This document shows positions 1 through 64,000 of a stretch of DNA of 64,000 bases, one piece after another (position 1 is the stretch's first letter; each line of letters begins with the position of its first letter). Made by a program: the position numbers and the translations under genes. The DNA is from Rhabdothermincola salaria (GTDB taxonomy: Bacteria; Actinomycetota; Acidimicrobiia; Acidimicrobiales; Acidimicrobilacustridaceae): assembly GCF_021246445.1 (NCBI RefSeq), contig NZ_JAJQXW010000002.1, positions 62,001 to 126,000 of the forward strand, given 5' to 3'. The notes beneath the pieces are model-generated. The model worked only from the letters and a program-made list of their open reading frames with translations. It did no database searches and was not told the origin of the DNA.

Positions 1-811
1 CGCGCATCATGGCGAGGTCGTCGGCGAGCCCCACCGGGTTGGGCTCGAGCTTCACCTCACGCACGACGGACATGCCCTGGCGCAGAGCCTCGTCGCGGAA
101 GTAGTCGGCGTAGTCCTTGCCGGACGAGCCCGCCTCCCAGAACAGGCCGACCTTCTCGTGGCCCTGGGCGGCCAGCCACTGCGCGCACATCACGCCCTCG
201 GTGGGGATGTCGCCGTTGGCGACGGTGAAGTTGTACTCCGAGGCGTACTTGTGGGCGCCCGTCCAGCCGATGCAGGCCACGCCGAGCTCGTTGGCGGTGT
301 CCTGCACCACCAGGCAGTTGTCGGAGATCATCGGCCCGAGCACGACCACGCAGCCCTGCTCGACGAGCCACGTGTAGCCGTCGATGACCTTGCGGTAGTT
401 CTCACGAGGGAGGCCGCGCGCGTCGGCGATGACGAGCTGGACGGGGCTGCGGGCCCACACCCCTTCGTTGAGGGCGTCCTCGATGGCGAGGATGGTCGGA
501 TCGATCCAGTCGGCGAGCAGCTGGTTGAGGTCCATGTCGATGAGGATCCCGATCTTCACCGGCTCGAAGGGGTCCCCCTGGGTCTGCAGGCCACGCGTCG
601 GCGGATAGATCGTGATGTTCTGCACGGCGTCGTCGACCGCCGGGCCCCCGCCCTGCCACCAGTACTGGGTGTCGGCCTCGCCGGAGCCCCCCTCGAGGTG
701 GGCCCGGGTGCCGTGGGCCACGTTGGTGACGGCGCGGTCCTCCTGGGCGATGCCCAGGTCGACCGGGGCCGGGAACATCCGCTGGGCGTACTCGATCTCG
801 TCGTTGCTCAC
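1..811 (-). CDS. Periplasmic-binding-fold type 1 (ABC substrate-binding-like) protein, 3' end outside window
   Basis: About 270 residues are visible and the C-terminus lies left of the window. From about residue 80 the chain reads as a type 1 periplasmic-binding fold of the LivJ/branched-chain amino acid class (VKIGILIDMD strand, then VVVLGPMISDN and YNFTVANGD segments). The first 80 residues contain no signal peptide, lipobox or membrane segment, so the visible start predicts a cytoplasmic protein. The GTG start at 811 follows a GGGGGA ribosome site 5 nt upstream. It is divergent from the amidohydrolase at 979 across 167 nt and may act as an intracellular ligand sensor or binding protein for the same substrate class; that role is inference. 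Confidence 0.75.
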   Translation of the reverse strand, partial: MSNDEIEYAQRMFPAPVDLGIAQEDRAVTNVAHGTRAHLEGGSGEADTQYWWQGGGPAVDDAVQNITIYPPTRGLQTQGDPFEPVKIGILIDMDLNQLLADWIDPTILAIEDALNEGVWARSPVQLVIADARGLPRENYRKVIDGYTWLVEQGCVVVLGPMISDNCLVVQDTANELGVACIGWTGAHKYASEYNFTVANGDIPTEGVMCAQWLAAQGHEKVGLFWEAGSSGKDYADYFRDEALRQGMSVVREVKLEPNPVGLADDLAMMR

Positions 812-978
812 TGGTTCCCCCGTGCTCGCGACGGCCTCTGCCGCCGAGGTGTGGCGCGGACCCACTCGGCTCCGCGGGCCCGAACGTAGCAGGGTTCAGT
901 CAATTGAGTTACGGTTCACTCCACGAACGGGTGCGCGCCGCCGCGCACCCCGACTCCAGCCTGTAGGGGGCACCCACC

Positions 979-2256
979 ATGCATGCCGACGACCTGATCC
1001 TCATCAGCGTGGACGACCACCTGGTCGAGCCGCCCGACATGTTCGACGACCACACCCCCGCCAAGTGGAAGGACCGCTTCCCCCGCGTCGAGCGCAACGA
1101 CGCCGGCGACGACGTCTGGGTGTTCGAGGGCGCCACCATCCCCAACATCGGCCTCAACGCCGTGGCCGGCCGACCCAAGGAGGAGTACGGCATCGAGCCG
1201 ACGGCCTTCGACGAGATCCGCGAGGGGTGCTGGAACGTCCACGAGCGGGTCAAGGACATGGACGCCGGGGGCGTGCTCGGCTCCATGAACTTCCCGTCCT
1301 TCCCCGCCTTCAGCGGGCGCCTCTTCGCCGCCTGCGACGACAAGGACCTGGCCCTCGACGTGGTGCGGGCCTACAACGACTGGCACGTCGACGAGTGGTG
1401 CGGCGCCTACCCGGACCGCTTCATCCCCATGGGCCTGCCGGTGCTCTGGGACCCCGAGCTGGCCGCGGAGGAGGTCCGTCGTCTGGCGAAGAAGGGCGTG
1501 CACTCGCTCACCTTCACCGAGAACCCCTACACGCTGGGCTACCCGAGCTTCCACAGCGACCACTGGGACCCGCTCTGGAAGGCCGTGTGCGACACCGACA
1601 CCGTGCTGTCGATCCACCTCGGTTCGTCGGGGCAGCTGGCCATCACCGCCCCCGACGCGCCGGTCGACGTCATGATCACCCTGCAGCCCATGAACATCGC
1701 CTACGCGGCGGCGGACCTGCTGTGGTCGCGCATCCCCAAGCAGTTCCCCGACATCAGGATCGCCCTGTCCGAGGGCGGCACCGGCTGGATCCCCTACTTC
1801 CTCGACCGGGCCGACCGCACCTACGACATGCACCACCTCTGGACCGGCCAGGACTTCGGCGACCAGCGGCCGAGCGACATCTTCCGCAAGCACTTCCTCA
1901 CCTGCTTCATCGCCGACCCGGTGGGCGTCGGCCTCCGCGACGAGATCGGCATCGACAACATCGCCTGGGAGCTCGACTACCCGCACTCGGACTCCTCGTG
2001 GCCCTTCGCTCCCGAGGAGCTGGCCGAGGTGGCCGAAGGGGTCCCCGACGCCGACCTGCACAAGATGGGCTACGAGAACGCCATGCGCTGGTACCACTGG
2101 GACCCGTTCGCCAACGGCCGCACCCGCGAGGAGTCCACCGTCGGCGCCCTGCGCGAGAAGGCCCGCGGCCACGACGTGACCACCAAGTCCTACGACAAGG
2201 GCCGCCGCGAGAAGCACGTCGGCATCGAGATCGGCAAGCTGGCCCCCACCGCCTGA
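979..2256 (+). CDS. Amidohydrolase family protein (PF04909), paralogue 1
   Basis: A 425-residue TIM-barrel metal-dependent hydrolase or decarboxylase of the amidohydrolase-2 class (relatives include ACMSD and resorcylate decarboxylases). The metal-ligand motifs are visible: SVDDHLVEP near residue 10, IHLGSSG near 213 and ELDYPHSD near 332. It also carries the block YNDWHVDEWCG shared by the other three copies in this window (9466, 10764, 17506). The substrate cannot be told from sequence; its setting among CoA-ligases, crotonases and a Rieske oxygenase suggests ring or carboxyl chemistry on a catabolic intermediate. ATG follows a GGGGG ribosome site. A 130-nt gap separates it from the downstream crotonase. 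Confidence 0.9.
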   Translation: MHADDLILISVDDHLVEPPDMFDDHTPAKWKDRFPRVERNDAGDDVWVFEGATIPNIGLNAVAGRPKEEYGIEPTAFDEIREGCWNVHERVKDMDAGGVLGSMNFPSFPAFSGRLFAACDDKDLALDVVRAYNDWHVDEWCGAYPDRFIPMGLPVLWDPELAAEEVRRLAKKGVHSLTFTENPYTLGYPSFHSDHWDPLWKAVCDTDTVLSIHLGSSGQLAITAPDAPVDVMITLQPMNIAYAAADLLWSRIPKQFPDIRIALSEGGTGWIPYFLDRADRTYDMHHLWTGQDFGDQRPSDIFRKHFLTCFIADPVGVGLRDEIGIDNIAWELDYPHSDSSWPFAPEELAEVAEGVPDADLHKMGYENAMRWYHWDPFANGRTREESTVGALREKARGHDVTTKSYDKGRREKHVGIEIGKLAPTA

Positions 2257-2386
2257 ACCGACCGCACCCGGTCGCCCGAACCCGTTCGTCCCCACCCGGC
2301 CCCACGACGAAGGAACCGAGGTTCCTCCCGGTGGGGCCGGAGCGCGTGCGAACCGGCCCGCCACCACGAACGTCGATGATGGAGCC

Positions 2387-3178
2387 ATGACCCCCACGAT
2401 CACCCGCCCCGCCGGCCACCCCCTCGTGGGCCTCGAGCTGGTCGACGGCGACGTCGCCGTGCTCACCCTCGACGACGCCGACCACCGCAACGCCCTGAGC
2501 ATCGAGCTCTCCCTCGACCTCGGCGCCGCGGTCGAGGGAGCCCTCGCGTCGGGCGTGGGCGCGATCGTCCTGTGCGCCGCCGGCCCGGTGTTCTGCGCCG
2601 GGGGCGCCCTCGACGACCTCATCACCCCCCGGGCCACGCTGGAGGAGACCTACACCGGCTTCGTGGCCCTCGCCGACTGCCCGGTCGTCACGGTGGCCGC
2701 GGTGGGCGGCGCCGCCATCGGCGCCGGGGTCAACCTGCCGCTGGCCTGCGACGTGGTCGTCACCTCGCCGGCGGCCCGCTTCGATCCCCGTCTGCTCGAC
2801 CTCGGCATCCACCCGGGCGGCGGCCAGCTGTGGCGTCTGGTCGACCGGGTGGGTCGCCAGGGCGCCGCCGCCCTGTCGTTGTGCGGCGACGTGCTCGACG
2901 GCGCCGAGGCCGAGGCCAAGGGGTTGGCCTGGCGCTGCGTCGCCGACGACGACCTGGTGCCCACCGCGCTGCGGCTGGCGCGACGCGCCGCCGGCCGCCC
3001 CCGTGCCGCGGTGCTCCGGGCCAAGCAGACGCTCGACGCCAGCCTCGCCATCGGCAGCGCCGAGGAGGCCATGGCCCTCGAGCTCGAGGCCCAACGCCGC
3101 TCCATGGCCGACCCCGACCTCCCGGGTCGCGTCACCGCGCTTCAGGACTCCCTGGCCCGCCGCACCCGCCAGCCCTGA
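2387..3178 (+). CDS. Enoyl-CoA hydratase/isomerase (crotonase) family protein lacking both classical Glu
   Basis: A 263-residue crotonase. The oxyanion-hole segments FCAGGALDD (about residue 66) and GAAIGAGVNLPLACD (about 107) are present. The two glutamates that activate water in canonical hydratases (rat Glu144 and Glu164) are not: the first position reads Asn (GAGVN), and the second falls in FDPRLLDLG with no Glu. It is therefore probably not a simple hydratase; isomerase, thioesterase or retro-Claisen-type crotonase activity is possible. The ATG follows a TGGAG ribosome site. It is convergent with the acyl-CoA synthetase that ends at 3339. Confidence 0.85.
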   Translation: MTPTITRPAGHPLVGLELVDGDVAVLTLDDADHRNALSIELSLDLGAAVEGALASGVGAIVLCAAGPVFCAGGALDDLITPRATLEETYTGFVALADCPVVTVAAVGGAAIGAGVNLPLACDVVVTSPAARFDPRLLDLGIHPGGGQLWRLVDRVGRQGAAALSLCGDVLDGAEAEAKGLAWRCVADDDLVPTALRLARRAAGRPRAAVLRAKQTLDASLAIGSAEEAMALELEAQRRSMADPDLPGRVTALQDSLARRTRQP

Positions 3179-3213
3179 CCCACCCCACCCCACCCCACCC
3201 CACCCCACCCCAC
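3179..3213. repeat. Pentanucleotide (CCACC) tract
   Basis: Directly after the crotonase stop codon there are about seven perfect units of a 5-bp CACCC/CCACC repeat. It is non-coding and lies just before the tandem palindromes at 3216. Such tracts can change length by replication slippage. Confidence 0.8.
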
Positions 3214-3215
3214 GC

Positions 3216-3327
3216 TTCTTGCATGGTTTCGACGCGCCCCACGACGCCGTTCTCATGCAAGAACGTCCAACGATCTGTTCTTGCATGGTTTCGGCGTGCC
3301 CCACGACGCCGTTCTCATGCAAGAACG
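3216..3327. repeat. Two tandem 50-bp palindromic repeat units in a convergent gap
   Basis: Two 50-bp units (3216-3265 and 3278-3327) differ at only two bases and are separated by 12 bp. Each begins with TTCTTGCATG and ends with CATGCAAGAA, a perfect 10-bp inverted repeat around a 28-nt loop. The second unit also has an inner 6-bp stem (CGGCGT/ACGCCG). Arms of neighbouring units can pair too, giving alternative folds. The repeats sit between the converging stop codons of two genes, so a bidirectional terminator or a REP/MITE-like element are both possible. No third copy was seen in this window. Confidence 0.8.
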
Positions 3328-3338
3328 CGAGGGGGGGG

Positions 3339-4970
3339 TCAGCGCTTGTCGTAGGTGATGCCGGCGGCGTCGACGTCCCAGGTGGCGTCGGTGACGCCCT
3401 CGTCGCGCAGCTCGCGCTTGAGCACGCGACCGACTGGGGAGCGCGGGAGCTCGGCGCGGAACTCGATGTAGCGGGGCAGGGCGAAGTAGGGGAGCTCGTC
3501 GACGCACCAACGGAAGAGCTCTTCCTCGGTGACGGCCTGGCCCTCGGCGACGGTGGCGGTGACCTTGAGGTCGTCCTCGGTGAGCTCGCTGAGCACGGCG
3601 TGCACGGCGACGTCGGCGAGGGCGCCATGGCCCATGAGGATGCGCTCGACCTCGAAGCTGGAGATGTTCTCGCCCCGGCGGCGCAGGTAGTCGGCCTTGC
3701 GGTCGACGAAGAAGAGGAAGTCCTCGTCGTCGACGAGGCCGATGTCGCCGGTGTGGTACCACCAGTTGCGGCTGGTGGCCACGGTGGCCTCGGGCCGACC
3801 CCAGTAGCCGGCAAACATCACCTCGGGGCGCTTGGGCCGGATGACGATCTCGCCCTCGGTTCCGCGCGGCACCTCGTTGTCGTCGTCGTCGAAGATGCGC
3901 ACGTCGAAGTACTCGTCGTTGATGACGCCAGCGGCGTTGGGCTTGTTGCGTACGCCGTGGGGCTGCCAGGAGATGAGGCTGGCCTCGGTGACGCCGTAGG
4001 CGCCGCTGAAGGTGGTGACCCCGAAGCGCTCGCGGATGACGTCGTCGACCTCGACGGGCATCGGGGCGGCACCGATGAGCCGCAGCGACGTGTTGGCCTC
4101 CGGTGCCCCCGACCGGGGCATCTCGGGGCGGTCGACGTCGTGGGCCAGGAGGTAGGCCATGGTCCCCAACGTGGAGGTGACGGTGGCCCCGGTGCGGTTC
4201 ATCTCCGGCCAGAAGTTCGACACCGAGAACCGCCGGTAGATGGCCGAGCGCCCGCCCCACACCAACGGGCCGAGCACCGCGGTGGTGATGGCGTTGAAGT
4301 GGAACAGCGGCAGCGGCGTCCACACCACGTCGTCGGCGGTGCGCTCCCAGCAGATCCCGATCTGGCGGGTCAGGGCCTCGTGGTAGTTGTGGCTGAGCAT
4401 GCAGCCCTTGGACGGACCGGTGGTGCCGCCGGTGTAGATGAAGGTGCCCAGATCCGACGGGCGGATGTCGACGCTCGGCGGGGCGGCGTCGGCGGTGAGC
4501 AGGTCGGCCCAGGTGTGGACCGTCGCCGACCCCATGGTCGGCGTCTCCGCGGCGATGACCACCACGTGGCCCAGGTCCGGCAGGTCCGGTGCGACCCGCT
4601 GGGCCCGGTCGGCCAGATCGGCCTCGACCACCAGCACGGTGGCGCCCGAGTCGTGCAGCTGGTGGCGCAGGTAGTCGCCCTTGTAGGCGGTGTTGACGGG
4701 CACGGCGATGGCGCCGGTCCACACGATCCCCCACCAGGCCAACATCGCCTCGGCGGAGTTCTCGATGAGCGTCGCCACCCGGTCGCCCTTGGTCACCCCC
4801 AGGTCGGCGAGCGCCGTGGCCAGGCGGCGCGCCGTGTCGTGCACCTCGGCGGCGGACACCTTGGTGCCGCACACGTCGAGGTACTCGCTCGAGGGATCCG
4901 TCTCGAGTCGATGCTCCAACAGCTCGATGATCGTGGTCTGCTCGCCACTCACCCAGACGTCGCCAGCCAT
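3339..4970 (-). CDS. AMP-dependent acyl-CoA synthetase (CaiC/FadD17-like)
   Basis: A 543-residue acyl-adenylate/acyl-CoA ligase. The P-loop-like motif YTGGTTGPSKG lies near residue 180, the adenylate-binding YGVTEAS segment near 315, HTGDIG near 410, and RRRGENISSFEVE near 435, a form typical of carnitine/crotonobetaine-CoA ligase-like members. The ATG at 4970 is preferred over upstream starts because AGGGG precedes it and homologous sequence begins here. It is divergent from the FadD3-like ligase at 5171 and probably activates a carboxylic acid to its CoA ester with ATP in the cytosol. The substrate is unknown. Confidence 0.9.
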   Translation of the reverse strand: MAGDVWVSGEQTTIIELLEHRLETDPSSEYLDVCGTKVSAAEVHDTARRLATALADLGVTKGDRVATLIENSAEAMLAWWGIVWTGAIAVPVNTAYKGDYLRHQLHDSGATVLVVEADLADRAQRVAPDLPDLGHVVVIAAETPTMGSATVHTWADLLTADAAPPSVDIRPSDLGTFIYTGGTTGPSKGCMLSHNYHEALTRQIGICWERTADDVVWTPLPLFHFNAITTAVLGPLVWGGRSAIYRRFSVSNFWPEMNRTGATVTSTLGTMAYLLAHDVDRPEMPRSGAPEANTSLRLIGAAPMPVEVDDVIRERFGVTTFSGAYGVTEASLISWQPHGVRNKPNAAGVINDEYFDVRIFDDDDNEVPRGTEGEIVIRPKRPEVMFAGYWGRPEATVATSRNWWYHTGDIGLVDDEDFLFFVDRKADYLRRRGENISSFEVERILMGHGALADVAVHAVLSELTEDDLKVTATVAEGQAVTEEELFRWCVDELPYFALPRYIEFRAELPRSPVGRVLKRELRDEGVTDATWDVDAAGITYDKR

Positions 4971-5170
4971 GTAGTCCCCTTCGTGGGCTCGTCGGAGGCC
5001 GAGTCCGACACCCCTGCCGAACGACGCCACCCTACGTGCATCATGTATCCAATCCGGATGTCCGGGGGTCCGCGACGCCGCTCGCGCCCCCGAGGCGCTC
5101 ACCGCTCCCCCGGTGCACCGCTCCGCCCGCACCGTCCACGTGCGAGCGCAGATCGTGCGATCCTGAACGG

Positions 5171-6775
5171 GTGACTGACGAGATCCCCGTTCCCGACGAC
5201 CTGCCCACCACCGTCGGCGGCGCCCTCGAGCGAGCGGCCCGCCGGTTCCCGGAGCTCGAGGCCCTCGTGGAGGGCGATCTCCGCCTCAGCTACCCGCAGC
5301 TGCTCGACGCCGTCGACGACGCGGGCCGAGCCCTCGTCGCCAGCGGCATCGAGCCCGGCGATCGGGTGGCGATGTGGGCCCCCAACTGCGCCGAGTGGGT
5401 CGTCGCCGCCTCGGCCGTTCACCGCGTCGGCGCCGTGCTGGTGCCGCTCAACACCCGGTTCAAGGGGCCCGAGGCGGCCTACATCCTCAACACCTCGCGC
5501 GCCCGGCTGCTGTTCACGGTGTCGGACTTCCTCGACACCGACTACGTCGAGATGCTGGGCGACCGCGGCGACGTGCCGTCGGTGGAGGAGGTCGTCGTGC
5601 TGAGGGGCCCGGCCCGTGGCGACACCGTCGGGTGGTCGGACTTCCTCGCCCGCGCCGCCTCGGTGGCACCCGACGCCGCCGCCGAACGGGCCGCCGCCAT
5701 CGACGGCGACGACATGGCCAGCATCTTGTTCACCTCGGGCACCACCGGCGCCCCCAAGGGAGCCCCCATGCTGCACCGCAGCCTGGTGCGGGCCTACTGG
5801 TCGTGGGCCAGCGTGGTGGGCCTGGAGGAGGGCGACCGGTACCTGATCGTCAACCCCTTCTTCCACTCCTTCGGCCTCAACTCGGGCATCCTGGCCGCCT
5901 ACCTCAAGGGCGCCACGATCATCCCCCATGCCGTGTTCGACGTCCCGGCGGTGATGAAGCGGGTCGAGGAGGAGAAGGTCACCATGCTCCCCGGACCCCC
6001 GGCCATCTACCAGACGATGCTCGACCACCCGAACCTCAACGACCACGACCTGTCGTCGCTGCGCCTGTCGGTCACCGGGGCGGCGGCGGTGCCGGTGGAG
6101 ATGATCCGGCGCATGCGCGAGGAGCTCACGTTCAAGACCATCGTCACCGGCTACGGCCTCACCGAGGTCCACGGCATCGCCACCATGTGCCGCCACGGCG
6201 ACGACCCCGAGATCATCTCGCAGACCTCCGGGCGGGCCATCCCCGACGTGGAGGTGCGCGTGATCGACGAGGACGGCAACCCCCTCCCCGCCGGCCAGGC
6301 CGGCGAGGTCGTCGTGCGGGGCTACGTGGTCATGCCCGGGTACTTCGAGAACCCCGAGGCGACGGCCGAGACCATCGACGCCGACGGGTGGTTGCACACC
6401 GGCGACATCGGGGTCATGGACGATGCCGGCAACCTCACCATCACCGACCGCATCAAGGACATGTTCATCGTGGGCGGCTTCAACGCCTATCCCGCCGAGA
6501 TCGAGGGCGTCATCCTGCGCCACCCCGCCGTGAACCAGGTGGCGGTCGTCGGGGTGCCCGACCGCCGCATGGGCGAGGTGGGCATGGCCTTCCTGGTGCT
6601 GCGCCCGGGTGCGGAGCTCTCCGAGGAGGAGCTGGTGGCCTGGTGCCGCGAGCAGATGGCCAACTACAAGGTGCCGCGGCACGTGCGCATCGTCGAGTCG
6701 CTCCCGATGAACGCCAGCAACAAGGTGCTCAAGTTCCAGCTGCGCGACGAGGGCATCGCCTCCCTCGACAGCTGA
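5171..6775 (+). CDS. FadD3-like AMP-dependent acyl-CoA synthetase
   Basis: A 534-residue acyl-CoA ligase. It shows FTSGTTGAPKG near residue 195, INPFFHSFG-like block (VNPFFHSFG), GYGLTEVHG, HTGDIG and the FIVGGFNAYPAEIEG block. From memory the pattern follows mycobacterial FadD3, which makes the CoA ester of the C/D-ring steroid remnant HIP, more closely than long-chain FadDs. That would fit the KshA-like oxygenase immediately downstream, but substrate assignment is inference. The GTG start at 5171 is chosen because the upstream in-frame stretch from 5036 is low-complexity and overlaps the divergent promoter region. Confidence 0.88.
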   Translation: MTDEIPVPDDLPTTVGGALERAARRFPELEALVEGDLRLSYPQLLDAVDDAGRALVASGIEPGDRVAMWAPNCAEWVVAASAVHRVGAVLVPLNTRFKGPEAAYILNTSRARLLFTVSDFLDTDYVEMLGDRGDVPSVEEVVVLRGPARGDTVGWSDFLARAASVAPDAAAERAAAIDGDDMASILFTSGTTGAPKGAPMLHRSLVRAYWSWASVVGLEEGDRYLIVNPFFHSFGLNSGILAAYLKGATIIPHAVFDVPAVMKRVEEEKVTMLPGPPAIYQTMLDHPNLNDHDLSSLRLSVTGAAAVPVEMIRRMREELTFKTIVTGYGLTEVHGIATMCRHGDDPEIISQTSGRAIPDVEVRVIDEDGNPLPAGQAGEVVVRGYVVMPGYFENPEATAETIDADGWLHTGDIGVMDDAGNLTITDRIKDMFIVGGFNAYPAEIEGVILRHPAVNQVAVVGVPDRRMGEVGMAFLVLRPGAELSEEELVAWCREQMANYKVPRHVRIVESLPMNASNKVLKFQLRDEGIASLDS

Positions 6776-6799
6776 CCCGGGGTCGCCACCGCGGGGCAG

Positions 6800-6826
6800 G
6801 ATGGGGACGTCCCCATCTTGTATATT
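6800..6826 (+). promoter_or_regulatory. 18-bp perfect palindrome next to a TATATT -10-like element
   Basis: GATGGGGACGTCCCCATC (6800-6817) is a perfect 18-bp palindrome. It is followed at once by TTG and TATATT (6821-6826), the most A/T-rich spot nearby. Both lie between the FadD3-like gene and the Rieske oxygenase, so this looks like an operator overlapping a promoter for the Rieske gene. The binding protein is unknown. Confidence 0.5.
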
Positions 6827-6884
6827 TGATGCGTCTTCGCCGTTCGGGCGGTGGCGTCCCCCCCCACCACGAGGAGCTCGCGCC

Positions 6885-7811
6885 GTGGCCTCCAAGCGCA
6901 CCCCGTTCCCCCGCCCCCTGCCGATCGGCTGGTTCGGTCTGGCCCGCACCGACGAGTTCACCGAGGCGGTCACCACGGTGGAGGCTTTCGGACGCGAGGT
7001 GGTCGTCTGGTTCGACGGCGAGCACCACCACGCCGTCGACTCCGTGTGCCCCCACCTCGGTGCCCACCTCGGCGTCGGCGGCCGGGTGGAGGAGGGCTGC
7101 CTGGTCTGCCCCTTCCACGAGTGGTCGTTCGGGGCCGACGGGACCAACGTCGCCATCCCCTACGCCGACCGACCCAACCGCAAGGCCCGCTTGGGCACCT
7201 ATCCCACCATGGTGCGCAACGGGCTCCTGCTGGCCTGGTACCACCCCGACCGCGACGTGACGCCCACGTTCGAGGTGCCCCAGCGCATCACCGACGACAT
7301 GGTCGAGGTGGGCCGCCTCGACCGCGTGGTGCCCACCGTGTGGCAGGAGATCGCCGAGAACTCCGTCGACATGGCCCACTTCAAGTCGGTCCACGGCACC
7401 GGCCAGGTGAGCCCCATCGGAGAGATGACGATGGACGGCCCCTTCCGCACCGTGCGCAGCGAGCAGGTGTTCCGCTCGGCCCGGGGCGACTTCCCCGGCA
7501 CCATCGAGTCCAACAGCTGCGGCCCGGGCGTGGGCATCGTCCACTTCGACCTCATGGGCCGGGTCACCCAGGTGTCGTCCACCACCCCGATCGACGACGA
7601 GTCGTGCCGGGTGCGCTTCACCTTCTACACCGACGGCAGCGAGATCGCCGGCAAGATCGCGCCCGGGTTCGCCGCCGAGGTCGAGCGCCAGTTCGACCAG
7701 GACATCCCGATCTGGGCCCACAAGACGTTCCTGACGGTGCCCGCCCTGGCCCCCAGCGAGAAGCCGATCATGGAGTTCCGCAAGTGGGCCGACCAGTTCT
7801 ACGCATCCTGA
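6885..7811 (+). CDS. Rieske non-haem iron oxygenase, KshA-like
   Basis: A 308-residue oxygenase subunit. The N-terminal Rieske [2Fe-2S] domain has CPHLG near residue 48 and CPFHEW near 68 (C-x-H / C-x2-H). The C-terminal catalytic half has the non-haem iron motif NSVDMAHFKSVH near 160 and ends in a segment resembling KshA (EFRKWADQFY). The family includes 3-ketosteroid 9-alpha-hydroxylase oxygenases and cholesterol 7-desaturases; a separate reductase would be needed and none is adjacent. The GTG start at 6885 follows GAGGAG with 8-nt spacing; the upstream ATG at 6801 overlaps the palindrome and is unlikely. Confidence 0.85.
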   Translation: MASKRTPFPRPLPIGWFGLARTDEFTEAVTTVEAFGREVVVWFDGEHHHAVDSVCPHLGAHLGVGGRVEEGCLVCPFHEWSFGADGTNVAIPYADRPNRKARLGTYPTMVRNGLLLAWYHPDRDVTPTFEVPQRITDDMVEVGRLDRVVPTVWQEIAENSVDMAHFKSVHGTGQVSPIGEMTMDGPFRTVRSEQVFRSARGDFPGTIESNSCGPGVGIVHFDLMGRVTQVSSTTPIDDESCRVRFTFYTDGSEIAGKIAPGFAAEVERQFDQDIPIWAHKTFLTVPALAPSEKPIMEFRKWADQFYAS

Positions 7812-7817
7812 TGGCAT

Positions 7818-7840
7818 GCCCCGACCCGACCGGGTGGGGC
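7818..7840. terminator. Bidirectional hairpin between Rieske oxygenase and SDR genes
   Basis: GCCCC-ACCCG pairs with CGGGTGGGGC (10-bp stem with one bulged G, 2-nt loop region) in the 34-nt gap between convergent stop codons. No long T-run follows, as is common in high-G+C actinobacteria. Confidence 0.5.
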
Positions 7841-7845
7841 GCCCC

Positions 7846-8604
7846 TCAGCGCAGGGCCTCGCCTCGTGGGTCGAGGTAGATGTCGGGCACGTCGATCTCG
7901 GGGTGCGCCAGCATCAAGGCGGTGATCTCCGCCAGCTGACGGCCGACGTCGTCGACGTGCATCACGGTGCCCGAGATGCCCACCGCGGCCCAGCGCTCGA
8001 GCGCGGTCGCCAGGTGTTCGGAGGCGCCCATCAGGTCGCCGAACCCGGTCGGCATGGTGGCCCCCATGATCACCCGCTGGAAGCGGCGTTCGGGGTGCTC
8101 GTGGCGCCAGTACCGGATGGCGGTGTCAAGGGCCGCCTTGGATGACGCGTAGGGCGCCAGGCCCCAGCGCACCTCACCAGCGGACTCCGAGGAGATGAAC
8201 GACACGATGCCCTCGGGGGAGAGCACCTCTACGGCCGCCTGGGCCACCATCGACGGGCCCACCACGTTCACCTGGTACGCCGCCGTCCAGTCGTCGACCT
8301 GGGTCTCACGGAGGGGTCGCAGCGTGGCGAAGCCGGCGGAGTAGAGCACGACGTCGAGGCCGCCCATGAGCGCCACGGCCCGGGCGACGACCTCCTCGGC
8401 CTTCCCGGGCTCGGTGACGTCGGCGGCCACCACGTGACCGGCGCCGAGCTCGTCGCACAGGTCCTGGAGGGCGTCGGCCCGTCGCGAGCTCACGCACACC
8501 TCGGCGCCGAGCGCGTGGGCGCACGAGGCGTAGGCCCGCCCGATGCCCGACGAGGCCCCGACGACCAGCACCCTCACCCCGTCCAGCGACAACGACTGCG
8601 CCAT
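7846..8604 (-). CDS. SDR-family oxidoreductase
   Basis: A 252-residue classical short-chain dehydrogenase/reductase. The NAD(P)-binding GASSGIG motif lies near residues 16-22, the catalytic Ser in ISSES near 140, and YASSK near 153-157. It reduces or oxidises an alcohol/ketone with NAD(P)(H); the substrate is unknown. The ATG at 8604 follows GGGGGAG. It is the last gene of a leftward series amidohydrolase-amidohydrolase-aldolase-SDR, though an 79-nt gap with its own TATATT element allows separate transcription. Confidence 0.9.
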   Translation of the reverse strand: MAQSLSLDGVRVLVVGASSGIGRAYASCAHALGAEVCVSSRRADALQDLCDELGAGHVVAADVTEPGKAEEVVARAVALMGGLDVVLYSAGFATLRPLRETQVDDWTAAYQVNVVGPSMVAQAAVEVLSPEGIVSFISSESAGEVRWGLAPYASSKAALDTAIRYWRHEHPERRFQRVIMGATMPTGFGDLMGASEHLATALERWAAVGISGTVMHVDDVGRQLAEITALMLAHPEIDVPDIYLDPRGEALR

Positions 8605-8628
8605 GTCTCCCCCTCGGTGCGCTCGGTT

Positions 8629-8640
8629 GGATGCAATATA
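8629..8640 (-). promoter_or_regulatory. Candidate promoter -10 (TATATT) of the SDR gene
   Basis: Read on the minus strand the segment is TATATTGCATCC, about 30 nt before the SDR ATG and preceded by GGGGACG. It resembles the TATATTTGATGCG element ahead of the Rieske gene at 6821, also next to GGGGACG, so the two may share regulation. No convincing -35 is visible. Confidence 0.4.
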
Positions 8641-8683
8641 CGTCCCCGTCCCGAGGGGGTCGGCCGGGACGCGGCGCTGCGGG

Positions 8684-9427
8684 TCAGGCCCTTCCGTCGA
8701 GGAGTGAGGGATCGGCCCGCAGCTCGGCGCGGACCATGGCCTCCCAGAAGCCGATGAAGCCGTTGCCGTCGCTCTTGGCCATGCGGTCGAGCCACGAGGC
8801 CGGCAGCGAGGTGCGCAGCTCCCCGCCGGCGGCCCGCACGTGCCAGGCCCGCTGGCAGCGCTGCTCGAGCGCCACCGCCCGCTGGTGCACGGCCCGCACG
8901 GTGGAGCCGAGCACGAACACGCCGTGGCCGGCCAGCAACGCCAGCTCGGCGCCGCCCATGGCCTCCACCGCCGCCCGCGCCGCATTGGCGTTGTCGACCG
9001 CGCCCTCGTACTCGTCGACGAGCACCAGCTCGCCGCCGCCGAGGCTCGAGCTCTGGTCGAGCGCCGGGGGCACCTCGCCCATGTCGGCCCACACGGTGCC
9101 GTAGAGCGGGTGGCTGTGCATGGCCACCCCCACGTCGGTGCGGAGCTTGTGCAGCTCGAGGTGCAGGGGGATCCCGAGGGGCACCGGCCAGTCGCCCTCG
9201 ACCACGTTGCCCTCGAGGTCGATGCGGATCACCTGCTCGGGCCGCAGCTCGTCCCAGGTGATCAGCCAGGGGTTGCACAGCAGGGTGCCGTCGCCCTGGT
9301 TGATGGTGATGTGGCCGGCGAGGTGGTCGTTGTACCCCTCGCGCCACAGGGCCCGGGCCAGCAGCGCCAGCTCTTCGCGGGGCGTGACGTCCGGCAGCAG
9401 CTTCTCGGCGGTCGGGGTGAAGGCCAT
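8684..9427 (-). CDS. Class II aldolase/adducin family protein
   Basis: A 247-residue protein of the zinc-dependent class II aldolase/adducin fold (relatives: fuculose-phosphate aldolase, ribulose-phosphate epimerase). Metal-binding histidines are visible in HSHP near residue 105 and HGVF near 170; NDHLAGHIT near 33 matches the N-terminal substrate loop. It could catalyse a retro-aldol or decarboxylation step. GAGGAG precedes the ATG. Only 38 nt separates it from the upstream amidohydrolase, so the two are probably co-transcribed. Confidence 0.88.
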   Translation of the reverse strand: MAFTPTAEKLLPDVTPREELALLARALWREGYNDHLAGHITINQGDGTLLCNPWLITWDELRPEQVIRIDLEGNVVEGDWPVPLGIPLHLELHKLRTDVGVAMHSHPLYGTVWADMGEVPPALDQSSSLGGGELVLVDEYEGAVDNANAARAAVEAMGGAELALLAGHGVFVLGSTVRAVHQRAVALEQRCQRAWHVRAAGGELRTSLPASWLDRMAKSDGNGFIGFWEAMVRAELRADPSLLDGRA

Positions 9428-9465
9428 GGTGGCTCCTCGGTCGATCGGCGGTGGTGGCGGCTCGC

Positions 9466-10764
9466 TCAGCGAGAGCCGGCGGTGGCCGGTGCCGGCGGTG
9501 CGTAGGTGCGCCAGGTCTCGAGGTCGCGCTCGTCGGCTCGGCGACCGACATGGGTGACGGTGTCCACGTCGGGCGACTCGGCCCGCAGGGCGGCGACGGT
9601 GCAGCGCTCACGGGGCCGGACGGCGAAGGGGTCGAACTGGAAGGCCCGCATGGCGTTGCCGTGCAGGATCTTGTCGGCCTGCTCCTGGGTGAGCCCGGCG
9701 TCGATGGTCTCCATCAGGAACTCGGGGGCGTTGGGCCAGGTCGAGTCGGAGTGCGGGTAGTCGGACTCCCAGCAGACCATGTCCTCGTCGAGGTGCCCGA
9801 TGAGCTCGGCGCCCACCGGGTCCTGGATGAAGCACACGTAGGTGCGTTCGAGGAAGACCTCCGACGGCAGCCGGCCCTCGGGCATCTCGGCCTGGGTCCA
9901 GCCGTGGTGGCGCTTGTAGACGTGGTCGGCCCGCTGCAGGAAGTGGGGCAACCAGCCGATGTCGCCCTCGGACAGGGCGAAGCGCAGGTCGGGGAAGCGC
10001 TGCCACCAGTTCCCCCAGACCAGGTCGCCGGCGGCGTAGGCCGAGCTCATGCCCGAGAGCGTCATGGGCACGCTGGCCGGCGCGTCGTGGGAGGTGAAGG
10101 CGCTCTTGCCCGACGAGCCGATGTGCATGCAGATGACCGTGCCCAGGTCCTGGCAGGTGGCGAAGAGCCGGTCCCAGTGGTCGGTGTGCAGCGACGGGTG
10201 CCCGAGCGGCTCGGGGTTCTCGGGGAAGGTGATGGCGTGGCAGCCCTTGTCGGCCAGGCGCTGCACCTCGGCCACCGCCCGCTCGACGTCGAAGTAGGGC
10301 ACCAGGCCGAGGGGGATGAAGCGCTCGGGGTGGGCCGCGCACCAGGTGTCGATGTGCCAGTCGTTGTAGGCCCGGATCATGACCTCGTTGACGTCGGCGT
10401 CGGGTCCCTGGTTGAGGACCTGGCCGGCGAAACCCGTCCAGTTGGGGAAGTTGAGGCCGGCCAGCTGTCCGCCGGCATTCATGTCGCGCACCCGCTCGTC
10501 GACGTCGTAGCAGCCCGGCCGCATGTGCTCGTAGCGCAGGGCGTCGACGTTGTAGAGCTCGGGCGGCTTGCCGGCCACGGCGTTCAGACCGAGGTTCCGC
10601 CCCCGGATGTCGCCGTAGTACCACTGCTGCACCGCCCCGTCCTTCTCGTCGCGCACGACGGGGGTGAGTTCCCGGTACTTCTCGGGCACGTGGCCCTCGA
10701 ACATGTCAGCCGGCTCACAGATGTGGTCGTCGACGCTGATCAGGATGAGATCCTCGGCACGCAT
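9466..10764 (-). CDS. Amidohydrolase family protein (PF04909), paralogue 2
   Basis: A 432-residue amidohydrolase-2 protein. SVDDHICEP lies near residue 10, MHIGSSG near 217 and ESDYPHSDSTWP near 336, giving the expected D/H, H and D metal ligands. Among the four copies it is closest by eye to paralogue 1 (both begin with an ADDLILISVDDH-like sequence). Its ATG shares one base with the stop codon of the upstream amidohydrolase (TGATG at 10764), so translation of the two is very likely coupled and they may form a hetero-oligomer or act in sequence. Confidence 0.9.
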   Translation of the reverse strand: MRAEDLILISVDDHICEPADMFEGHVPEKYRELTPVVRDEKDGAVQQWYYGDIRGRNLGLNAVAGKPPELYNVDALRYEHMRPGCYDVDERVRDMNAGGQLAGLNFPNWTGFAGQVLNQGPDADVNEVMIRAYNDWHIDTWCAAHPERFIPLGLVPYFDVERAVAEVQRLADKGCHAITFPENPEPLGHPSLHTDHWDRLFATCQDLGTVICMHIGSSGKSAFTSHDAPASVPMTLSGMSSAYAAGDLVWGNWWQRFPDLRFALSEGDIGWLPHFLQRADHVYKRHHGWTQAEMPEGRLPSEVFLERTYVCFIQDPVGAELIGHLDEDMVCWESDYPHSDSTWPNAPEFLMETIDAGLTQEQADKILHGNAMRAFQFDPFAVRPRERCTVAALRAESPDVDTVTHVGRRADERDLETWRTYAPPAPATAGSR

Positions 10765-11954
10765 CACGGGAGGGTCCTCTCGGGCAGGGGGTGGCGGAAG
10801 AGCTTCGCGGCGTTCTCGCTGCACATCATCCGCAGCTCGTCGTCGGGGATGTGGCCCCAGGCCTCGTGGATGACGTCCTGCACGTCGGGCCAGGTGCCGT
10901 CCCCGTGGGGGTAGTCGGTCTCCACCATGATGTTCTCGACCCCGATGCGGTGGCGGGTGTCGATGGTGCTCGGGTCGTCGAGGCTGCAGAACCAGAAGTT
11001 GCGCTGCAGCACGTCGGCGGGGCGCACGTCCCAGCCCAGGCCGTACCCGGAGCGGTCGATGATGTTGTCGAGGCGGTCGAGCAGCATGGCCACCCAGCCG
11101 ATGCCGCCCTCGCTCATGGCGATCTTGAGGTCCGGGTACTCGACGGCCCAGCCCGACCACAGCCACTCGGCGGCCGACACCAGCGAGATGGAGCCGAAGA
11201 GGGTGGCGCCGAGCTGGAGGCTGGGAGCACCCGGCGGCGCCTCGTGCACCCCCGAGCTGCCCACGTGCAGGCAGATGACCGTGCCGGTGTCGACGCAGGC
11301 CTCGATGATGGGGCGCCAGTGGTCGCGGTCCCACAGCGACGGAAGGCCGATCTTGTGGGGCCGCTCGGGGAAGCTGATCGCCGTGAACCCGCGATCTGCG
11401 TTGCGGCGGATCTCGGCGGCCGCCGCCTGAGGGTCGGCCAGGTAGGCGATGCCGCCGGGGACGATGCGGGTGGGGTACGCCGAGTACCACTCGTCGTGGA
11501 GCCAGTCGTTCCAGGCCCGGGTGCACGCCTGGCCGACCTCGACGTCCTGGGCGGCGAAGAAGACCCGACCGCAGAACCCGGTGATCTGGGAGGGGAAGTT
11601 GAGGCTGGCCCAGACCCCGGCGATGTCCATGTCGCGGATGCGGGCCTCGATGTCGTAGCAGCCCGGGCGCATCTCGCTGAAGCGGGAGGGCTCGAGCTTG
11701 ACGGTCTCCTTGCGCCGGCCGGCGATGGCGTTCATGCCCACCTGGAGGAAGACCTGGCCCTCGAAGTGCCAGACCTCCTGGCCGTTGGCGTTGGCCACGA
11801 TCTGGGGTCCCCGCTCCTGGAGGCCCTCGGGCAGGTAGCGCTCGAACAGGTAGCCGGGCTCGACCACGTGATCGTCGACCGAGATGATCGTGTAGCGCAC
11901 CGGACGGGGCTCGGGCTCGGGCAGGAACAGCTCGGGGTCGAGTTCGAGGGTCAT
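10764..11954 (-). CDS. Amidohydrolase family protein (PF04909), paralogue 3
   Basis: A 396-residue amidohydrolase-2 protein with SVDDHVVEP near residue 25, LHVGSSG near 225 and ETDYPHGDGTWP near 345. It starts with an acidic, proline-rich lead (MTLELDPELFLPEPEP) not found in the other copies. The ATG follows GGAG. It is first in the leftward run amidohydrolase 3, amidohydrolase 2, class II aldolase, SDR. The upstream 131-nt gap to the alpha/beta hydrolase may hold its promoter; I see no clear element there. Confidence 0.9.
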   Translation of the reverse strand: MTLELDPELFLPEPEPRPVRYTIISVDDHVVEPGYLFERYLPEGLQERGPQIVANANGQEVWHFEGQVFLQVGMNAIAGRRKETVKLEPSRFSEMRPGCYDIEARIRDMDIAGVWASLNFPSQITGFCGRVFFAAQDVEVGQACTRAWNDWLHDEWYSAYPTRIVPGGIAYLADPQAAAAEIRRNADRGFTAISFPERPHKIGLPSLWDRDHWRPIIEACVDTGTVICLHVGSSGVHEAPPGAPSLQLGATLFGSISLVSAAEWLWSGWAVEYPDLKIAMSEGGIGWVAMLLDRLDNIIDRSGYGLGWDVRPADVLQRNFWFCSLDDPSTIDTRHRIGVENIMVETDYPHGDGTWPDVQDVIHEAWGHIPDDELRMMCSENAAKLFRHPLPERTLP

Positions 11955-12085
11955 GCGGGGCTCCACGGTCGGCCGACGTCGCCCGACCACCATCGCACGA
12001 CCGGGCCCTGCGTTGCCCGTCGACCCAGGGCTGCTCGCCCGGCGTTCCCCCCGCGGGTGGGTGGGGGGCCGGCGACGGCTGGTCG

Positions 12086-13039
12086 TCAGCCGAGGTGACG
12101 GCCCAGGAAGTCGGCGGTCACGGCGGCCGCCCGCTGGTGCTGGGGGCCGTCGTAGGCGCAGAAGTGGTGGCCCTCGACCATCTCGAGTTGCTTGGGCTCC
12201 GACGCCCGCTCGTAGGTGTCGAGGGCGACAGCCGTGGCCGCCACCCGATCGTCGGTGGCCACGACCATCAGCACGGGGGTGCCGTCGAGGCGTGGGGCGC
12301 ACACGGCCGGGTCGAACACCACGTCGGTGGCGTAGCGCATGGTGAACCGGTTCGCCCACCCCGCGTCGGGTCCCCGACCGAGGAACCACTCGGCGGAGTC
12401 GGCGTCGTCGAGGAAGCCGGGCACGTCGCTCCCCGGCTCGCGCACCACCGGGCCCTCCGGTGTGACCTCGACGGCGGGCGACACCGTGCCCTCGAGCGCG
12501 GCCCGGATGCCCTCGAACCGAGCCCGGGCGACCTCGGGGTCGAGGTCGGCGGCGTCGCCGATGCCGGCGAAGGGCACGTTGGCCACGACGGCGCGCACCC
12601 GCCGGTCGACGGCCGCCACGCACAGGGCCTCGCCGGCGCTGAAGCTCGACCCCCACAGGCCCAGGCGGTCGGCGTCGACCTCGGCACGGTCGGCCAGCCA
12701 ACCGAGGGCGACGCGCATGTCGAGCATCTGGGCCCAGGGGTCGAGCTCGCCTCGGGGTTCGCCGTCGCTGTCGCCCAGGTTGCGGTGGTCGTAGACCAGC
12801 ACGGCCAGCCCGGTGGCCGCGAACGCCTCGGCGAAGCCGGCCAGGCCCATGCGCCGGGTGGCCGAGAACCCGTGCGTCATCACCACCCCGGGCACCGGAC
12901 CGTCCGCCGCCGTGGCCGGCAGGTACAGCCACCCCCGCAGCACCGTGCCGTCGGTGGCACTGAAGGCCACGTCGGTGCGCGCCACCTCACCGCTCCCCGG
13001 TGTGGCGTCGGTGTTCGCGTCGGCGTCGGTGTCGGTCAC
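12086..13039 (-). CDS. Alpha/beta hydrolase (dienelactone hydrolase/acylpeptidase-like)
   Basis: A 317-residue alpha/beta-fold hydrolase. It has the oxyanion segment MTHGFSATRRMG near residue 60, the nucleophile elbow LWGSSFSAGEAL near 128, an acid in a VVATDDRV strand near 255 and the catalytic His in EGHHFCAY near 285. It may hydrolyse an ester, lactone or CoA thioester. The GTG start at 13039 is chosen because an AGGGGG ribosome site precedes it and the upstream extension is low-complexity. It is divergent from the Ltp-type thiolase at 13173. Confidence 0.85.
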   Translation of the reverse strand: MTDTDADANTDATPGSGEVARTDVAFSATDGTVLRGWLYLPATAADGPVPGVVMTHGFSATRRMGLAGFAEAFAATGLAVLVYDHRNLGDSDGEPRGELDPWAQMLDMRVALGWLADRAEVDADRLGLWGSSFSAGEALCVAAVDRRVRAVVANVPFAGIGDAADLDPEVARARFEGIRAALEGTVSPAVEVTPEGPVVREPGSDVPGFLDDADSAEWFLGRGPDAGWANRFTMRYATDVVFDPAVCAPRLDGTPVLMVVATDDRVAATAVALDTYERASEPKQLEMVEGHHFCAYDGPQHQRAAAVTADFLGRHLG

Positions 13040-13079
13040 GGGTGCCCCCTCAGAGTCGGTGTGCCGCCGGCAGCAGCGG

Positions 13080-13117
13080 CGCAGCGGCCATGGCGAGAGC
13101 GGCCGCAGCGGCCATGG
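13080..13117. repeat. Two 14-bp direct repeats in a divergent promoter region
   Basis: CGCAGCGGCCATGG occurs at 13080-13093 and 13104-13117, with a 24-bp period, between the divergent alpha/beta hydrolase and Ltp genes. Each repeat contains the palindrome GGCC and ends in CCATGG. A regulator binding two helical faces apart is possible; nothing identifies it. Confidence 0.45.
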
Positions 13118-13172
13118 TAGGAAGGCTCCGGGGCCCCGGTCGCCGGGACCCGCCACCACTACCTGGGGGACC

Positions 13173-14336
13173 ATGGCCAGCCATCCCTTCCACGACGTCG
13201 CCATCGTCGGCGTGCACAACACCGCCCAGGCCAAGGTGCTCGAGGGGCACGACGCTCGCAGCATCACGCTCGAGGCCGCCCTCGGCGCCCTCGACGACGC
13301 CGGGTTCGCCCCCGGCGACGTGGACGGCGTGGTCGGTCCCACCACCGCCGACTTCCTCTACCAGTCGCGTGGCGGGCCGATGTGGCGCTCGACCTCCGGG
13401 TTCGGCATCCCCGCCCTGCTCGACGGGGCCATGGCCATCGCCTGCGGCTTGGCCTCGGTGGTGCTCTACGCCACCGGCGGCGCCGGGTCCTACCGCGACC
13501 GCTCCGCCACCGCCCCGTGGACCCGGCCCACCAACGAGTACGTGCTGCCGTTCGGCATGTTCACCGCCGCCGAGTTCGCCCTCATGGCTCGCCGCCACAT
13601 GCACACCTACGGCACGCCGCCCGAAGCCCTGGCCCACGTGGCGGCGACCATCCGCAACAACGGCCACGTGAACCCGGCGGCCGTCTTCGCCGGTCGCGGC
13701 CCGTACACCGACCAGGACATCCTCGACAGCCGCATGGTCGCCGATCCCTTCCACCTGCTCGACTGCGCCATCAACTCCGAGGGCGGCTCGGCCCTGGTGC
13801 TGGCCCGCGCCGACCGGGCCACGGCAGCGGCCCGTGCCCCGGTGTGGATCCTCGGCGGCACCACCGACCACGTCGGTCCCGCCTACCAGCACCCGCCCTC
13901 CTGGGACCTCCCCGGGCGCGACGGGTCCGTGGCCGGCTGGGTGGGGCGCCGCGCCGCCGCCCAGAGCTTCGCCATGGCCGGTCTCGGACCCGACGACGTC
14001 GACGTGTGCGAGTTCTACGACCCCTTCAGCTTCGAGATCATCCGGCAGTTCGAGGCGTTCGGCTTCTGCGACGAGGGCGAAGGCGCCGACCTGGTGCTCT
14101 CCGGCGCCATCGAGCCGGGAGGACGTTGGCCGGTCACCACCGACGGAGGGCTGCTGTCGTTCAGCCACGGCGGCGGCGCCGTGCAGATGGTGCAACGGGT
14201 GATCCGTGGCGTCCACCAGCTCCGCGGCGAGTGCGCCACCATGCAGGTGGCCGACGCCGAGGTGGCCATGTGCTCGGGCGGGGGCTCCGGCGCGCTGTTC
14301 AACGACGTGATGCTGCTCGGCAAGGAGCGCCCGTGA
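13173..14336 (+). CDS. Lipid-transfer-protein-type thiolase/aldolase (Ltp family)
   Basis: A 387-residue thiolase-fold protein. The N-terminal nucleophilic Cys of true thiolases is absent (STSGFGIPA at that place), while the YDPFSFE motif near 290 and the HGGGAVQM segment near 335 match the Ltp/SCP-x branch. In mycobacteria Ltp2 pairs with a DUF35 protein to form a retro-aldolase that removes side-chain units in steroid degradation. Here the DUF35 gene follows with a GTGA overlap, so a stable complex is likely. The start ATG follows GGGGGA. Confidence 0.88.
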   Translation: MASHPFHDVAIVGVHNTAQAKVLEGHDARSITLEAALGALDDAGFAPGDVDGVVGPTTADFLYQSRGGPMWRSTSGFGIPALLDGAMAIACGLASVVLYATGGAGSYRDRSATAPWTRPTNEYVLPFGMFTAAEFALMARRHMHTYGTPPEALAHVAATIRNNGHVNPAAVFAGRGPYTDQDILDSRMVADPFHLLDCAINSEGGSALVLARADRATAAARAPVWILGGTTDHVGPAYQHPPSWDLPGRDGSVAGWVGRRAAAQSFAMAGLGPDDVDVCEFYDPFSFEIIRQFEAFGFCDEGEGADLVLSGAIEPGGRWPVTTDGGLLSFSHGGGAVQMVQRVIRGVHQLRGECATMQVADAEVAMCSGGGSGALFNDVMLLGKERP

Positions 14337-14752
14337 CCCTGCTGGTCCCCCAACCCGAAGGCATCCCCCTGCCCACCCCGTCGGAGTTCTCCGAGACCTA
14401 CTGGGAGGGGTGCGCCCGGGGCGAGCTGCGCTTCCAGCGCTGCCGCGACTGCGGGGCCGCCACCCACACCCCGGCGGTGATGTGCGCGGTGTGCACGTCC
14501 CGGTCACTCACGTGGGAGCAGTCGTCCGGCCTCGGTGAGGTCTACAGCTGGACCGTGGTGTGGCGACCCCCGACCGCCGACTTCGTCGTGCCCTACGCCC
14601 CGGTCATCGTGACCATGCAGGAGGGGTGGGAGCTGCTGAGCAACCTCGTCGGCGTCGACCACACCGAACCGCAGGTGGGCATGGCCGTCGAGGTGGAGTT
14701 CCACCCCGTGGGCGGGGGCGTGCAGCTCCCCTACGTCGCCCCGCGCCGCTGA
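14333..14752 (+). CDS. DUF35/OB-fold zinc-ribbon protein, partner of Ltp
   Basis: A 139-residue protein with an N-terminal zinc ribbon (CRDCG near 43 and CAVC near 57) followed by an OB-fold acyl-CoA-binding domain; this is the DUF35 (ChsH2-like) family. Such proteins form complexes with Ltp thiolase/aldolases. Its GTG start overlaps the stop of the Ltp gene (GTGA at 14333-14336), showing translational coupling. Confidence 0.9.
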   Translation: MTLLVPQPEGIPLPTPSEFSETYWEGCARGELRFQRCRDCGAATHTPAVMCAVCTSRSLTWEQSSGLGEVYSWTVVWRPPTADFVVPYAPVIVTMQEGWELLSNLVGVDHTEPQVGMAVEVEFHPVGGGVQLPYVAPRR

Positions 14753-14813
14753 GCGTCCGTCGGGGCGTGGTCGGCCCGCACCGGCGGCGCGGTGACGGAG
14801 TATTCCGGGGCGG

Positions 14814-15146
14814 TCAGGTGCGGCGAGGTCGCGACGGGCAGGCGCCGCCGGAGCGTTGGGCCCGGCGGATGAGGTGGAACCCGTAGCCGGTGCCCAGCAC
14901 CCAGGTGAGCGTGAGCACACCGCCGGCGACCCAGGCGTGGTCGCGCACCAGCGCTCCGGCCGACGTGCCGGCCAGCACGGTGGCGAGCACGCCGAGGCTC
15001 AGCGGGAGGTGGCAGGGGCACAACAGGAACGACCACAGCAACCACCGGCGGCCGTGGCGCTCGAGCGCGACCGTCTCCGCGGCCGGGGCGACGAGGCCGT
15101 CGACGACCGGGAGCGACGAGGTGCGGTGGGGAGCGTCGGTCGCCAT
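14814..15146 (-). CDS. MerE-like small membrane protein with CPCHLP motif
   Basis: A 110-residue protein with two hydrophobic segments (about residues 38-65 and 70-92). The first contains LLCPCHLPLSLGVLATVLAG; the CPCHLP motif followed by an AGT(S)AGA segment is the signature of MerE mercury/organomercury uptake proteins. The C-terminus is Arg-rich with one Cys. ATG 15146 is preferred to 15182, which would place the start inside the operator. It is isolated: no MerA, MerB or MerR gene is nearby. It may move mercury or another thiophilic metal; the CsoR-type operator upstream suggests copper or related stress. Family match is by motif; ion is unproven. Confidence 0.7.
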   Translation of the reverse strand: MATDAPHRTSSLPVVDGLVAPAAETVALERHGRRWLLWSFLLCPCHLPLSLGVLATVLAGTSAGALVRDHAWVAGGVLTLTWVLGTGYGFHLIRRAQRSGGACPSRPRRT

Positions 15147-15171
15147 GCAACCACTATACCCCCCGGGGTGT
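15147..15171 (-). promoter_or_regulatory. CsoR-type operator overlapping a leaderless promoter of the MerE-like gene
   Basis: Read on the plus strand, 15155-15171 is TATACCCCCCGGGGTGT, an inverted repeat of the kind bound by CsoR/RcnR-family metal sensors (A/T flank, C-run, G-run, A/T flank). On the minus strand it leads into TATAGT (15158-15153), then six bases, then the ATG at 15146. Transcription would therefore begin at or next to the start codon, with the operator covering the -10 region. No csoR gene is in the window. Confidence 0.6.
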
Positions 15172-15230
15172 CCATCCCGCACCGCTCACCACCGGGCAGG
15201 AGTCCCGGCGACCGTCGCGGGCCGGGCGCG

Positions 15231-15236
15231 TACAGT
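15231..15236 (+). promoter_or_regulatory. Candidate -10 element (TACAGT) of the crotonase-SDR operon
   Basis: TACAGT lies 44 nt before the crotonase ATG at 15280, inside a very G+C-rich stretch. A transcript starting about 7 nt downstream would include the AGGGGGA ribosome site. No recognisable -35 is seen. Confidence 0.35.
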
Positions 15237-15279
15237 GGCCGGGCGCCCCGGAGGAACCGGGTCGCGAGACAGGGGGAAC

Positions 15280-16062
15280 ATGGCCGCGGGACAGGTCCGA
15301 CTCGACATCGACGGTGCGATCGCCACCATCACCAACGACAACCCCGAGAAGCGCAACGCCTTCACCGACGACATGGATGCCCAGCTGTTCGCCATCCTCG
15401 GCGAGCTGCGTCAGCGCACCGACGTCCGGGCCGTCATCTGGCGGGGCGAGGGCCACTCGTGGTCGTCGGGTCGAGACGTGTCGGCCATCGGCACCAACAA
15501 GACCGAGCTCACCCACCACGAGCTGATGACCCGGGGGCACAAGGGCATCCAGCAGCTGTTCGACCTCGACGCCCCGGTCATCGTGGCCATCCAGGGGTGG
15601 GCCATCGGCGGGTCGTTCCAGCGGGCCCTCCTCTGCGACGTGCGCATCGCGGCCGAGGGAGCCCGGTTCATGCTTCCCGAGGTGGGCCACGGGGTGATCC
15701 CCGACACCGGCGGCATGGGCCGCCTGTTCCAGATGTGCGGTCCCGGGGTGGTCAGCGACATGGTGCTCACCGGCCGCCCCCTCGGCACCGAGGAGGCGCT
15801 GGCCCTCGGCATCGTGTCTCGGATCGTGGCCCCCGAGGACCTCGACGCCACCGCGCGGGAGATGGCCGAGAAGGTCGCCGCCGCCCCGGCGGTCACCGTG
15901 AAGATGGCCCGGCGCGTCATCCAGCACCTGGCCGAACCCGAGATCCGCACCTCCATGGCCGATGAGCTCGTCTACCAGACCTTCATCAACCAGTCCCAGG
16001 ACTTCGCCGAGTTCCGCGCCGCCCGGGCCGAGGGCCGCGAGCCTCGCTACACGGGGAGCTGA
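15280..16062 (+). CDS. Enoyl-CoA hydratase/isomerase (crotonase) family protein
   Basis: A 260-residue crotonase. The SWSSGRDVS and GWAIGGSFQRALLCD segments form the oxyanion hole. At the first catalytic position (rat Glu144) there is Gln (GGSFQ), while the second Glu is kept (FMLPEVGHG). One-glutamate crotonases are often isomerases or special hydratases, so the exact reaction is open. ATG follows AGGGGGA. The SDR starts 3 nt after its stop, so the two form an operon. Confidence 0.88.
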   Translation: MAAGQVRLDIDGAIATITNDNPEKRNAFTDDMDAQLFAILGELRQRTDVRAVIWRGEGHSWSSGRDVSAIGTNKTELTHHELMTRGHKGIQQLFDLDAPVIVAIQGWAIGGSFQRALLCDVRIAAEGARFMLPEVGHGVIPDTGGMGRLFQMCGPGVVSDMVLTGRPLGTEEALALGIVSRIVAPEDLDATAREMAEKVAAAPAVTVKMARRVIQHLAEPEIRTSMADELVYQTFINQSQDFAEFRAARAEGREPRYTGS

Positions 16063-16065
16063 CCC

Positions 16066-16980
16066 ATGACCGACACCGACGCCACCCCGCCCGCGCCCAC
16101 GCCCGCCCCCGGCCTCCCCGACGCGCCACCGCTCGGCGCGTCGGCCCTCCCCGAGGGCACCTACGACGGCACCGTGGTCTTCGTCACCGGCGGCGGCACC
16201 GGGCTGGGGGCGGCCATCGCCACCGAGTTCGCCCGCCTCGGCGCCTCCATCGTGATCGCCAGCCGCAAGCCCGAGCACCTCGAGGCCGGCCACGAGCGCA
16301 TCGCCGAGCTGGGGGCCCCGGTCGTCACCGTGGGCTGCGACATCCGAGACCCCGAGCAGATCGCGGCGGCGTTCGACGCCGCCGTCGAGGCCTTCGGCCT
16401 CCCGGACGTGCTCGTCAACAACGCGGCGGCGAACTTCCCGGTGCCGGCCGAGGACATGTCGCCCAATGCCTGGCGCACGGTGGTCGACATCACCCTCAAC
16501 GGCACGTTCTTCTGCGCCCGCGAGTTCGCCCGCCGCCACCTCGACGCCGGCACCCCGGGGTCGATCGTCAACGTCGGCGCCAGCTACGCCTGGACCGGTG
16601 GACCGGGGTTCGCCCACTCGGCGGCGGCCAAGGCCGGCGTCAAGAACATGGTCGAGACCCTGGCGGTCGAGTGGGGCCCCTACGGCATCCAGGTCAACGG
16701 CCTGGTGCCCGGCCTCATGCCCCACGAGGACATGACCGCCGACATCCAGGGCAACCTGGCGCGCACCAACGACAAGGACGCCTGCCAGCCGGCGCTGCGG
16801 GTCGGGCGACCTCGCGAGCTGGCCTGGGCCGCCACCTTCCTGGCCTCGCCCTACGCCCGCTTCATCAGCGGCCACACCCTGGTGGTCGACGGGGCCAACT
16901 GGCAGCGCCGCACGCTCACCAACCCACCCGTGGTCACCGTGCGCGACCAGATGGGCAAGGACCCCTTCTCCCTGGGATGA
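16066..16980 (+). CDS. SDR-family protein, 2,4-dienoyl-CoA reductase-like
   Basis: A 304-residue SDR with TGGGTGLGAA near residues 41-50, NNAA near 122 and HSAAAKAGV near 184-192. The catalytic Tyr of classical SDRs is replaced within HSAAAK while Lys is retained; this is the pattern of 2,4-dienoyl-CoA reductases. The C-terminal SGHTLVVDGANW is typical of the family. A 30-residue Pro/Ala-rich N-terminal lead precedes the fold. It follows the crotonase by 3 nt, which fits a role in reducing an unsaturated CoA ester. Confidence 0.88.
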   Translation: MTDTDATPPAPTPAPGLPDAPPLGASALPEGTYDGTVVFVTGGGTGLGAAIATEFARLGASIVIASRKPEHLEAGHERIAELGAPVVTVGCDIRDPEQIAAAFDAAVEAFGLPDVLVNNAAANFPVPAEDMSPNAWRTVVDITLNGTFFCAREFARRHLDAGTPGSIVNVGASYAWTGGPGFAHSAAAKAGVKNMVETLAVEWGPYGIQVNGLVPGLMPHEDMTADIQGNLARTNDKDACQPALRVGRPRELAWAATFLASPYARFISGHTLVVDGANWQRRTLTNPPVVTVRDQMGKDPFSLG

Positions 16981-17005
16981 CCCGTCCATCCCCGACCCGG
17001 AGGGG

Positions 17006-17473
17006 TCAGGGGTGGGGGTGGGCCTCGATCAGGTGGGTGAGCCGGGCCAGCGAACCGGCCAGCGACACCCTCTCCACCGCGTCGACCCCCAGGGCGGACT
17101 CCCAGCCGTGGAGGTCGGCGTTGACCGAGGTCGCCAGGGCCAACCCCGCATCGGTGGCCTCGACCACGATGCGGCGTCGATCGGAGGGATCGGGCAGCCG
17201 CCGGATCCAACCGGCCCGCTCGAGGCGATCGAGGGTCAACGACATCCCACCGGTCGTGCGGCCGAGCACGTCGCAGATGGCGGTGGGAGCGCTGCGCTGC
17301 TCGGGTGAACGGCGGATGACGCCCAGCACCAGGTAGTCGGCCGCGCTGATGCCGTGCGCGGTGGTGATGCGGTCGAGCACCTGGCCGACGAGGATCTCGA
17401 GTCGGACCACGTGGCCCAGCAGGTCGTCGTCGCCTTCGGGCAGGTCGAGCGCAGGGTCCGGGGACGCGATCAC
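17006..17473 (-). CDS. MarR-family transcriptional regulator
   Basis: A 155-residue winged-helix protein of the MarR family: an N-terminal dimerisation helix, then a DNA-binding segment (LGRTTGGMSLTLDRLERAGWIRRLPDPSDRRR-type wing, about residues 60-100), and a C-terminal helix. It lies 32 nt downstream of the amidohydrolase at 17506 and probably in the same transcript. A palindrome upstream of that operon (18807-18824) is a candidate autoregulatory operator. The GTG start at 17473 lacks a strong ribosome site, so the exact start is uncertain. Confidence 0.8.
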   Translation of the reverse strand: MIASPDPALDLPEGDDDLLGHVVRLEILVGQVLDRITTAHGISAADYLVLGVIRRSPEQRSAPTAICDVLGRTTGGMSLTLDRLERAGWIRRLPDPSDRRRIVVEATDAGLALATSVNADLHGWESALGVDAVERVSLAGSLARLTHLIEAHPHP

Positions 17474-17505
17474 GTCAGGGCTGCGCTCGACGCCTACGGC
17501 CCCCA

Positions 17506-18738
17506 CTACTCGGTGATGCCGAACCGCTCGAGCCCGTAGGCGGCGATGGCGTTGCCCCGCAGCACGGCGTAGCAGGCCTGTTCGTCCATGCCGGCCGCGG
17601 CGAAGAGGTCGCGCGCCACCTTGCGGGAGTGGGGGAAGGTGCCGTCGGAGTGGGGGTAGTCGGTCTCGAAGAGGATCTGCTCGACGCCCACGTCCGCGCG
17701 GCACTTGAGGCCGTGCAGGTCGTCGAAGACACAACCGAACACCCGACCCCGCACCTGCTCGCTCGGGGCGATGGGCAGGTCGACCCCGCCCACGCCGTCG
17801 CGCCAGACGCTGTCCATGCGCTCGAGCTGGAACGGCATCCAGCCCACCTGGCTCTCGGCGAAGGCGATCTTGAGCGAGTCGAAACGACCGAGGGTGCCCG
17901 AGAACACCCAGTCGGCGAGCGAGCCCTGGGCGTTCTGGGCGTACAGCGACATGGAGGTGGCCAGCGGGGCGTCGGGCGAGGTGGTGGGCATCGACGAGGA
18001 CGAGCCGATGTGCATCGACACGGTGGTCTCGGTCTCCTCGCAGGCCGTCCAGAGCACGTCCCACTCGCCGCTGTAGAGCGAGGGGAACCCGAGCTTGGAG
18101 GGGTTCTCGCTGAAGGCGATGGCGTGGCTGCCCTTGGCCGCGCAGCGGCGCACCTCGTCGGCCGCCAGCTGCGGGTCCCAGAGGGGGACCAGCGTGAGCG
18201 GGATCAACCGGCCCTGGCCGGCACCGCCGCACCACTCGTCGATCATCCAGTCGTTGTAGATGCGCAGGGACGTGACGGCGAGGTCCTTGTCGGGCCGTTC
18301 GGCGAAGCCCTGGCCGGCGAAGCGCGGAAAGATGTTGGGGTAGTTGATGGCCGCCGAGACGTGGTTGGTGTCCATGTCGGCCAGACGGGCGGCCTGGTCG
18401 TAGGTGCCGGGGCGGAAGTCCTCGTAGACCGCGGGCACGTTGCGCTGCTGGGACCGCGGGGTGCCCGCCGGGGCGTGCAGGAAGCCGGTGGGCACGGCCA
18501 GGTCGTCGAACAGCCAGACGTCGCACCACTGGCCGTCGTCGGCGTTGCGTTCGAAGCCGTAGTGCCCGCCGGTGAAGGTGAGCTTGACCTTCTCGCGCAC
18601 CGTGCGCGGGCCGCGCTCGCGCATCGACGCCGGGAGCTCTCGCTGCCAGAGGTCCTTGGGCTCGAGGACGTGGTCGTCGACGGAGATGATGTCGGGCAGC
18701 TCGTGCTCGGCGGGGGTCACGTCGGGGAGCAGGCTCAC
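17506..18738 (-). CDS. Amidohydrolase family protein (PF04909), paralogue 4
   Basis: A 410-residue amidohydrolase-2 protein with SVDDHVLEP near residue 21, MHIGSSSS near 225 and ETDYPHSDGTFP near 345. It is the most divergent of the four copies (for example YAQNAQGSLADWVFSG replaces the AADLVWG-type segment). GGAGG precedes the GTG start. It leads an operon with a MarR regulator, which suggests induction by a substrate or product. Confidence 0.9.
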   Translation of the reverse strand: MSLLPDVTPAEHELPDIISVDDHVLEPKDLWQRELPASMRERGPRTVREKVKLTFTGGHYGFERNADDGQWCDVWLFDDLAVPTGFLHAPAGTPRSQQRNVPAVYEDFRPGTYDQAARLADMDTNHVSAAINYPNIFPRFAGQGFAERPDKDLAVTSLRIYNDWMIDEWCGGAGQGRLIPLTLVPLWDPQLAADEVRRCAAKGSHAIAFSENPSKLGFPSLYSGEWDVLWTACEETETTVSMHIGSSSSMPTTSPDAPLATSMSLYAQNAQGSLADWVFSGTLGRFDSLKIAFAESQVGWMPFQLERMDSVWRDGVGGVDLPIAPSEQVRGRVFGCVFDDLHGLKCRADVGVEQILFETDYPHSDGTFPHSRKVARDLFAAAGMDEQACYAVLRGNAIAAYGLERFGITE

Positions 18739-18806
18739 AGGGTCCTCCAGGGTCGTCGGGCCCGGGTCCGCCCGACGGCGTCGGGGAGACCAGGTCCCCC
18801 CCATAC

Positions 18807-18824
18807 TATCTTTGCCCAAAGCTA
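18807..18824 (-). promoter_or_regulatory. Palindromic operator candidate upstream of amidohydrolase-marR
   Basis: TATCTTTGCCCAAAGCTA is an 18-bp palindrome with one mismatched pair and a perfect core CTTTG-CC-CAAAG. It lies 69 nt before the amidohydrolase GTG. On the minus strand the sequence continues into TAGTAT (18808-18803), a possible -10, so a bound dimer would block RNA polymerase. Size and placement fit a MarR-family operator. Confidence 0.5.
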
Positions 18825-18829
18825 CTAGG

Positions 18830-20566
18830 TCAAGCGCTAGTTCGGGCCCACACCCGCGGCGCGGTCGGACGGGCCGGCGAACCGGCTGTCGGACCGGCTC
18901 TCGGAGGGTCCGGCCGGCGGGTCGGCGGGCGGCGACCGGCCTTGCCCCGGTACATCTCCTCGTCGGCCCGACGCAGCAACGAGGCGGTGTCGTCGACGGG
19001 GTCGGCCACGGCCAGACCCACCGTCGCCCCCGTCGTGATCGCCGGCAGGCCGGCCAGCTCGATGGGGCGTTCCAGGGCGGTGCCGATCCGCTCGGCGATG
19101 CTCTGCAGGATCGTCGCCGACGCCGGCTCGCAGACCACGACGAACTCGTCCCCGCCGACCCGACCCACGAGGTCGGTCGGCCGGACGGCGTCGGCCAGCC
19201 GGCGCGCCACCACCGACAGGACGCGATCGCCGATGTCGTGACCGTAGGTGTCGTTCACGTCCTTGAAGCCGTCGAGGTCGAGGAACAGCACACCGACCTC
19301 GTGGAGGTGGCGGCGGGCCAGCGACTCGCCGACCCGGGTGTGCACGGCGGTGCGGTTGGGGAGGCCGGTGAGCCCGTCGTGGTGGGCCAGGTGGGCCAGC
19401 TCCTCGGTGAGGGACTTGCGCGAGGTGATGTCCTCCACGTGGGCGAGGAGGTGTTGGGGGGCGCCCTCGGCGTCGCGCAGCACCGACACGTTGAGCAGGC
19501 ACCAGACCACGGTGGCGTCGGGCCGCAGGTAGCGCTTCTCCATGCGGTAGCCGGGGATCCGTCCGCTCAGGAGCCGATCCAGGTAGTCGAGGTCGGCTCC
19601 GAGGTCGTCGGGGTGGGTGATGTCCTGGAAGCTCAGGTGGCTCAGATCCGCGGGCTCGCGGCCGAGGATGTCGGCCAGCGCCCGGTTCGCCTCCAGGAAG
19701 CGCCCGTCGAGGTCCACCAGGGCGATCCCGGTCGGCGCCTTGGCGAACGCCTGTCGGAAGCGCTCCTGCGCCGTGCTCAACGTCACCTCCAGCGAGCGTC
19801 GCTCGGTGATGTCGCGCATGTGCAGGATCACCCCTTCGACCGAGGGGTCCTGCAGGCGGTTGTTGGCCACCACCTCCATCAGGACCGGGCGCCCGAAGCG
19901 GTCCTCGATGCGCAGCTCGCGTGGCACGGTCGGACCCAATTCGGACAGGGTCTCGTCGAACGACCGAAGAGCCAGCTCACGGTCCTGCTCGGCGACGAGG
20001 TCGAACCCCGATCGGCCCTCGAGCTCGCTCGGCGTCCATCCGAGCTGGGTCTCGGCGGAGGCGCTGACGTAGGTGATGACGGCGCGGTCGTCGATGACCA
20101 CCACCACGTCCGAGGCGTGCTCCACCAGCGCCCGGTGGCGCCGTTCGCTGGCCAGCAGGGCGGCCCGGGCCACGTGCTCCGCGGTGACGTCGACACCGGT
20201 CGCCACGACCCGGCGAACGACGCCGGTGTCATCGCGGACCCCCGTCCGGGTGAACGAGATGGATCGCTCACCTCCGTCCCGGGTGCGCCACCGGCGGATC
20301 TGACGTCGAGGCTCCGCCGAGTCGAGGAAGCTGAGGTGCTCGTCGAGGACCTCGTCGAGCTCGTCGCACGCCATGAAGTCGAGCGCGCTGCGCCCGACGA
20401 GCTCGTCGACGGACCACCCCAGGATCCGCTCGCACGCGGGGTTCGCCCACAGGATCGACCCCCCGGCATCCGTCACCACGATCAACGACTCGGCTGTCTC
20501 GATCGCCGTCATCAGCACGTCGACGTCGAGACCGGACACTCCGGTAGGCAGCCTCTCCTCGGTCAC
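18830..20566 (-). CDS. Diguanylate cyclase with three PAS domains
   Basis: A 578-residue cytosolic signalling protein. Three PAS domains lie at about residues 15-135, 140-260 and 265-385, each ending in a typical PAC sequence such as HMRDITERR. The GGDEF domain follows (DGLTGLPNR near 400; RVGGDEFVVV near 470). The active-site GGDEF is intact and RPTD five residues upstream is an inhibitory I-site for c-di-GMP feedback. No EAL domain or membrane segment is present; the tail is Pro/Arg-rich. It should make c-di-GMP in response to a ligand, redox or light cue. The GTG start has no obvious ribosome site. Confidence 0.9.
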   Translation of the reverse strand: MTEERLPTGVSGLDVDVLMTAIETAESLIVVTDAGGSILWANPACERILGWSVDELVGRSALDFMACDELDEVLDEHLSFLDSAEPRRQIRRWRTRDGGERSISFTRTGVRDDTGVVRRVVATGVDVTAEHVARAALLASERRHRALVEHASDVVVVIDDRAVITYVSASAETQLGWTPSELEGRSGFDLVAEQDRELALRSFDETLSELGPTVPRELRIEDRFGRPVLMEVVANNRLQDPSVEGVILHMRDITERRSLEVTLSTAQERFRQAFAKAPTGIALVDLDGRFLEANRALADILGREPADLSHLSFQDITHPDDLGADLDYLDRLLSGRIPGYRMEKRYLRPDATVVWCLLNVSVLRDAEGAPQHLLAHVEDITSRKSLTEELAHLAHHDGLTGLPNRTAVHTRVGESLARRHLHEVGVLFLDLDGFKDVNDTYGHDIGDRVLSVVARRLADAVRPTDLVGRVGGDEFVVVCEPASATILQSIAERIGTALERPIELAGLPAITTGATVGLAVADPVDDTASLLRRADEEMYRGKAGRRPPTRRPDPPRAGPTAGSPARPTAPRVWARTSA

Positions 20567-20665
20567 CGAAGAGTCATCGTCGCGTCGACGGCGGAGGTTG
20601 AGCGCGAGGTGGAGAATTTGCCCAGTCGACGGGGGACGACGAGAAATCCGAGCGAGCCGGCCACG

Positions 20666-20679
20666 GATTTGGTCAAATC
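20666..20679. promoter_or_regulatory. 14-bp perfect palindrome upstream of the CFA synthase gene
   Basis: GATTTGGTCAAATC (6-bp arms, GT centre) lies 32 nt before the CFA synthase start in a locally A/T-richer stretch. It could be an operator; no binding protein is identifiable here. Confidence 0.4.
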
Positions 20680-20710
20680 TCTCCCAACGGCTGACAAGGA
20701 GGTGACGCCC

Positions 20711-22009
20711 ATGAGGGTGGCGAACCAGATCTCAGCGTTGTTCGGCGGCGCCGTGCCCGTGCGGATCGAGGCGTACGACGGCAGCGCGGCCGGGCCCGCC
20801 GACGCCGCCAGCACCCTGGTGGTGCGCCGCCCTCGCGCCCTGGCCCGACTCATCCAACGACCCGGGGAGCTCGGCATCGTGCGGGCCTACGTGAGCGGCG
20901 ACGTCGACTTCGAGGGCGACATCTTCGCCCTGCTCGAGACCGCAGTCGACGCCGGACTGCGTCCCGACCCCAAGGCCGTGCCCGGCTTGCTGGCGGCGGC
21001 GGGGGCCGACCTGTGGCGCATCCCGCCACCACCCCCCGAGGAGGTCCGCCTGCGCGGCGGGCTGCACACCCGGGGGCGTGACCGGGCCGCCATCTCCCAC
21101 CACTACGACGTGTCCAACGAGTTCTACCGGATGGTCCTCGGACCGTCGATGGTCTACTCCTGCGGGGTCTGGGAGTCGCCCGAGGCCGGGCTGGAGGCCG
21201 CCCAGGCGGCCAAGCTCGAGCTGGTGTGCCAGAAGCTGGCCCTCGAGCCGGGCATGCGCCTGCTCGACCTGGGCTGCGGCTGGGGCTCGATGGTCATCCA
21301 CGCCGCCCAGAACCACGGGGTCTCCGCGGTGGGCGTCACCCTGTCCACCGAGCAGGCCGAGCTGGCCCGCGAGCGGGTCAAGGAGGCCGGCGTCGACGAC
21401 CTCGTCGACATCCGCCTCCAGGACTACCGCGACGTCAGCGACGGCCCCTTCGACGCGGTCAGCTCGATCGGCATGTTCGAGCACGTGGGCCGGCGGCGCA
21501 TCGAGGAGTACAACACGACCCTGTTCCGGCTCCTGCGGCCGGAGGGCCGGCTGTTGAACCACGCCATCGCCCGTCCCGGGTGCCCCCAGGGCGAGTCGCC
21601 CCTCGGACGGGCCAAGGCCCTCCGCCGACGCCTGGCCACGGCCGTCGGGTCGGACCTCACCTCCCGCATCGACAGCCCTCTGATGAACCGCTACGTGTTC
21701 CCCGACGGCGAGCTCCACGAGGTCGGCGTCGTCGTGTCGCTCCTGCAGGACAACGGCTTCGAGGTGCGCCACCTCGAGTCCATCCGCGAGCACTACGACC
21801 TCACGCTGCGGGCCTGGGTGGCCAACCTCGAGGCCAACTGGGACGACGCCGTCGACGAGGTGGGCGAGGGACGGGCCCGGGTGTGGCGCCTCTACATGGC
21901 GGCGTGCGCGCTCAACTTCGCCCTCGGCGGCGTCCAGGTCCACCAGGTCCTGGCCGTCAAGCCCGGCAGCCGCGGCGCCAGCGGCATGCCCTGGCGCCCC
22001 GGCTTCTGA
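20711..22009 (+). CDS. Cyclopropane-fatty-acyl-phospholipid synthase family methyltransferase
   Basis: A 432-residue SAM-dependent lipid methyltransferase of the CFA/mycolic acid cyclopropane synthase family. The SAM-binding motif LLDLGCGWGSM is near residue 188, preceded by HHYDVSNEFY near 132 and followed by SSIGMFEHVG near 255, all family hallmarks. The N-terminal 110 residues match the bacterial Cfa N-domain. It would add a methylene or methyl group to unsaturated acyl chains of membrane lipids. The start is secure: AAGGAGGTG, an almost full anti-16S match, lies 6 nt before the ATG. Confidence 0.9.
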   Translation: MRVANQISALFGGAVPVRIEAYDGSAAGPADAASTLVVRRPRALARLIQRPGELGIVRAYVSGDVDFEGDIFALLETAVDAGLRPDPKAVPGLLAAAGADLWRIPPPPPEEVRLRGGLHTRGRDRAAISHHYDVSNEFYRMVLGPSMVYSCGVWESPEAGLEAAQAAKLELVCQKLALEPGMRLLDLGCGWGSMVIHAAQNHGVSAVGVTLSTEQAELARERVKEAGVDDLVDIRLQDYRDVSDGPFDAVSSIGMFEHVGRRRIEEYNTTLFRLLRPEGRLLNHAIARPGCPQGESPLGRAKALRRRLATAVGSDLTSRIDSPLMNRYVFPDGELHEVGVVVSLLQDNGFEVRHLESIREHYDLTLRAWVANLEANWDDAVDEVGEGRARVWRLYMAACALNFALGGVQVHQVLAVKPGSRGASGMPWRPGF

Positions 22010-22040
22010 GGACGGCGGTCCTCACTGGTAGAAACGGCGC

Positions 22041-22769
22041 ATGGACCACGTCGAGACCATCCGCCGCGAGGGCACCGCTCTCGTCGAGGCCGCCGAGGCC
22101 GCCGGCCTCGACACGCCGGTCGCCGCCTGCCCCGGGTGGGACGTCCGCCGCCTGCTGCAGCACACGGCCAAGGTGCACCAGCGCACCGAGGCGGTGGTGC
22201 GCACCGGCGCCGACAGCCCTCCCCCGTCGAGCGAGTTCCCCCGCTTCGACGACGACTACCGGCTGTTCGCCCAGTTCCGCGCCGCCCTCGACGCGCTGTG
22301 CCTCACCCTCGAGGCCGCCGACCCCGAGGGACGCTCGTGGAACTTCACCAGCGGGTCCGGGACCAACGCGTTCTGGCCGCGCCGCATGGCCCACGAGACC
22401 ACGGTGCACCGCATCGACGCCCAGCGCACCGCCGGCCAGGACGCCGACCCGGTCCCCTCCGATCAGGCCGCCGACGGCATCGACGAGCTGGTCACGGTCA
22501 TGCTCCCCATGATGGTCGGCCTCAAGAAGCCCGATTGGAACGGCTCGATCCACCTCCACTGCACCGACCAGGCGGGCGAGTGGACGCTGCGCCTCGAGGA
22601 GGGCGCGCTCGCAGTCAGCCGCGACCACGAAAAGGGCGACCTGGCCGTTCGCGGCCCGGCGGCGGGCATGTTCCTGTGGGCGTGGAACCGGGCCGACCCG
22701 GCCGACGTCGGGCTCGAGTGCTTCGGCGACACCGCGCTGCTCGAGGCCTGGACCCAGCTCGTCCCCTGA
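22041..22769 (+). CDS. Maleylpyruvate isomerase/mycothiol-transferase family protein (DinB-like)
   Basis: A 242-residue protein of the actinobacterial TIGR03083 family. The metal-site pattern is visible: His in LLQHTAKVH near residue 40 and HETTVHRID near 126-134 (E-x3-H). Family members use mycothiol as cofactor or substrate, for example mycothiol-dependent maleylpyruvate isomerase; the real substrate is unknown. The ATG has no ribosome site but TAGAAA lies six bases upstream, which suggests a leaderless transcript. It ends next to a hairpin and is convergent with the next gene. Confidence 0.8.
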   Translation: MDHVETIRREGTALVEAAEAAGLDTPVAACPGWDVRRLLQHTAKVHQRTEAVVRTGADSPPPSSEFPRFDDDYRLFAQFRAALDALCLTLEAADPEGRSWNFTSGSGTNAFWPRRMAHETTVHRIDAQRTAGQDADPVPSDQAADGIDELVTVMLPMMVGLKKPDWNGSIHLHCTDQAGEWTLRLEEGALAVSRDHEKGDLAVRGPAAGMFLWAWNRADPADVGLECFGDTALLEAWTQLVP

Positions 22770-22785
22770 CGGCCGGTGGACGCCT

Positions 22786-22806
22786 CGACGGCGGCGACCG
22801 CCGTCG
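22786..22806. terminator. Perfect 9-bp hairpin between convergent genes
   Basis: CGACGGCGG-CGA-CCGCCGTCG forms a 9-bp stem with a 3-nt loop in the 63-nt gap between the DinB-like gene and the PGPGW gene. No T-run, so a hairpin-only or bidirectional terminator is inferred. Confidence 0.55.
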
Positions 22807-22832
22807 CGGGCCGGTCGGCTCGGTGGCAGGGC

Positions 22833-23243
22833 TCAGCGCAGGAACGTCCACCACATGCTGGCCCCGAGGGCCAGCACGCTGACCCCCACCCCGCTGACGA
22901 CGACGTGACGGGGCACGTTGCCGTCGGCGTCGGCCGGCAAGCGAGCCCGCACCTTCTCGAGGAGTCGGGCGGCGAAGGGCACGTCGACCGACAGGATCAA
23001 CAGGCCGGCGGCCAGGGTGAGGAGCCCGGGACCCGGCAGCACCATCAGCACCAGCCCGAGCACGCACAGGAACGACCCGGCGGTCATCCGGCCCAGACGC
23101 CGCAGCAGGCTGCGCTTGGCCTCGGCCCGGGTCTCCTCGCGGCGACCCGTCTCCATCTCGGCGGCCAACGCCGCCTCCTCGAGGGCCTCGAGCCGGGGGT
23201 GCTCGTGGTGGCCGTGCGGTCGACCCGGCTCGTCGTCGGCCAT
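22833..23243 (-). CDS. PGPGW-type membrane protein (TIGR02611-like)
   Basis: A 136-residue protein with a charged, His-rich N-terminus and three hydrophobic stretches. VLPGPGLLTLAAG near residue 75 is the signature of the actinobacterial PGPGW transmembrane family, whose function is unknown. Its ATG overlaps the htpX stop (ATGA at 23241-23245), so it is translated together with the membrane protease and may be a partner or a membrane-stress protein. Confidence 0.8.
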   Translation of the reverse strand: MADDEPGRPHGHHEHPRLEALEEAALAAEMETGRREETRAEAKRSLLRRLGRMTAGSFLCVLGLVLMVLPGPGLLTLAAGLLILSVDVPFAARLLEKVRARLPADADGNVPRHVVVSGVGVSVLALGASMWWTFLR

Positions 23244-24163
23244 CAGAGCCCGCCGACCTGCATCGAGCGGAGACGGGCCACCCGGTCCTCGACGGGTGGG
23301 TGGGTCATGAACCAACGGGCGGCCTTGGCCTCCCGGCCCCGCAGCGGGTTGACGATGTAGGCCGTGGACTGGGCCGGGTTCACGTGGACCGGGGTCTGCT
23401 GGGCCACGGCCTCGAGCTTGAGCAGGGCTCGGGCCAGGGGCTCAGGGTCGCCCATGATCTCGGCGCCGGCTCGGTCGGCCTCGTACTCACGTGAGCGGGA
23501 CAGGGCCATCTGCAACAGCCCGGCCGCCACCGGCGCCAACAGGGCCATGAGCAGCAGGGCGAAGGGGTTGGGGGAGTCGTCGTCGCCACCACCGCCGAAC
23601 ATCGACGCCCACATGGCCATGTTGGCCACGAAGCTGATGGCCATGGCGATGGCGGCGGCCACCGAGCCGATGAGGATGTCGCGGTTGCGGATGTGGCCCA
23701 TCTCGTGGGCCAGCACACCCATCAGCTCGTCGCGGTCGGTGATGTCGAGCAACCCGCGGGTGACGGCGACGACGGCGTGCTGGGGGTTGCGGCCGGTGGC
23801 GAAGGCGTTGGGCTGGGGGGAGTCGATGAAGTACACCCGGGGCATCGGGGTGCCCGCCCGCGCGACCACCTCGCGCACCGCCTCGTGCAGACGGGGGGCC
23901 TCGGCCTCGGAGATGGGTACAGCGCCGGCCGAGCGCACCGCCAAGGCGTCGCTCTTCCAGTAGGACGCGCCGCAGATGCCGAGGCCCATGGCCAGGCCGA
24001 TGGCGGCGCCGGTGGTGCCACCGAGGAGGCCACCGATCACGATCAGCAGCCCGCCGATGGCCGCCAGCAGCACCGCCGTCTTGGCGATGTTGCCGGCCCC
24101 CATCACCCGACTGTCGACCTTGCGGCCGGTTCCACCACCGGGGTTGGTGCTGGCATCGAACAT
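23243..24163 (-). CDS. htpX: HtpX-family membrane zinc metalloprotease
   Basis: A 306-residue M48 protease. HEMGH near residue 140 is the zinc-binding motif and EYEADRAG near 215 supplies the third ligand. Four hydrophobic segments place it in the cytoplasmic membrane, with the catalytic domain facing inward. Family members degrade misfolded membrane proteins. The ATG at 24163 has GAGGAG 11 nt upstream; an ATG at 24214 with AGGGG 5 nt upstream would add 17 residues and is a fair alternative. It follows the P-type ATPase and overlaps the PGPGW gene, so all three may be one transcript. Confidence 0.92.
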   Translation of the reverse strand: MFDASTNPGGGTGRKVDSRVMGAGNIAKTAVLLAAIGGLLIVIGGLLGGTTGAAIGLAMGLGICGASYWKSDALAVRSAGAVPISEAEAPRLHEAVREVVARAGTPMPRVYFIDSPQPNAFATGRNPQHAVVAVTRGLLDITDRDELMGVLAHEMGHIRNRDILIGSVAAAIAMAISFVANMAMWASMFGGGGDDDSPNPFALLLMALLAPVAAGLLQMALSRSREYEADRAGAEIMGDPEPLARALLKLEAVAQQTPVHVNPAQSTAYIVNPLRGREAKAARWFMTHPPVEDRVARLRSMQVGGL

Positions 24164-24225
24164 CGTGGGAACGGCTCCTCTCGAGCGGTCGTACCGGAAC
24201 TCTGCTTCTTCCATTCTGGCCCCTG

Positions 24226-26988
24226 TCAGCGCCCGATCCACCGCGCCACGAGCTTGCGCAGCTCCTCGGCGACCAGCACGGTCAGGGCCACCACGATGCA
24301 CAGGCCCCACTGCGCGACGGACAACGTCTCGGTGTCGAACAGCCGCTGGACCGGATCCCATTCGGTGGCCATCACCTGGAGGGCGACGACGCCGCCGATG
24401 GCGGCCCAGAGCTTGGGGTTGCTGAAGGCATAGCGGGTCAGGGCGCTGCGGTGCTCGGTGCGGGCGTTGAAGGCGTTCACCATCTGGAAGAGCACGAAGG
24501 TGTTGAACGTCATGGTGAGGGCGACCGCCTCGCCGTAGGCCTCGCGGGCCCAGACGAAGAGGCCGAGCGTGCCGACGGTCATCACCGCGGCGAAGAACAG
24601 CAACCGGACGACCCGGCTGAGCGAGAGGATGGGCGCGTCGCTCCGGCGCGGGTGGCGGTCCATGACCCCGGGGGCGGGCGGATCGACGCCGAGCGACATG
24701 GCGGGTGGGCCGTCGGCGATGATGTTCACCCAGAGCACCTGGATCGGCGTGAACGGCACGGGCAACCCGATGAGGCTGGCCGTGAGGATGGTGCCGATGG
24801 CGCCCAGGTTCGTCGACAGCTGGAAGCGGACGAACTTCACGATGTTGTCGTAGATCGTGCGGCCCCGCTCGACCGCCCCGACGATGGTGGCGAAGTTGTC
24901 GTCGGTGAGCACCATGTCGCCGGCTTCCTTGGTGACCTCGGTGCCGGTGATGCCCATGGCCACGCCGATGTCGGCGGTGCGCAGGGCGGCGGCGTCGTTC
25001 ACGCCGTCGCCCGTCATGGCCACGACGTGCCCCCGCGCCTGGAGGGCCTTCACCACCCGGACCTTGTGCTCGGGCGACACCCGGGCGCACACCCCGATCC
25101 CCTCGATCGCCTGGGCCAGCTCGTCGTCGCTCATGGCGGTGAGGTCGTCGCCGGTCACGACCCGGCCCTCGATGCCGAGGTCAGCGGCGATGGCCCCGGC
25201 GGTGCTGGCGTGGTCGCCGGTGATCATCTTCACGTCGATGCCGGCCCGGTGGCACAACCGGATGGCGTCGCGGGCCTCGGACCGCGGCGGGTCGACGATG
25301 CCGACGAGGGCGTGCAACACCAACTCGTCGATCCACCGGTCGGGGTCGGCCACCTGCCCGTCGGGCCCCAGCACCTCCGATGCGGCGAGCCGTCGCGAGG
25401 CGACGGCCAGAACCCGTCGGCCCTCCGACGCGATCCGGCCGTTGTCGGCGTGGCGGGCCGAACGGGACTCGTCGTCGAGCTCGCGCACCGATCCGTCGCC
25501 GTCGAGGAACGCCGTCGAGCGCTCGAGCACCACGTCGGGGGCCCCCTTGACGTAGACGACGACGGCGTCGTCGTCGTCCTCGGCCCGGTGGAAGGTGGCC
25601 ATGAACTTGGTGGCCGAATCGAACGGCACCTCGCCCAGCCGGGGGCGGGCCTCACGCAGGGCGTCGACGTCGATCCCCGCCTTGGCGGCCACGACCACGA
25701 GCGCCACCTCGGTGGGATCGCCCACCACCTCCGGCTCTCCGTCGCCATCGGTGCGCACCACGGCATCGGCGCACAGGGCGGCGGGCACGAGGGTCTCGGT
25801 CAGCTCGGCGGGGTCGGCCGTGCTCCCGTCGGGGTCCTCGAACCCACCCTCGAGGCGGTACCCCTCGCCGGTGGCGGCCCACGAACGACCACCCCGAACC
25901 ACCTCGCGGGCGGTCATCTGGTTGAGCGTGAGGGTGCCGGTCTTGTCCGAGCAGATCGTGGTGGTGGACCCCAACGTCTCCACCGAGTGCAGACGCTTCA
26001 CGATGGCGTTGCGCTTGGCCATCTGGGAGATGCCCACCGCCAGGGTGACCGTGACCACGGCGGGGAGCCCTTCGGGAATGGCCGCGACGGCCAGGGCGAC
26101 CGCGCCCAGGGCCGCGTCACCGAACGTCTCTCCCTGGATCATCTGCAGGGCGAACACCAACCCCACGGCGACCAGGGCGATGGCCGCCAGCCGCTTGGTG
26201 AGGCCGTCGAGCTGGCGCTGCAGCGGAGTGTCGCCCACCTCGGCGGCGTTGAGGAGGTCGGCCACCTTGCCCATCTCGGTGTCCATCGCAGTGGCGGTGA
26301 CGACCATCTCGGACCGGCCCCGGGTGACCGTGGTGTTCATGTACAGCGACCCGACGCGGTCGCCCAGGGGGACCTCGGGGCCCGGGGCCACCGACCCGTC
26401 CTTCTCCACCGCCACCGATTCGCCGGTGAGGGCCGACTCGTCGACGGACAGGTTGGCGGCCATGAGGATGCGGCCGTCGGCGGGCACCCGGTCGCCGGCC
26501 TCGAGGAGCACGACGTCGCCCGGGACGAGGTCGTCGGTGACGACCTCGCGCACCTCCCCGTCCCGACGGACCCGCACCCGCGAGATCAGCATCTCCTCGA
26601 GGGCGGCGAGGGCGTTGCTGGCCTTGGCCTCCTGCGTGTAGCCGAGGACGGCGTTGATCAACAGCACCACGGCGATGACGATGGGGTCCTTCAGGTCCCC
26701 GAACACGGCGGCCAGCACCGCGGCACCGGCCAGCAGGACCACGATGCCGCTGCGGAACTGATCCAGGAAGAGCTTCCAGCGCGGCCGCGGGGGCGTCTCG
26801 GCCAGGCGGTTCGGTCCGTAGCGGGCGGTGCGCTCGACGACCTCGGCCGAGGAGAGACCGACGGTGGGGTCCACCTCCAGCCGCTCCGCCGCCTCTGCGG
26901 CGGCCAGCACGTGCCAGTCCGGCGGGGTGGCCTCGGCGACGGACACGGACCCGCCCTCGGTCGAGGCGGACGGGGTGGGATCGGGCAT
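24226..26988 (-). CDS. Cation-transporting P-type ATPase (P2A, calcium-type)
   Basis: A 920-residue ATPase. The order is N-terminal cation-ATPase domain, actuator TGES near residue 193, AAIPEGLPAVVT in M4 (P2A class), phosphorylation site SDKTGTLT near 348, nucleotide domain and TGDGVNDAAALR near 660, then six C-terminal membrane helices. The PEGL motif and the C-terminal ATPase domain point to Ca2+ or Mn2+ export using ATP, not a heavy metal ATPase (no CPC and no N-terminal CxxC). GGAG precedes the ATG. Confidence 0.92.
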   Translation of the reverse strand: MPDPTPSASTEGGSVSVAEATPPDWHVLAAAEAAERLEVDPTVGLSSAEVVERTARYGPNRLAETPPRPRWKLFLDQFRSGIVVLLAGAAVLAAVFGDLKDPIVIAVVLLINAVLGYTQEAKASNALAALEEMLISRVRVRRDGEVREVVTDDLVPGDVVLLEAGDRVPADGRILMAANLSVDESALTGESVAVEKDGSVAPGPEVPLGDRVGSLYMNTTVTRGRSEMVVTATAMDTEMGKVADLLNAAEVGDTPLQRQLDGLTKRLAAIALVAVGLVFALQMIQGETFGDAALGAVALAVAAIPEGLPAVVTVTLAVGISQMAKRNAIVKRLHSVETLGSTTTICSDKTGTLTLNQMTAREVVRGGRSWAATGEGYRLEGGFEDPDGSTADPAELTETLVPAALCADAVVRTDGDGEPEVVGDPTEVALVVVAAKAGIDVDALREARPRLGEVPFDSATKFMATFHRAEDDDDAVVVYVKGAPDVVLERSTAFLDGDGSVRELDDESRSARHADNGRIASEGRRVLAVASRRLAASEVLGPDGQVADPDRWIDELVLHALVGIVDPPRSEARDAIRLCHRAGIDVKMITGDHASTAGAIAADLGIEGRVVTGDDLTAMSDDELAQAIEGIGVCARVSPEHKVRVVKALQARGHVVAMTGDGVNDAAALRTADIGVAMGITGTEVTKEAGDMVLTDDNFATIVGAVERGRTIYDNIVKFVRFQLSTNLGAIGTILTASLIGLPVPFTPIQVLWVNIIADGPPAMSLGVDPPAPGVMDRHPRRSDAPILSLSRVVRLLFFAAVMTVGTLGLFVWAREAYGEAVALTMTFNTFVLFQMVNAFNARTEHRSALTRYAFSNPKLWAAIGGVVALQVMATEWDPVQRLFDTETLSVAQWGLCIVVALTVLVAEELRKLVARWIGR

Positions 26989-27146
26989 CTACGGACTCCG
27001 GTCAGGTGGTGACGTGGCTTGAACGGACCCGACGGGCCTGTTCGATGCGACCGGAGGTCTCCCCCACCCGTGAAGGCCGATGGCACCGGGTGCCGACCGA
27101 GGCCGGCGCCGTGATGACGACACCATCGAGACGGGGTACTCCCCTC

Positions 27147-27159
27147 ACTGCCGGGCAGT
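27147..27159. promoter_or_regulatory. Nested inverted repeats in the 240-nt gap upstream of the P-type ATPase
   Basis: The gap 26989-27228 holds no gene. Within it ACTGCC-G-GGCAGT is a perfect 13-bp palindrome, directly flanked by GGGGTACTCCCC (27134-27145) on one side and by ATGCCCC on the other, so larger hairpins can form. It could be an operator or a terminator for the upstream GH15 gene plus promoter for the ATPase. Nothing else stands out in the gap. Confidence 0.4.
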
Positions 27160-27228
27160 ATGCCCCAACCCCGCCGCGGTCGACACCCACCCCGGCGCCG
27201 CGGCGCACGAGAGGTGACCGAAGGGGCG

Positions 27229-29091
27229 TCATCCGGGGTGGCGGAAGGGTGTGCGGCCACTGCGGTGGGCCGCCGGTCCCTCCATCCCCCGGTGCAGGTT
27301 GACGGCCGAGTTGATCAGACCGATGTGCGAGAACGCCTGTGGGAAGTTGCCCAGCTGGCGCCGGCTGTCGGGCTCCCACTCCTCGGCCAGCAGGCCCACG
27401 TCGTTGCGCAACGACAGCAGCCGCTCGAAGAGGCGCTCGGCGTCGTCGGCGCGACCGATGAGGACGAGGTTGTCCACCAGCCAGAACGTGGTGAGGAGGA
27501 AGGCGCCCTCCCCGGGGGGCAGGCCGTCGACCGTTCCGTGGGGGTTGTCATGTCCGTCGAGGTCCTCCTCCTCGACGATGACGTCGGTGTGGTAGCGCAG
27601 GACGAAGCCGTCGACGAGGAGGTCGCGCTCGATGGCCTCGATGGTGGCCACGATGCGGCTGTCGTCGGGTTCGAGGAACCCCACCAGGGCCAACATGAGC
27701 AGCGACGCATCGAGGGCCGAGGAGCCGTAGTACTGGGTGAAGGCCCCCACCTCGTCGTTCCACCCCTCGGTGCACACCTCGGCGTGGATCTCGTCGCGCA
27801 GGGCTCGCCAACGGTCGAGGCCGTCGTGGCGTTCGGCCTCCTCGCAGAGCTTCACCCACCGGTCGATGGCCACCCAGGCCATCACCTTGGAGTGCACGAA
27901 GTGCCGCTGCGGGCCCCGCACCTCCCAGATGCCGTCGTCGGGCCGGCGCCACACCTCGGCCACGTGCTCGACCAGCATGCGCGACAGCGCCCAGGCGTCC
28001 GGGGGCAGCGGTCGGTCGAGGGCGCGCGAGGTCGTGAGGAACATGTCCATGACCTCGCCGTAGACGTCGAGCTGGAACTGGCCGTGGGCCCCGTTGCCGA
28101 TGCGCACGGGCGTCGAGTCCTCATAGCCGGGCAACCAGTCGAGCTCCGATTCGGTCAGGCGGCGCTCCCCGGCCACGCCGTACATGATCTGCATCTTCTC
28201 GGGGCTGCCCGCCACGGCCCGTCGCAGCCACTCGCTCCACTCCAGTGCCTCCTCGTCGTAGCCGCACTCCACGAGGGCATCGAGGGTGAAGGTGGCGTCG
28301 CGCAGCCAGCAGTACCGGTAGTCCCAGTTGCGCACGCTCCCGATCCACTCCGGCAGCGAGGTGGTGGGGGCGGCCACGATGCCGCCCGTGGGCTCGTAGG
28401 TGAGGGCCTTGAGGGTGATGAGCGATCGGCGCACTGCGCCGCTCCACCGCCCGACGTCGAGGCAGGCGCCGGCCCAGTCCCGCCACCACTGCTCGGTCGA
28501 CGCCAGCGCCTCGTCGGGGGCAGGGAAGCCGGGAGGGTCCTCGTGGGAGGGGAACCAGGCCAGGGCGAACGTCTCCTCGTGGCCGGCATCGACGCCGAAC
28601 GTGTTGACGCTGGTCATGTCGTGGCCCCGGGTCGGCACGGATGCGTGGAAGACCACGCCGTCGGCGCCGCCGCGAGCCTCGATGCCCCCGTCGTGGCGCC
28701 GGGCCCAGGGCACCAGCGATCCGTAGTCGAAGCGGATCGCCATGTCGCTCTGGAAGGCGACCTCACCCTCGAGGCCACGGACGATCCGCAGGATCGACGG
28801 GTGCTCGAGGTCGTGGCGGGGCATGAAGTCGATGACCATCGCTCGGCCGGTCGCCGTCGTGAAGGTGGTCTCGAGCACCAGGGTGTCCTCGCGGTAGCAG
28901 CGCGTCACCTCCACCACCTCGTCGGTCGGGGCGATGCGCCAGCGACCGTGCTCGGGTCCGCCCAGGAGGGCCGCGAAGCAGGCCGCCGAGTCGAAGCGAG
29001 GTGCGCACCACCAGTCGATGGAGCCGTCCTTGCCGACCAGGGCGACCGTGCGCGCGTCACCGATCAGTGCGTAGTCCTCGATGGGGGCCAT
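27229..29091 (-). CDS. GH15 glycoside hydrolase (glucoamylase/trehalase-like)
   Basis: A 620-residue GH15 enzyme of the mycobacterial trehalase type. It opens with IEDYALIGD and GSIDWWCAPRFDS, then an N-terminal beta-sandwich, and from about residue 260 an (alpha/alpha)6 barrel with NWDYRYCWLRDA; catalytic acids are expected near GPQ/EWEPD segments (EEWEPDSR near 585). No signal peptide, so it acts in the cytosol on trehalose or oligoglucosides. It is divergent from zwf, an arrangement that links released glucose to the pentose phosphate pathway. Start ATG 29091 lacks a clear ribosome site. Confidence 0.9.
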   Translation of the reverse strand: MAPIEDYALIGDARTVALVGKDGSIDWWCAPRFDSAACFAALLGGPEHGRWRIAPTDEVVEVTRCYREDTLVLETTFTTATGRAMVIDFMPRHDLEHPSILRIVRGLEGEVAFQSDMAIRFDYGSLVPWARRHDGGIEARGGADGVVFHASVPTRGHDMTSVNTFGVDAGHEETFALAWFPSHEDPPGFPAPDEALASTEQWWRDWAGACLDVGRWSGAVRRSLITLKALTYEPTGGIVAAPTTSLPEWIGSVRNWDYRYCWLRDATFTLDALVECGYDEEALEWSEWLRRAVAGSPEKMQIMYGVAGERRLTESELDWLPGYEDSTPVRIGNGAHGQFQLDVYGEVMDMFLTTSRALDRPLPPDAWALSRMLVEHVAEVWRRPDDGIWEVRGPQRHFVHSKVMAWVAIDRWVKLCEEAERHDGLDRWRALRDEIHAEVCTEGWNDEVGAFTQYYGSSALDASLLMLALVGFLEPDDSRIVATIEAIERDLLVDGFVLRYHTDVIVEEEDLDGHDNPHGTVDGLPPGEGAFLLTTFWLVDNLVLIGRADDAERLFERLLSLRNDVGLLAEEWEPDSRRQLGNFPQAFSHIGLINSAVNLHRGMEGPAAHRSGRTPFRHPG

Positions 29092-29177
29092 TCCGAGAGC
29101 CTGGCATCGTCGTCCCGCGCCGACGGAGCCGGGATCGACACCGGAGGGGTCCGCCGGTCCGCTGCGTGCCCAACCGG

Positions 29178-29183
29178 TACGGT
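29178..29183 (+). promoter_or_regulatory. Candidate -10 element (TACGGT) of zwf
   Basis: TACGGT lies 33 nt before the zwf ATG in the GH15/zwf divergent gap. It matches the TAnnnT pattern seen before other genes here. The -35 region is not recognisable. Confidence 0.35.
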
Positions 29184-29215
29184 GACTCCGACCGCCCACC
29201 TCGCCTGGAGTGACG

Positions 29216-30625
29216 ATGCCCCTTTCCGTGGATCGGCCGCGATCGGACCTCTTGGTCATGTTCGGTGCCTCCGGTGACCTGGCCAAGAAGAAGCTGTTTC
29301 CTGCCATCTACCGGCTGGAGCGGCGGGGGTTGTTGGGGATCCCGGTCATCGGGGTGGCGCTCGACGACTGGACCGACGACGACCTGCGCAATCACGCTCG
29401 CGCCTCGATCGCCGAGCAAGGCGAGGAGTGGGACGACGACGCCTTCGAGCGCCTGGCGGCGAACCTGCGGTACGTGTCGGGCGACTACACCGACCCGGCC
29501 ACGTTCGAGAAGCTCCGGGCCGCCGCCGGGCCCGCCGAGCACCCCATCTTCCACTTCGCCATCCCCCCGTCGATGTTCGCCACGGTGGCCGACGGCATCG
29601 CCGGGGTCGGCCTGGCCGACGGCGCCCGGCTCGTCATCGAGAAGCCGTTCGGACGGGACCACGACTCCGCCGTCGAGCTCAACGACACGTTGCACCAGCA
29701 CTTCCCCGAGTCGGCCATCTTCCGCATCGACCACTTCGTGGGCAAGGAGGCGCTGCGGAGCCTGCTGGTCACCCGCTTCGCCAACGCGATCGTCGAGCCG
29801 CTCTGGAACCGCAACGTGGTCTCCGCGGTGAAGATCACCATGGCCGAGGCCTTCGGGGTCGAAGACCGTGGCGCCTTCTACGACTCGGTCGGTGCCATGC
29901 GGGACGTGATGCAGAACCACCTGCTGCAGATGGTGGCGCTGCTGGCCATGGAGCAGCCGGTGAAGGAGGACGCCCGCTCCCTGCGCGACGAGAAGGCCAA
30001 GGTGCTCGAAGCCTGCCGGCCCGTCGATCCGACCCACTTCGTGCGAGGCCAGTACGACGGCTACCTCGAGGTCCCCGGTGTCCGTCCCGGCTCGGACACC
30101 GAGACCTACGCCGCCTTCCGCCTCGACATCGACTGCCCCCGCTGGAGCGGCGTGCCCTTCTTCCTGCGGGCGGGCAAGGCGCTCGAGCGCACCGTCACCG
30201 AGATGACCATCGAGTTCAAGGCTCCGCCCCGACCGATGTGGATCCCCGAGCACTCGCACCTGCCCCACAACTCGATCCGCATCGAGGTCAAGCCCGAGAA
30301 CTTCGCCGCTCTCACCTGGCTGCGCAAGGAGCCCGGCGACGAGATGATGCCCACCGCCGTCACGTTGGCGCCGGCCCCCGACGAGCGCGCCGACATCGGC
30401 CCGGAGCCCTACGAGCTCCTCATCGAGGAGGCCATGACCGGCGATCCCACCCTCTTCGCCCGCGAGGACTCGGTGCTCGAGTCGTGGCGCGTCGTCGACC
30501 GGATCCTGGACGAGTACCCCGAGGTCCAGCGCTACAGCCAGGGGTCGTGGGGGCCCCGTCGGGCCGCCGACCTCGTGCGCCACCACGGGGGCTGGCCAGA
30601 GGAGCCCCCCGGGGAGCACCAGTGA
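29216..30625 (+). CDS. zwf: Glucose-6-phosphate 1-dehydrogenase
   Basis: A 469-residue enzyme oxidising glucose 6-phosphate to 6-phosphogluconolactone with NADP+ (or F420-independent NAD use) in the cytosol. FGASGDLAKKKL near residue 16 is the dinucleotide-binding loop; RIDHFVGKEA near 173 is the substrate-binding active site (canonical RIDHYLGKE). The ATG at 29216 follows GGAG with 5-nt spacing; the GTG at 29210 overlaps that site and is less likely. The histidine phosphatase gene overlaps its stop by four bases (GTGA). Confidence 0.95.
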   Translation: MPLSVDRPRSDLLVMFGASGDLAKKKLFPAIYRLERRGLLGIPVIGVALDDWTDDDLRNHARASIAEQGEEWDDDAFERLAANLRYVSGDYTDPATFEKLRAAAGPAEHPIFHFAIPPSMFATVADGIAGVGLADGARLVIEKPFGRDHDSAVELNDTLHQHFPESAIFRIDHFVGKEALRSLLVTRFANAIVEPLWNRNVVSAVKITMAEAFGVEDRGAFYDSVGAMRDVMQNHLLQMVALLAMEQPVKEDARSLRDEKAKVLEACRPVDPTHFVRGQYDGYLEVPGVRPGSDTETYAAFRLDIDCPRWSGVPFFLRAGKALERTVTEMTIEFKAPPRPMWIPEHSHLPHNSIRIEVKPENFAALTWLRKEPGDEMMPTAVTLAPAPDERADIGPEPYELLIEEAMTGDPTLFAREDSVLESWRVVDRILDEYPEVQRYSQGSWGPRRAADLVRHHGGWPEEPPGEHQ

Positions 30626-31206
30626 GCGACGGTTCGGCCGGACCGCCCGACGTCTACCTCGTCCGCCACGGTGCCACCGAGTGGAGTCGCGACGGACGTC
30701 ACACCGGCCGCACCGACATCCCCCTGCTGCCCGAGGGCGAGGAGCAGGCCCGGGCGACCGGCGCCCTGCTCGCCGGTCGCACCTTCTCGACCGTGCTCAC
30801 CAGCCCGCTGCAACGGGCCCGTCGCACCGCCGAGTTGGCCGGCCACGCCGCCGCTGAGGTCGACGACGACCTCGTCGAGTGGGACTACGGCGACTACGAG
30901 GGGGTCACCAGCCGGGAGATCCAGCGCACGGTGCCCGACTGGACGGTCTGGTCGGGTCCCATCCCCGGGGGAGAGACCCTCGCGGAGGTGGCGACCCGCT
31001 GCGATCGGGTGATCGAACGCCTCCGGGCCGTCGACGGCGACAGCCTCGTCGTCGCCCACGGCCACCTCCTGCGCGTGTTCACCGCCCGATGGTGCCGCCT
31101 CGACCCGGTCGAGGGGCGGCGGTTCGTGCTGGGCACCGCCACCCTGTCGCGCCTGGGCTGGGAGCACGACATGCCCTGCGTCCACCTCTGGAACGCCAGG
31201 GGCTGA
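30622..31206 (+). CDS. Histidine phosphatase superfamily protein
   Basis: A 194-residue phosphoglycerate-mutase-like phosphatase. LVRHGATEW near residue 13 contains the phosphorylated His; the second catalytic His is in VVAHGHLLRVF near 140; SPLQRARRTAE near 60 and GGETLAEVATRCD near 110 complete the pocket. Substrate could be a sugar phosphate, given translational coupling to zwf (GTGA overlap at 30622), for example 6-phosphogluconate-linked or glucosyl phosphates; this is inference. Confidence 0.9.
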   Translation: MSDGSAGPPDVYLVRHGATEWSRDGRHTGRTDIPLLPEGEEQARATGALLAGRTFSTVLTSPLQRARRTAELAGHAAAEVDDDLVEWDYGDYEGVTSREIQRTVPDWTVWSGPIPGGETLAEVATRCDRVIERLRAVDGDSLVVAHGHLLRVFTARWCRLDPVEGRRFVLGTATLSRLGWEHDMPCVHLWNARG

Positions 31207-31230
31207 GGGCGGCTCGACCGGGTGGCGACC

Positions 31231-32109
31231 TCAGTCGCCGCCTCGCAGCGAGCGCACCAGGCCGACGACCTCGTCGCGGAGGCGATCGACGAGGTCGTCG
31301 ACGTAGGTGACCGGGTCCGGGCCCTCCTCGTCGAGGAGAGGCGTGAGGTCGGCGGCGAGGACCACCTCGCCGGCCGCGTCGGCCCGGTGGGGATCGTCGA
31401 ACGTGGCGTTGGCCCGCCGTCGGGCGGCGGCGGCGACGTCGTAGGGCTTGACCGCCACCTGGCTGGCGTGAGCGGCCAGGAGGCGGGCCCCGAGCTCGCC
31501 GTGGCCGGAGGCGTCGAGGCGGACCTTGGCCGCATCAGGTAACCAGTCGTGCCCCCGCCAGACCTCCACCCCCAACAGCTCCGCGGGGCGCTCGTCGTGG
31601 CCCAGTCGCCGGCAGGCGTCGATCACGGCGAGGGCGACAGCCACGTGGGTGGGGTGGCGATCGAGGAGCGAGTGGGTGAGGACCCGGGTCGGTCGAGCGG
31701 CGCGGAGGAGCTCGGCGACCTCGCCCACCACGGCGAGGCGGCTTCGTGGGTCGAGGATCTCGGCACTGGGCCGGCCGAGCTGGAGCTGCAGCCCGTAGCG
31801 GCCGATGCGGGCGGCGTTGCGCTGCTCCTGGCGACGACGCGCCGGCAGCCCGTCGCGATCGGCCGCGTCGGTGGCCTGCGGACCGGGGGCACCCGCACCG
31901 TCGGCGACGGTCAGGCCCGTGAACCAGCGGAGGGGATCGTCGCGGCACGCACCGATGTCGGCCAGGCCGAGCAGCTCGACGTCGTCGGGGTGGGCCCCGA
32001 CGGCCACCACCGTGGTGCGCGCCAGCGCGTCGTCGACGCCGGCGCCGTCGGGCACGAGCACGTCGACCGTGCGACCGGGCTCGACGAGGAAGGCGGGCAG
32101 GCGACTCAC
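31231..32109 (-). CDS. PIG-L/LmbE family deacetylase
   Basis: A 292-residue zinc-dependent N-deacetylase. VGAHPDDVE near residue 36 is the zinc/catalytic motif and LDRHPTHVAV near 148 gives further ligands. In actinobacteria the family includes MshB and Mca of mycothiol metabolism, but the Asp/Glu-rich C-terminus and spacing do not let me name one. The start is GTG 32109; CACACT six bases upstream hints at leaderless transcription. It lies 18 nt downstream of the acyl-CoA ligase stop. Confidence 0.85.
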   Translation of the reverse strand: MSRLPAFLVEPGRTVDVLVPDGAGVDDALARTTVVAVGAHPDDVELLGLADIGACRDDPLRWFTGLTVADGAGAPGPQATDAADRDGLPARRRQEQRNAARIGRYGLQLQLGRPSAEILDPRSRLAVVGEVAELLRAARPTRVLTHSLLDRHPTHVAVALAVIDACRRLGHDERPAELLGVEVWRGHDWLPDAAKVRLDASGHGELGARLLAAHASQVAVKPYDVAAAARRRANATFDDPHRADAAGEVVLAADLTPLLDEEGPDPVTYVDDLVDRLRDEVVGLVRSLRGGD

Positions 32110-32127
32110 CCGCCCAGTGTGGTGGCC

Positions 32128-33942
32128 TCAGGCGTAGAGCGCCTCGATCCGATCGGCGTAGCGGGCGTGCACCCCGCGCCGCTTGAGCTTGGAGGTGGGG
32201 GTGAGCACGTCGGTGTCCGGCAGCCACTCCTCGCCGAGGATGGCCACCTTCTTGACGGCCTCGGCGTTGTTGAACTCGGCCATCACCTCCCGCACGCCCT
32301 GGTCGACCGCGGCGACCACCTCGGGGTGGGCGGCCAGGTCGTCGAGGTCGTCGAACTCGATGCCCTGCCCCTTGGCCCACACGGGCGCCACCTCGGGATC
32401 GAGGGTGACGAGGGCGGACACGAAGGGACGCTTGTCGCCGATGGCGCAGGCCTGCCCGATGAGCGGCACGAGCTTGAGGGAGGCCTCGAGATTGGCCGGG
32501 CTCACGTTCTTGCCACCGGCGGTGATGATGAGCTCCTTCTTGCGGTCGACGATGCGCAGGTAGCCGTGCTCGTCGATCACGCCGATGTCGCCGGAGTGGA
32601 GCCAGCCGTCGTCGTCGAGCGCCTCGGCCGTCTTCTCCGGCGCGTCGAGGTACCCGCCGAAGACGTTGCCGCCCCGGAAGACCACCTCGCCGTCGTCGGC
32701 CAGGGCCACCTCGGTCCCGGGGATCGCCGGTCCGACCGTGCCCGCCTTGACCCGCGTGGGGGTCCAGGTCATCGGACCGGTGGACTCCGACATGCCGTAG
32801 ATCTCCGACATGGGCACACCGATGGCGCGGAACCAGGTGAGCACCTCGGCAGGGATCGGCGCCGCTCCGCTCACGGCCCCCAGGACCTGGTCGAGCCCGA
32901 CCAGCTCACGGACGGGTCGGAAGGCGACCTCGTCGAGGAAGGCCCACGTCGCCAGCTGCTCCTCGGTGGCCTCCCCCCAGTCGATGGCCCGGGCGATGGG
33001 CGTGGCCGCGGCGATCGCGTCGTCGAACTGCTGCTTCTTCTCCGGGTCGAGGCCGAGGGCGGCGTTCACGCCGGCGTGGATCTTCTCGAAGACCCGCGGC
33101 ACACCGAACAGGAAGTGGGGACGCACCTCCTTGAGGTAGGTCGACAACAGGGAGGGGTCGGGGCAGGTGGTGACCTCGTAGCCGAGCATGAGCCCGGCGT
33201 AGTGGGAGGTGACCCGCTCGGCGATGTGGGCCATGGGCAGGTACGACACGACCCGCTTGCCGACGTGGTCGTCCCACGGCAGGAGCGGCTTGAGGCTCTC
33301 GAGGGTCCACACCGCGTTGCGATGGGTGATGGTGACGCCCTTGGGCGGCCCGGTGGTGCCCGAGGTGTAGATGATGGTGGCCAGGCTGGCAGGGTCGACC
33401 TCGGCGGAGGCGGGCTCGAGGTCGAGCGGCTCGCTCTGCAGGAGGTCGGCCAGCGCGACACCGTCGTCGGGCAGCTCGCCGTCGGGCTGGGCCACCACGA
33501 GGTGGCGGAGGCGGGGCAGCTCGTCGCGCACCGCCAGGAAGCGGTCGAGGAAACCGCGGTCCTCCACCACGGCCACGACCGCCTCGCAGTGGCCGGCGAG
33601 GTAGGCGATCTGCTCCGGCGACGACGAGTTGTAGATCGACACGGGGGTGGCGCCGAGCGAGGCGACGGCCAGGTCGACGACGTGGAACTCGGGGACGTTG
33701 CGCAACATGAGCACCACCCGATCGCCCGACCGCACGCCGAGGTCGCGCAGGCCGGTGGCCAACCGGGCCACGCGGTCGCGGTACTCGGCGTAGGTCCAGT
33801 GGTGCCAGGTCTCGTCGTCGCCGCGCCAGCGGAGGGCCACCTGGTCGGGGATGCGGGCGCTGAGCGCGGCGAACTCCCCGGGGATGGTGCGGCCGTCGGC
33901 CAGCGCGTCCAGGTCGGATTCGGTCACCTCGGTGACGGCCAT
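32128..33942 (-). CDS. Long-chain fatty-acid-CoA ligase (FadD15/LC-FACS type)
   Basis: A 604-residue AMP-forming ligase. YTSGTTGPPKG lies near residue 185, SYLPMAHIAER near 235, GVPRVFEKIHAG near 285, EIYGMSES near 385, HSGDIG near 440 and DRKKELIITAGGKNVSP near 458; these are the long-chain acyl-CoA synthetase signatures. It activates fatty acids for beta-oxidation or lipid synthesis at the membrane face. GAGGAG precedes the ATG. It is divergent from a thiolase across a gap that holds a 20-bp palindromic operator. Confidence 0.93.
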   Translation of the reverse strand: MAVTEVTESDLDALADGRTIPGEFAALSARIPDQVALRWRGDDETWHHWTYAEYRDRVARLATGLRDLGVRSGDRVVLMLRNVPEFHVVDLAVASLGATPVSIYNSSSPEQIAYLAGHCEAVVAVVEDRGFLDRFLAVRDELPRLRHLVVAQPDGELPDDGVALADLLQSEPLDLEPASAEVDPASLATIIYTSGTTGPPKGVTITHRNAVWTLESLKPLLPWDDHVGKRVVSYLPMAHIAERVTSHYAGLMLGYEVTTCPDPSLLSTYLKEVRPHFLFGVPRVFEKIHAGVNAALGLDPEKKQQFDDAIAAATPIARAIDWGEATEEQLATWAFLDEVAFRPVRELVGLDQVLGAVSGAAPIPAEVLTWFRAIGVPMSEIYGMSESTGPMTWTPTRVKAGTVGPAIPGTEVALADDGEVVFRGGNVFGGYLDAPEKTAEALDDDGWLHSGDIGVIDEHGYLRIVDRKKELIITAGGKNVSPANLEASLKLVPLIGQACAIGDKRPFVSALVTLDPEVAPVWAKGQGIEFDDLDDLAAHPEVVAAVDQGVREVMAEFNNAEAVKKVAILGEEWLPDTDVLTPTSKLKRRGVHARYADRIEALYA

Positions 33943-34123
33943 GGGGTCTCCTCGGGTCGACGGGCTGTGTCGCGGGTCACAGTAGGGGCCCATTGTGGCC
34001 CAGTGTCGGCCGGCCTGTCCCGTCGTGGGTGACGATTCCGTCAGCGAGCGCGCGGCACCGCGGCGGGCCGGGCCGCTCGGTTGTGGGGACCGACGACGAG
34101 GCGGCACACTTGGCCCCGCAGAG

Positions 34124-34143
34124 TCTTGACCGAACGGTCAAGA
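34124..34143. promoter_or_regulatory. 20-bp perfect palindrome, TetR-type operator
   Basis: TCTTGACCGAACGGTCAAGA is a perfect palindrome (9-bp arms, AA centre), 34 nt before the thiolase ATG and 182 nt before the divergent acyl-CoA ligase start. TTGACCG-N2-CGGTCAA is the form typical of TetR-family operators; a regulator of fatty-acid genes is a natural candidate, but none is encoded in the window. Confidence 0.7.
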
Positions 34144-34176
34144 ACGCTCCCGCTCCTCGGCCCGAAGGGACCCACC

Positions 34177-35370
34177 ATGACCACCGCGGTGATCGTCGAT
34201 GCCATCCGCACCCCCGGCGGCAAGCGCAACGGCTCCCTGTCGGGCTGGCATCCCGCCGACCTGGCCGCGGAGACGCTCCGGGCCCTCGTGGACCGCAACG
34301 ACCTCGACCCGGCGCTGGTCGAGGACGTGATCATGGGCTGCGTGATGCAGGCCGGCGCCCAGGCCCTCAACATCGGACGCAACGCCGTGCTGGCCGCCGG
34401 CTTCCCCGAGTCGGTGCCGGCCACCAGCATCGACCGCCAGTGCGGCTCCTCGCAGCAGGCGGCCCACTTCGCGGCCCAAGCCGTGATGGCCGGGGTGCAC
34501 GACGTCGTGATCGCGGCCGGGGTCGAGGTCATGAGCCTGGTGCCGATGGGGGCCTCGGTCTCCAAGAACGTGGGCTTCCCGTTCGGACCCCGCATGGAGG
34601 CCCGCTACGCCGAAGCCGGCGGCCTCGTGCCCCAGGGCATCTCGGCGGAGATCATCGCCGACCGCTGGGACCTGTCCCGCGAGGACCTCGACGCCTACGG
34701 CGCCCGGTCCCAGCAGCGGGCGGCAACGGCTCGCGACGAGGGTCGCTTCGAACGCGAGATCCTCGCGGTCGCGGCCAAGCCCCGCGACAAGGAGACGGGC
34801 GAGCTGATCCGGTCCGACGCCACGCTGACCGCCGACGAGGGCATCCGCGACACCACGACCGCCGACACCCTCGCCAACCTCAAGCCCGCCTTCAAGCCCG
34901 ACGGCAAGATCACCGCCGGCAACTCCAGCCAGATCACCGACGGGGCCTCGGCGCTACTCGTGATGAGCGAGGAGAAGGCCGCGCAGCTCGGCCTCACCCC
35001 CCGTGCCCGGTTCCACAGCTTCGCCCTGGCCGGTGTCGACCCGGTGACCATGCTCACCGGGCCCATCCCCGCCACCCAGAAGATCCTCGACAAGTCCGGG
35101 CTCTCCATGGACGACATCGACCTGGTGGAGATCAACGAGGCCTTCGCCTCGGTCGTGTTGGCGTGGGAGAAGGAGCTCCACCCCGACATGGACAAGGTGA
35201 ACGTCAACGGAGGGGCCATCGCCCTCGGCCACCCCCTGGGGGCCTCGGGCACCAAGCTCATGGCCACCCTGCTCAACGAGCTCGAGCGCACCGGCGGCCG
35301 CTACGGCCTGCAGACCATGTGCGAGGGCGGCGGCCTGGCCAACGCCACCATCATCGAACGCCTGGGCTGA
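34177..35370 (+). CDS. Acetyl-CoA C-acyltransferase (thiolase)
   Basis: A 397-residue degradative-type thiolase. The nucleophilic Cys is in DRQCGSSQQA near residue 89, with NEAFAS near 325, GHPLGASGTK near 355 and the final MCEGGGLAN near 385. It cleaves 3-ketoacyl-CoA with CoA as the last beta-oxidation step. The operator at 34124 lies just upstream. The FadH/OYE reductase follows after 86 nt. Confidence 0.94.
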   Translation: MTTAVIVDAIRTPGGKRNGSLSGWHPADLAAETLRALVDRNDLDPALVEDVIMGCVMQAGAQALNIGRNAVLAAGFPESVPATSIDRQCGSSQQAAHFAAQAVMAGVHDVVIAAGVEVMSLVPMGASVSKNVGFPFGPRMEARYAEAGGLVPQGISAEIIADRWDLSREDLDAYGARSQQRAATARDEGRFEREILAVAAKPRDKETGELIRSDATLTADEGIRDTTTADTLANLKPAFKPDGKITAGNSSQITDGASALLVMSEEKAAQLGLTPRARFHSFALAGVDPVTMLTGPIPATQKILDKSGLSMDDIDLVEINEAFASVVLAWEKELHPDMDKVNVNGGAIALGHPLGASGTKLMATLLNELERTGGRYGLQTMCEGGGLANATIIERLG

Positions 35371-35456
35371 CTCGCCCCTCCGCTGACTCCGGCGACCGTG
35401 CCGCGGTCGGTGCCAATGATTGCAATGATGGGGACCGCCACACCATGGGGGTCCAC

Positions 35457-37469
35457 ATGCCGAATGACGAGCGCAACACCGCACCAGCCGCCTTCCCGCG
35501 GCTCTTCAGCCCCCTGCGCATCGGCCCCCTGACCGTCCGCAACCGCATCGTCAACACCACCCACGGCACCGGGCTGGGTGCCGACCGCGACGTGCGCTAC
35601 CTGCAGGAGCGGGCCCGGGGCGGGGCGGGCCTGCTCGGTGTGCACGGTGGGGGCGGCGTCTACGGCTACGCCCTCGGCCCGGGGCCGGAGGCACCCGCAC
35701 CGGACTGGGACCACAAGGCCCTCTCGCCCGTGAGCGCTGCGGGCATCGCCTTCTACGACGAGACCACGATCCCCGCCCTGCGCCGTCGGGCCGAGGTGAT
35801 CCACGCCGAGGGGGCGCTCGGGTACGGGCAGGTCTACCACTCGGGCGCGGCTCGCCACGGGGCCATCCCCGGACCGCTCATGGCGCCCTCCGCCGTCGCC
35901 GACCCCTACGAGGCTCTGGTCCCGCACCCTCTCGACGAGCACGAGATCGCCGAGCTGGTGGTCGGGTTCGCCCACTCCATTCGACGCATCGCCGAGGCCG
36001 GTCTCGACGCCGCCGAGATCCACGGCGCCCACGGCTACCTGGTCAACCAGTTCCTCTCCCCCTGGGCCAACCGCCGCACCGACGGATGGGGCGGGGATCG
36101 GGAGCGCCGGCTCCGGTTCGTGCGGGAGGTCCTCGCCGCGGCTCGTGCGATGGTCGGGCCCGACTTCCCGATCGGCATCCGCATCGGCGCCGACGGCGAC
36201 GGCGAGTCGCGGGGGATCACCATCGAGGAGCTGGCCGGCATCGCCGGCGACCTGGGCGACGAGGTGGCGTGGGTCAGCGTGAGCGGCGGCAACTACGCCG
36301 GGTTCGGCGACGGCCCCGAGGTCGCCTACGTGAGCCCCTGGTACCGCGAGCCCGGCTTCAACGTGGCCGCGGCCGCCGCGGTGCGCGCCGCCACCGACGT
36401 GCCCGTCCTCGTCACCGGGCGCATCGCGGACCTGGCCATCGCCGAGAGCGTGCTGGCCGAGGGCCACGCCGACCTGGTCGGCATGGTCCGGGCCCTCATC
36501 GCCGATCCCGACCTGCCCAACAAGGCCCGGGCGGGACGGGCCCACGAGGTGCGCATGTGCCTCGGGATGTCCGAGTGCCACGCCATCGGCTCGCACCGGG
36601 TCCCCGTCACCTGCGCGGTCAACGCGGCGGCCGCCCGTGAGGACGAGATGGAGCTGGTGCCCACCGAGACCGCCCGCAAGGTCGTGGTCGTCGGCGCCGG
36701 GCCGGCCGGCATGGAGGCGGCGCGGGTGGCCGCGGAGCGGGGCCACGAGGTGTGGCTGGCCGACGCCTCCCGCCAGCTGGGCGGCACCCCGGCGGTGCTG
36801 GCCCTCGACCCGAACCGACGCAACCTGCGAGACCACGCCGCCTGGTTCGAGGGGGAGCTGCGACGCCTGGGCGTGCAGCTCGTGCTGGGCAACGCGGTCA
36901 CCGCCGACGAGCTGGTCGACTTCGGGGCCGACGTGGTGGTGGTGGCGACCGGCGCCCGACCCCTCGTCCCCGACGTGCCCGGCATCGCCGACCCAAGGGT
37001 CGTCACCGCCCTCGACGTGCTCGGCGGGACCCCGGTCGGCTCGACCGCGCTGGTCGTGGGCGAGTTCGAGAAGCACCTCGGGCCCCCCACGGTCGCCGAG
37101 TTCCTCGCCGACCGGGGCGCACAGGTCGAGCTCGTCTCCCAGCAGTTCGACTTCGCGTCCGGCGCCGAGGACGGGACCCGCCTGCCCCTGCGCCAGCGCC
37201 TGGCCGGCAAGGGCGTGACCGTGTCGCTGCTGCACCGCCTCGTCGAGGTCGACGAGGCCGGCGCCGTCGTCGAGGACACCCTGACCCGCGAGCGACGCCA
37301 CCTGGCCGACGCCACCGTGGTGCTGGCCTGCGGGTCGCTCCCCGACGACCGGCTCGCCCGGGAGCTCCGGGGTCGGGTCCCCGAGGTCCACGTGGTGGGC
37401 GATGCCCTCGCGCCCCGACGGATGATGCACGCCACCCTCGAGGGCGCCCGGGTCGCCCTGGCCCTCTGA
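35457..37469 (+). CDS. FadH/OYE-type FMN- and FAD-containing enoyl reductase
   Basis: A 670-residue protein with an N-terminal old-yellow-enzyme TIM barrel (FMN; AEIHGAHGYLVNQFLSP near residue 175) and a C-terminal FAD/NAD(P)-binding half (VVVVGAGPAGMEAARVA near 405). This is the layout of bacterial 2,4-dienoyl-CoA reductase, trimethylamine dehydrogenase and bile-acid reductases. The Fe-S region reads CLGMSEC...C: the second of the usual four cluster cysteines is Met. GGGGG precedes ATG 35457; ATG 35445 is an alternative. Likely reduces an unsaturated acyl-CoA or steroid-like enone. Confidence 0.9.
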   Translation: MPNDERNTAPAAFPRLFSPLRIGPLTVRNRIVNTTHGTGLGADRDVRYLQERARGGAGLLGVHGGGGVYGYALGPGPEAPAPDWDHKALSPVSAAGIAFYDETTIPALRRRAEVIHAEGALGYGQVYHSGAARHGAIPGPLMAPSAVADPYEALVPHPLDEHEIAELVVGFAHSIRRIAEAGLDAAEIHGAHGYLVNQFLSPWANRRTDGWGGDRERRLRFVREVLAAARAMVGPDFPIGIRIGADGDGESRGITIEELAGIAGDLGDEVAWVSVSGGNYAGFGDGPEVAYVSPWYREPGFNVAAAAAVRAATDVPVLVTGRIADLAIAESVLAEGHADLVGMVRALIADPDLPNKARAGRAHEVRMCLGMSECHAIGSHRVPVTCAVNAAAAREDEMELVPTETARKVVVVGAGPAGMEAARVAAERGHEVWLADASRQLGGTPAVLALDPNRRNLRDHAAWFEGELRRLGVQLVLGNAVTADELVDFGADVVVVATGARPLVPDVPGIADPRVVTALDVLGGTPVGSTALVVGEFEKHLGPPTVAEFLADRGAQVELVSQQFDFASGAEDGTRLPLRQRLAGKGVTVSLLHRLVEVDEAGAVVEDTLTRERRHLADATVVLACGSLPDDRLARELRGRVPEVHVVGDALAPRRMMHATLEGARVALAL

Positions 37470-37494
37470 GGGCGGCGGCGTCCCTCCGGCCCCC

Positions 37495-37508
37495 TAGCCT
37501 GGACCGCG
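37495..37508 (+). promoter_or_regulatory. Leaderless-type promoter (TAGCCT, 8 nt to ATG)
   Basis: TAGCCT at 37495-37500 matches TAnnnT and stands eight bases before the ATG at 37509, with no ribosome site between them. Transcription would begin at the start codon. Confidence 0.4.
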
Positions 37509-37835
37509 ATGCGCCTGCGCCACCCCGCCATCCTCGGCTTCGTCGCCCTCGCCGCCGCGGCCGCCCTGCTCGCTGGGTTCCAGCTCTGGCGGGTGGTCGT
37601 GGCCGCCCTCGCCTGCTGGCTGATCCTGCGCGTGGGCGTGTTGATGCTCGGGGGCATGGCCCGCCCGATCCCCGAGCCCCCACCCGCCGGCGAGCTGCGC
37701 AAGGTGAAGATCGCCTACCGCTGCGAGATCTGCGGAACCGAGGTCCGCATGACGATCGCGCCGGACATGGAGCCCGATCCTCCCCGGCACTGCCAGGAGG
37801 AGATGACGCTCATGACCCCCGTCGAGGACCTCTGA
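37509..37835 (+). CDS. Small membrane protein with C-terminal zinc-ribbon-like domain
   Basis: A 108-residue protein with two hydrophobic segments (about residues 7-25 and 28-50), then a cytosolic tail holding CEICG near 75 and a later His-Cys (RHCQEEM near 98), suggesting a zinc knuckle. I do not recognise a named family. It stands alone, convergent with crgA. Confidence 0.7.
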   Translation: MRLRHPAILGFVALAAAAALLAGFQLWRVVVAALACWLILRVGVLMLGGMARPIPEPPPAGELRKVKIAYRCEICGTEVRMTIAPDMEPDPPRHCQEEMTLMTPVEDL

Positions 37836-37941
37836 GGCGTCCCGGGCCGACCGAGCCGCCCAGGGCGACGGCCAGACGACGTCCGTGCGACGAACGTGAC
37901 AACTGGGCGGCGGGCAAGTTACATCGATGTGACCCTCCCCA

Positions 37942-37968
37942 GTGCTGTCCACAGCCTGTGGAGAGCAC
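37942..37968. repeat. 27-bp inverted repeat with DnaA-box-like halves
   Basis: GTGCT-G-TCCACAG-C-CTGTGGA-G-AGCAC is a 27-bp inverted repeat with one mismatched pair, in the 181-nt convergent gap before crgA. The left half contains CTGTCCACA, one base from the actinobacterial DnaA box TTGTCCACA; the right half is a 7/9 match in reverse. ACATCGATGT at 37921-37930 is a second palindrome nearby. Either a terminator-like hairpin or a DnaA-binding site is possible. Confidence 0.6.
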
Positions 37969-38016
37969 GGACGGGCCTTCTGCCGCCGGCCGAGCGCCCG
38001 GGCCGGGCCGGCGCGG

Positions 38017-38349
38017 CTAGCGGTACTGGGTGGCGGTGATGATGCCGGCCAGGATGAAGCCCAGGCCGCCGAAGAGCCACCAGTTGCTGGCCGCACCGGG
38101 CAGGAGCGCCTCGGTGTAGTGCAGGAAGATCACCACCACGCCGAGCGCGAACAGCGCCAACATCAGCCAGGGCACCCAGACGGGGCTCACCGTCTGGGAC
38201 TTGGGCACCGGCGGCGTGTAGCGGGTCGACGCCTCGGGCCCACCGGCTCCCGACGCGGGATCACCCTTCTTGGGGGACGGGCCGCCCTTGGGGGTGACCC
38301 GCCCGCCGGTGCGGCGGGTGGGAGCGGGGCGCTTGTCGCTGCTGGCCAT
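38017..38349 (-). CDS. crgA: CrgA family cell-division regulator
   Basis: A 110-residue membrane protein: a 45-residue Pro/Lys/Gly-rich cytoplasmic lead, then [20 protein letters not shown] and [20 protein letters not shown] as two helices, the CrgA/UPF0233 pattern. CrgA interacts with FtsZ and PBPs at the septum in actinobacteria. TAGATT stands six bases before the ATG, so the mRNA is probably leaderless. Its place beside trpG and pknB matches mycobacterial gene order. Confidence 0.93.
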
Positions 38350-38361
38350 GCCGGGAATCTA
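38350..38361 (-). promoter_or_regulatory. Leaderless-type promoter of crgA (TAGATT, 6 nt to ATG)
   Basis: On the minus strand TAGATT-CCCGGC-ATG. The TAnnnT element and six-base gap place the transcription start at the ATG. It is divergent from the trpG promoter 41 nt away. Confidence 0.5.
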
Positions 38362-38401
38362 CTTCGGCCCAACCCGTGCAGGGACGGCGCGGGGACACGG
38401 G

Positions 38402-38415
38402 TACCTTGGCGGGCG
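38402..38415 (+). promoter_or_regulatory. Leaderless-type promoter of trpG (TACCTT, 8 nt to ATG)
   Basis: TACCTT at 38402-38407 is followed by eight bases and the ATG at 38416. No ribosome site is present, consistent with a leaderless transcript. Confidence 0.45.
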
Positions 38416-38997
38416 ATGGCCGCCCGGATCCTCGTGCTCGACAACTACGACTCGTTCGTGTTCAACCTGGTGCAGTACCTCGGGGAGCTCGGGGCCGAGC
38501 CGCTCGTCCACCGCAGCGACGAACTCACGCTCGAACAGATCGTGGAGCTCGAACCCGACGGCGTGCTCGTGTCCCCCGGGCCCGGGCGACCCGAGGACGC
38601 CGGGCTCTCCAACGACGTGATCCGCCACTTCGCCGGGCGTCGTCCCGTGTTCGGCGTGTGCCTCGGCCACCAGTGCATCGGGCAGGTCTTCGGCGGCGAG
38701 GTCGTCCGCGCCCCCGAGATCATGCACGGCAAGACCTCGCTGGTGCGCCACCACGGTCACGGGGTCTTCGCCGGGCTGCCCCAACCGCTCGAGGCCACCC
38801 GCTACCACTCCCTGGTCGTCGACCGCGCCTCGGTCCCCGACGAGCTCGAGATCACCGCCGAGACCGACGAGGGGCTGGTCATGGGTCTGCGCCACCGCAC
38901 CCACGACGTCGAAGGGGTGCAGTTCCACCCGGAGTCCATCCTCACGGCGTCCGGGCACCAGCTGGTGGCCAACTTCCTCGAGCGCTGCGAGGGCTGA
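38416..38997 (+). CDS. trpG: Glutamine amidotransferase, anthranilate/aminodeoxychorismate synthase component II
   Basis: A 193-residue class I glutaminase subunit. The nucleophile elbow GVCLGHQ lies near residue 80; the His-Glu pair is in QFHPES near 172. It supplies ammonia from glutamine to a TrpE or PabB partner for tryptophan or folate synthesis; the partner is not in the window, so TrpG versus PabA is open. It lies between crgA and pknB as in mycobacteria (Rv0013). Confidence 0.92.
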
Positions 38998-39005
38998 ACC
39001 CGGGT

Positions 39006-39043
39006 CCGGTCGGCCCCGGCGATGCCGGTCGGGCCGGCACCGG
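39006..39043. terminator. Imperfect hairpin between trpG and pknB stop codons
   Basis: CCGGT/GGCCC segments pair with GGGCC and ACCGG around an inner CGGC-GAT-GCCG stem, in the 66-nt convergent gap. Likely a bidirectional terminator. Confidence 0.4.
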
Positions 39044-39063
39044 ATCGTCCCCGAGGCGACGGA

Positions 39064-40914
39064 TCAGCCGCCCGCGGTGGTCGAGGTGGTGGGCGCCGTG
39101 GTGGTCGTCGTCGTGGGCGGCGCGGTCGTGGTGGTGGTGGTGGTGGTCGTCGTCGTCGTGGGCGGCGGGCCGGTCGACACGATCAGGACCACCCTGGATC
39201 CTTCGGCCACCTCGGTGCCCGAAGGCGGTTCGGTGCCGATCACGTTGCCGGCGGCGACCGAGGTCGACGGCTCCTCGCGGGTGTCGACCTGCAGCCCCAG
39301 CTGACCCAGGGTGTTGGCCGCGGCCGACGAGCTCTGGTTGAACAGGTCGGGGACGGTCACCTGCGGCGGGCCGGACGAGACGATCAGCTGCACCACCGAG
39401 CCCTTCTCGGCCATGGAGCCTCCCGCCGGGTTCTGGCTGATGACGTCGCCGGCCGGGACCTCGGAGTCGGGCTGCTCGCGCACCTCGGGCACGAACTGCT
39501 CGGTGCGCAGCAGCGATTCGGCGGCGGCGCGGGTGCGACCCGCCACGTCGGGCACCTCGACCTCGCCCAGCCCGGAGCTGACCCGCAGCACGACGGTGGA
39601 GCCGTCCTCGGCCTTGGTGTTGCCCTCCGGCGTCTGCTGGAACACCTCGCCCACGGGGCGGTCGCTGGCCTCCTCCCGGATGTCGGTGCGGAAGCCCTCG
39701 TCCTCGATGCGGGGCACGGCATCGGCGATCTGCAGGCCCACGACGTCGGGCACCGTCACCTCGGCCGAGGGCTGGTCGAGCTGCGAGCCGATGAAGAACA
39801 GGCCGGCGCCGAGCACGATGAGCAACAAGATGAGGATGGCGACGTAGAGACCGGTGCGCTTGGGCTTGTCGTCGGACGGTGGGTAGGCCGGCGTGCCCTG
39901 CCCGGGGGTGACGGGGCCCACGGGCCCGGTGGGCGGCGGGGTGAGCACCGGGCCACCGGCGCCGGTGGCGGGGACGGCCACGGTGGCATCGGCACCCGCC
40001 CCTGCGGCGGCGAGCCCGGCGGCCGCGCCGGCGGCGGCGGCCGCGGCCCCGCTCAGGGCGACGACGGGCTTGCGCTCGAGGAAGCGGCGCAGGTCGGCCC
40101 GCAGGTCTTCGGCTGAGGCGTAGCGCCCGGCGGGTGCCTTCTCGAGCGCCTTCAGGGTGACGGCCTCGAGCGCGGCGGGCACGTTGGCGTTGATGCGCGT
40201 CGGCGGGACCACCGCCTCCTGCACGTGCTTGTAGGCGATGGCCACCGGGGTGTCGCCGGTGAACGGCGGCCGGGTGGTGAGCATCTCGTAGAGCACGCAC
40301 CCGAGGCTGTAGACGTCGCTGCGGGGATCGACGGCGTGCCCTTGGGCCTGCTCCGGTGAGAAGTAGGTGGCGGTGCCCATGACCGACCCGGCCTGGGTGA
40401 GGTTGACGGCAGCCTCGCCGGCCTGGCCGGCCTGGGCGATGCCGAAGTCGGCCACCTTCACCTGACCGGCGGAGGTGATGAGGATGTTGCCGGGCTTGAC
40501 GTCGCGGTGCACCACGCCGTTGCGGTGAGCGAAGGCGAGGGCGGCGGCGCAGTCGGCCGTGATCTCGGCGGCCCGGTCGGGGTGCAGCGGGCCGTCGGAG
40601 CGGATGATCTCCGACAGCGGGCGTCCCTCCACGTACTCCATGACGATGAAGTAGGTGTCGTACTGGGCGCCCCAGTCGTAGACGGCGACCACGTTGGGGT
40701 GGTTCAGGTTGGCCGCCGCCTGGGCCTCACGCCGGAAGCGCTCGACGAAGGTCTCGTCCTTGGCGTTCTCGGCGAACAGCACCTTGACCGCCACCGGGCG
40801 GTCGAGCAGCAGGTCGCGGGCGAGGTACACGTCGGCCATGCCGCCCCGGGCGAGCTTGCGGTGCAGTTCGTAACGGTCGTTGAAGACGGTGGGCCCCGTC
40901 GGCGTGTCGGACAT
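39064..40914 (-). CDS. pknB: PASTA-domain Ser/Thr protein kinase
   Basis: A 616-residue receptor kinase. The kinase domain covers about residues 13-275: glycine loop LARGGMADVY, VAVKVLF lysine, HRDVKPGN catalytic loop, DFG, and an activation loop with LTQAGSVMGTATYFSPEQ. An Ala/Pro-rich juxtamembrane linker, one membrane helix near 355-378 and three extracellular PASTA domains follow (Mtb PknB has four). The C-terminus is a run of threonines broken by APP. It senses muropeptides or lipid II and phosphorylates division and wall proteins. It is the last gene of the fhaA operon; no pknA precedes it. Confidence 0.95.
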   Translation of the reverse strand: MSDTPTGPTVFNDRYELHRKLARGGMADVYLARDLLLDRPVAVKVLFAENAKDETFVERFRREAQAAANLNHPNVVAVYDWGAQYDTYFIVMEYVEGRPLSEIIRSDGPLHPDRAAEITADCAAALAFAHRNGVVHRDVKPGNILITSAGQVKVADFGIAQAGQAGEAAVNLTQAGSVMGTATYFSPEQAQGHAVDPRSDVYSLGCVLYEMLTTRPPFTGDTPVAIAYKHVQEAVVPPTRINANVPAALEAVTLKALEKAPAGRYASAEDLRADLRRFLERKPVVALSGAAAAAAGAAAGLAAAGAGADATVAVPATGAGGPVLTPPPTGPVGPVTPGQGTPAYPPSDDKPKRTGLYVAILILLLIVLGAGLFFIGSQLDQPSAEVTVPDVVGLQIADAVPRIEDEGFRTDIREEASDRPVGEVFQQTPEGNTKAEDGSTVVLRVSSGLGEVEVPDVAGRTRAAAESLLRTEQFVPEVREQPDSEVPAGDVISQNPAGGSMAEKGSVVQLIVSSGPPQVTVPDLFNQSSSAAANTLGQLGLQVDTREEPSTSVAAGNVIGTEPPSGTEVAEGSRVVLIVSTGPPPTTTTTTTTTTTTAPPTTTTTTAPTTSTTAGG

Positions 40915-40959
40915 ACGGCCGCCACACTACCGATGGCCCCCCTGGCCACCGGGGCACCC

Positions 40960-42432
40960 TCAGGGACGGGCCAGCGCAGCCTCGAGGACGGCCCGGGCGA
41001 TGGGCCCGGCGACGCGACCGCCGGTGGCCTCGCTGCCGCCGTCCTGGTCCAGCACCACCACGGCGACAGCCACGGTGGCGGGTTGGCCCGGCGGGCCCGC
41101 GAACCCGATGATCCAGGTGTGGCTGCGGGGCGGATCGGTGCCCAGCTGGGCGGTGCCGGTCTTTCCGCCCACCTCGAACCCGGGGATGCGCAGGGCAGTG
41201 GCGGTGCCGTCCTCGACGACGCCGATCATGTCGACCCGCATGGTCTCGGCGTTGGTCGGCGACAGCGGGGTGAGCCAGGGCTCCGGGTCGGCCTCGTCGA
41301 CGAGGCTGCCCTGGCGGTTGCGGATCTCGGTCATGAGGTGGGGCCGCATCATGGTGCCCCCGTTGGCGACGGCCCCCGCCACCATCGCCATCTGCAACGG
41401 GGTGGCCTGGACGTCGCTCTGCCCGATGGAGGACTGCGCCAGCTTGGGCGGGTTGGACACCACGTCGGGGGGGAAGAACGACTGGGCCGGAGCCGGCATG
41501 TCGATCGGCACGTCGCGGTTGAAGCCCCACGACTCGGATCCCTGCACCATGAGCTCGCCGCCGATGGTCTCGGTGCCCATCTGGGCGAAGGAGGAGTTGC
41601 AGGACACGGCGAGGATCTCGGGCAGCGTGCCACCGCACACCCGCCCCCCGAAGTTGGAGATGACCAGGTCGGTCTGCGGCGCCGTGTAGCCCGAGACGAA
41701 CGGGTAGGACGGCTCGTCGTTGGTGACGGTGCCCGTCTCGAGGCCGACGGACCCGGTGACCACCTTGAAGGTGGAGCCGGGGAAGTAGCGGTCCTGGTAC
41801 TGGTGGGCTCGCAGGGGCGTGCCCGGAGCCAGGTTGTACAGCGCCCAGGCCTGCTCGGTGGCCTCGATGTCGGTGCCCGACAAGGCGTTGGGGTCGAAGG
41901 TCGGGTAGCTCCAGAAGCTGAGGATCTCGCCGGTGCGTGGGTCGATGGCCACGACGGAGCCCTCACGCTCGCCGAGCTGGTCCCTGGCGATCTGCTGGAG
42001 GTCCTGGCGCACCGAGACGGTCATGTTGCCGACGTTCTCGTTGGCCACGAAGAGATCGGCGAAGCCCCGGACCTGCTGGCCGAAGGTCTGGCCGGTGAGC
42101 TCCTCGGAGTACTCGCGCTCGAGGCCCGACGCCCCGAACTGGAAGGAGAAGTAGCCGGTGACGTGGCCGAACAGCTCGCCCTCGGGGTACACGCGGAGAC
42201 GGTCGAACTCGGAGTCGACGTCGGGGTTCGGGATGCTCTCGGCCAGCAGGACGCCGTCGCCGGAGGTGATGGCGCCCCGGGCCCGGTTGAAGTCCTGGCG
42301 GATGGGGGCGGTGTTGAGGGGGTTGTTGGCCAGGTCGTCGGCGTCGATGACCTGGATCCAGTTGAGCTTGACGAAGAGCGCGACGTAGCAGAGCATCAGC
42401 GCCACCCCGAGGCGCCGGATGTTGCGGTTCAC
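40960..42432 (-). CDS. pbpA: Class B penicillin-binding protein (transpeptidase)
   Basis: A 490-residue PBP with an N-terminal membrane anchor (about residues 8-25), dimerisation domain and transpeptidase domain. STFK near 225, SCN near 285 and KTGTAQ near 420 are the three active-site motifs. It cross-links peptidoglycan together with the SEDS glycosyltransferase RodA encoded just upstream. The GTG start overlaps the rodA stop (42429-42432). Confidence 0.93.
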   Translation of the reverse strand: MNRNIRRLGVALMLCYVALFVKLNWIQVIDADDLANNPLNTAPIRQDFNRARGAITSGDGVLLAESIPNPDVDSEFDRLRVYPEGELFGHVTGYFSFQFGASGLEREYSEELTGQTFGQQVRGFADLFVANENVGNMTVSVRQDLQQIARDQLGEREGSVVAIDPRTGEILSFWSYPTFDPNALSGTDIEATEQAWALYNLAPGTPLRAHQYQDRYFPGSTFKVVTGSVGLETGTVTNDEPSYPFVSGYTAPQTDLVISNFGGRVCGGTLPEILAVSCNSSFAQMGTETIGGELMVQGSESWGFNRDVPIDMPAPAQSFFPPDVVSNPPKLAQSSIGQSDVQATPLQMAMVAGAVANGGTMMRPHLMTEIRNRQGSLVDEADPEPWLTPLSPTNAETMRVDMIGVVEDGTATALRIPGFEVGGKTGTAQLGTDPPRSHTWIIGFAGPPGQPATVAVAVVVLDQDGGSEATGGRVAGPIARAVLEAALARP

Positions 42433-43778
42433 CCGTGCCCCCCGCCCACGGCGGGCATGGCGCCGGTGTCGGCGTCCACGGACGGCACCGTGGCCCGCCT
42501 GCGGTCGCTGATGCGCAGGAGCAGGGCCAGCAGCACGTAGTTCACCACCAGCGACGAACCGCCGTAGGACATGAACGGCAAGGTGACGCCGGTGAGGGGG
42601 AGCAGGCGGGTGACGCCGCCGATGATGAGGAAGGCCTGCACGCCGAGCAGCAGGGTGAGCCCCGTGGCGAGGAGCTTGTCGAAGGCGTGCTCGGCCAGCG
42701 AGGCGATGCGCAGCCCGGCGCCGACCATCAACAAGAAGGCGACGATGACGACGGTGCCGCCCAGCAGGCCCAGCTGCTCGACCACCACGGCGAAGATGTA
42801 GTCGCTCTCGCTGGCCGGGATGCGCACCGAGCTGCCCAGCCCCAGGCCGGTGCCGGCCAGGCCACCGAACCCCATGGCGAAGAGGCCCTGGATGATCTGG
42901 TAGCCGGAGTCGCTCGGGTCCTGCCACGGGTCGAGCCAGATGTCGACGCGCTGGCGCACGTGGCTGAAGGCGGACCACGCGAACCAGGCCCCGGCCGCGA
43001 ACAGCCCGCCGCCGAGCACGAGGAACGAGGGTCTGTCCGTGGCCACCCAGAGCATCACCACGAACAGGGCGAAGAACATCAGCGAGGACCCCAGGTCCTT
43101 CTGGTACACCATCACCACCAGGGTCACGAGCCAGGCGATGACGACCGGACCGAGGTACTTGGGATCCGGGAGGCGAAGGGGGCCGAGCTTCCACACACTG
43201 GTGGCGATGAGCTCGCGCTGGTCGGCCAGATAGGCCGCGAAGAACAGCGCCAGCACCACCTTGGCCACCTCGCCGGGCTGGAAGTTGACCGGCCCGAGGC
43301 CCACCCAGATGCGGCTGCCGTTGATCTCCCTGCCGATGCCGGGGATGAGAGGCAACAGCAGCAGGCCGATGCCCACGAGGGCGAAGGTGTAGCGGTAGCG
43401 CTCGAGGTCGCGCGGGCGCTTCACCACCACGAGGGTGGCGATGAACGCCCCGACACCGATGGCGGTCCACAACGCCTGCTGGCGGGCGAGCTCCTCGCCG
43501 GAGGGCATGTTGGGCATCGGGGGCAGGCCGGCGATGAGCACGTAGCCGAGCCCGTTGAGCACGGCAGCGACGGGCAACAGGATCGGGTCGGCGTCCGGGG
43601 CCAGGCGACGCAGCGCCACGTGGGCCCCGAGCAGCAGGCCGAGCACGATCACGAGGAAGGGCACCACGTTGGCCGGGATGCGGGCCTCGGCCCCGAGGCT
43701 GGCGAGGACGTAGGCGCCGGCGGTGATGATGACGGCCAGGAGCATCAGCCCCAGCTCGGTGTTGCGCCGGTTGGTCAC
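42429..43778 (-). CDS. rodA: SEDS-family peptidoglycan glycosyltransferase (RodA/FtsW)
   Basis: A 449-residue polytopic membrane protein with about 10-12 helices. Family motifs are NGSRIWVGLGPVNFQPGE near residue 165, YQKDLGSSLMFF near 220 and LPFMSYGGSSLVV near 405. It polymerises lipid II and works with PbpA. GTGA overlaps join it to pstP and pbpA, showing tight co-translation. Confidence 0.94.
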   Translation of the reverse strand: MTNRRNTELGLMLLAVIITAGAYVLASLGAEARIPANVVPFLVIVLGLLLGAHVALRRLAPDADPILLPVAAVLNGLGYVLIAGLPPMPNMPSGEELARQQALWTAIGVGAFIATLVVVKRPRDLERYRYTFALVGIGLLLLPLIPGIGREINGSRIWVGLGPVNFQPGEVAKVVLALFFAAYLADQRELIATSVWKLGPLRLPDPKYLGPVVIAWLVTLVVMVYQKDLGSSLMFFALFVVMLWVATDRPSFLVLGGGLFAAGAWFAWSAFSHVRQRVDIWLDPWQDPSDSGYQIIQGLFAMGFGGLAGTGLGLGSSVRIPASESDYIFAVVVEQLGLLGGTVVIVAFLLMVGAGLRIASLAEHAFDKLLATGLTLLLGVQAFLIIGGVTRLLPLTGVTLPFMSYGGSSLVVNYVLLALLLRISDRRRATVPSVDADTGAMPAVGGGHG

Positions 43779-45070
43779 GGCACGATCACCGGCCCCAGGG
43801 TGACCGGGTCGGCGGGCTCGACGGGGACGGTGGTCGTGGTGGTGGTGGTGGTCGTCGTCGTGGTCGTCGTGGTCCGCTCGTACTGCTCGACGAGGTTGGC
43901 GACGTAGCGGCGGGCGTCGTCGAGGCTGGAGGTCTCGTGGCCGGCCTCGACGTCCTGGCGGAAGGCGGCCGGCACCTGGTCGGCGTCGAGCTCGGTGGTC
44001 TCGGCCAGCTCGGGCTGGATCCACAGCACCCCGCCGGGCTTGCCCCGGTAGATGGCGACCTGGTCGCCGTCGAGCGCCACGTAGTAGGTGCCCGTGCCGG
44101 CCCACACCACCGCGCCCACGGCCACGCCGACGACCGCCAACAGGGCCACCGCGAACACCGCCACCCGCCAGGTGACGCGGCTTCGGGGGCGGTCGAGGTC
44201 GCCTCGACCCTGCCCGTCGTCCGCGCCGCTGTCGGCGACCGCCGCCTCCTCCCCGTCCCCGTCGGGCGGCCCGGCACCATCGACGCGGTCCTCCCCAGCG
44301 ACGGCGGCGGTGATGCGGGTCGCCGGGCGGGCGCCGGAGGGACCGGGCCCGCCATCGGCGAGGACATCGACGACGAGGAGCGTGATGTTGTCGCGGCCAC
44401 CGCCCTCGAGAGCCAGACGGACGAGCTCGTGCGCTGCTTCCTGGGGATCGGCGAGTCGGCGCAGCGTGGCCGCCAGCCGGTTGTCGTCGACCTCGTTGAA
44501 GAGACCATCGCTGCACACCAGGTAGCGGTCGCCCTCGACCGGGGTGATCTCCCAGGAGTCCACCATCACCTTGGTGTCGATGCCGAGCGCCCGGGTGAGG
44601 ATGTTGCGTTGGGGGTGCACGGCGGCCTCGGCCCGGGTCAACCGGCCCTGGCGCTCCATGGTGGCCACCAGGCTGTGGTCCTCGGTGATCTGGGTGAGCT
44701 CGCCGTCGGACAGCAGGTAGAGGCGCGAGTCGCCCACGTTGACCACGGCGATGGCGTCGTTGCCGTCGTCGTCGACGAGGGCCATGGCGCACAACGTCGT
44801 GCCCATGCCCTCGAGGTCGGGGTCAGCGGTGGCTTCGGCCACCACGGCCTCGTTGGCGTCCTGGACGGCTTGCACCAGGACCTCGGTGCCGGCCGAGGTG
44901 AAGCGCTCCTGCACGGTGCGCACCGCCAGCTCGCTGGCCGTGGCCCCACCGCGGTGGCCGCCCATGCCGTCGGCGACGACGAACAGCCCGTCGACGGCCA
45001 GCAGCGCGTCCTCGTTGGCCTGACGCACCCTGCCGGTGTCGGTGGCCGAACCCCAGGCGAAGCGCGTCAC
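43775..45070 (-). CDS. pstP: PP2C-type Ser/Thr phosphatase
   Basis: A 431-residue phosphatase that opposes PknB. The N-terminal PP2C domain (about residues 5-235) has QANEDA, VVADGMGGH, GDSRLYL, and GRDNITLLVVD. An acidic linker, one membrane helix near 305-325 and an external domain follow. Like PknB it has a long poly-Thr run near the C-terminus, followed by Val/Pro-rich residues. Start and stop overlap fhaB and rodA by GTGA. Confidence 0.95.
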   Translation of the reverse strand: MTRFAWGSATDTGRVRQANEDALLAVDGLFVVADGMGGHRGGATASELAVRTVQERFTSAGTEVLVQAVQDANEAVVAEATADPDLEGMGTTLCAMALVDDDGNDAIAVVNVGDSRLYLLSDGELTQITEDHSLVATMERQGRLTRAEAAVHPQRNILTRALGIDTKVMVDSWEITPVEGDRYLVCSDGLFNEVDDNRLAATLRRLADPQEAAHELVRLALEGGGRDNITLLVVDVLADGGPGPSGARPATRITAAVAGEDRVDGAGPPDGDGEEAAVADSGADDGQGRGDLDRPRSRVTWRVAVFAVALLAVVGVAVGAVVWAGTGTYYVALDGDQVAIYRGKPGGVLWIQPELAETTELDADQVPAAFRQDVEAGHETSSLDDARRYVANLVEQYERTTTTTTTTTTTTTTTVPVEPADPVTLGPVIVP

Positions 45071-45552
45071 CGCAGTTCCAGCACCGTGTTGCCGACCTGG
45101 ACCCGGTCACCCCGCTGCACGACCATCGGGCCCGAGACCCGTTGGCGGTTCATCCAGGTGCCGTTGGTCGAGCCGAGGTCCTCGACCAGCCACTGCCCGT
45201 CGCGGGTGAAGACGCGGGCGTGGATCTGCGACACGTACGTGTCGTCCACGGTGATCTGACAACCGGCCGCCCGACCGATCGAGGCCTCGTTGCCCAGCGG
45301 GTAGGCGCGGCCCCGCTGGTCGGCGGGGTCCACCACCACCAGCTCGGGCACCGCCTTGGCCGCCTTCTCGGCCGCTTTGCGGGCCCGCCGGCCAGGCGGC
45401 GCCGCGGTCGGGCCGGCGGCCGGCGCAGCCGGGGCCGCAGTGGGTGCGGGTGTTCGCAGCTCGGCCCACACGGCGCGCAGCACACGGAAGAAGAACAGGT
45501 AGAGCAGCGCCAGCAGGCACAGCTTCAGGACGAAGAGCAGCTGGTCGGACAC
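45067..45552 (-). CDS. fhaB: FHA-domain membrane protein FhaB/FipA
   Basis: A 161-residue protein with an N-terminal membrane helix (LLFVLKLCLLALLYLFFF), an Ala/Pro linker and a C-terminal FHA domain (ASIGRAAGCQI, SQIHARVF, LGSTNGTWMN). FHA domains bind phosphothreonine; the mycobacterial homologue is a PknA/PknB substrate that links the kinases to FtsZ/FtsQ. It lies 4 nt after fhaA. Confidence 0.93.
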   Translation of the reverse strand: MSDQLLFVLKLCLLALLYLFFFRVLRAVWAELRTPAPTAAPAAPAAGPTAAPPGRRARKAAEKAAKAVPELVVVDPADQRGRAYPLGNEASIGRAAGCQITVDDTYVSQIHARVFTRDGQWLVEDLGSTNGTWMNRQRVSGPMVVQRGDRVQVGNTVLELR

Positions 45553-45556
45553 CCGG

Positions 45557-46216
45557 CTACGACGCCTGGAACGTGAGGCGGACGTTGCCGAAGCCGAGCT
45601 CGTCGCCGTCGCGGAGCTCCCGCTCGGTGACGCGCACCCCGTTGACCCGGGTGCCGTTGGTCGAGCCGAGGTCGACGACCACGAAGCCGTCGCCCCGCGA
45701 CTGGATCTCGGCGTGACGCCGGCTCACGTTGGGATCGACGACGGTGATGTCGCACTCCGGCAGGCGGCCGACGCTGATGGTGCCCTCCCGCAGGACGTAG
45801 CGCTCGCCGGTGGGCAACATGAGCGAGCCGGCGCCCGTGCCACCGGGGCCCTCGCGGAGCCGGGCGTCGATGTGGAAGGTGCCGGTGCGCTGTTCGGGGT
45901 CGACCACCAGCTCGGCCTCGACCGGGCCGAGGAACGCGTAGCCCTCGTCGCGGGCGTGCTCGCGAGCGGCGTCGCACAGCTCTCTACAGAGCGTGTCGGC
46001 GATGTCGGCGAAGCTGTCGTGGTCGTCGGTGGAGATGTGGATGGTGAAGGAGTTGGGGGCGACGACGCGGCCCCGGACGTCGACCGATCGGTGGTCGTCC
46101 ATCTCCCGCGTGAGGCGCCGCCCGATCTCGATCGGGCGCACGCCGCTCTTGAAGACCCGCGAGAACATGCCTTCCACGGCATGCTCGAGGCGGCGTTCGA
46201 AGCCCTTCAGTCCCAC
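45557..46216 (-). CDS. fhaA: FhaA: DUF3662-FHA protein (short form)
   Basis: A 219-residue protein with an N-terminal FhaA_N/DUF3662 domain (about residues 1-110, FERRLEHAVEGMFSRVFKSG start) and a C-terminal FHA domain (ISVGRLPECDI, SRRHAEIQ, LGSTNGTRVNG). Mycobacterial FhaA is over 500 residues because of a long Gly/Pro/Tyr linker that is missing here. It regulates cell-wall synthesis, including MviN/MurJ in mycobacteria. The GTG at 46216 is preceded by TAACGT and seven bases, so the whole operon probably starts leaderless here. Confidence 0.92.
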   Translation of the reverse strand: MGLKGFERRLEHAVEGMFSRVFKSGVRPIEIGRRLTREMDDHRSVDVRGRVVAPNSFTIHISTDDHDSFADIADTLCRELCDAAREHARDEGYAFLGPVEAELVVDPEQRTGTFHIDARLREGPGGTGAGSLMLPTGERYVLREGTISVGRLPECDITVVDPNVSRRHAEIQSRGDGFVVVDLGSTNGTRVNGVRVTERELRDGDELGFGNVRLTFQAS

Positions 46217-46229
46217 GGCCGACACGTTA
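46217..46229 (-). promoter_or_regulatory. Leaderless-type promoter of the fhaA-pknB operon (TAACGT, 7 nt to GTG)
   Basis: On the minus strand TAACGT-GTCGGCC-GTG. No ribosome site is present. It would be the operon's main promoter. Confidence 0.45.
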
Positions 46230-46339
46230 CCCAGGCTCTTGCGGCACCGGTCGCCACGGCTCCCTCCGACTCCCTGGCGCTGCCCCGCCACGACGATTCG
46301 TGGGGTCAGCCGGCTCCGGCTAGCCTGACGATTCCACTC

Positions 46340-46423
<84 letters not shown>

Positions 46424-46762
46424 CGACACGACGACGACGACACGACGACGACGGCGTCCTCAGGCTTCTGAGGGCCTCGCGCTCAGGCAACCGGGGCGGG
46501 GCTCGGTGACCGGCCGCTGGACAGCGTCTTGGACCGCCGGCGTTTGGCCATCGTCGGCCCACTCGGACTGGAGACCGGACCCAGGCGATCGGGCTGGTCC
46601 CTTCGCGTCCAACCATTCGTCGTACCTGCCCCGAATCAGGTCCTCCGCCGCCGCCAGTCCGCCGACCGGCCGAAGCGCCGGTGGGTGGTGCCCTCCCTCC
46701 GTGGCTGCGAGCGGCACCCCAGTCACGGGCGAGGAAATGATTGCCGTGCAAGAATGAGCGCC
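46424..46762. other. Gene-free stretch between tRNA-Leu and an SDR gene
   Basis: Starts with two perfect 14-bp units CGACACGACGACGA (46424-46451), then the repeat/hairpin at 46456-46479. Short open frames exist on both strands (for example 88 codons on the minus strand, 46460-46726), but they resemble no family I know and overlap each other, so no gene is called. A six-codon ORF with GAGGAA before it (46737-46757) ends inside ATGA at 46754. Confidence 0.5.
46456..46479. repeat. 24-nt repeat copy 1, contains a hairpin downstream of tRNA-Leu
   Basis: GTCCTCAGGC/TTCTGAGGGCCTCG matches 47785-47808 with one difference. Within it CCTCAG-GCTT-CTGAGG forms a 6-bp hairpin, a plausible tRNA terminator. 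Confidence 0.7.
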
Positions 46763-47605
46763 ATGGACGACGTGGGTCCCCTCGACTGCTTCGCCCCGGA
46801 CATCCTCGAAGGACAGACGGCGATCGTGACCGGCGGAGGCACAGGACTCGGGCGCGAGGTGGCACTCGCCCTCGCCCGGCTGGGCGCCGACCTCGTCATC
46901 GCATCGCGAGACCCTTCGAACCTGGAGGTCACCGCCCAGGAGATCGAGGCGTCGGGACGATCCTGCGTGGCCGTGCCCACCGACATCCGCGACACCGACG
47001 ACGTCGATCGACTCCGCGAGGCCGTGGTGGATCGGTTCGGCTCACCCCACATCCTCGTGAACAACGCCGGTGGCCAGTTCCCGGCCTATCCCGGCTCCAT
47101 CAGCGACCGCGGCTGGCGATCCGTGGTGGACCTCAACCTCAACGGGACATGGAACGTGATCAGTCGGATCGCGCCGCTCATGGTCGAGGCCGGCAGAGGT
47201 TCGATCGTCAACATCGTGCACATCTTCAGCTTCGAGCGCGGCGCGACAGCCTTCGTCCACTCGGGCGCAGCCAGGGCAGGCGTGGTCAACCTGACCCAGA
47301 GCCTGGCTCAGTTCGCCGGGAGGGCGGGCGTCCGGGTCAACGCCGTGGCCCCGGGCACGGTCGACACGGCGGGAATGCTCGACAACGAGGCTGGACCCAT
47401 AGAGGACATGGCGGGCCTGGCTGATCTGCTCGGTGACGTCGCCGCAGGGATCCCCGCAGGACGCATCGCCGAGACATCCGAGATCGCCTCTGCGATCGTC
47501 TTCCTCTGCACTCCCGCGAGCCGGTGGGTCAACGGCGTGGCCCTACGGGTCGACGGCGGGGAGTACGCCGGCCACTGGCCTGCCGTCGATCGTCCCGCCT
47601 GGTGA
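46763..47605 (+). CDS. SDR-family protein with altered catalytic residues
   Basis: A 280-residue SDR with TGGGTGLG near residue 22 and NNAGG near 97. At the Tyr-x3-Lys site it reads HSGAARAG: Tyr is replaced, as in dienoyl-CoA reductases, but the Lys is also changed to Arg, so normal catalysis is doubtful. The codons include AGA (47195), AGG and ATA (47399), which are rare in neighbouring genes, suggesting a different origin. ATG 46763 is chosen; ATG 46754 is equally open and overlaps a six-codon ORF. Confidence 0.8.
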   Translation: MDDVGPLDCFAPDILEGQTAIVTGGGTGLGREVALALARLGADLVIASRDPSNLEVTAQEIEASGRSCVAVPTDIRDTDDVDRLREAVVDRFGSPHILVNNAGGQFPAYPGSISDRGWRSVVDLNLNGTWNVISRIAPLMVEAGRGSIVNIVHIFSFERGATAFVHSGAARAGVVNLTQSLAQFAGRAGVRVNAVAPGTVDTAGMLDNEAGPIEDMAGLADLLGDVAAGIPAGRIAETSEIASAIVFLCTPASRWVNGVALRVDGGEYAGHWPAVDRPAW

Positions 47606-47658
47606 CGAACGAGCTGGCACGCAACGTCACGAACCCTGAGCTGCTCGGCCAGCTGTAG
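47602..47658 (+). pseudogene. Possible remnant of a TPP-dependent dehydrogenase E1-alpha start
   Basis: A GTG overlapping the SDR stop (GTGA) opens an 18-codon frame ending NPELLGQL then TAG. Reading on past the TAG gives RPMHRDRRV, which together recalls the LL-x-x-Y-R-x-M-x-R-I-R-R start of E1-alpha subunits with Tyr mutated to a stop. The match is short and may be chance. Confidence 0.2.
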
Positions 47659-47765
47659 CGGCCCATGCACCGGGATCGAAGGGTGTGAAGCGCCGGCTCC
47701 GGACGTGTGAAGGATCAATCGGCCTGGGCTGGCGACGCCAACGACAGCAGTCCGATTGCGGTTCT

Positions 47766-47792
47766 CTGAGGACCCCACGACGGGGTCCTCAG
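47766..47792. terminator. Strong bidirectional hairpin
   Basis: CTGAGGACCCC-ACGAC-GGGGTCCTCAG is a perfect 11-bp stem with a 5-nt loop followed by GTTTCT, between the SDR and the converging nitrilase-family gene. It overlaps the second 24-nt repeat copy. Confidence 0.75.
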
Positions 47793-47808
47793 GTTTCTGA
47801 GGGCCTCG
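47785..47808. repeat. 24-nt repeat copy 2
   Basis: Same 24-nt sequence as 46456-46479 with one C/T change. Together the copies flank the SDR gene and the possible remnant, 1.3 kb apart, in direct orientation. Confidence 0.7.
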
Positions 47809-47881
47809 GCTCCAGGAGTCCCCGGCGGAGCACCTCGCGTCTCACCATCTCCAGGACGTCGGAGCCCGGGTGGCCCGTCGG

Positions 47882-48802
47882 TCAGAGGCGCCCGAGCTCG
47901 TCGGCGACGAGTCGGGTGATGTCGCGCTGCGGCCCGAGTCGCCACTCGCGCCAGGGGAGCCAGTCGTACCAGCGGGCCAGGGCGCGGAAGTCGAGTTCGG
48001 CGCTGATGAGCTCCTCGTTCGCGCCGGCCTGGGCCAGCACCACGCCGAACCCGGGGAACTCGGGGCCACCGATCACGCTGCCCCCCGCCCAGGTCGGTGG
48101 GCCATGGGCGTCGCCCACCCGGTTGGCCGACGCCGCGAACACCAGGTTCTCCTGGGCCCGGACCAGCGTGGCGTGCTCGAGGTTCTGGCGGGCACGCGGG
48201 AGGTCGGACCGCCCGGTGGGGTTGACCAGCAACCGGGCTCCCTTGAGGGCGAGCACCCGGCACAGCTCGGGGTTGTTGTAGAAGTCGTAGCAGATGGAGA
48301 TCCCGATCGGGCCGAGCTCGGTGTCGAACACGGGCAGCGCGTCGCCGGGGGTGAAGCGGTCGGTCTCGAGCGGGATGCCGAGGTGCAGCTTGCGGTAGGT
48401 GCCCACCAGGCCCGAGGGAGCCACCACGTTGGCCGAGTTGTGGAGGACCCCGCGGTCGTGGGCGTCGGCTTCCTCGAAGCCGTAGATCACGTGCACGCCG
48501 AGCGAGCGGGCCGCCTCGGCGATGGTCCCGCAGGACGGGCCGTCGGCCACCTCCGCCTGCTCGAGGTGCCAACCGCACGGGGCATGGGCCGCCGCGCAGT
48601 CGGCGCACTCCCCCCACGTGCCGAGCGCCAGCTCGGGGAACACCACCAGGTCGGCCCCACCGGCGGCCGCCTCGCCCATGACGGACACGACCTTGGCGAC
48701 CGTCGCCTTCTTGTCCCGAGGGACCGACGCGAAGTTGGCGCAGGCCACGGTGACGACGCTGGGACCGAGAGCAGGATCGTCGGGACGCACGCGATCGATC
48801 AT
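47882..48802 (-). CDS. Carbon-nitrogen hydrolase (nitrilase superfamily)
   Basis: A 306-residue nitrilase-fold enzyme. The catalytic Glu is in VFPELALG near residue 47, Lys in YRKLHLG near 130 and Cys in SICYDFYNNPE near 165. It hydrolyses an amide, nitrile or carbamoyl bond; the substrate is unknown. The ATG at 48802 lacks a clear ribosome site. It is divergent from the DapB-like dehydrogenase at 48957. Confidence 0.9.
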   Translation of the reverse strand: MIDRVRPDDPALGPSVVTVACANFASVPRDKKATVAKVVSVMGEAAAGGADLVVFPELALGTWGECADCAAAHAPCGWHLEQAEVADGPSCGTIAEAARSLGVHVIYGFEEADAHDRGVLHNSANVVAPSGLVGTYRKLHLGIPLETDRFTPGDALPVFDTELGPIGISICYDFYNNPELCRVLALKGARLLVNPTGRSDLPRARQNLEHATLVRAQENLVFAASANRVGDAHGPPTWAGGSVIGGPEFPGFGVVLAQAGANEELISAELDFRALARWYDWLPWREWRLGPQRDITRLVADELGRL

Positions 48803-48956
48803 GGCAGAAGGCACCCGACGGCGATCGCGTCCGCCCCGAGCCCCCCGTCGAGCGGACCGGGACTTCTCCCGGCCCCGACGCACCTGCCGCGGGGAGCACA
48901 CCTCGGCGCAGTCGGCCAGACTGCCGGGCCAGGGGTTCCACGAGGTGAGGGGCACG

Positions 48957-50030
48957 ATGGCACGACGGGTGATCCAGTTCTCGACGGGCAACGTGGGGCG
49001 CCACGCCCTCAGGGCCCTGATCGAGCGACCCGACCTCGAGCTGGTGGGGGTCCACGCCTCGAGTCCCGACAAGATCGGGTGCGACGCCGCCCGGCTCTGC
49101 GGGCTCGACGAACCCACCGGCGTCATCGCCACCGACGACATCGAGGAGCTGCTGGCACTCGAAGCCGAGTGCGTCGTCTACACGTCCCAGGCCGAGATGC
49201 GCCCCCAGGAGGCGCTCGCCGAGCTCACCCGCTTCCTGCGGGCCGGCACCAACGTCGTGGCCACGTCACTCGTCTGGCTGATCTACCCGCCTCACGCCGA
49301 TGCCTGGCTGGTGAACCCGCTCACCGAGGCCTGCCTCGCGGGCGGCACCACCATGTACGTCAACGGCATCGACCCCGGGTTCTCGGGCGACGTCCTCGCC
49401 TTCGCCGCGTTGAGCCTCACCACCCGGGCCGACACCATCAGGGTCCAGGAGATCTGCGACTACGGCACCTACGACGACGCCGAGTTCACCGGTGCGGCCA
49501 TGGGCTTCGGCACCGACCCCGACCACACGCCGCTCATGTTCCACCCCGGCGTCCTCACGTCCATGTGGGGCGGCCCCGTCCGGCTGCTCGCCGACGAACT
49601 GGGCGTGGAGCTCGACGGCATCGAGGAGCACCTCGAGAAGTGGGTCACCCCCGAGCCCATCGACTGCACGATGATGAGAGTCGAGCCCGGCCGGGTGGCG
49701 GCCGTGCGCTTCTCGGTGGAGGGCATCGTCGACGGTCGCCCGGCCATCGTCATGGAGCACGTCAACCGACTCACCCCGGCGGCCGCCCCCGACTGGCCCT
49801 ACCCTCCGGAGGGACACCTCGGGGTCCACCGCTGCGTCGTCACCGGCGATCCCGGCATCGAGATCAACACCCACGTCGGCCTGGGCGACACCGACGTCAA
49901 CACCGCCGGCGTCATCGCCACCGCGGCCAAGGCCGTCAACGCCATCCAGGCCGTCTGCGACGCGCCACCGGGTCTGGTCTCGGTGCGCGACCTCCCGCTC
50001 GCCCAGGCCACCGGCCTGATGCACTCCTGA
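48957..50030 (+). CDS. DapB-like NAD(P)-dependent dehydrogenase
   Basis: A 357-residue protein with an N-terminal Rossmann fold (VIQFSTGNVGRHALRAL) like dihydrodipicolinate reductase and 2,4-diaminopentanoate dehydrogenase, and a large C-terminal substrate domain (NGIDPGFSGDVLAFAA near 140; GVHRCVVTGDPGIEI near 285). Actinobacteria carry many such paralogues near CoA-catabolic genes with unknown substrates. GAGG precedes the ATG. Confidence 0.85.
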   Translation: MARRVIQFSTGNVGRHALRALIERPDLELVGVHASSPDKIGCDAARLCGLDEPTGVIATDDIEELLALEAECVVYTSQAEMRPQEALAELTRFLRAGTNVVATSLVWLIYPPHADAWLVNPLTEACLAGGTTMYVNGIDPGFSGDVLAFAALSLTTRADTIRVQEICDYGTYDDAEFTGAAMGFGTDPDHTPLMFHPGVLTSMWGGPVRLLADELGVELDGIEEHLEKWVTPEPIDCTMMRVEPGRVAAVRFSVEGIVDGRPAIVMEHVNRLTPAAAPDWPYPPEGHLGVHRCVVTGDPGIEINTHVGLGDTDVNTAGVIATAAKAVNAIQAVCDAPPGLVSVRDLPLAQATGLMHS

Positions 50031-50107
50031 GGGCGCGAGCCCTCCACGGCCCAACGGTTGTGGCGATCGCCACGCCCGTCCCGGGAGGCGTCGGCTCGCC
50101 ACGTCAC

Positions 50108-50120
50108 TAGGTTCGGTCTC
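50108..50120 (+). promoter_or_regulatory. Leaderless-type promoter (TAGGTT, 7 nt to GTG)
   Basis: TAGGTT at 50108-50113 is followed by seven bases and a GTG at 50121 that opens the short upstream ORF. Spacing matches the other leaderless starts in this window. Confidence 0.45.
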
Positions 50121-50180
50121 GTGCCTCTCCCATCGGGGCGGCGCGGCTTCGCGCCCACACCCCTCTTCCAACCCGGATGA
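50121..50180 (+). CDS. 19-codon upstream ORF coupled to the MFS-hydrolase gene
   Basis: GTG at 50121 opens VPLPSGRRGFAPTPLFQPG and a TGA at 50178 that overlaps the ATG of the transporter (ATGA). The transporter has no ribosome site of its own, so re-initiation after this leaderless mini-ORF would explain its translation. Whether the peptide itself matters is unknown. Confidence 0.4.
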   Translation: MPLPSGRRGFAPTPLFQPG

Positions 50181-51982
50181 CCGCCACGCTCGAACGCTCC
50201 GAGCGGCACCTGCGCGGCTCGCTGCTCGCCGCCGTGCCGTTGCTGGTCGCCGTGGCGTTGTTGATGGCCGGCAACGGGCTGACGTCCACCCTGCTCGGGA
50301 TCCGAGCCGGGCTCGAGGGCTTCGCCCCCGGGATCGTCGGTGTGGTGCTGGCCGGGTACTACCTCGGCTTCGCCGTCGGCTCGATGGTCGCTCCCAGCAC
50401 GATCACCCGCGTGGGCCACGTCCGGGTCTTCGCCGGCCTCGCCTCCCTGGCCTCGGCCGCCGTGCTCCTGCACGTCATCCGACCCGAGCCGCTGACCTGG
50501 TTCCTCCTGCGCGCCGTGACCGGCATCTGCATCTCCGGGCTGTACGTGGTGACCGAGACCTGGCTCAACGGCGCGGCCACCAACCGCACCCGAGGCACGC
50601 TGTTCTCCATCTACATGGTCGTCGTGGGCGGCTCGCTGCTCGGCGGACAGCTGCTGTTCTCGGTCACCGACCCCGCCGGGTTCGGCGCCTTCGTGATCGC
50701 GTCGGTGCTCGTGTCGCTCGCCGTCGTGCCGATCTCGCTGGCCGACGTCGTGGCCCCACCGACGGTGGACCCGGCGCCGCTGTCGTTCCGGGCCCTGGTC
50801 GCCACTGCGCCCTTGGCCGCCGTGGGCGCGGCGCTGTCCGGCTTCACGGGCGCGGCCATGATCGGCGCCGGCGTGGTCTACGCCGCCCAGTCCGGCTTCG
50901 ACAACATCGCGACGGCCCTGTTCATCGCCGCCACCCTCGCCGGCGGCCTGCTCCTGCAGCTGCCTCTCGGCGCCTGGTCGGACCGGACCGATCGACGGGT
51001 CGTCATCGCCGTCGCCGCCACGCTGGCGGCCGTCGTCGCCCTGGTGGCCGCCACCATCGACGCCGACCGACGCCTGATCATCATCGCCATGACCATGGTC
51101 GCCGGCGGGGTGACCTTCCCGTTGTACGCCCTCTGCAATGCCCACCTCAACGACTACCTCGACTCCGACCTCGTGGTGGCCGGCGGGGCCCGCATGGTGC
51201 TCGTCAACGGCATCGGCTCGGTGGCCGGCCCCATTCTCGGCGCCACCGCGGTGGGCGCGTTCGGGCCCGGTGGCCTCTTCGTGGTGGTGGCGATCGCCTA
51301 CCTCGTCATCGCCGTCTACGCCGTCTACCGCATGACCCGCCGCGCGGCGGTGAGCGAAGACGAGCGGGCGCCATTCGTGCCCTCGCCGGTGGGCCTCGGC
51401 GCCACCACCCCCTTCGTCGAGACCGACGTCGACGAGCTGTACCCCCCTCACGAGGGGGTCGTCGTGCTCGACGGGCGGGGGTTCACCTACCGCGAGAGGG
51501 GCAACGGTGCCCCCGTGGTCCTCATCCACGACCACGACCGCGGCTTCGCCTCCATGGCCGGTCTCCTTCCGGCCCTCGCCGCCGACGGCCTGCGGGCCAT
51601 CGCCCCGTTCCTCGGCGGTCGCGACGACACGACCGCGGCCGACGACGTGCCCGCCGAACCCGACCGCCAGGACCTCGACGATCTGCTCGGGGTCCTGCGC
51701 CACCTGGAGCTGCCGTGGATCACGGTCGTCGGCTGCGGCAGCGGGGCCGCGATGGCGCAGCGGTTCGCCACCGAGCACCCCGACCGGGTGGAGGCCATCG
51801 TGGTCCTCGTCGACGATCCCGCCGAGGTCACCACCGCCGACGAGGCCGACACGCCCTCCCGACCCCGGCTCGTGCTCGACCGCATCGCGCTCGACATCGA
51901 CCCCGAGGACGTCGCCGACGACATCACCGACTTCCTGCGCCACGAGGTGCACGTCCAGGTGAGCGGCCCCAGCAGCGTCTAG
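50177..51982 (+). CDS. MFS transporter fused to a degenerate alpha/beta-hydrolase domain
   Basis: A 601-residue protein. Residues 1-395 form a 12-helix major facilitator of the YcaD-like type (VVLAGYYLGFAVGSM; LGAWSDRTDRRVV as the loop motif between helices). A 30-residue linker leads to residues 425-601, which read as an alpha/beta hydrolase (GFTYRERGNGAPVVLIHDHDRG; VVGCGSGAAMAQRFATEHPDRVEAIVVL). Aligned with V-G-H-S-M-G-G, the nucleophile position is Gly and no catalytic His region follows, so the domain is probably non-enzymatic. It may bind the transported compound. Confidence 0.85.
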   Translation: MTATLERSERHLRGSLLAAVPLLVAVALLMAGNGLTSTLLGIRAGLEGFAPGIVGVVLAGYYLGFAVGSMVAPSTITRVGHVRVFAGLASLASAAVLLHVIRPEPLTWFLLRAVTGICISGLYVVTETWLNGAATNRTRGTLFSIYMVVVGGSLLGGQLLFSVTDPAGFGAFVIASVLVSLAVVPISLADVVAPPTVDPAPLSFRALVATAPLAAVGAALSGFTGAAMIGAGVVYAAQSGFDNIATALFIAATLAGGLLLQLPLGAWSDRTDRRVVIAVAATLAAVVALVAATIDADRRLIIIAMTMVAGGVTFPLYALCNAHLNDYLDSDLVVAGGARMVLVNGIGSVAGPILGATAVGAFGPGGLFVVVAIAYLVIAVYAVYRMTRRAAVSEDERAPFVPSPVGLGATTPFVETDVDELYPPHEGVVVLDGRGFTYRERGNGAPVVLIHDHDRGFASMAGLLPALAADGLRAIAPFLGGRDDTTAADDVPAEPDRQDLDDLLGVLRHLELPWITVVGCGSGAAMAQRFATEHPDRVEAIVVLVDDPAEVTTADEADTPSRPRLVLDRIALDIDPEDVADDITDFLRHEVHVQVSGPSSV

Positions 51983-52000
51983 GACCTGCCGCCTGCTCCG

Positions 52001-52032
52001 GTCAGCCGGTCAGCCGGTCAGCCGGTCAGCCG
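52001..52032. repeat. Four perfect tandem 8-bp units at the 3' end of the SARP gene
   Basis: GTCAGCCG occurs four times. On the minus strand each unit carries TGA, and an 8-bp step places one stop in every reading frame; the regulator ends at the TGA at 52028-52026. See the finding. Confidence 0.9.
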
Positions 52033-55000
52033 GGCGGACGGGCGGGCACCAGCACCCCCAGCTCCGCCATCCGCTCCCGGTAGCGCTCCCACGCCGCCGA
52101 CGCCTGCCCGTGGGCACCCAGGGCCCGCAGGGCGTCGACGAGGCCACGGTGGGCCGATTCGTCGTAGGGGTCGTCGGCGAGGAGCGTCCGGAAGCCCTCG
52201 GAGGCGCCCAGGTGGTCGCCGACCGCGACCGCCTCGGTGGCCGAGAGCCGCAGCACCCGCACGTAGGCGGCGGTGGTCTCGGACCGGAAGGCCTCGGCCC
52301 ACGGCGCGTAGGGCTCGTCGGGCAGCGCCTCGCCCCGGTAGGCGTCGCGGGCGGCCCGCAGGTGATCGACCGCGTCGGGGGCGCGCGCCGCGTGGGCCGC
52401 GACCGCGTCGTCGGCCAGGGCGAGGAAGCGCTCGGCATCGACGGCGACGGTCCTGGTGTCGAGCCGGATGGCACCCGCCTCGGTGACGACGTGGGTGTTG
52501 GTCGGACCACGGCGCTCGGGATCGAGCGAGCGCCGCACGGTCGACAACGCCACGGACAGGCGGTTGGACAGCACCTCGGGGTCCTCTCCGGGCCACAGCA
52601 GGTCCATCATCGTCTCGCGGGGCACAGGGGCGCCTCGGCGGGCCACGAGGATCTTCAACAGCTCACGGGCCTTGCGGGAGGTCCAGGTGGCCACCGAGCC
52701 GTCGAGGGCGGTCACCTCGAACGTGCCCAGCACGGCGAGCGACGGCCGTCCGGGAGGGTCGAGCGGCCGGGGCGCGTCGGCCCGCGCCACCACGGCGCCC
52801 GGCGCCGGGGGGCGGCGCCGGGCGAGGCGGGCGACGAGCTCCTCGAGGCGGGGCACGAGCACGGTCAGCTGCAGCTCGCGCACCGCCACCTCGGCTTCGG
52901 CGACCAGCGCCTCGACGCGGCCGGCGTCCCCCCGGTCCAGGTCGAGCAGCGTGCCGGCCAGGGCCAGCTGGGCTTGCGCCAACCAGGGCCGGGCCCCGAG
53001 GCGGGCGCAGACGGCGACGGCGCGATCCAGGTGGGCGACGCCTTCGTCCACGTGGCCGAGCCTCAACGCCAGCCGCCCGAGGGGGCGGGCCACCGAACCC
53101 CACACCGCCGCGCCCATACCGATGGGGACCACGTGGTCGGCGTAGGGCAGCAGCGCATCCCAGAGCTCGGCGACCACGGCGTCGTCGGCCAGGTCGGCGG
53201 CGGCGTCGGCGGCCGTCACCAGGGTCAGCAACGTGTGCTGCCCGGACACCATGGCGGCGGGCGAGGGGACGCGGGCCAGGGCCCCGCGGGCGGCATCGGC
53301 CCGACCGTCTCCCCACCACAGCCAGGCCAGAACCGCATCCCACAACGGCTCCTCGGGCTCGAGGCGCCCCATCTCCAGGTAGACGGGTTCCATCTCCGCG
53401 ATCCGTCCCCGCATCCAGAGAGCCACCCCGAGCTGACCGCCGTAGACCCCGGGCCCGTCGGGGTCCTCGAGCTCCTCGGCGATGGCCAGGCACTCGAGCG
53501 CCAACCGCTCCACCTGGTCGTGACGCCCGTCGAGCATCGCTCGCATGCAGCGGAACCACAGGGCGTGGCGTGCGAAGCGGGGTTCGGCGATGGTCCCGAG
53601 GACGTCGTCCTGGGCCGCCAGCTCCGCGTCGAGCTCACGCACGTCGCCGCGCTCCAGCAGGGCCCCCATCAGCAGGAAGCGGCCGTGCACGGCGAGGTCG
53701 TGCTCGCCGGTGTCCTCGGCCAGCGCCACGATCTCGCGCGCCGCCTCGAGGCGTCGACCGAGGGTGGCCGGGCCCAGATCGACGACGCTGGCGGCCACGA
53801 GCGCGATGCCCAACGCCACCGGGTCGCCCACCCGCCGGGCCATGGTCACGGCGTCGGCGGCGGCCCGTCGCGCCCCGGCGACCCGGGAGGTGACGGTGGA
53901 CGACGCCAGGTTGGCCAGCAGCCGGACCCGCTCGGTTCCGTCAGTCCCGGGGAGGGCCGCGAGGGCCTCCGTGCACTGGGCCGCCCGCTCCCGTGAGACG
54001 TCGCCGGTGAAGAAGTACTCGATGCCGTGGCGCGCCGCGATGCGGGCCCGGAAGGTCGGGTCGGGGACCTGGCGGGCCGCCGCCCAGGCTCGGGCGTAGG
54101 CCGGCTCGGCGGCCGGTCGACCGAAGGCCCGGGCCGAGGCCCCGGCGAGCTCGAAGCTCGTCGCCGCGATCATCCGGACCTCGTCGGGATGGTCGTCGAG
54201 CGCCTCGAGCGCCCTCTGGAGGTGGGTGACGGCGTCCTCGTGGGCGAACGACGCGGTGGCCACCTCGGCGGCGAGCGTGCAGGCCGCCACCGCCTCACGC
54301 CAGACGTCGGGGCCGGCCGCACAGAGGTGGTGGGCGCAGATCGCGGCCGAGGCACCGTGCTCGGCGGCGCGGGCGGCGGCGAGGCGGTGCAGCTGCTCGC
54401 GCCGGCCGGGCGGCACCGAGTCGGCCGCCACCTCGGCCAGCAGCGGATGGGTGAAGCGCAGCGACCGTCGCTCGCCGAGCACGCGGGCCGCGACCGCCCG
54501 ACCGAGGAGCTCCTCGGTCCGGTCGAGCGGAACGCCGACCAAGGCAGCCACGTCGGGTGCCGTCCCGCCCGGGCCGAGCACGGCCCGGGCCGCCAGCACC
54601 TCGGTCACCTCCGGTCCGAGCGCGGCCAGGCGGGTGCGTACCGCGGTGGCCAGCGCCGCCATGCCGATCTCGGGGACCGAACCCGTGGGGTCGGCCGTCG
54701 CCTGCAGGACCTGCTCGACGTAGAGGGGGTTGCCGCCCGTGAGGGCGTAGAGGTCGGCAGCTCGGTGGACGTCGCCGGTGAGCTCGGCCACCGCCTCCAC
54801 GTCGAGCCCGTGGAGGGGGACGACCTCGGCGACGTGGCGTAGCGCACCGAGGGCGTCGGCCACCCGATCGGTGACCTCCTCCCCCGTGCGCACGGTCGCC
54901 ACCACCGCGACGTCGGCCGTGCGGAGGTGCGCCAGCACGAACCGCAACAACGACAGGGTCGGCGGGTCGGCCCGGTGGAGGTCGTCGAGGACCAGCAGGA

Positions 55001-55406
55001 GCGGGGCACGGGACGCGGCGCTGTGCAGCGCAGCAGCGACGGCGTCGAACAACTCGAAGCGGTCTCGAGCCGTCTCCCCCTCGAGCACGAGCGGCGCCAG
55101 CTCCACCCCTCCCGTCCGCCCCCGGAGCTGGCGCACGATCTGGGTCCACGGCCAGTACGGCGGCGTCCCCGACTCGTCCCAGCAGGTGGCCCAGGCCACG
55201 CTGCGACCCGTGCGCCGGGCCACCCCCGTGGTCTCGACGGCGAGGCGGGTCTTGCCGATGCCGGCGTCGCCGACGATCAGGTGGAGTCGGGCTCCCCTCG
55301 CCGTGGGCTCGGTGAACGAGAGGGTGAGGGCCGCCAGCTCGTGGGCGCGCCCGACGAACCCGTCTGGGTCCGAGGCGGTAGCGCCTCGTGGGCGTGGGAC
55401 GACCAT
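52026..55406 (-). CDS. AAA-TPR-SARP transcriptional regulator with C-terminal DNA-binding domain
   Basis: A 1126-residue regulator. Residues 1-300 form a STAND/AAA ATPase (GFVGRAHEL; Walker A VGDAGIGKTRLA; Walker B LLLVLDDLHRADP). Residues 300-850 are helical repeats. The C-terminus has an OmpR-like winged helix (TWTSRKARELLKILVARRG; LSVALSTVRRSLDP) and a bacterial transcriptional activation domain. In most SARP-large regulators the DNA-binding part is N-terminal, so the order is reversed here. The ATG 55406 is chosen; GTG 55430 would add eight residues. It is divergent from nothing; upstream lies the GH65 gene in the same direction. Confidence 0.88.
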   Translation of the reverse strand: MVVPRPRGATASDPDGFVGRAHELAALTLSFTEPTARGARLHLIVGDAGIGKTRLAVETTGVARRTGRSVAWATCWDESGTPPYWPWTQIVRQLRGRTGGVELAPLVLEGETARDRFELFDAVAAALHSAASRAPLLLVLDDLHRADPPTLSLLRFVLAHLRTADVAVVATVRTGEEVTDRVADALGALRHVAEVVPLHGLDVEAVAELTGDVHRAADLYALTGGNPLYVEQVLQATADPTGSVPEIGMAALATAVRTRLAALGPEVTEVLAARAVLGPGGTAPDVAALVGVPLDRTEELLGRAVAARVLGERRSLRFTHPLLAEVAADSVPPGRREQLHRLAAARAAEHGASAAICAHHLCAAGPDVWREAVAACTLAAEVATASFAHEDAVTHLQRALEALDDHPDEVRMIAATSFELAGASARAFGRPAAEPAYARAWAAARQVPDPTFRARIAARHGIEYFFTGDVSRERAAQCTEALAALPGTDGTERVRLLANLASSTVTSRVAGARRAAADAVTMARRVGDPVALGIALVAASVVDLGPATLGRRLEAAREIVALAEDTGEHDLAVHGRFLLMGALLERGDVRELDAELAAQDDVLGTIAEPRFARHALWFRCMRAMLDGRHDQVERLALECLAIAEELEDPDGPGVYGGQLGVALWMRGRIAEMEPVYLEMGRLEPEEPLWDAVLAWLWWGDGRADAARGALARVPSPAAMVSGQHTLLTLVTAADAAADLADDAVVAELWDALLPYADHVVPIGMGAAVWGSVARPLGRLALRLGHVDEGVAHLDRAVAVCARLGARPWLAQAQLALAGTLLDLDRGDAGRVEALVAEAEVAVRELQLTVLVPRLEELVARLARRRPPAPGAVVARADAPRPLDPPGRPSLAVLGTFEVTALDGSVATWTSRKARELLKILVARRGAPVPRETMMDLLWPGEDPEVLSNRLSVALSTVRRSLDPERRGPTNTHVVTEAGAIRLDTRTVAVDAERFLALADDAVAAHAARAPDAVDHLRAARDAYRGEALPDEPYAPWAEAFRSETTAAYVRVLRLSATEAVAVGDHLGASEGFRTLLADDPYDESAHRGLVDALRALGAHGQASAAWERYRERMAELGVLVPARPPG

Positions 55407-55467
55407 CTCGGCGACGACGGTAGCCCCCACCGCTCGGCGGGTCGGGGCCGAGACGAGCGGGAGGTGA

Positions 55468-57852
55468 TCAGTTGGGGATGCGCATCGGCGGGTCGCTGTC
55501 GGCGCCGACGCCGCGGCGGAGCGGCTCTCGCCCCACCGGCGGCGTCACGACCCGATCGGCCGCACGGGGCCGCAGCGGGCGCTCCAGCGGCAGCCCGTGG
55601 GTCACGGTCACCAGCTCACCGGCGTGGAGGAACTCGAGCGGCAGCCCGTCGAGCAGGCGGTAGCGGACGAGATCCGGCTCGATGACCACCTCCAGACGTC
55701 GCCCCCGGTACACCAGGCGGAACGTCATGCGTTCGAGCGGAGCCGGGAGGCACGGATCGAAGCGCAGGATGGGCCCGTGGTCACGCATCCCCCCGAAGCC
55801 GGCCACCACCGCCAACCATCCTCCGGCCAGAGCCGCCAGGTGGAGACCGTCGTCGGTGTTGCCGGCCACGTCGCGCAGGTCGACCAGGGCGCTCTCGCGG
55901 AGGTAGTCGTAGGCCAGGTCGACGTGGCCCACCTCGGCGGCCACGATCGCCTGGATGCACGCCGAGAGCGACGAGTCGCGCACGGTGATGGTCTCGTAGA
56001 AGGCGAAGTCCCGGGCCTTCTGCTCGTCGTCGAAGTGGTCGCCGCACGTGTACAGGGCGAAGACCAGGTCGGCCTGCTTCACGACCTGGCTGGAGTACAG
56101 CAGGTAGTAGGGGTAGTGCAACAGCAGCGGGAAGTACTCCGGGTCGGTGCCCGCGAAGTCCCAGCGCCGGTAGCGGGTGAACCCCTCCGACTGCGCCGTC
56201 ACCCCCAGCTCCTCGTCGTAGGGCACGACGATCGCATCGGCCGCCTCGCACCAGGCCTGCACCTCGTCCTCGTCGACCCCGAGCTCCGCGGCGCGGTAGG
56301 GGTGGCGGCTGGCCACCTCGGCGGCGGCGCGCAGGTTCCGGGCGGCCATGAGGTTGGTGAAGGTGTTGTTGTCGACGAGCGCGGTGTACTCGTCGGGGCC
56401 GGTGACCCCGTCGATGCGGAAGCAGCCGGACGCGTCGTGGTGGCCGAGGGATCGCCACAGCCGGGCCGTCTCCACCAAGAGGTCGAGGCCGGGACCTCGC
56501 TCGAAGTCGTTGTCGCCCGTGGCGCCGACGTAGCGCCGCACCGCATCGGCGACCCCGGCGTTGAGGTGGAAGGCGGCGGTGCCCGCCGGCCAGTAGCCCG
56601 AGCACTCCTCGCCCCGGATCGTCCGCCACGGGAACGCCGCCCCGTCGAGGCCCAGCTCCTCGGCCCGAGCCCGTCCCTGGGGCAGGATCGAGTGGCGCCA
56701 CAGGAGGGCGTCGCGAGCGACGTCCGGAGTGGCGTAGCTCAGGACCCGCAAGAGATAGGTATCCATGTCCCAGAAGGAGTGGCCGTCGTAGCCCCGACCG
56801 GTGAGGCCCTTGGCGGGTATGGCCCGGCGCTCCGCCCTGGCGGCCGACTGGACCACCTGGAAGATCCCGAAGCGCAGGGCCTGCTGCAGCTCGGGGTCGC
56901 CCTCGACCTCGATGTCGGCGCGATCCCACACGTCGTCGAGGAAGTCTCGCTGGGCCAGGCGCAGCCCCTCCCACCCACTGCGCTTGGCGGCCTCGACAGC
57001 GGCATCGACCTGGTCGCGCAGCGCCGGCATGGAGCGCTGGCTCGACCAGCCGTAGGCGACGAACTTGACCACCGAGAGGGTCTGGCCCGGTTCGAGCTCG
57101 GTGCTCACCGTGACGCGAGCCAGATCGGGGTCGCTCTCGGAGGCGGTGACCGTGCCCGACGGCCCGTCGATCACGTGGTCCATGCCGGCCGCCATGAGCA
57201 GCCCACTGGCCCGCGTGCGGTGCCCGAGGGCTGCCTCGAGGTCGTGGTGGGTGTGGTACTCCCCGACGAGCGGCGCCCGCAGAGCGGCCGCGGCACGCGG
57301 GTCGGCCACCTGATCGGGCACCGGCTCGTTGGCCACCAGGGTGGACTGCACGACGATGCGCAGCGGCTGATCGAGGGCCTGCACCTCGTACTGGATGGCC
57401 ACGACGGCCCGGTGCGAGAACGAGACGAGGCGGGTGGAGTGGACCCGCACCCGCTTGCCGGCAGGGGACCGCCACTCGACGAGTCGGCGCAGGACGCCGT
57501 CGCGCATGTCGAGGCTGCGCTCGTGGCGCTCGAGCTCGCCGTGGCGCACGTCGAAGGGCTCGTCGTCGACCAGCAGCCGCAGGAGCTTGCCGTTGGTCAC
57601 GTTGATGAGCGTCTGGCCCTCTTCGGGATAGCCGTAGCCACCCTCGGCGTAGGGCAGCGGGAGCGTCTCGAAGAAGGCGTTCAGGTACGTGCCCGGCGTG
57701 CCGTGCGGCTCGCCCTCGTCGAGGTTGCCCCGTATGCCCACGTGACCGTTGGACAGGGCGAAGATCGACTCCGTCTGGGCGAGGTGGTCGAAGGTGAGCT
57801 GTCGCTCGGTGATCGACCACGGCTCCACCTGGAACACTTCGGCGTCGATCAC
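55468..57852 (-). CDS. GH65 glycoside hydrolase/phosphorylase
   Basis: A 794-residue enzyme of the GH65 family (trehalose, maltose, kojibiose phosphorylases or hydrolases). The catalytic acid Glu is in DGVTGPDEYTALVDNN near residue 483; FWDMDTYLL near 360 and GLHLAALAGGW near 665 match the substrate and phosphate sites. No signal peptide: cytosolic disaccharide metabolism. A GH15 trehalase-like gene elsewhere in the window suggests active trehalose or glucan turnover. A possible TAGCGT -10 lies about 38 nt upstream and GGAGG precedes the ATG. Confidence 0.92.
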   Translation of the reverse strand: MIDAEVFQVEPWSITERQLTFDHLAQTESIFALSNGHVGIRGNLDEGEPHGTPGTYLNAFFETLPLPYAEGGYGYPEEGQTLINVTNGKLLRLLVDDEPFDVRHGELERHERSLDMRDGVLRRLVEWRSPAGKRVRVHSTRLVSFSHRAVVAIQYEVQALDQPLRIVVQSTLVANEPVPDQVADPRAAAALRAPLVGEYHTHHDLEAALGHRTRASGLLMAAGMDHVIDGPSGTVTASESDPDLARVTVSTELEPGQTLSVVKFVAYGWSSQRSMPALRDQVDAAVEAAKRSGWEGLRLAQRDFLDDVWDRADIEVEGDPELQQALRFGIFQVVQSAARAERRAIPAKGLTGRGYDGHSFWDMDTYLLRVLSYATPDVARDALLWRHSILPQGRARAEELGLDGAAFPWRTIRGEECSGYWPAGTAAFHLNAGVADAVRRYVGATGDNDFERGPGLDLLVETARLWRSLGHHDASGCFRIDGVTGPDEYTALVDNNTFTNLMAARNLRAAAEVASRHPYRAAELGVDEDEVQAWCEAADAIVVPYDEELGVTAQSEGFTRYRRWDFAGTDPEYFPLLLHYPYYLLYSSQVVKQADLVFALYTCGDHFDDEQKARDFAFYETITVRDSSLSACIQAIVAAEVGHVDLAYDYLRESALVDLRDVAGNTDDGLHLAALAGGWLAVVAGFGGMRDHGPILRFDPCLPAPLERMTFRLVYRGRRLEVVIEPDLVRYRLLDGLPLEFLHAGELVTVTHGLPLERPLRPRAADRVVTPPVGREPLRRGVGADSDPPMRIPN

Positions 57853-57972
57853 ACTGCCTCCACGGCCGTCGCGGGTCAGCGACCGACGCTAGCGCCGCCC
57901 AACCCCCGCGAGCGCCACCCTCGCGTCGGCACCTCGACCCGGCGCCGAGGCGACGTGCGGTAGAACGGTCCG

Positions 57973-59046
57973 GTGACCTCCCCCGACGACGACCTGACGA
58001 CCCTGGCCACGTGGTTGGAGCCGCGGCTGGGCGACGCCCGTGATCTGCGCCTCGAGGCCGCCGGCAAGCCGAGCAGCGGCTTCTCCGCCGAGACGACGAT
58101 CCTCTCCGCCACCTGGACCGGTCCGGACGGCGCGCGGTCGGAGCGCCTCGTGCTGCGCCGGGAGACGCCGGACCCGCCGGTCTACCCCACACAGGTTCCC
58201 GGCCTCACCACCGAGGTCGACATCCAGTACCGCGTGATGGAGGCGCTGTCCCGGGCCGGCACCGTGCCCATCGCTCCCCTCCACGGCTACGAAGCCGACC
58301 CCGCGGTCCTCGGGGCGCCCTTCTTCGTGATGGGCTTCGTCGACGGGGTGGTGCCCATCGAGTCGCCCATGTACACCCTCGAGGGGTTCTTCACCGAGCT
58401 CGCCCCTGATCGTCGCCGGGTCATGCTCGACGCCGGGATGGCCGCCATGGCGGCCGTGCACGCGATCGACTGGCGCGGCGCCGGCCTCGACTGGTTGCTC
58501 GCCCCCGGCGCCTCCCCCGACACCACCCACCAACTCGACCTGTGGGAGGCCTACGGCGAGCGCGAGCTGGCCGGGCGCCACCACCCGGTGTGGGAACGGG
58601 GCCTGGCCTGGCTGAAGGCCGACGTGCCCGCCGGTTCGACCCCGGCGCTGTGCTGGGGCGACCCCCGCCCCGGCAACGTGATCTGGCGCGACGAGCAGCC
58701 CATCTGCCTCACCGACTTCGAGGCGGCCTGCCTCGCGCCACCCGAGGTCGACCTCGGCTGGTGGCTGATGTCGGATCGCTGGGCCCACGAGATCTCCGGG
58801 GTCGAGCGCCTCGACGGCGAGCCCACCCGCGCCCAGCAGACCGCCGCCTACGAGGCCGCCGCCGGCCGTTCGGTCGGCGGCACCACCTGGTGGGAGGTCT
58901 TCGCCGCGATGCGCTACACGGCGATCGTCGTGCGGGTCATGAACCGCATGGTCGACCGCGGGCACCTGCCGGCCGACCAGACCATCTGGCTGGAGAACCC
59001 GGCGGCCGCCTGCCTGGCCCACCTCCTCGAGGAGATCGACGCATGA
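57973..59046 (+). CDS. APH-family phosphotransferase (ACAD10/11-like)
   Basis: A 357-residue aminoglycoside-phosphotransferase-fold protein. The catalytic loop reads CWGDPRPGNVIW near residue 222, so the usual His of HGD is Trp while Asp and Asn are kept; the metal-binding Asp is in LTDFEAACLAPPEVDLGW. In eukaryotic ACAD11 this fold phosphorylates 4-hydroxyacyl-CoA; a similar role on a hydroxy-acid CoA is plausible. TAGAAC six bases before the GTG suggests leaderless transcription. It overlaps the next gene by ATGA. Confidence 0.85.
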   Translation: MTSPDDDLTTLATWLEPRLGDARDLRLEAAGKPSSGFSAETTILSATWTGPDGARSERLVLRRETPDPPVYPTQVPGLTTEVDIQYRVMEALSRAGTVPIAPLHGYEADPAVLGAPFFVMGFVDGVVPIESPMYTLEGFFTELAPDRRRVMLDAGMAAMAAVHAIDWRGAGLDWLLAPGASPDTTHQLDLWEAYGERELAGRHHPVWERGLAWLKADVPAGSTPALCWGDPRPGNVIWRDEQPICLTDFEAACLAPPEVDLGWWLMSDRWAHEISGVERLDGEPTRAQQTAAYEAAAGRSVGGTTWWEVFAAMRYTAIVVRVMNRMVDRGHLPADQTIWLENPAAACLAHLLEEIDA

Positions 59047-60044
59047 GCACCGACCCCGCCCCCGGCACCATCCCCGACCACATCCCGGCCGCCACCGGCG
59101 AGGTGACCGCCGCCGACGACGACTTCCACCCGCCGACCACCGACGACCCGTTCTGGACCGAGACCTGCTGGTTCACCTTCACGGTCCCCGAACGCCGGCT
59201 GTCGGGTCAGCTCTACCCGTTCTTCCGACGCAACCAGGGCGTGATGTCCGCCGGTGTGTACGTCTGGGACGAGACCGGCCACGAGCTGTGGAACTGCCGC
59301 TACGCCAAGAACTTCTGGCACCTGCCCATCCCCGACGCCCCGCTCACCGACATCGAGATGCCCAACGGCATGCACTACCGCACCGTCGAGCCGCTGCAGC
59401 GCTACGAGCTGAACTTCGACGATCCCGACGCCGACGACCTGCACATCGCCCTGACCTTCGACGCGGTGGCCCGGCCCAACCTCCTGGGCAGCTCCCACCT
59501 CGACCAGCCCGGGCGCTACACCGGCACCATGACCCTCGACGGGGACACCTTCGCCGTCGACAGCTACGGGTTCCGGGACCGCTCGTGGGGGCCGCGCTCG
59601 CAGTTCGGCGACAGCCTGCACGGCGCCACCAACGGCGGGTACTCCTACGCCACCGCCTCCCCGACCGACGGCTTCCACGCCATCACCATGAACTACAGCG
59701 GCGATCCCTCGTCGGCCGATGGGTGCATCGGCATCCACGGCTACGTCATCCGCGACGGCGAGTGGGCCAGGCTCACGGGGGCGCGGCGCGAGGTGGTCGA
59801 GCGCGACACCGACACGGGCTTCCCGCGTCGCGTCCACCTCGACATCACCGACGAGCTCGGCCGGGAGCTGCACGCCGAAGGTCGCTGCCTCAACCAACTG
59901 GCGTTCCCCATCAACCCCAACCTGTTCACGGTGAACTGCCTCACGGAGTGGACCTTCGACGGGCTCACCGCCCACGGCGAGGACCACGACAACTGGTCGG
60001 CGGCCTCCATCCGTCGCTTCAACCGGTCCCGTCGCTCGACCTGA
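59043..60044 (+). CDS. DUF7064/DUF7065-like protein (lipocalin-type double barrel)
   Basis: A 333-residue protein of all-beta character. SYGFRDRSWGPRSQ near residue 180 and the aromatic-rich repeats recall the DUF7064/7065 group, related in fold to AttH/CrtC hydroxycarotenoid-type proteins. Function is unknown; such genes often stand next to APH-family kinases and acyl-CoA enzymes, as here (ATGA overlap with the APH gene), and may bind or modify a lipophilic substrate. Confidence 0.7.
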   Translation: MSTDPAPGTIPDHIPAATGEVTAADDDFHPPTTDDPFWTETCWFTFTVPERRLSGQLYPFFRRNQGVMSAGVYVWDETGHELWNCRYAKNFWHLPIPDAPLTDIEMPNGMHYRTVEPLQRYELNFDDPDADDLHIALTFDAVARPNLLGSSHLDQPGRYTGTMTLDGDTFAVDSYGFRDRSWGPRSQFGDSLHGATNGGYSYATASPTDGFHAITMNYSGDPSSADGCIGIHGYVIRDGEWARLTGARREVVERDTDTGFPRRVHLDITDELGRELHAEGRCLNQLAFPINPNLFTVNCLTEWTFDGLTAHGEDHDNWSAASIRRFNRSRRST

Positions 60045-60147
60045 GGTCACCGCTCCGAGGTCGAGCGGTCCGAGGCCGGCCCCGCCGGGCGCGCCGCCTC
60101 GTCACGGCCGGCCACAAAACAGGACGGGTTCTGTCCCACGGGCACGG

Positions 60148-60153
60148 TAGGTT
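60148..60153 (+). promoter_or_regulatory. Candidate -10 element (TAGGTT) of the ABC exporter operon
   Basis: TAGGTT lies 132 nt before the ATP-binding gene in the 240-nt gap 60045-60284. A quasi-palindrome ACAGGACGGGTTCTGT (60118-60133) just upstream may be an operator. Otherwise the gap shows nothing. Confidence 0.35.
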
Positions 60154-60284
60154 GCGACGCCCAGCCGGATCCCTCGCCGACGTCGCTCCCATGGCCCGAT
60201 GTCGCGTGGGCACGAGACCGCGCCGAGCTGGCACCCCCCGCCCGGACCGATGAGTTCGGACCTCTGGACCAGTCGGAGTCGAAC

Positions 60285-61274
60285 ATGAACCAATCCCCCT
60301 ACGCCGTGGAGGCCGTCGGCCTCACCAAGCGCTTCGGTGACACCGAGGCCCTGCGAGGCGTCGACCTCGCGGTCGAACCCGGCACCGTGCTGGGGCTGCT
60401 CGGGCCCAACGGCGCCGGCAAGACCACCACCGTGCGCATCCTCACCACGCTGCTCCGTCCGGATTCCGGGCGCGCCGTCATCGACGGCATCGACGTGGTG
60501 GCCGAACCACGGCGGGTGCGCGCCCGCATCGGCCTCACCGGCCAGTACGCCGCGGTCGACGAACGCCTCACCGGCGCCGAGAACCTCGAGCACGTCGGCC
60601 GCCTCTACCACCTGTCGGTGCCCGAAGCCCGCCGCCGCGGCACCGACCTGCTCGAGCGCTTCGACCTCGCCGACGCGGCCGGCCGCCAGGTCAAGGGCTA
60701 CTCGGGCGGCATGCGCCGACGCCTCGACATCGCCATGAGCCTCATCTCGCGACCGGCCGTGCTCTTCCTCGACGAGCCCACCACGGGCCTCGACCCCCGC
60801 AGCCGCCTCGGCATGTGGGAGGTCATCGACGAGCTGGTGGCCGAGGGCACCACCACGTTGCTCACCACCCAGTACCTCGACGAGGCCGAGCGCCTGGCCA
60901 AGGACATCGTGGTCATCGACCACGGCACCGTGATCGCCCAGGGCACCTCCACCGAGCTCAAGTCGCAGTTCGGCGGCGAACGGCTCGAGGTCACGCTGGC
61001 CGACTCGGGCGACGTGGCCCGCACCGCCGAGCTCCTCCAGCACCGCTCGGTCGGCGCCGAGACCATCGACCCGGAGTCGCGCACCGTGGCCATCGGCGTC
61101 ACCGACACCCACGGCATCGTCCCCCAGGTCGTCCGCCTCCTCGACGACCAGGGCATCGAGGTCCTCGACGTGGTGCTGCGCCACCCGACCCTCGACGACG
61201 TCTTCCTCCAGCTCACCGGCCGCCCGGCCGACGAGCCCGCCGACGACCCCACCCCTGCGGGAGCCACCCGATGA
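60285..61274 (+). CDS. ABC transporter ATP-binding protein, DrrA type
   Basis: A 329-residue ATPase with Walker A GPNGAGKTTT near residue 40, signature YSGGMRRR near 140 and Walker B LFLDEPTTGLDP near 160. The C-terminal extension is that of daunorubicin-resistance DrrA proteins. With the permease that overlaps its stop (ATGA at 61271) it forms a lipid or drug exporter. GGAG precedes the ATG. Confidence 0.94.
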   Translation: MNQSPYAVEAVGLTKRFGDTEALRGVDLAVEPGTVLGLLGPNGAGKTTTVRILTTLLRPDSGRAVIDGIDVVAEPRRVRARIGLTGQYAAVDERLTGAENLEHVGRLYHLSVPEARRRGTDLLERFDLADAAGRQVKGYSGGMRRRLDIAMSLISRPAVLFLDEPTTGLDPRSRLGMWEVIDELVAEGTTTLLTTQYLDEAERLAKDIVVIDHGTVIAQGTSTELKSQFGGERLEVTLADSGDVARTAELLQHRSVGAETIDPESRTVAIGVTDTHGIVPQVVRLLDDQGIEVLDVVLRHPTLDDVFLQLTGRPADEPADDPTPAGATR

Positions 61275-62125
61275 CCACCGACCTCACCCTCGACTCCGGC
61301 ACGGCGTCGCCGACGGCGGAGTCCGGCGATCTCACCCACGAGGTCCCCACCGGCCTCGTCTGGGCCTGGCGCGACAGCTGGACCGAGGCCATGCGCCACC
61401 TGCGCATCGTGCCTCGCAACCCGGACCTGCTGATCTTCGCCACCATCCAGCCGATCATGTTCGTGCTGCTGTTCAACTACGTGTTCGGCGGCGCCATCGG
61501 GGCCATCCCCGGCTACGACGACTACACGCAGTACCTGCTGCCCGGCGTGTTCGCCCAGACGGTGCTGTTCGGTTCGGCCTTCACCGGCATCGGCGTGGCC
61601 GAGGACATGACCAAGGGCATCATCGACCGCCTCCGGTCGCTGCCCATGTTCCAACCGGCGGTCCTGATCGGGCGCACGGTCTCCGACATCGTGCGCAACC
61701 TGTTCACCTTCGTGGTCATGCTCGTCGTCGGGTTGCTCATCGGGTTCCGCTTCGAGGGCGGGCTGGTCAACGCCCTGGGGGCCACGGTCCTGCTCCTCGG
61801 CTTCAGCTACGCCTTCTCGTGGGTCCAGGCCCTCATCGGCCTGTCGGTGAAGTCGGTCGAGGCGGCCAACTCCGCCGGGTTCATCTGGATGTTCCCCCTC
61901 ACGTTCATCTCGTCGGCGTTCGTGAGCACCGAGACGATGCCGGACTGGTTGGGCACCATCGCCGACTGGAACCCCTTCACCCAGCTCACCAACGCCGCCC
62001 GCGCCCTGTACAACGGCAACGATCCCGGCTCGGCGCTGTGGATCTCGATCGCGTGGGCCATCGGGATCACGGTGGTCTTCGCCACCCTGGCGTCGCGCAA
62101 GTACAGCCGCTCCGCCTCACGCTGA
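61271..62125 (+). CDS. ABC-2 type permease, DrrB type
   Basis: A 284-residue membrane protein with six helices (for example LLIFATIQPIMFVLLFNYVF near residue 58 and FIWMFPLTFISSAFVS near 205). It has the ABC-2 permease layout and partners the ATPase upstream. The substrate, perhaps a polyketide, glycolipid or drug, cannot be told. Confidence 0.92.
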   Translation: MTTDLTLDSGTASPTAESGDLTHEVPTGLVWAWRDSWTEAMRHLRIVPRNPDLLIFATIQPIMFVLLFNYVFGGAIGAIPGYDDYTQYLLPGVFAQTVLFGSAFTGIGVAEDMTKGIIDRLRSLPMFQPAVLIGRTVSDIVRNLFTFVVMLVVGLLIGFRFEGGLVNALGATVLLLGFSYAFSWVQALIGLSVKSVEAANSAGFIWMFPLTFISSAFVSTETMPDWLGTIADWNPFTQLTNAARALYNGNDPGSALWISIAWAIGITVVFATLASRKYSRSASR

Positions 62126-62529
62126 CACCGGCGTCACCGGTCCGGCCGACGCCGTCGTCCACGCGGTCCCGCCACGGCCCCCCGGCCTCGCCGGGGGGCC
62201 ATGGCGCGCCCGATGGCGCCCGAGAACCCCAGGCGCCGTTACACTGCACAGCGTCGGTCCGGCTCACCGTTGCGCGCCAGGGGTGCACCGGACCCGCCGA
62301 GCGCCGCCGAGCCCTGTGCTCCACGGTGGCTCGACCAGCCCCTCCGGGCCGGTCGAACTCCCCCGCCCCGATTCGGGCGAGACGGGAGGCCGGGCGACCA
62401 CATCCGATGCACGGCCGTTCACGTCGACGAGCGGCCCCCGGCCGGGGAGACCCTCCCGGCACCGGCCGGTCCACGCGCTGCCGGGGCGCGACGACGGGTC
62501 ACCGACCCGAACAGAACGGAACGACACGA
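62126..62529. other. 404-nt intergenic region before the helicase gene
   Basis: Contains the strong hairpin at 62176-62200 and a possible -10 TACACT at 62240-62245. The remaining stretch to the helicase start has open frames in several phases because of high G+C, but none resembles a protein family. Confidence 0.5.
62176..62200 (+). terminator. Perfect 10-bp G+C hairpin after the ABC permease
   Basis: GGCCCCCCGG-CCTCG-CCGGGGGGCC, 51 nt after the permease stop. No T-run follows. Likely transcription end of the drrAB-like operon. Confidence 0.65.
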
Positions 62530-64000
62530 GTGGACCACGCTGCGAGCACGGCCGTCATGGGCGACGAGGACACGACCTCGTCGACGACCGCCGACGAGCA
62601 CCGATCCGACCTCACCCACCCCGAAGACCCGGACGCACCGCCGGCCGGACCGCCGGCCCCCCGGCCCCTCCGCGAGGTGTTGGCCGACGGGGACCTGGCG
62701 CGTGACCCCGCGTTCGTCGCCCTCGTCGAGGCCCACGCATGGGGTGAGGCCGACGAGGCCGGCACCGCCGAGCTCGAGGCCCGCCCCCAGGCCTGGCAGC
62801 GCACCCTCCTCGACCTGCTCCACGAGACCGACGACTCCCTCGTGGGCCTGCGTCGGGGCCGTGGCCCCGAGGTCGCCCAGGCCGTCGCCGACCTCGAGGG
62901 CGAGCAACAGCGCCTCGAACGTGTCCTGCACCGGCTCCTCGGCATCGCCGAACCCGAGTCCGTGTCCGCCGCGCCCGAGTCTCTCGTGGGCCCGGTCGTG
63001 CTCCAGCTCACGTGGGCCGATCGCAAGCTCGTCGCCTGGGCCGGCGGACCCGGCCAGGACCCGGTCGATCGCGCCGGTCTCGACGACGCCCTGGCGGCCA
63101 CGGCCGCGCCACCGGTGTGGGGCGACCGGGCCCCGCTGCAGCTCCCCGACGGCTCCGGCCGCTCGGCATCGGTCGAGTCGCAGGTCGGCGCCGTGCTGGG
63201 GTGGCTGCTGGCCGACTGCACCGACACCGACGTCCCCGGCCTCGGCCCCAGCGCCCGCTGGCTCGGCCACGTCGCCGCCTGGGCCGTCGAGCTCGTGGCC
63301 CACGGCGCCATGGTCCCCCACGTGCGCCGCCTGCACCGCAAGAGCCGCCAGAAGCCCTCCTACGTCGTCACCTGGACCCCGTCGCTCGTCGACGCCGAGC
63401 GCCTGCGGCGCACCGCCGAGGCCATGCCCGGTGCCGTCAGCGTGCTCAGCCCCGGGGTCGACGCCGCCACCGTCACCCGGGCCGTGCTGGCCGAGGTCGT
63501 CGACGTCGTGTGCCACGACGCCGCCAAGCGGGTCGAGGTGCCCGCCGTCCCGCCCGACATCCGCAATCCCGGCGAGCTGGCCGAGACCGTCATCGGCCAC
63601 CTCGACGGCTCTTCCTTCGAAGCCCCCGCCGGCCTGGTCGGCGACCTGACCAACGCCCTCGACCGGTGGTCGTCACCGGTCACCTCCAAGGCCTACCGCC
63701 CCCTCGTGCTCAAGCTCGAGGCCCCCGACTCCGGCAACGCCTGGGACCTGGCGGTGTTCGCCCAGGGCTCGAACCAGCGCCTCACCCCCGTCGAGGTGGC
63801 CCTGGTCAACGCCGGCAACCAACGGCGCGAGATGGAGGCCAACCTGGTGCGCCTCGAGCGCCTCTTCGACCCGCTCACCCGCCCCGGCGGCCTGCGGCGG
63901 GGCGAGGTCGTGCTCAGCCAGGAAGAGGCCTGGGACCTCATGACCGTGACCGGTCCGATCCTGCGCGACGCCGGCTTCGACGTGCGCGTGCCGGCCCTCT
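62530..64000 (+). CDS. SNF2-family helicase, N-terminal part (cut by window edge)
   Basis: 490 residues are visible and the frame is open to the window end. The first 70 residues are acidic and Thr/Pro-rich. Later segments (LVLKLEAPDSGNAWDLAVFAQ near 390; LSQEEAWDLMTVTGPILRDAGFDVRVP near 465) match the SNF2-helicase-associated domain (DUF3670) that precedes the DEAD/SNF2 motor in bacterial HepA/RapA-like helicases; the ATPase motifs would lie beyond 64000. GTG 62530 is the best start; ATG 62557 is an alternative. Confidence 0.75.
   Translation, partial: MDHAASTAVMGDEDTTSSTTADEHRSDLTHPEDPDAPPAGPPAPRPLREVLADGDLARDPAFVALVEAHAWGEADEAGTAELEARPQAWQRTLLDLLHETDDSLVGLRRGRGPEVAQAVADLEGEQQRLERVLHRLLGIAEPESVSAAPESLVGPVVLQLTWADRKLVAWAGGPGQDPVDRAGLDDALAATAAPPVWGDRAPLQLPDGSGRSASVESQVGAVLGWLLADCTDTDVPGLGPSARWLGHVAAWAVELVAHGAMVPHVRRLHRKSRQKPSYVVTWTPSLVDAERLRRTAEAMPGAVSVLSPGVDAATVTRAVLAEVVDVVCHDAAKRVEVPAVPPDIRNPGELAETVIGHLDGSSFEAPAGLVGDLTNALDRWSSPVTSKAYRPLVLKLEAPDSGNAWDLAVFAQGSNQRLTPVEVALVNAGNQRREMEANLVRLERLFDPLTRPGGLRRGEVVLSQEEAWDLMTVTGPILRDAGFDVRVPAL

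Follow-up and report, generated by a model that had tools for sequence, protein, structure and literature searches.

What controls a gene for a MerE-like protein that has no evident mercury-resistance gene beside it, and what might the protein do there? In the window (the whole 64,000-nucleotide stretch of Rhabdothermincola salaria DNA that we analyzed), the genes adjoining merE are thiolase-like, DUF35-like, and enoyl-CoA-hydratase-like, as judged by eye. The first-pass annotation had described merE as standing alone in a catabolic region, which these neighbors bear out, and had proposed a metal or sulfur-stress channel under a CsoR-type operator. That reading holds in the main but can be made more precise: the operator appears to be of the CstR type, which points to persulfide, and it recurs at relatives. 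We think it likely that merE belongs to a CstR-type persulfide regulon and that its product is a membrane protein of sulfur homeostasis.

The window gene encodes a MerE-family protein

The only Pfam match of the predicted protein (P0001) is MerE (PF05052; 36.1 bits, with a cut-off of 22.8). The CPCHLP motif, from which the first-pass annotation had named the family, is at residues 43–48, within the first of two membrane helices, and the open reading frame is where it was claimed to be. P0001 also has His70 in the loop and Cys103 in the C-terminal tail, which would be cytoplasmic by analogy with MerE. It fails the NCBIfam equivalog model for the broad-spectrum mercury transporter (NF010310; 39.1 bits instead of 80). 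An AlphaFold2 model of middling confidence (pLDDT 74.9, pTM 0.40) is a two-helix hairpin interrupted at CPCHLP, with helices at 22–42, 47–59, 62–69, and 71–98; a PDB search with the MerE profile gave no solved relative.

CPCHLP is kept in all 28 aligned MerE rows. Cys43, Cys45, His46, and His70 align with Cys28, Cys30, His31, and His51 of Tn21 MerE, which are required for uptake of Hg or CH3Hg according to the portion of PMC5715351 available to us. The tail cysteine is found in all 26 non-plasmid rows and is missing from both plasmid MerEs (2/2). Because 7 of the 8 mer-like relatives from other families (L123–L130) carry one too, the tail cysteine is no mark of a sulfur role, and its value as a feature that separates P0001-type proteins from mercury transporters is weakened.

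We rejected the idea that the window's merE is part of a mer operon, because its genome (G000) has no MerA above the cut-off (TIGR02053; 355 bits at best, with a cut-off of 454.45), though the same search detects MerA in G035 and G145. These were the only 2 of 27 genomes with MerA above the cut-off, and MerA and MerE are well separated in both (on different contigs in G035 and 0.38 Mb apart in G145). By eye, we noticed no mer genes beside the window's merE, nor around 8 of 12 operator-bearing MerE loci, where the ORF calls were crude. So, of the proposed "metal or sulfur-stress channel outside the mer system," the location outside mer stands, and a channel is one role that the protein might have.

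Table 1. Features of the window's merE locus, and sites matching ATACCC-N4-GGGTAT (N4 sites) in its genome.
Feature	Location	Strand	Detail
CstR-type operator (predicted)	15156..15171	.	ATACCC-CCCG-GGGTGT; one mismatch to ATACCC-N4-GGGTAT
-10 hexamer TATAGT (predicted)	15153..15158	minus	three bases are the operator's end
ATG start codon	15144..15146	minus	six bases after the -10
MerE-family ORF	15146-14814	minus	110 aa (P0001); ATG start, TGA stop
N4 site at merE	window, 15156-15171		
N4 site at rhodanese gene	L005		
N4 site at cstR-like gene	L007		
N4 site at thioredoxin gene	L008		
N4 site at type III SQR	L010		NCBIfam 574.7 bits, cut-off 525; best PDB relatives are SQRs
N4 site at small Cys-rich gene	L011		MFS-like gene on the other side
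N4 site at DUF302 gene	L013		
N4 site at rhodanese lipoprotein	L028		
N4 site at SulP	L035		accompanied by a second, weaker site
N4 site at TauE	L038		
N4 palindrome (exact) at start region of family 2 glycosyltransferase	L006:1501-1516; G000:C1:469784		no evident sulfur link

A compact promoter-operator

On the minus strand, the sequence reads ACACCC-CGGG-GGGTAT, whose final three bases open TATAGT, then GGTTGC, and then ATG, which packs the operator, the -10, and the start codon of merE into 28 bases. The first-pass annotation had the six-base spacing of TATAGT from the ATG exactly right, and the operator, the motif, and the -10 are at its coordinates. Because the ATG is only six bases after the predicted -10, the merE transcript is probably leaderless. 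The operator 17-mer occurs once in the window; because 0.11 occurrences are expected (at up to three mismatches) and 11 of 100 shuffles contain one, it is only mildly unusual within the window alone.

Loci L029 and L042 repeat the window's layout: the right half of the operator forms the -10 (TATCAT or TATACT), followed by six bases and ATG. In a second layout, the start codon is fused to the operator, ATACCCTNNNGGGTATG. (The pattern TATACCCCNNNNGGGTRT is one base too long and had no matches.) We examined the 34 distinct contexts of ATACCC-N4-GGGTATG in the loci that we fetched, which do not cover all of the 38 matches listed in 19 related genomes. If the first spacer base is T, 15 of 19 contexts open a recognized gene at the operator's own ATG; with any other base, at most 1 of 15 does (p = 3e-5, where "recognized" is a judgement made after viewing the list of contexts, and copies are related). 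The -10 consensus is loosely TAnnnT, which TACCCT would fit. The pattern is as if the operator, a -10 of TACCCT, and the start codon formed a single 17-bp element. Both layouts suggest leaderless mRNAs with a repressor covering the -10 and the start.

The 15 genes with a fused ATG encode MerE (L040, L041, L045, and L046), one rhodanese lipoprotein, and ten small Cys-rich proteins. The small Cys-rich protein (MC..., then CxxC, GCG.H..QVLG.V, and RCxC) begins at an ATG fused to the operator (GGGTATG) at L011:1515 onwards (G000:C1:1983218), L039:3426, L137, L142, L143, L144, L152, L154, L157, and L159. Two members scanned against Pfam and one scanned against NCBIfam had no match.

Operator spacing distinguishes two types of CsoR-family regulator

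The first-pass reading implied a CsoR-family repressor, and the window's genome (3.9 Mb, 97.8% complete) encodes two. L001 is a Cys-His-Cys, copper-type CsoR, and a CopZ-like gene adjoins it back to back (by eye). L002 (domain at G000:C1:1125074-1125298) has Cys35 and Cys64, with glycine at the position of the metal-ligand histidine, which we take to be the CstR pattern. Its best match in the PDB is a CsoR (4m1p, 48.8 bits); 7mq1 and 7mq3, which were deposited as csoR and are presumably the pneumococcal CstR, score 42.9 bits. L002 is not above the cut-off of any NCBIfam model. Because whole-sequence similarity favors CsoR and no NCBIfam model passes, the CstR class of L002 rests on its residues, the operator spacing, and the company of genes.

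We compared the promoters of CsoR-family genes from 22 of the 27 MerE-bearing genomes (the other five have no such genes). With up to two mismatches, ATACCC-N4-GGGTAT was present at all 14 CstR-type genes tested and at none of the 20 CsoR-type genes tested, 7 of which have the N5 version instead. The 14 include near-copies (L087/L089, L084/L085, and L090/L092, with the last pair sharing one site), as well as L096, which is cut by the contig end, and L081 and L095, which have lost the second cysteine. We left out L100 (frame-shifted, with four mismatches, though preceded by an N3 palindrome), L088 (a copy of L087), and L093 (from Paenibacillus, Cys-Asn-Cys, with three mismatches in its best N4 match). 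From the CsoR-type genes, we left out L070 (a copy), L097, L098, and L099 (odd or cut), and L080, a Cys-His-Cys protein whose gene has an N4 match with two mismatches; counting L080, N4 sites are found at 1 of 21. The genes L081 and L095 (from G406 and G411) keep the operator and the first cysteine.

Since the window operator has the N4 spacing, not the N5 spacing of copper CsoR sites, we assign it to the CstR (persulfide) type. The first-pass annotation had called it a copper/sulfur CsoR-type site: of the two, it is the sulfur part that finds support, in the spacing, the autoregulation, and the company of genes. The motif published for the sulfane-sulfur repressor of Streptomyces coelicolor (PMC7533328) is ATACC-n6-GGTAT, which has the same spacing as the window operator.

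The N4 operator is found at sulfur genes

Across the window's genome, there are 11 N4 sites with at most one mismatch (Table 1), while the reversed pattern, our control, has none. Besides the site at merE, nine are beside sulfur-type genes or the small Cys-rich gene, so further copies of the operator, which the first-pass annotation suggested looking for, do exist. Across 26 genomes, the exact palindrome occurs in 56 places and the reversed pattern in 0; 7 of the 26 genomes have none. At 18 loci read by eye, we noted additional neighbors, among them a pair of persulfide-dioxygenase-like genes, TauE, SulP, and rhodanese lipoproteins, as well as CoA-disulfide-reductase-like, peroxiredoxin-like, and carbonic-anhydrase-like genes. 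At L115 and L116 (in G386 and G402), a beta-carbonic-anhydrase-like gene (by eye) follows an exact N4 site at a distance of 19 bases; its product is perhaps a CS2 or COS hydrolase of a sulfur regulon.

The operator recurs upstream of merE

Pfam's MerE is rare, with matches in 6 of the 395 genomes of the class, and five are above the cut-off. A profile built from five sequences (A1) has matches in 13 of 396 genomes of the phylum, including eight mer-like proteins of other families; the stretches that we fetched around these eight contain no N4 site with two or fewer mismatches. A scan of named genomes gave 22 MerE loci, of which 20 are in records of Acidimicrobiia or other Actinomycetota and 2 are in Paenibacillus. 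Some of the MerE relatives from other families (L123 and L125–L130) have CPCHL but not CPCHLP, and no N4 site in the fetched stretch. At L129, a MerC/MerT-like Cys-pair protein adjoins the MerE relative, as true mer genes would (by eye).

For 26 distinct MerE loci, including the window, we searched the 750 bases upstream of the CPC codon and recorded the N4 match with the fewest mismatches. (We left out L049, whose protein and coordinates equal those of L033, and L034, which is under the Pfam cut-off and in which CPCHLP was not found.) An operator with zero or one mismatch precedes MerE or its operon at 12 of the 26, including the window, and the best match at the other 14 has at least three mismatches. 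Only 1 of 2,600 dinucleotide shuffles of the upstream stretches reaches zero or one mismatch. So the operator is conserved at orthologs, as the first-pass reading required, in nearly half of the loci.

The operator precedes MerE in several arrangements. L033 has a Trx-MerE operon behind it, L047 encodes a nearly identical protein with the site equally far upstream, and L032 has a DUF302-MerE operon. At L039, the operator is followed by the small Cys-rich protein and MerE, and the facing strand of the same 7.8-kb contig encodes DUF302 (by eye), a metallo-beta-lactamase/rhodanese fusion (Pfam), and a cstR-like gene that is frame-shifted in the assembly. The fusion has the layout of the persulfide dioxygenase (PDO) in the available text of PMC7533328, yet no NCBIfam model for PDO passes. 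At L059:3801-4004, a 67-residue protein opens at the operator's ATG just 5' of MerE; it has a membrane-like stretch and two cysteines and is not above the cut-off for any family.

Genomes with the operator usually encode a CstR-like protein: it is present in 10 and absent from 1, versus 6 and 8 for the operator-less genomes (p = 0.033, ignoring kinship, and with few independent pairs on the tree). Two of those six lack the second cysteine and were counted as CstR-bearing; G404 (a copy of G386) and G257 were left out. In G396, the operator is present and we did not find a CstR-like gene. On the MerE tree, the operator state changes four times, compared to a mean of 10 after shuffling (0 of 500 shuffles were as low), but resolution is weak, with stars on 5 of the tree's 30 branches, and near-copies inflate this result. 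L043 and L044 lack the site despite grouping with operator-bearing relatives.

Weighing other explanations

Could the operator be due to chance, or serve the divergent enoyl-CoA hydratase, with MerE being constitutive? The hydratase's start (at about 15280) is about 110 bases away, and the 17-mer taken within the window is not striking, but the site overlaps the -10 of merE, and sites precede MerE in varying neighborhoods. We reject chance on the genome-wide control (11 versus 0) and the shuffles (12 of 26 loci versus 1 of 2,600), and we give this explanation as a whole almost no credence. It is also very unlikely that the copper CsoR controls merE and that the product moves copper or another thiophilic metal. 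The genome does encode a Cys-His-Cys CsoR, CsoR and CstR operators are closely alike, and L080 has a weak N4 match. However, none of the 20 tested CsoR-type genes has N4 (7 have N5), L001 itself has no N4 site, and none of the genome's 11 N4 sites is beside an evident copper gene; from the spacing and the gene company, we reject the copper CsoR as the regulator.

A closer competitor is that the protein truly imports Hg or methylmercury under the control of a persulfide sensor, with Hg(II) arriving in a cytoplasm full of sulfide and persulfide and being trapped as HgS or as a thiolate without MerA. P0001 is above Pfam's cut-off for MerE, preserves the cysteine pair and both histidines needed for uptake by Tn21 MerE (in the available portion of PMC5715351), and shares its tail cysteine with 7 of 8 mer-like relatives. 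Against this, it fails the mercury-transporter equivalog by a wide margin (39.1 versus 80 bits), 25 of 27 genomes have no MerA above the cut-off, and, by eye, no mer gene was noticed near 8 of the 12 loci that have the operator. We consider mercury import unlikely, if less so than copper.

A model for MerE in sulfur stress

Sequence analysis shows the operator and its class, that it recurs at relatives, which genes it accompanies, and the protein family of merE, and it gives good support to regulation of merE by this predicted CstR-type operator. Because merE sits behind a putative switch for sensing reactive sulfur, both in this genome and in several relatives, we suggest that the MerE-like protein acts in sulfur stress, either instead of handling mercury or in addition to it.

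In our model, the reduced CstR-like repressor would bind the operator, which overlaps the -10 and is near the start codon, and block transcription. Sulfane sulfur (persulfide or polysulfide) would modify the repressor's two cysteines and release it, and leaderless MerE mRNA would then be made alongside the mRNAs for SQR, rhodaneses, thioredoxin, DUF302, TauE, and SulP. MerE, as a two-helix membrane hairpin, probably passes a soft, thiol-reactive species in one direction or the other; candidates for the cargo include sulfane sulfur, sulfide, thiosulfate, or a sulfur-bound soft metal. The route would use the two cysteines of helix 1 together with the conserved tail cysteine. Three thiols in series could hand on sulfane sulfur by exchange, in a manner similar to the Hg relay proposed for MerT and MerE. 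More speculatively, MerE-family proteins might originally have been membrane carriers of sulfane sulfur under CstR, with a Cys-to-Cys persulfide relay across the bilayer, and mercury transport in mer operons might be a later reuse of this thiol relay; we view this as doubtful.

In our view, little is understood of how bacteria carry persulfide or related sulfur through their membranes. The MerE-like protein, whose operator links it to a persulfide-type regulon, is a concrete candidate for sulfur transport. Also, the label "mercury transporter MerE" may be wrong in such genomes, a point of concern when mercury-resistance genes are surveyed. If the spacer rule is true (N4 for CstR-type and N5 for CsoR-type), spacer length offers an easy means of telling the two regulons apart in these bacteria.

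Comparison to known systems

In a search of full-text literature, with subscription journals mostly outside its scope, no paper among those listed linked a MerE protein to a CstR or persulfide regulon. In the accessible part of PMC10433974, MerE is within a mer cluster, and persulfide is mentioned only for cysteine desulfurase; the terms CstR and MerE also co-occur in PMC9570271 and PMC13093988, which by their titles are S. aureus typing papers, while most of the other titles with both terms concern stirred tanks or give the words a different meaning. Here, a known protein family is placed in a predicted regulon in which we have not found it reported, with a compact promoter-operator.

Tn21-type MerE (PF05052, NF010310) shares with P0001 the two helices, CPCHLP in helix 1, and the loop histidine. 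Among the 25 matches listed, plasmid MerEs are 40–50% identical to P0001 over the aligned core; over the whole alignment, identity is 33–36%. Unlike Tn21-type MerE, P0001 is encoded outside a mer operon, in a genome with no MerA above the cut-off and behind a CstR-type operator; it also scores under the NCBIfam equivalog cut-off and has the tail cysteine (found in 0 of 2 plasmid MerEs).

As in the systems of S. aureus CstR and B. licheniformis YrkD, a persulfide-sensing repressor would control genes for SQR, PDO, TauE, or sulfurtransferases; in the available parts of PMC5480029 and PMC9918477, those systems form a single operon or cluster, and MerE is not described. There is also a likeness to the ScCsoR circuit of S. 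coelicolor. Its repressor (SCO0620) senses with Cys37 and Cys66, which are 29 residues apart as in L002, binds ATACC-n6-GGTAT, and controls a PDO (SCO0618), a rhodanese (SCO0621), and tauE; MerE is not among the members described in the sections of PMC7533328 available to us. In contrast to that circuit, as described there, the sites in the window's genome are scattered around the genome, and several of the starts are apparently leaderless.
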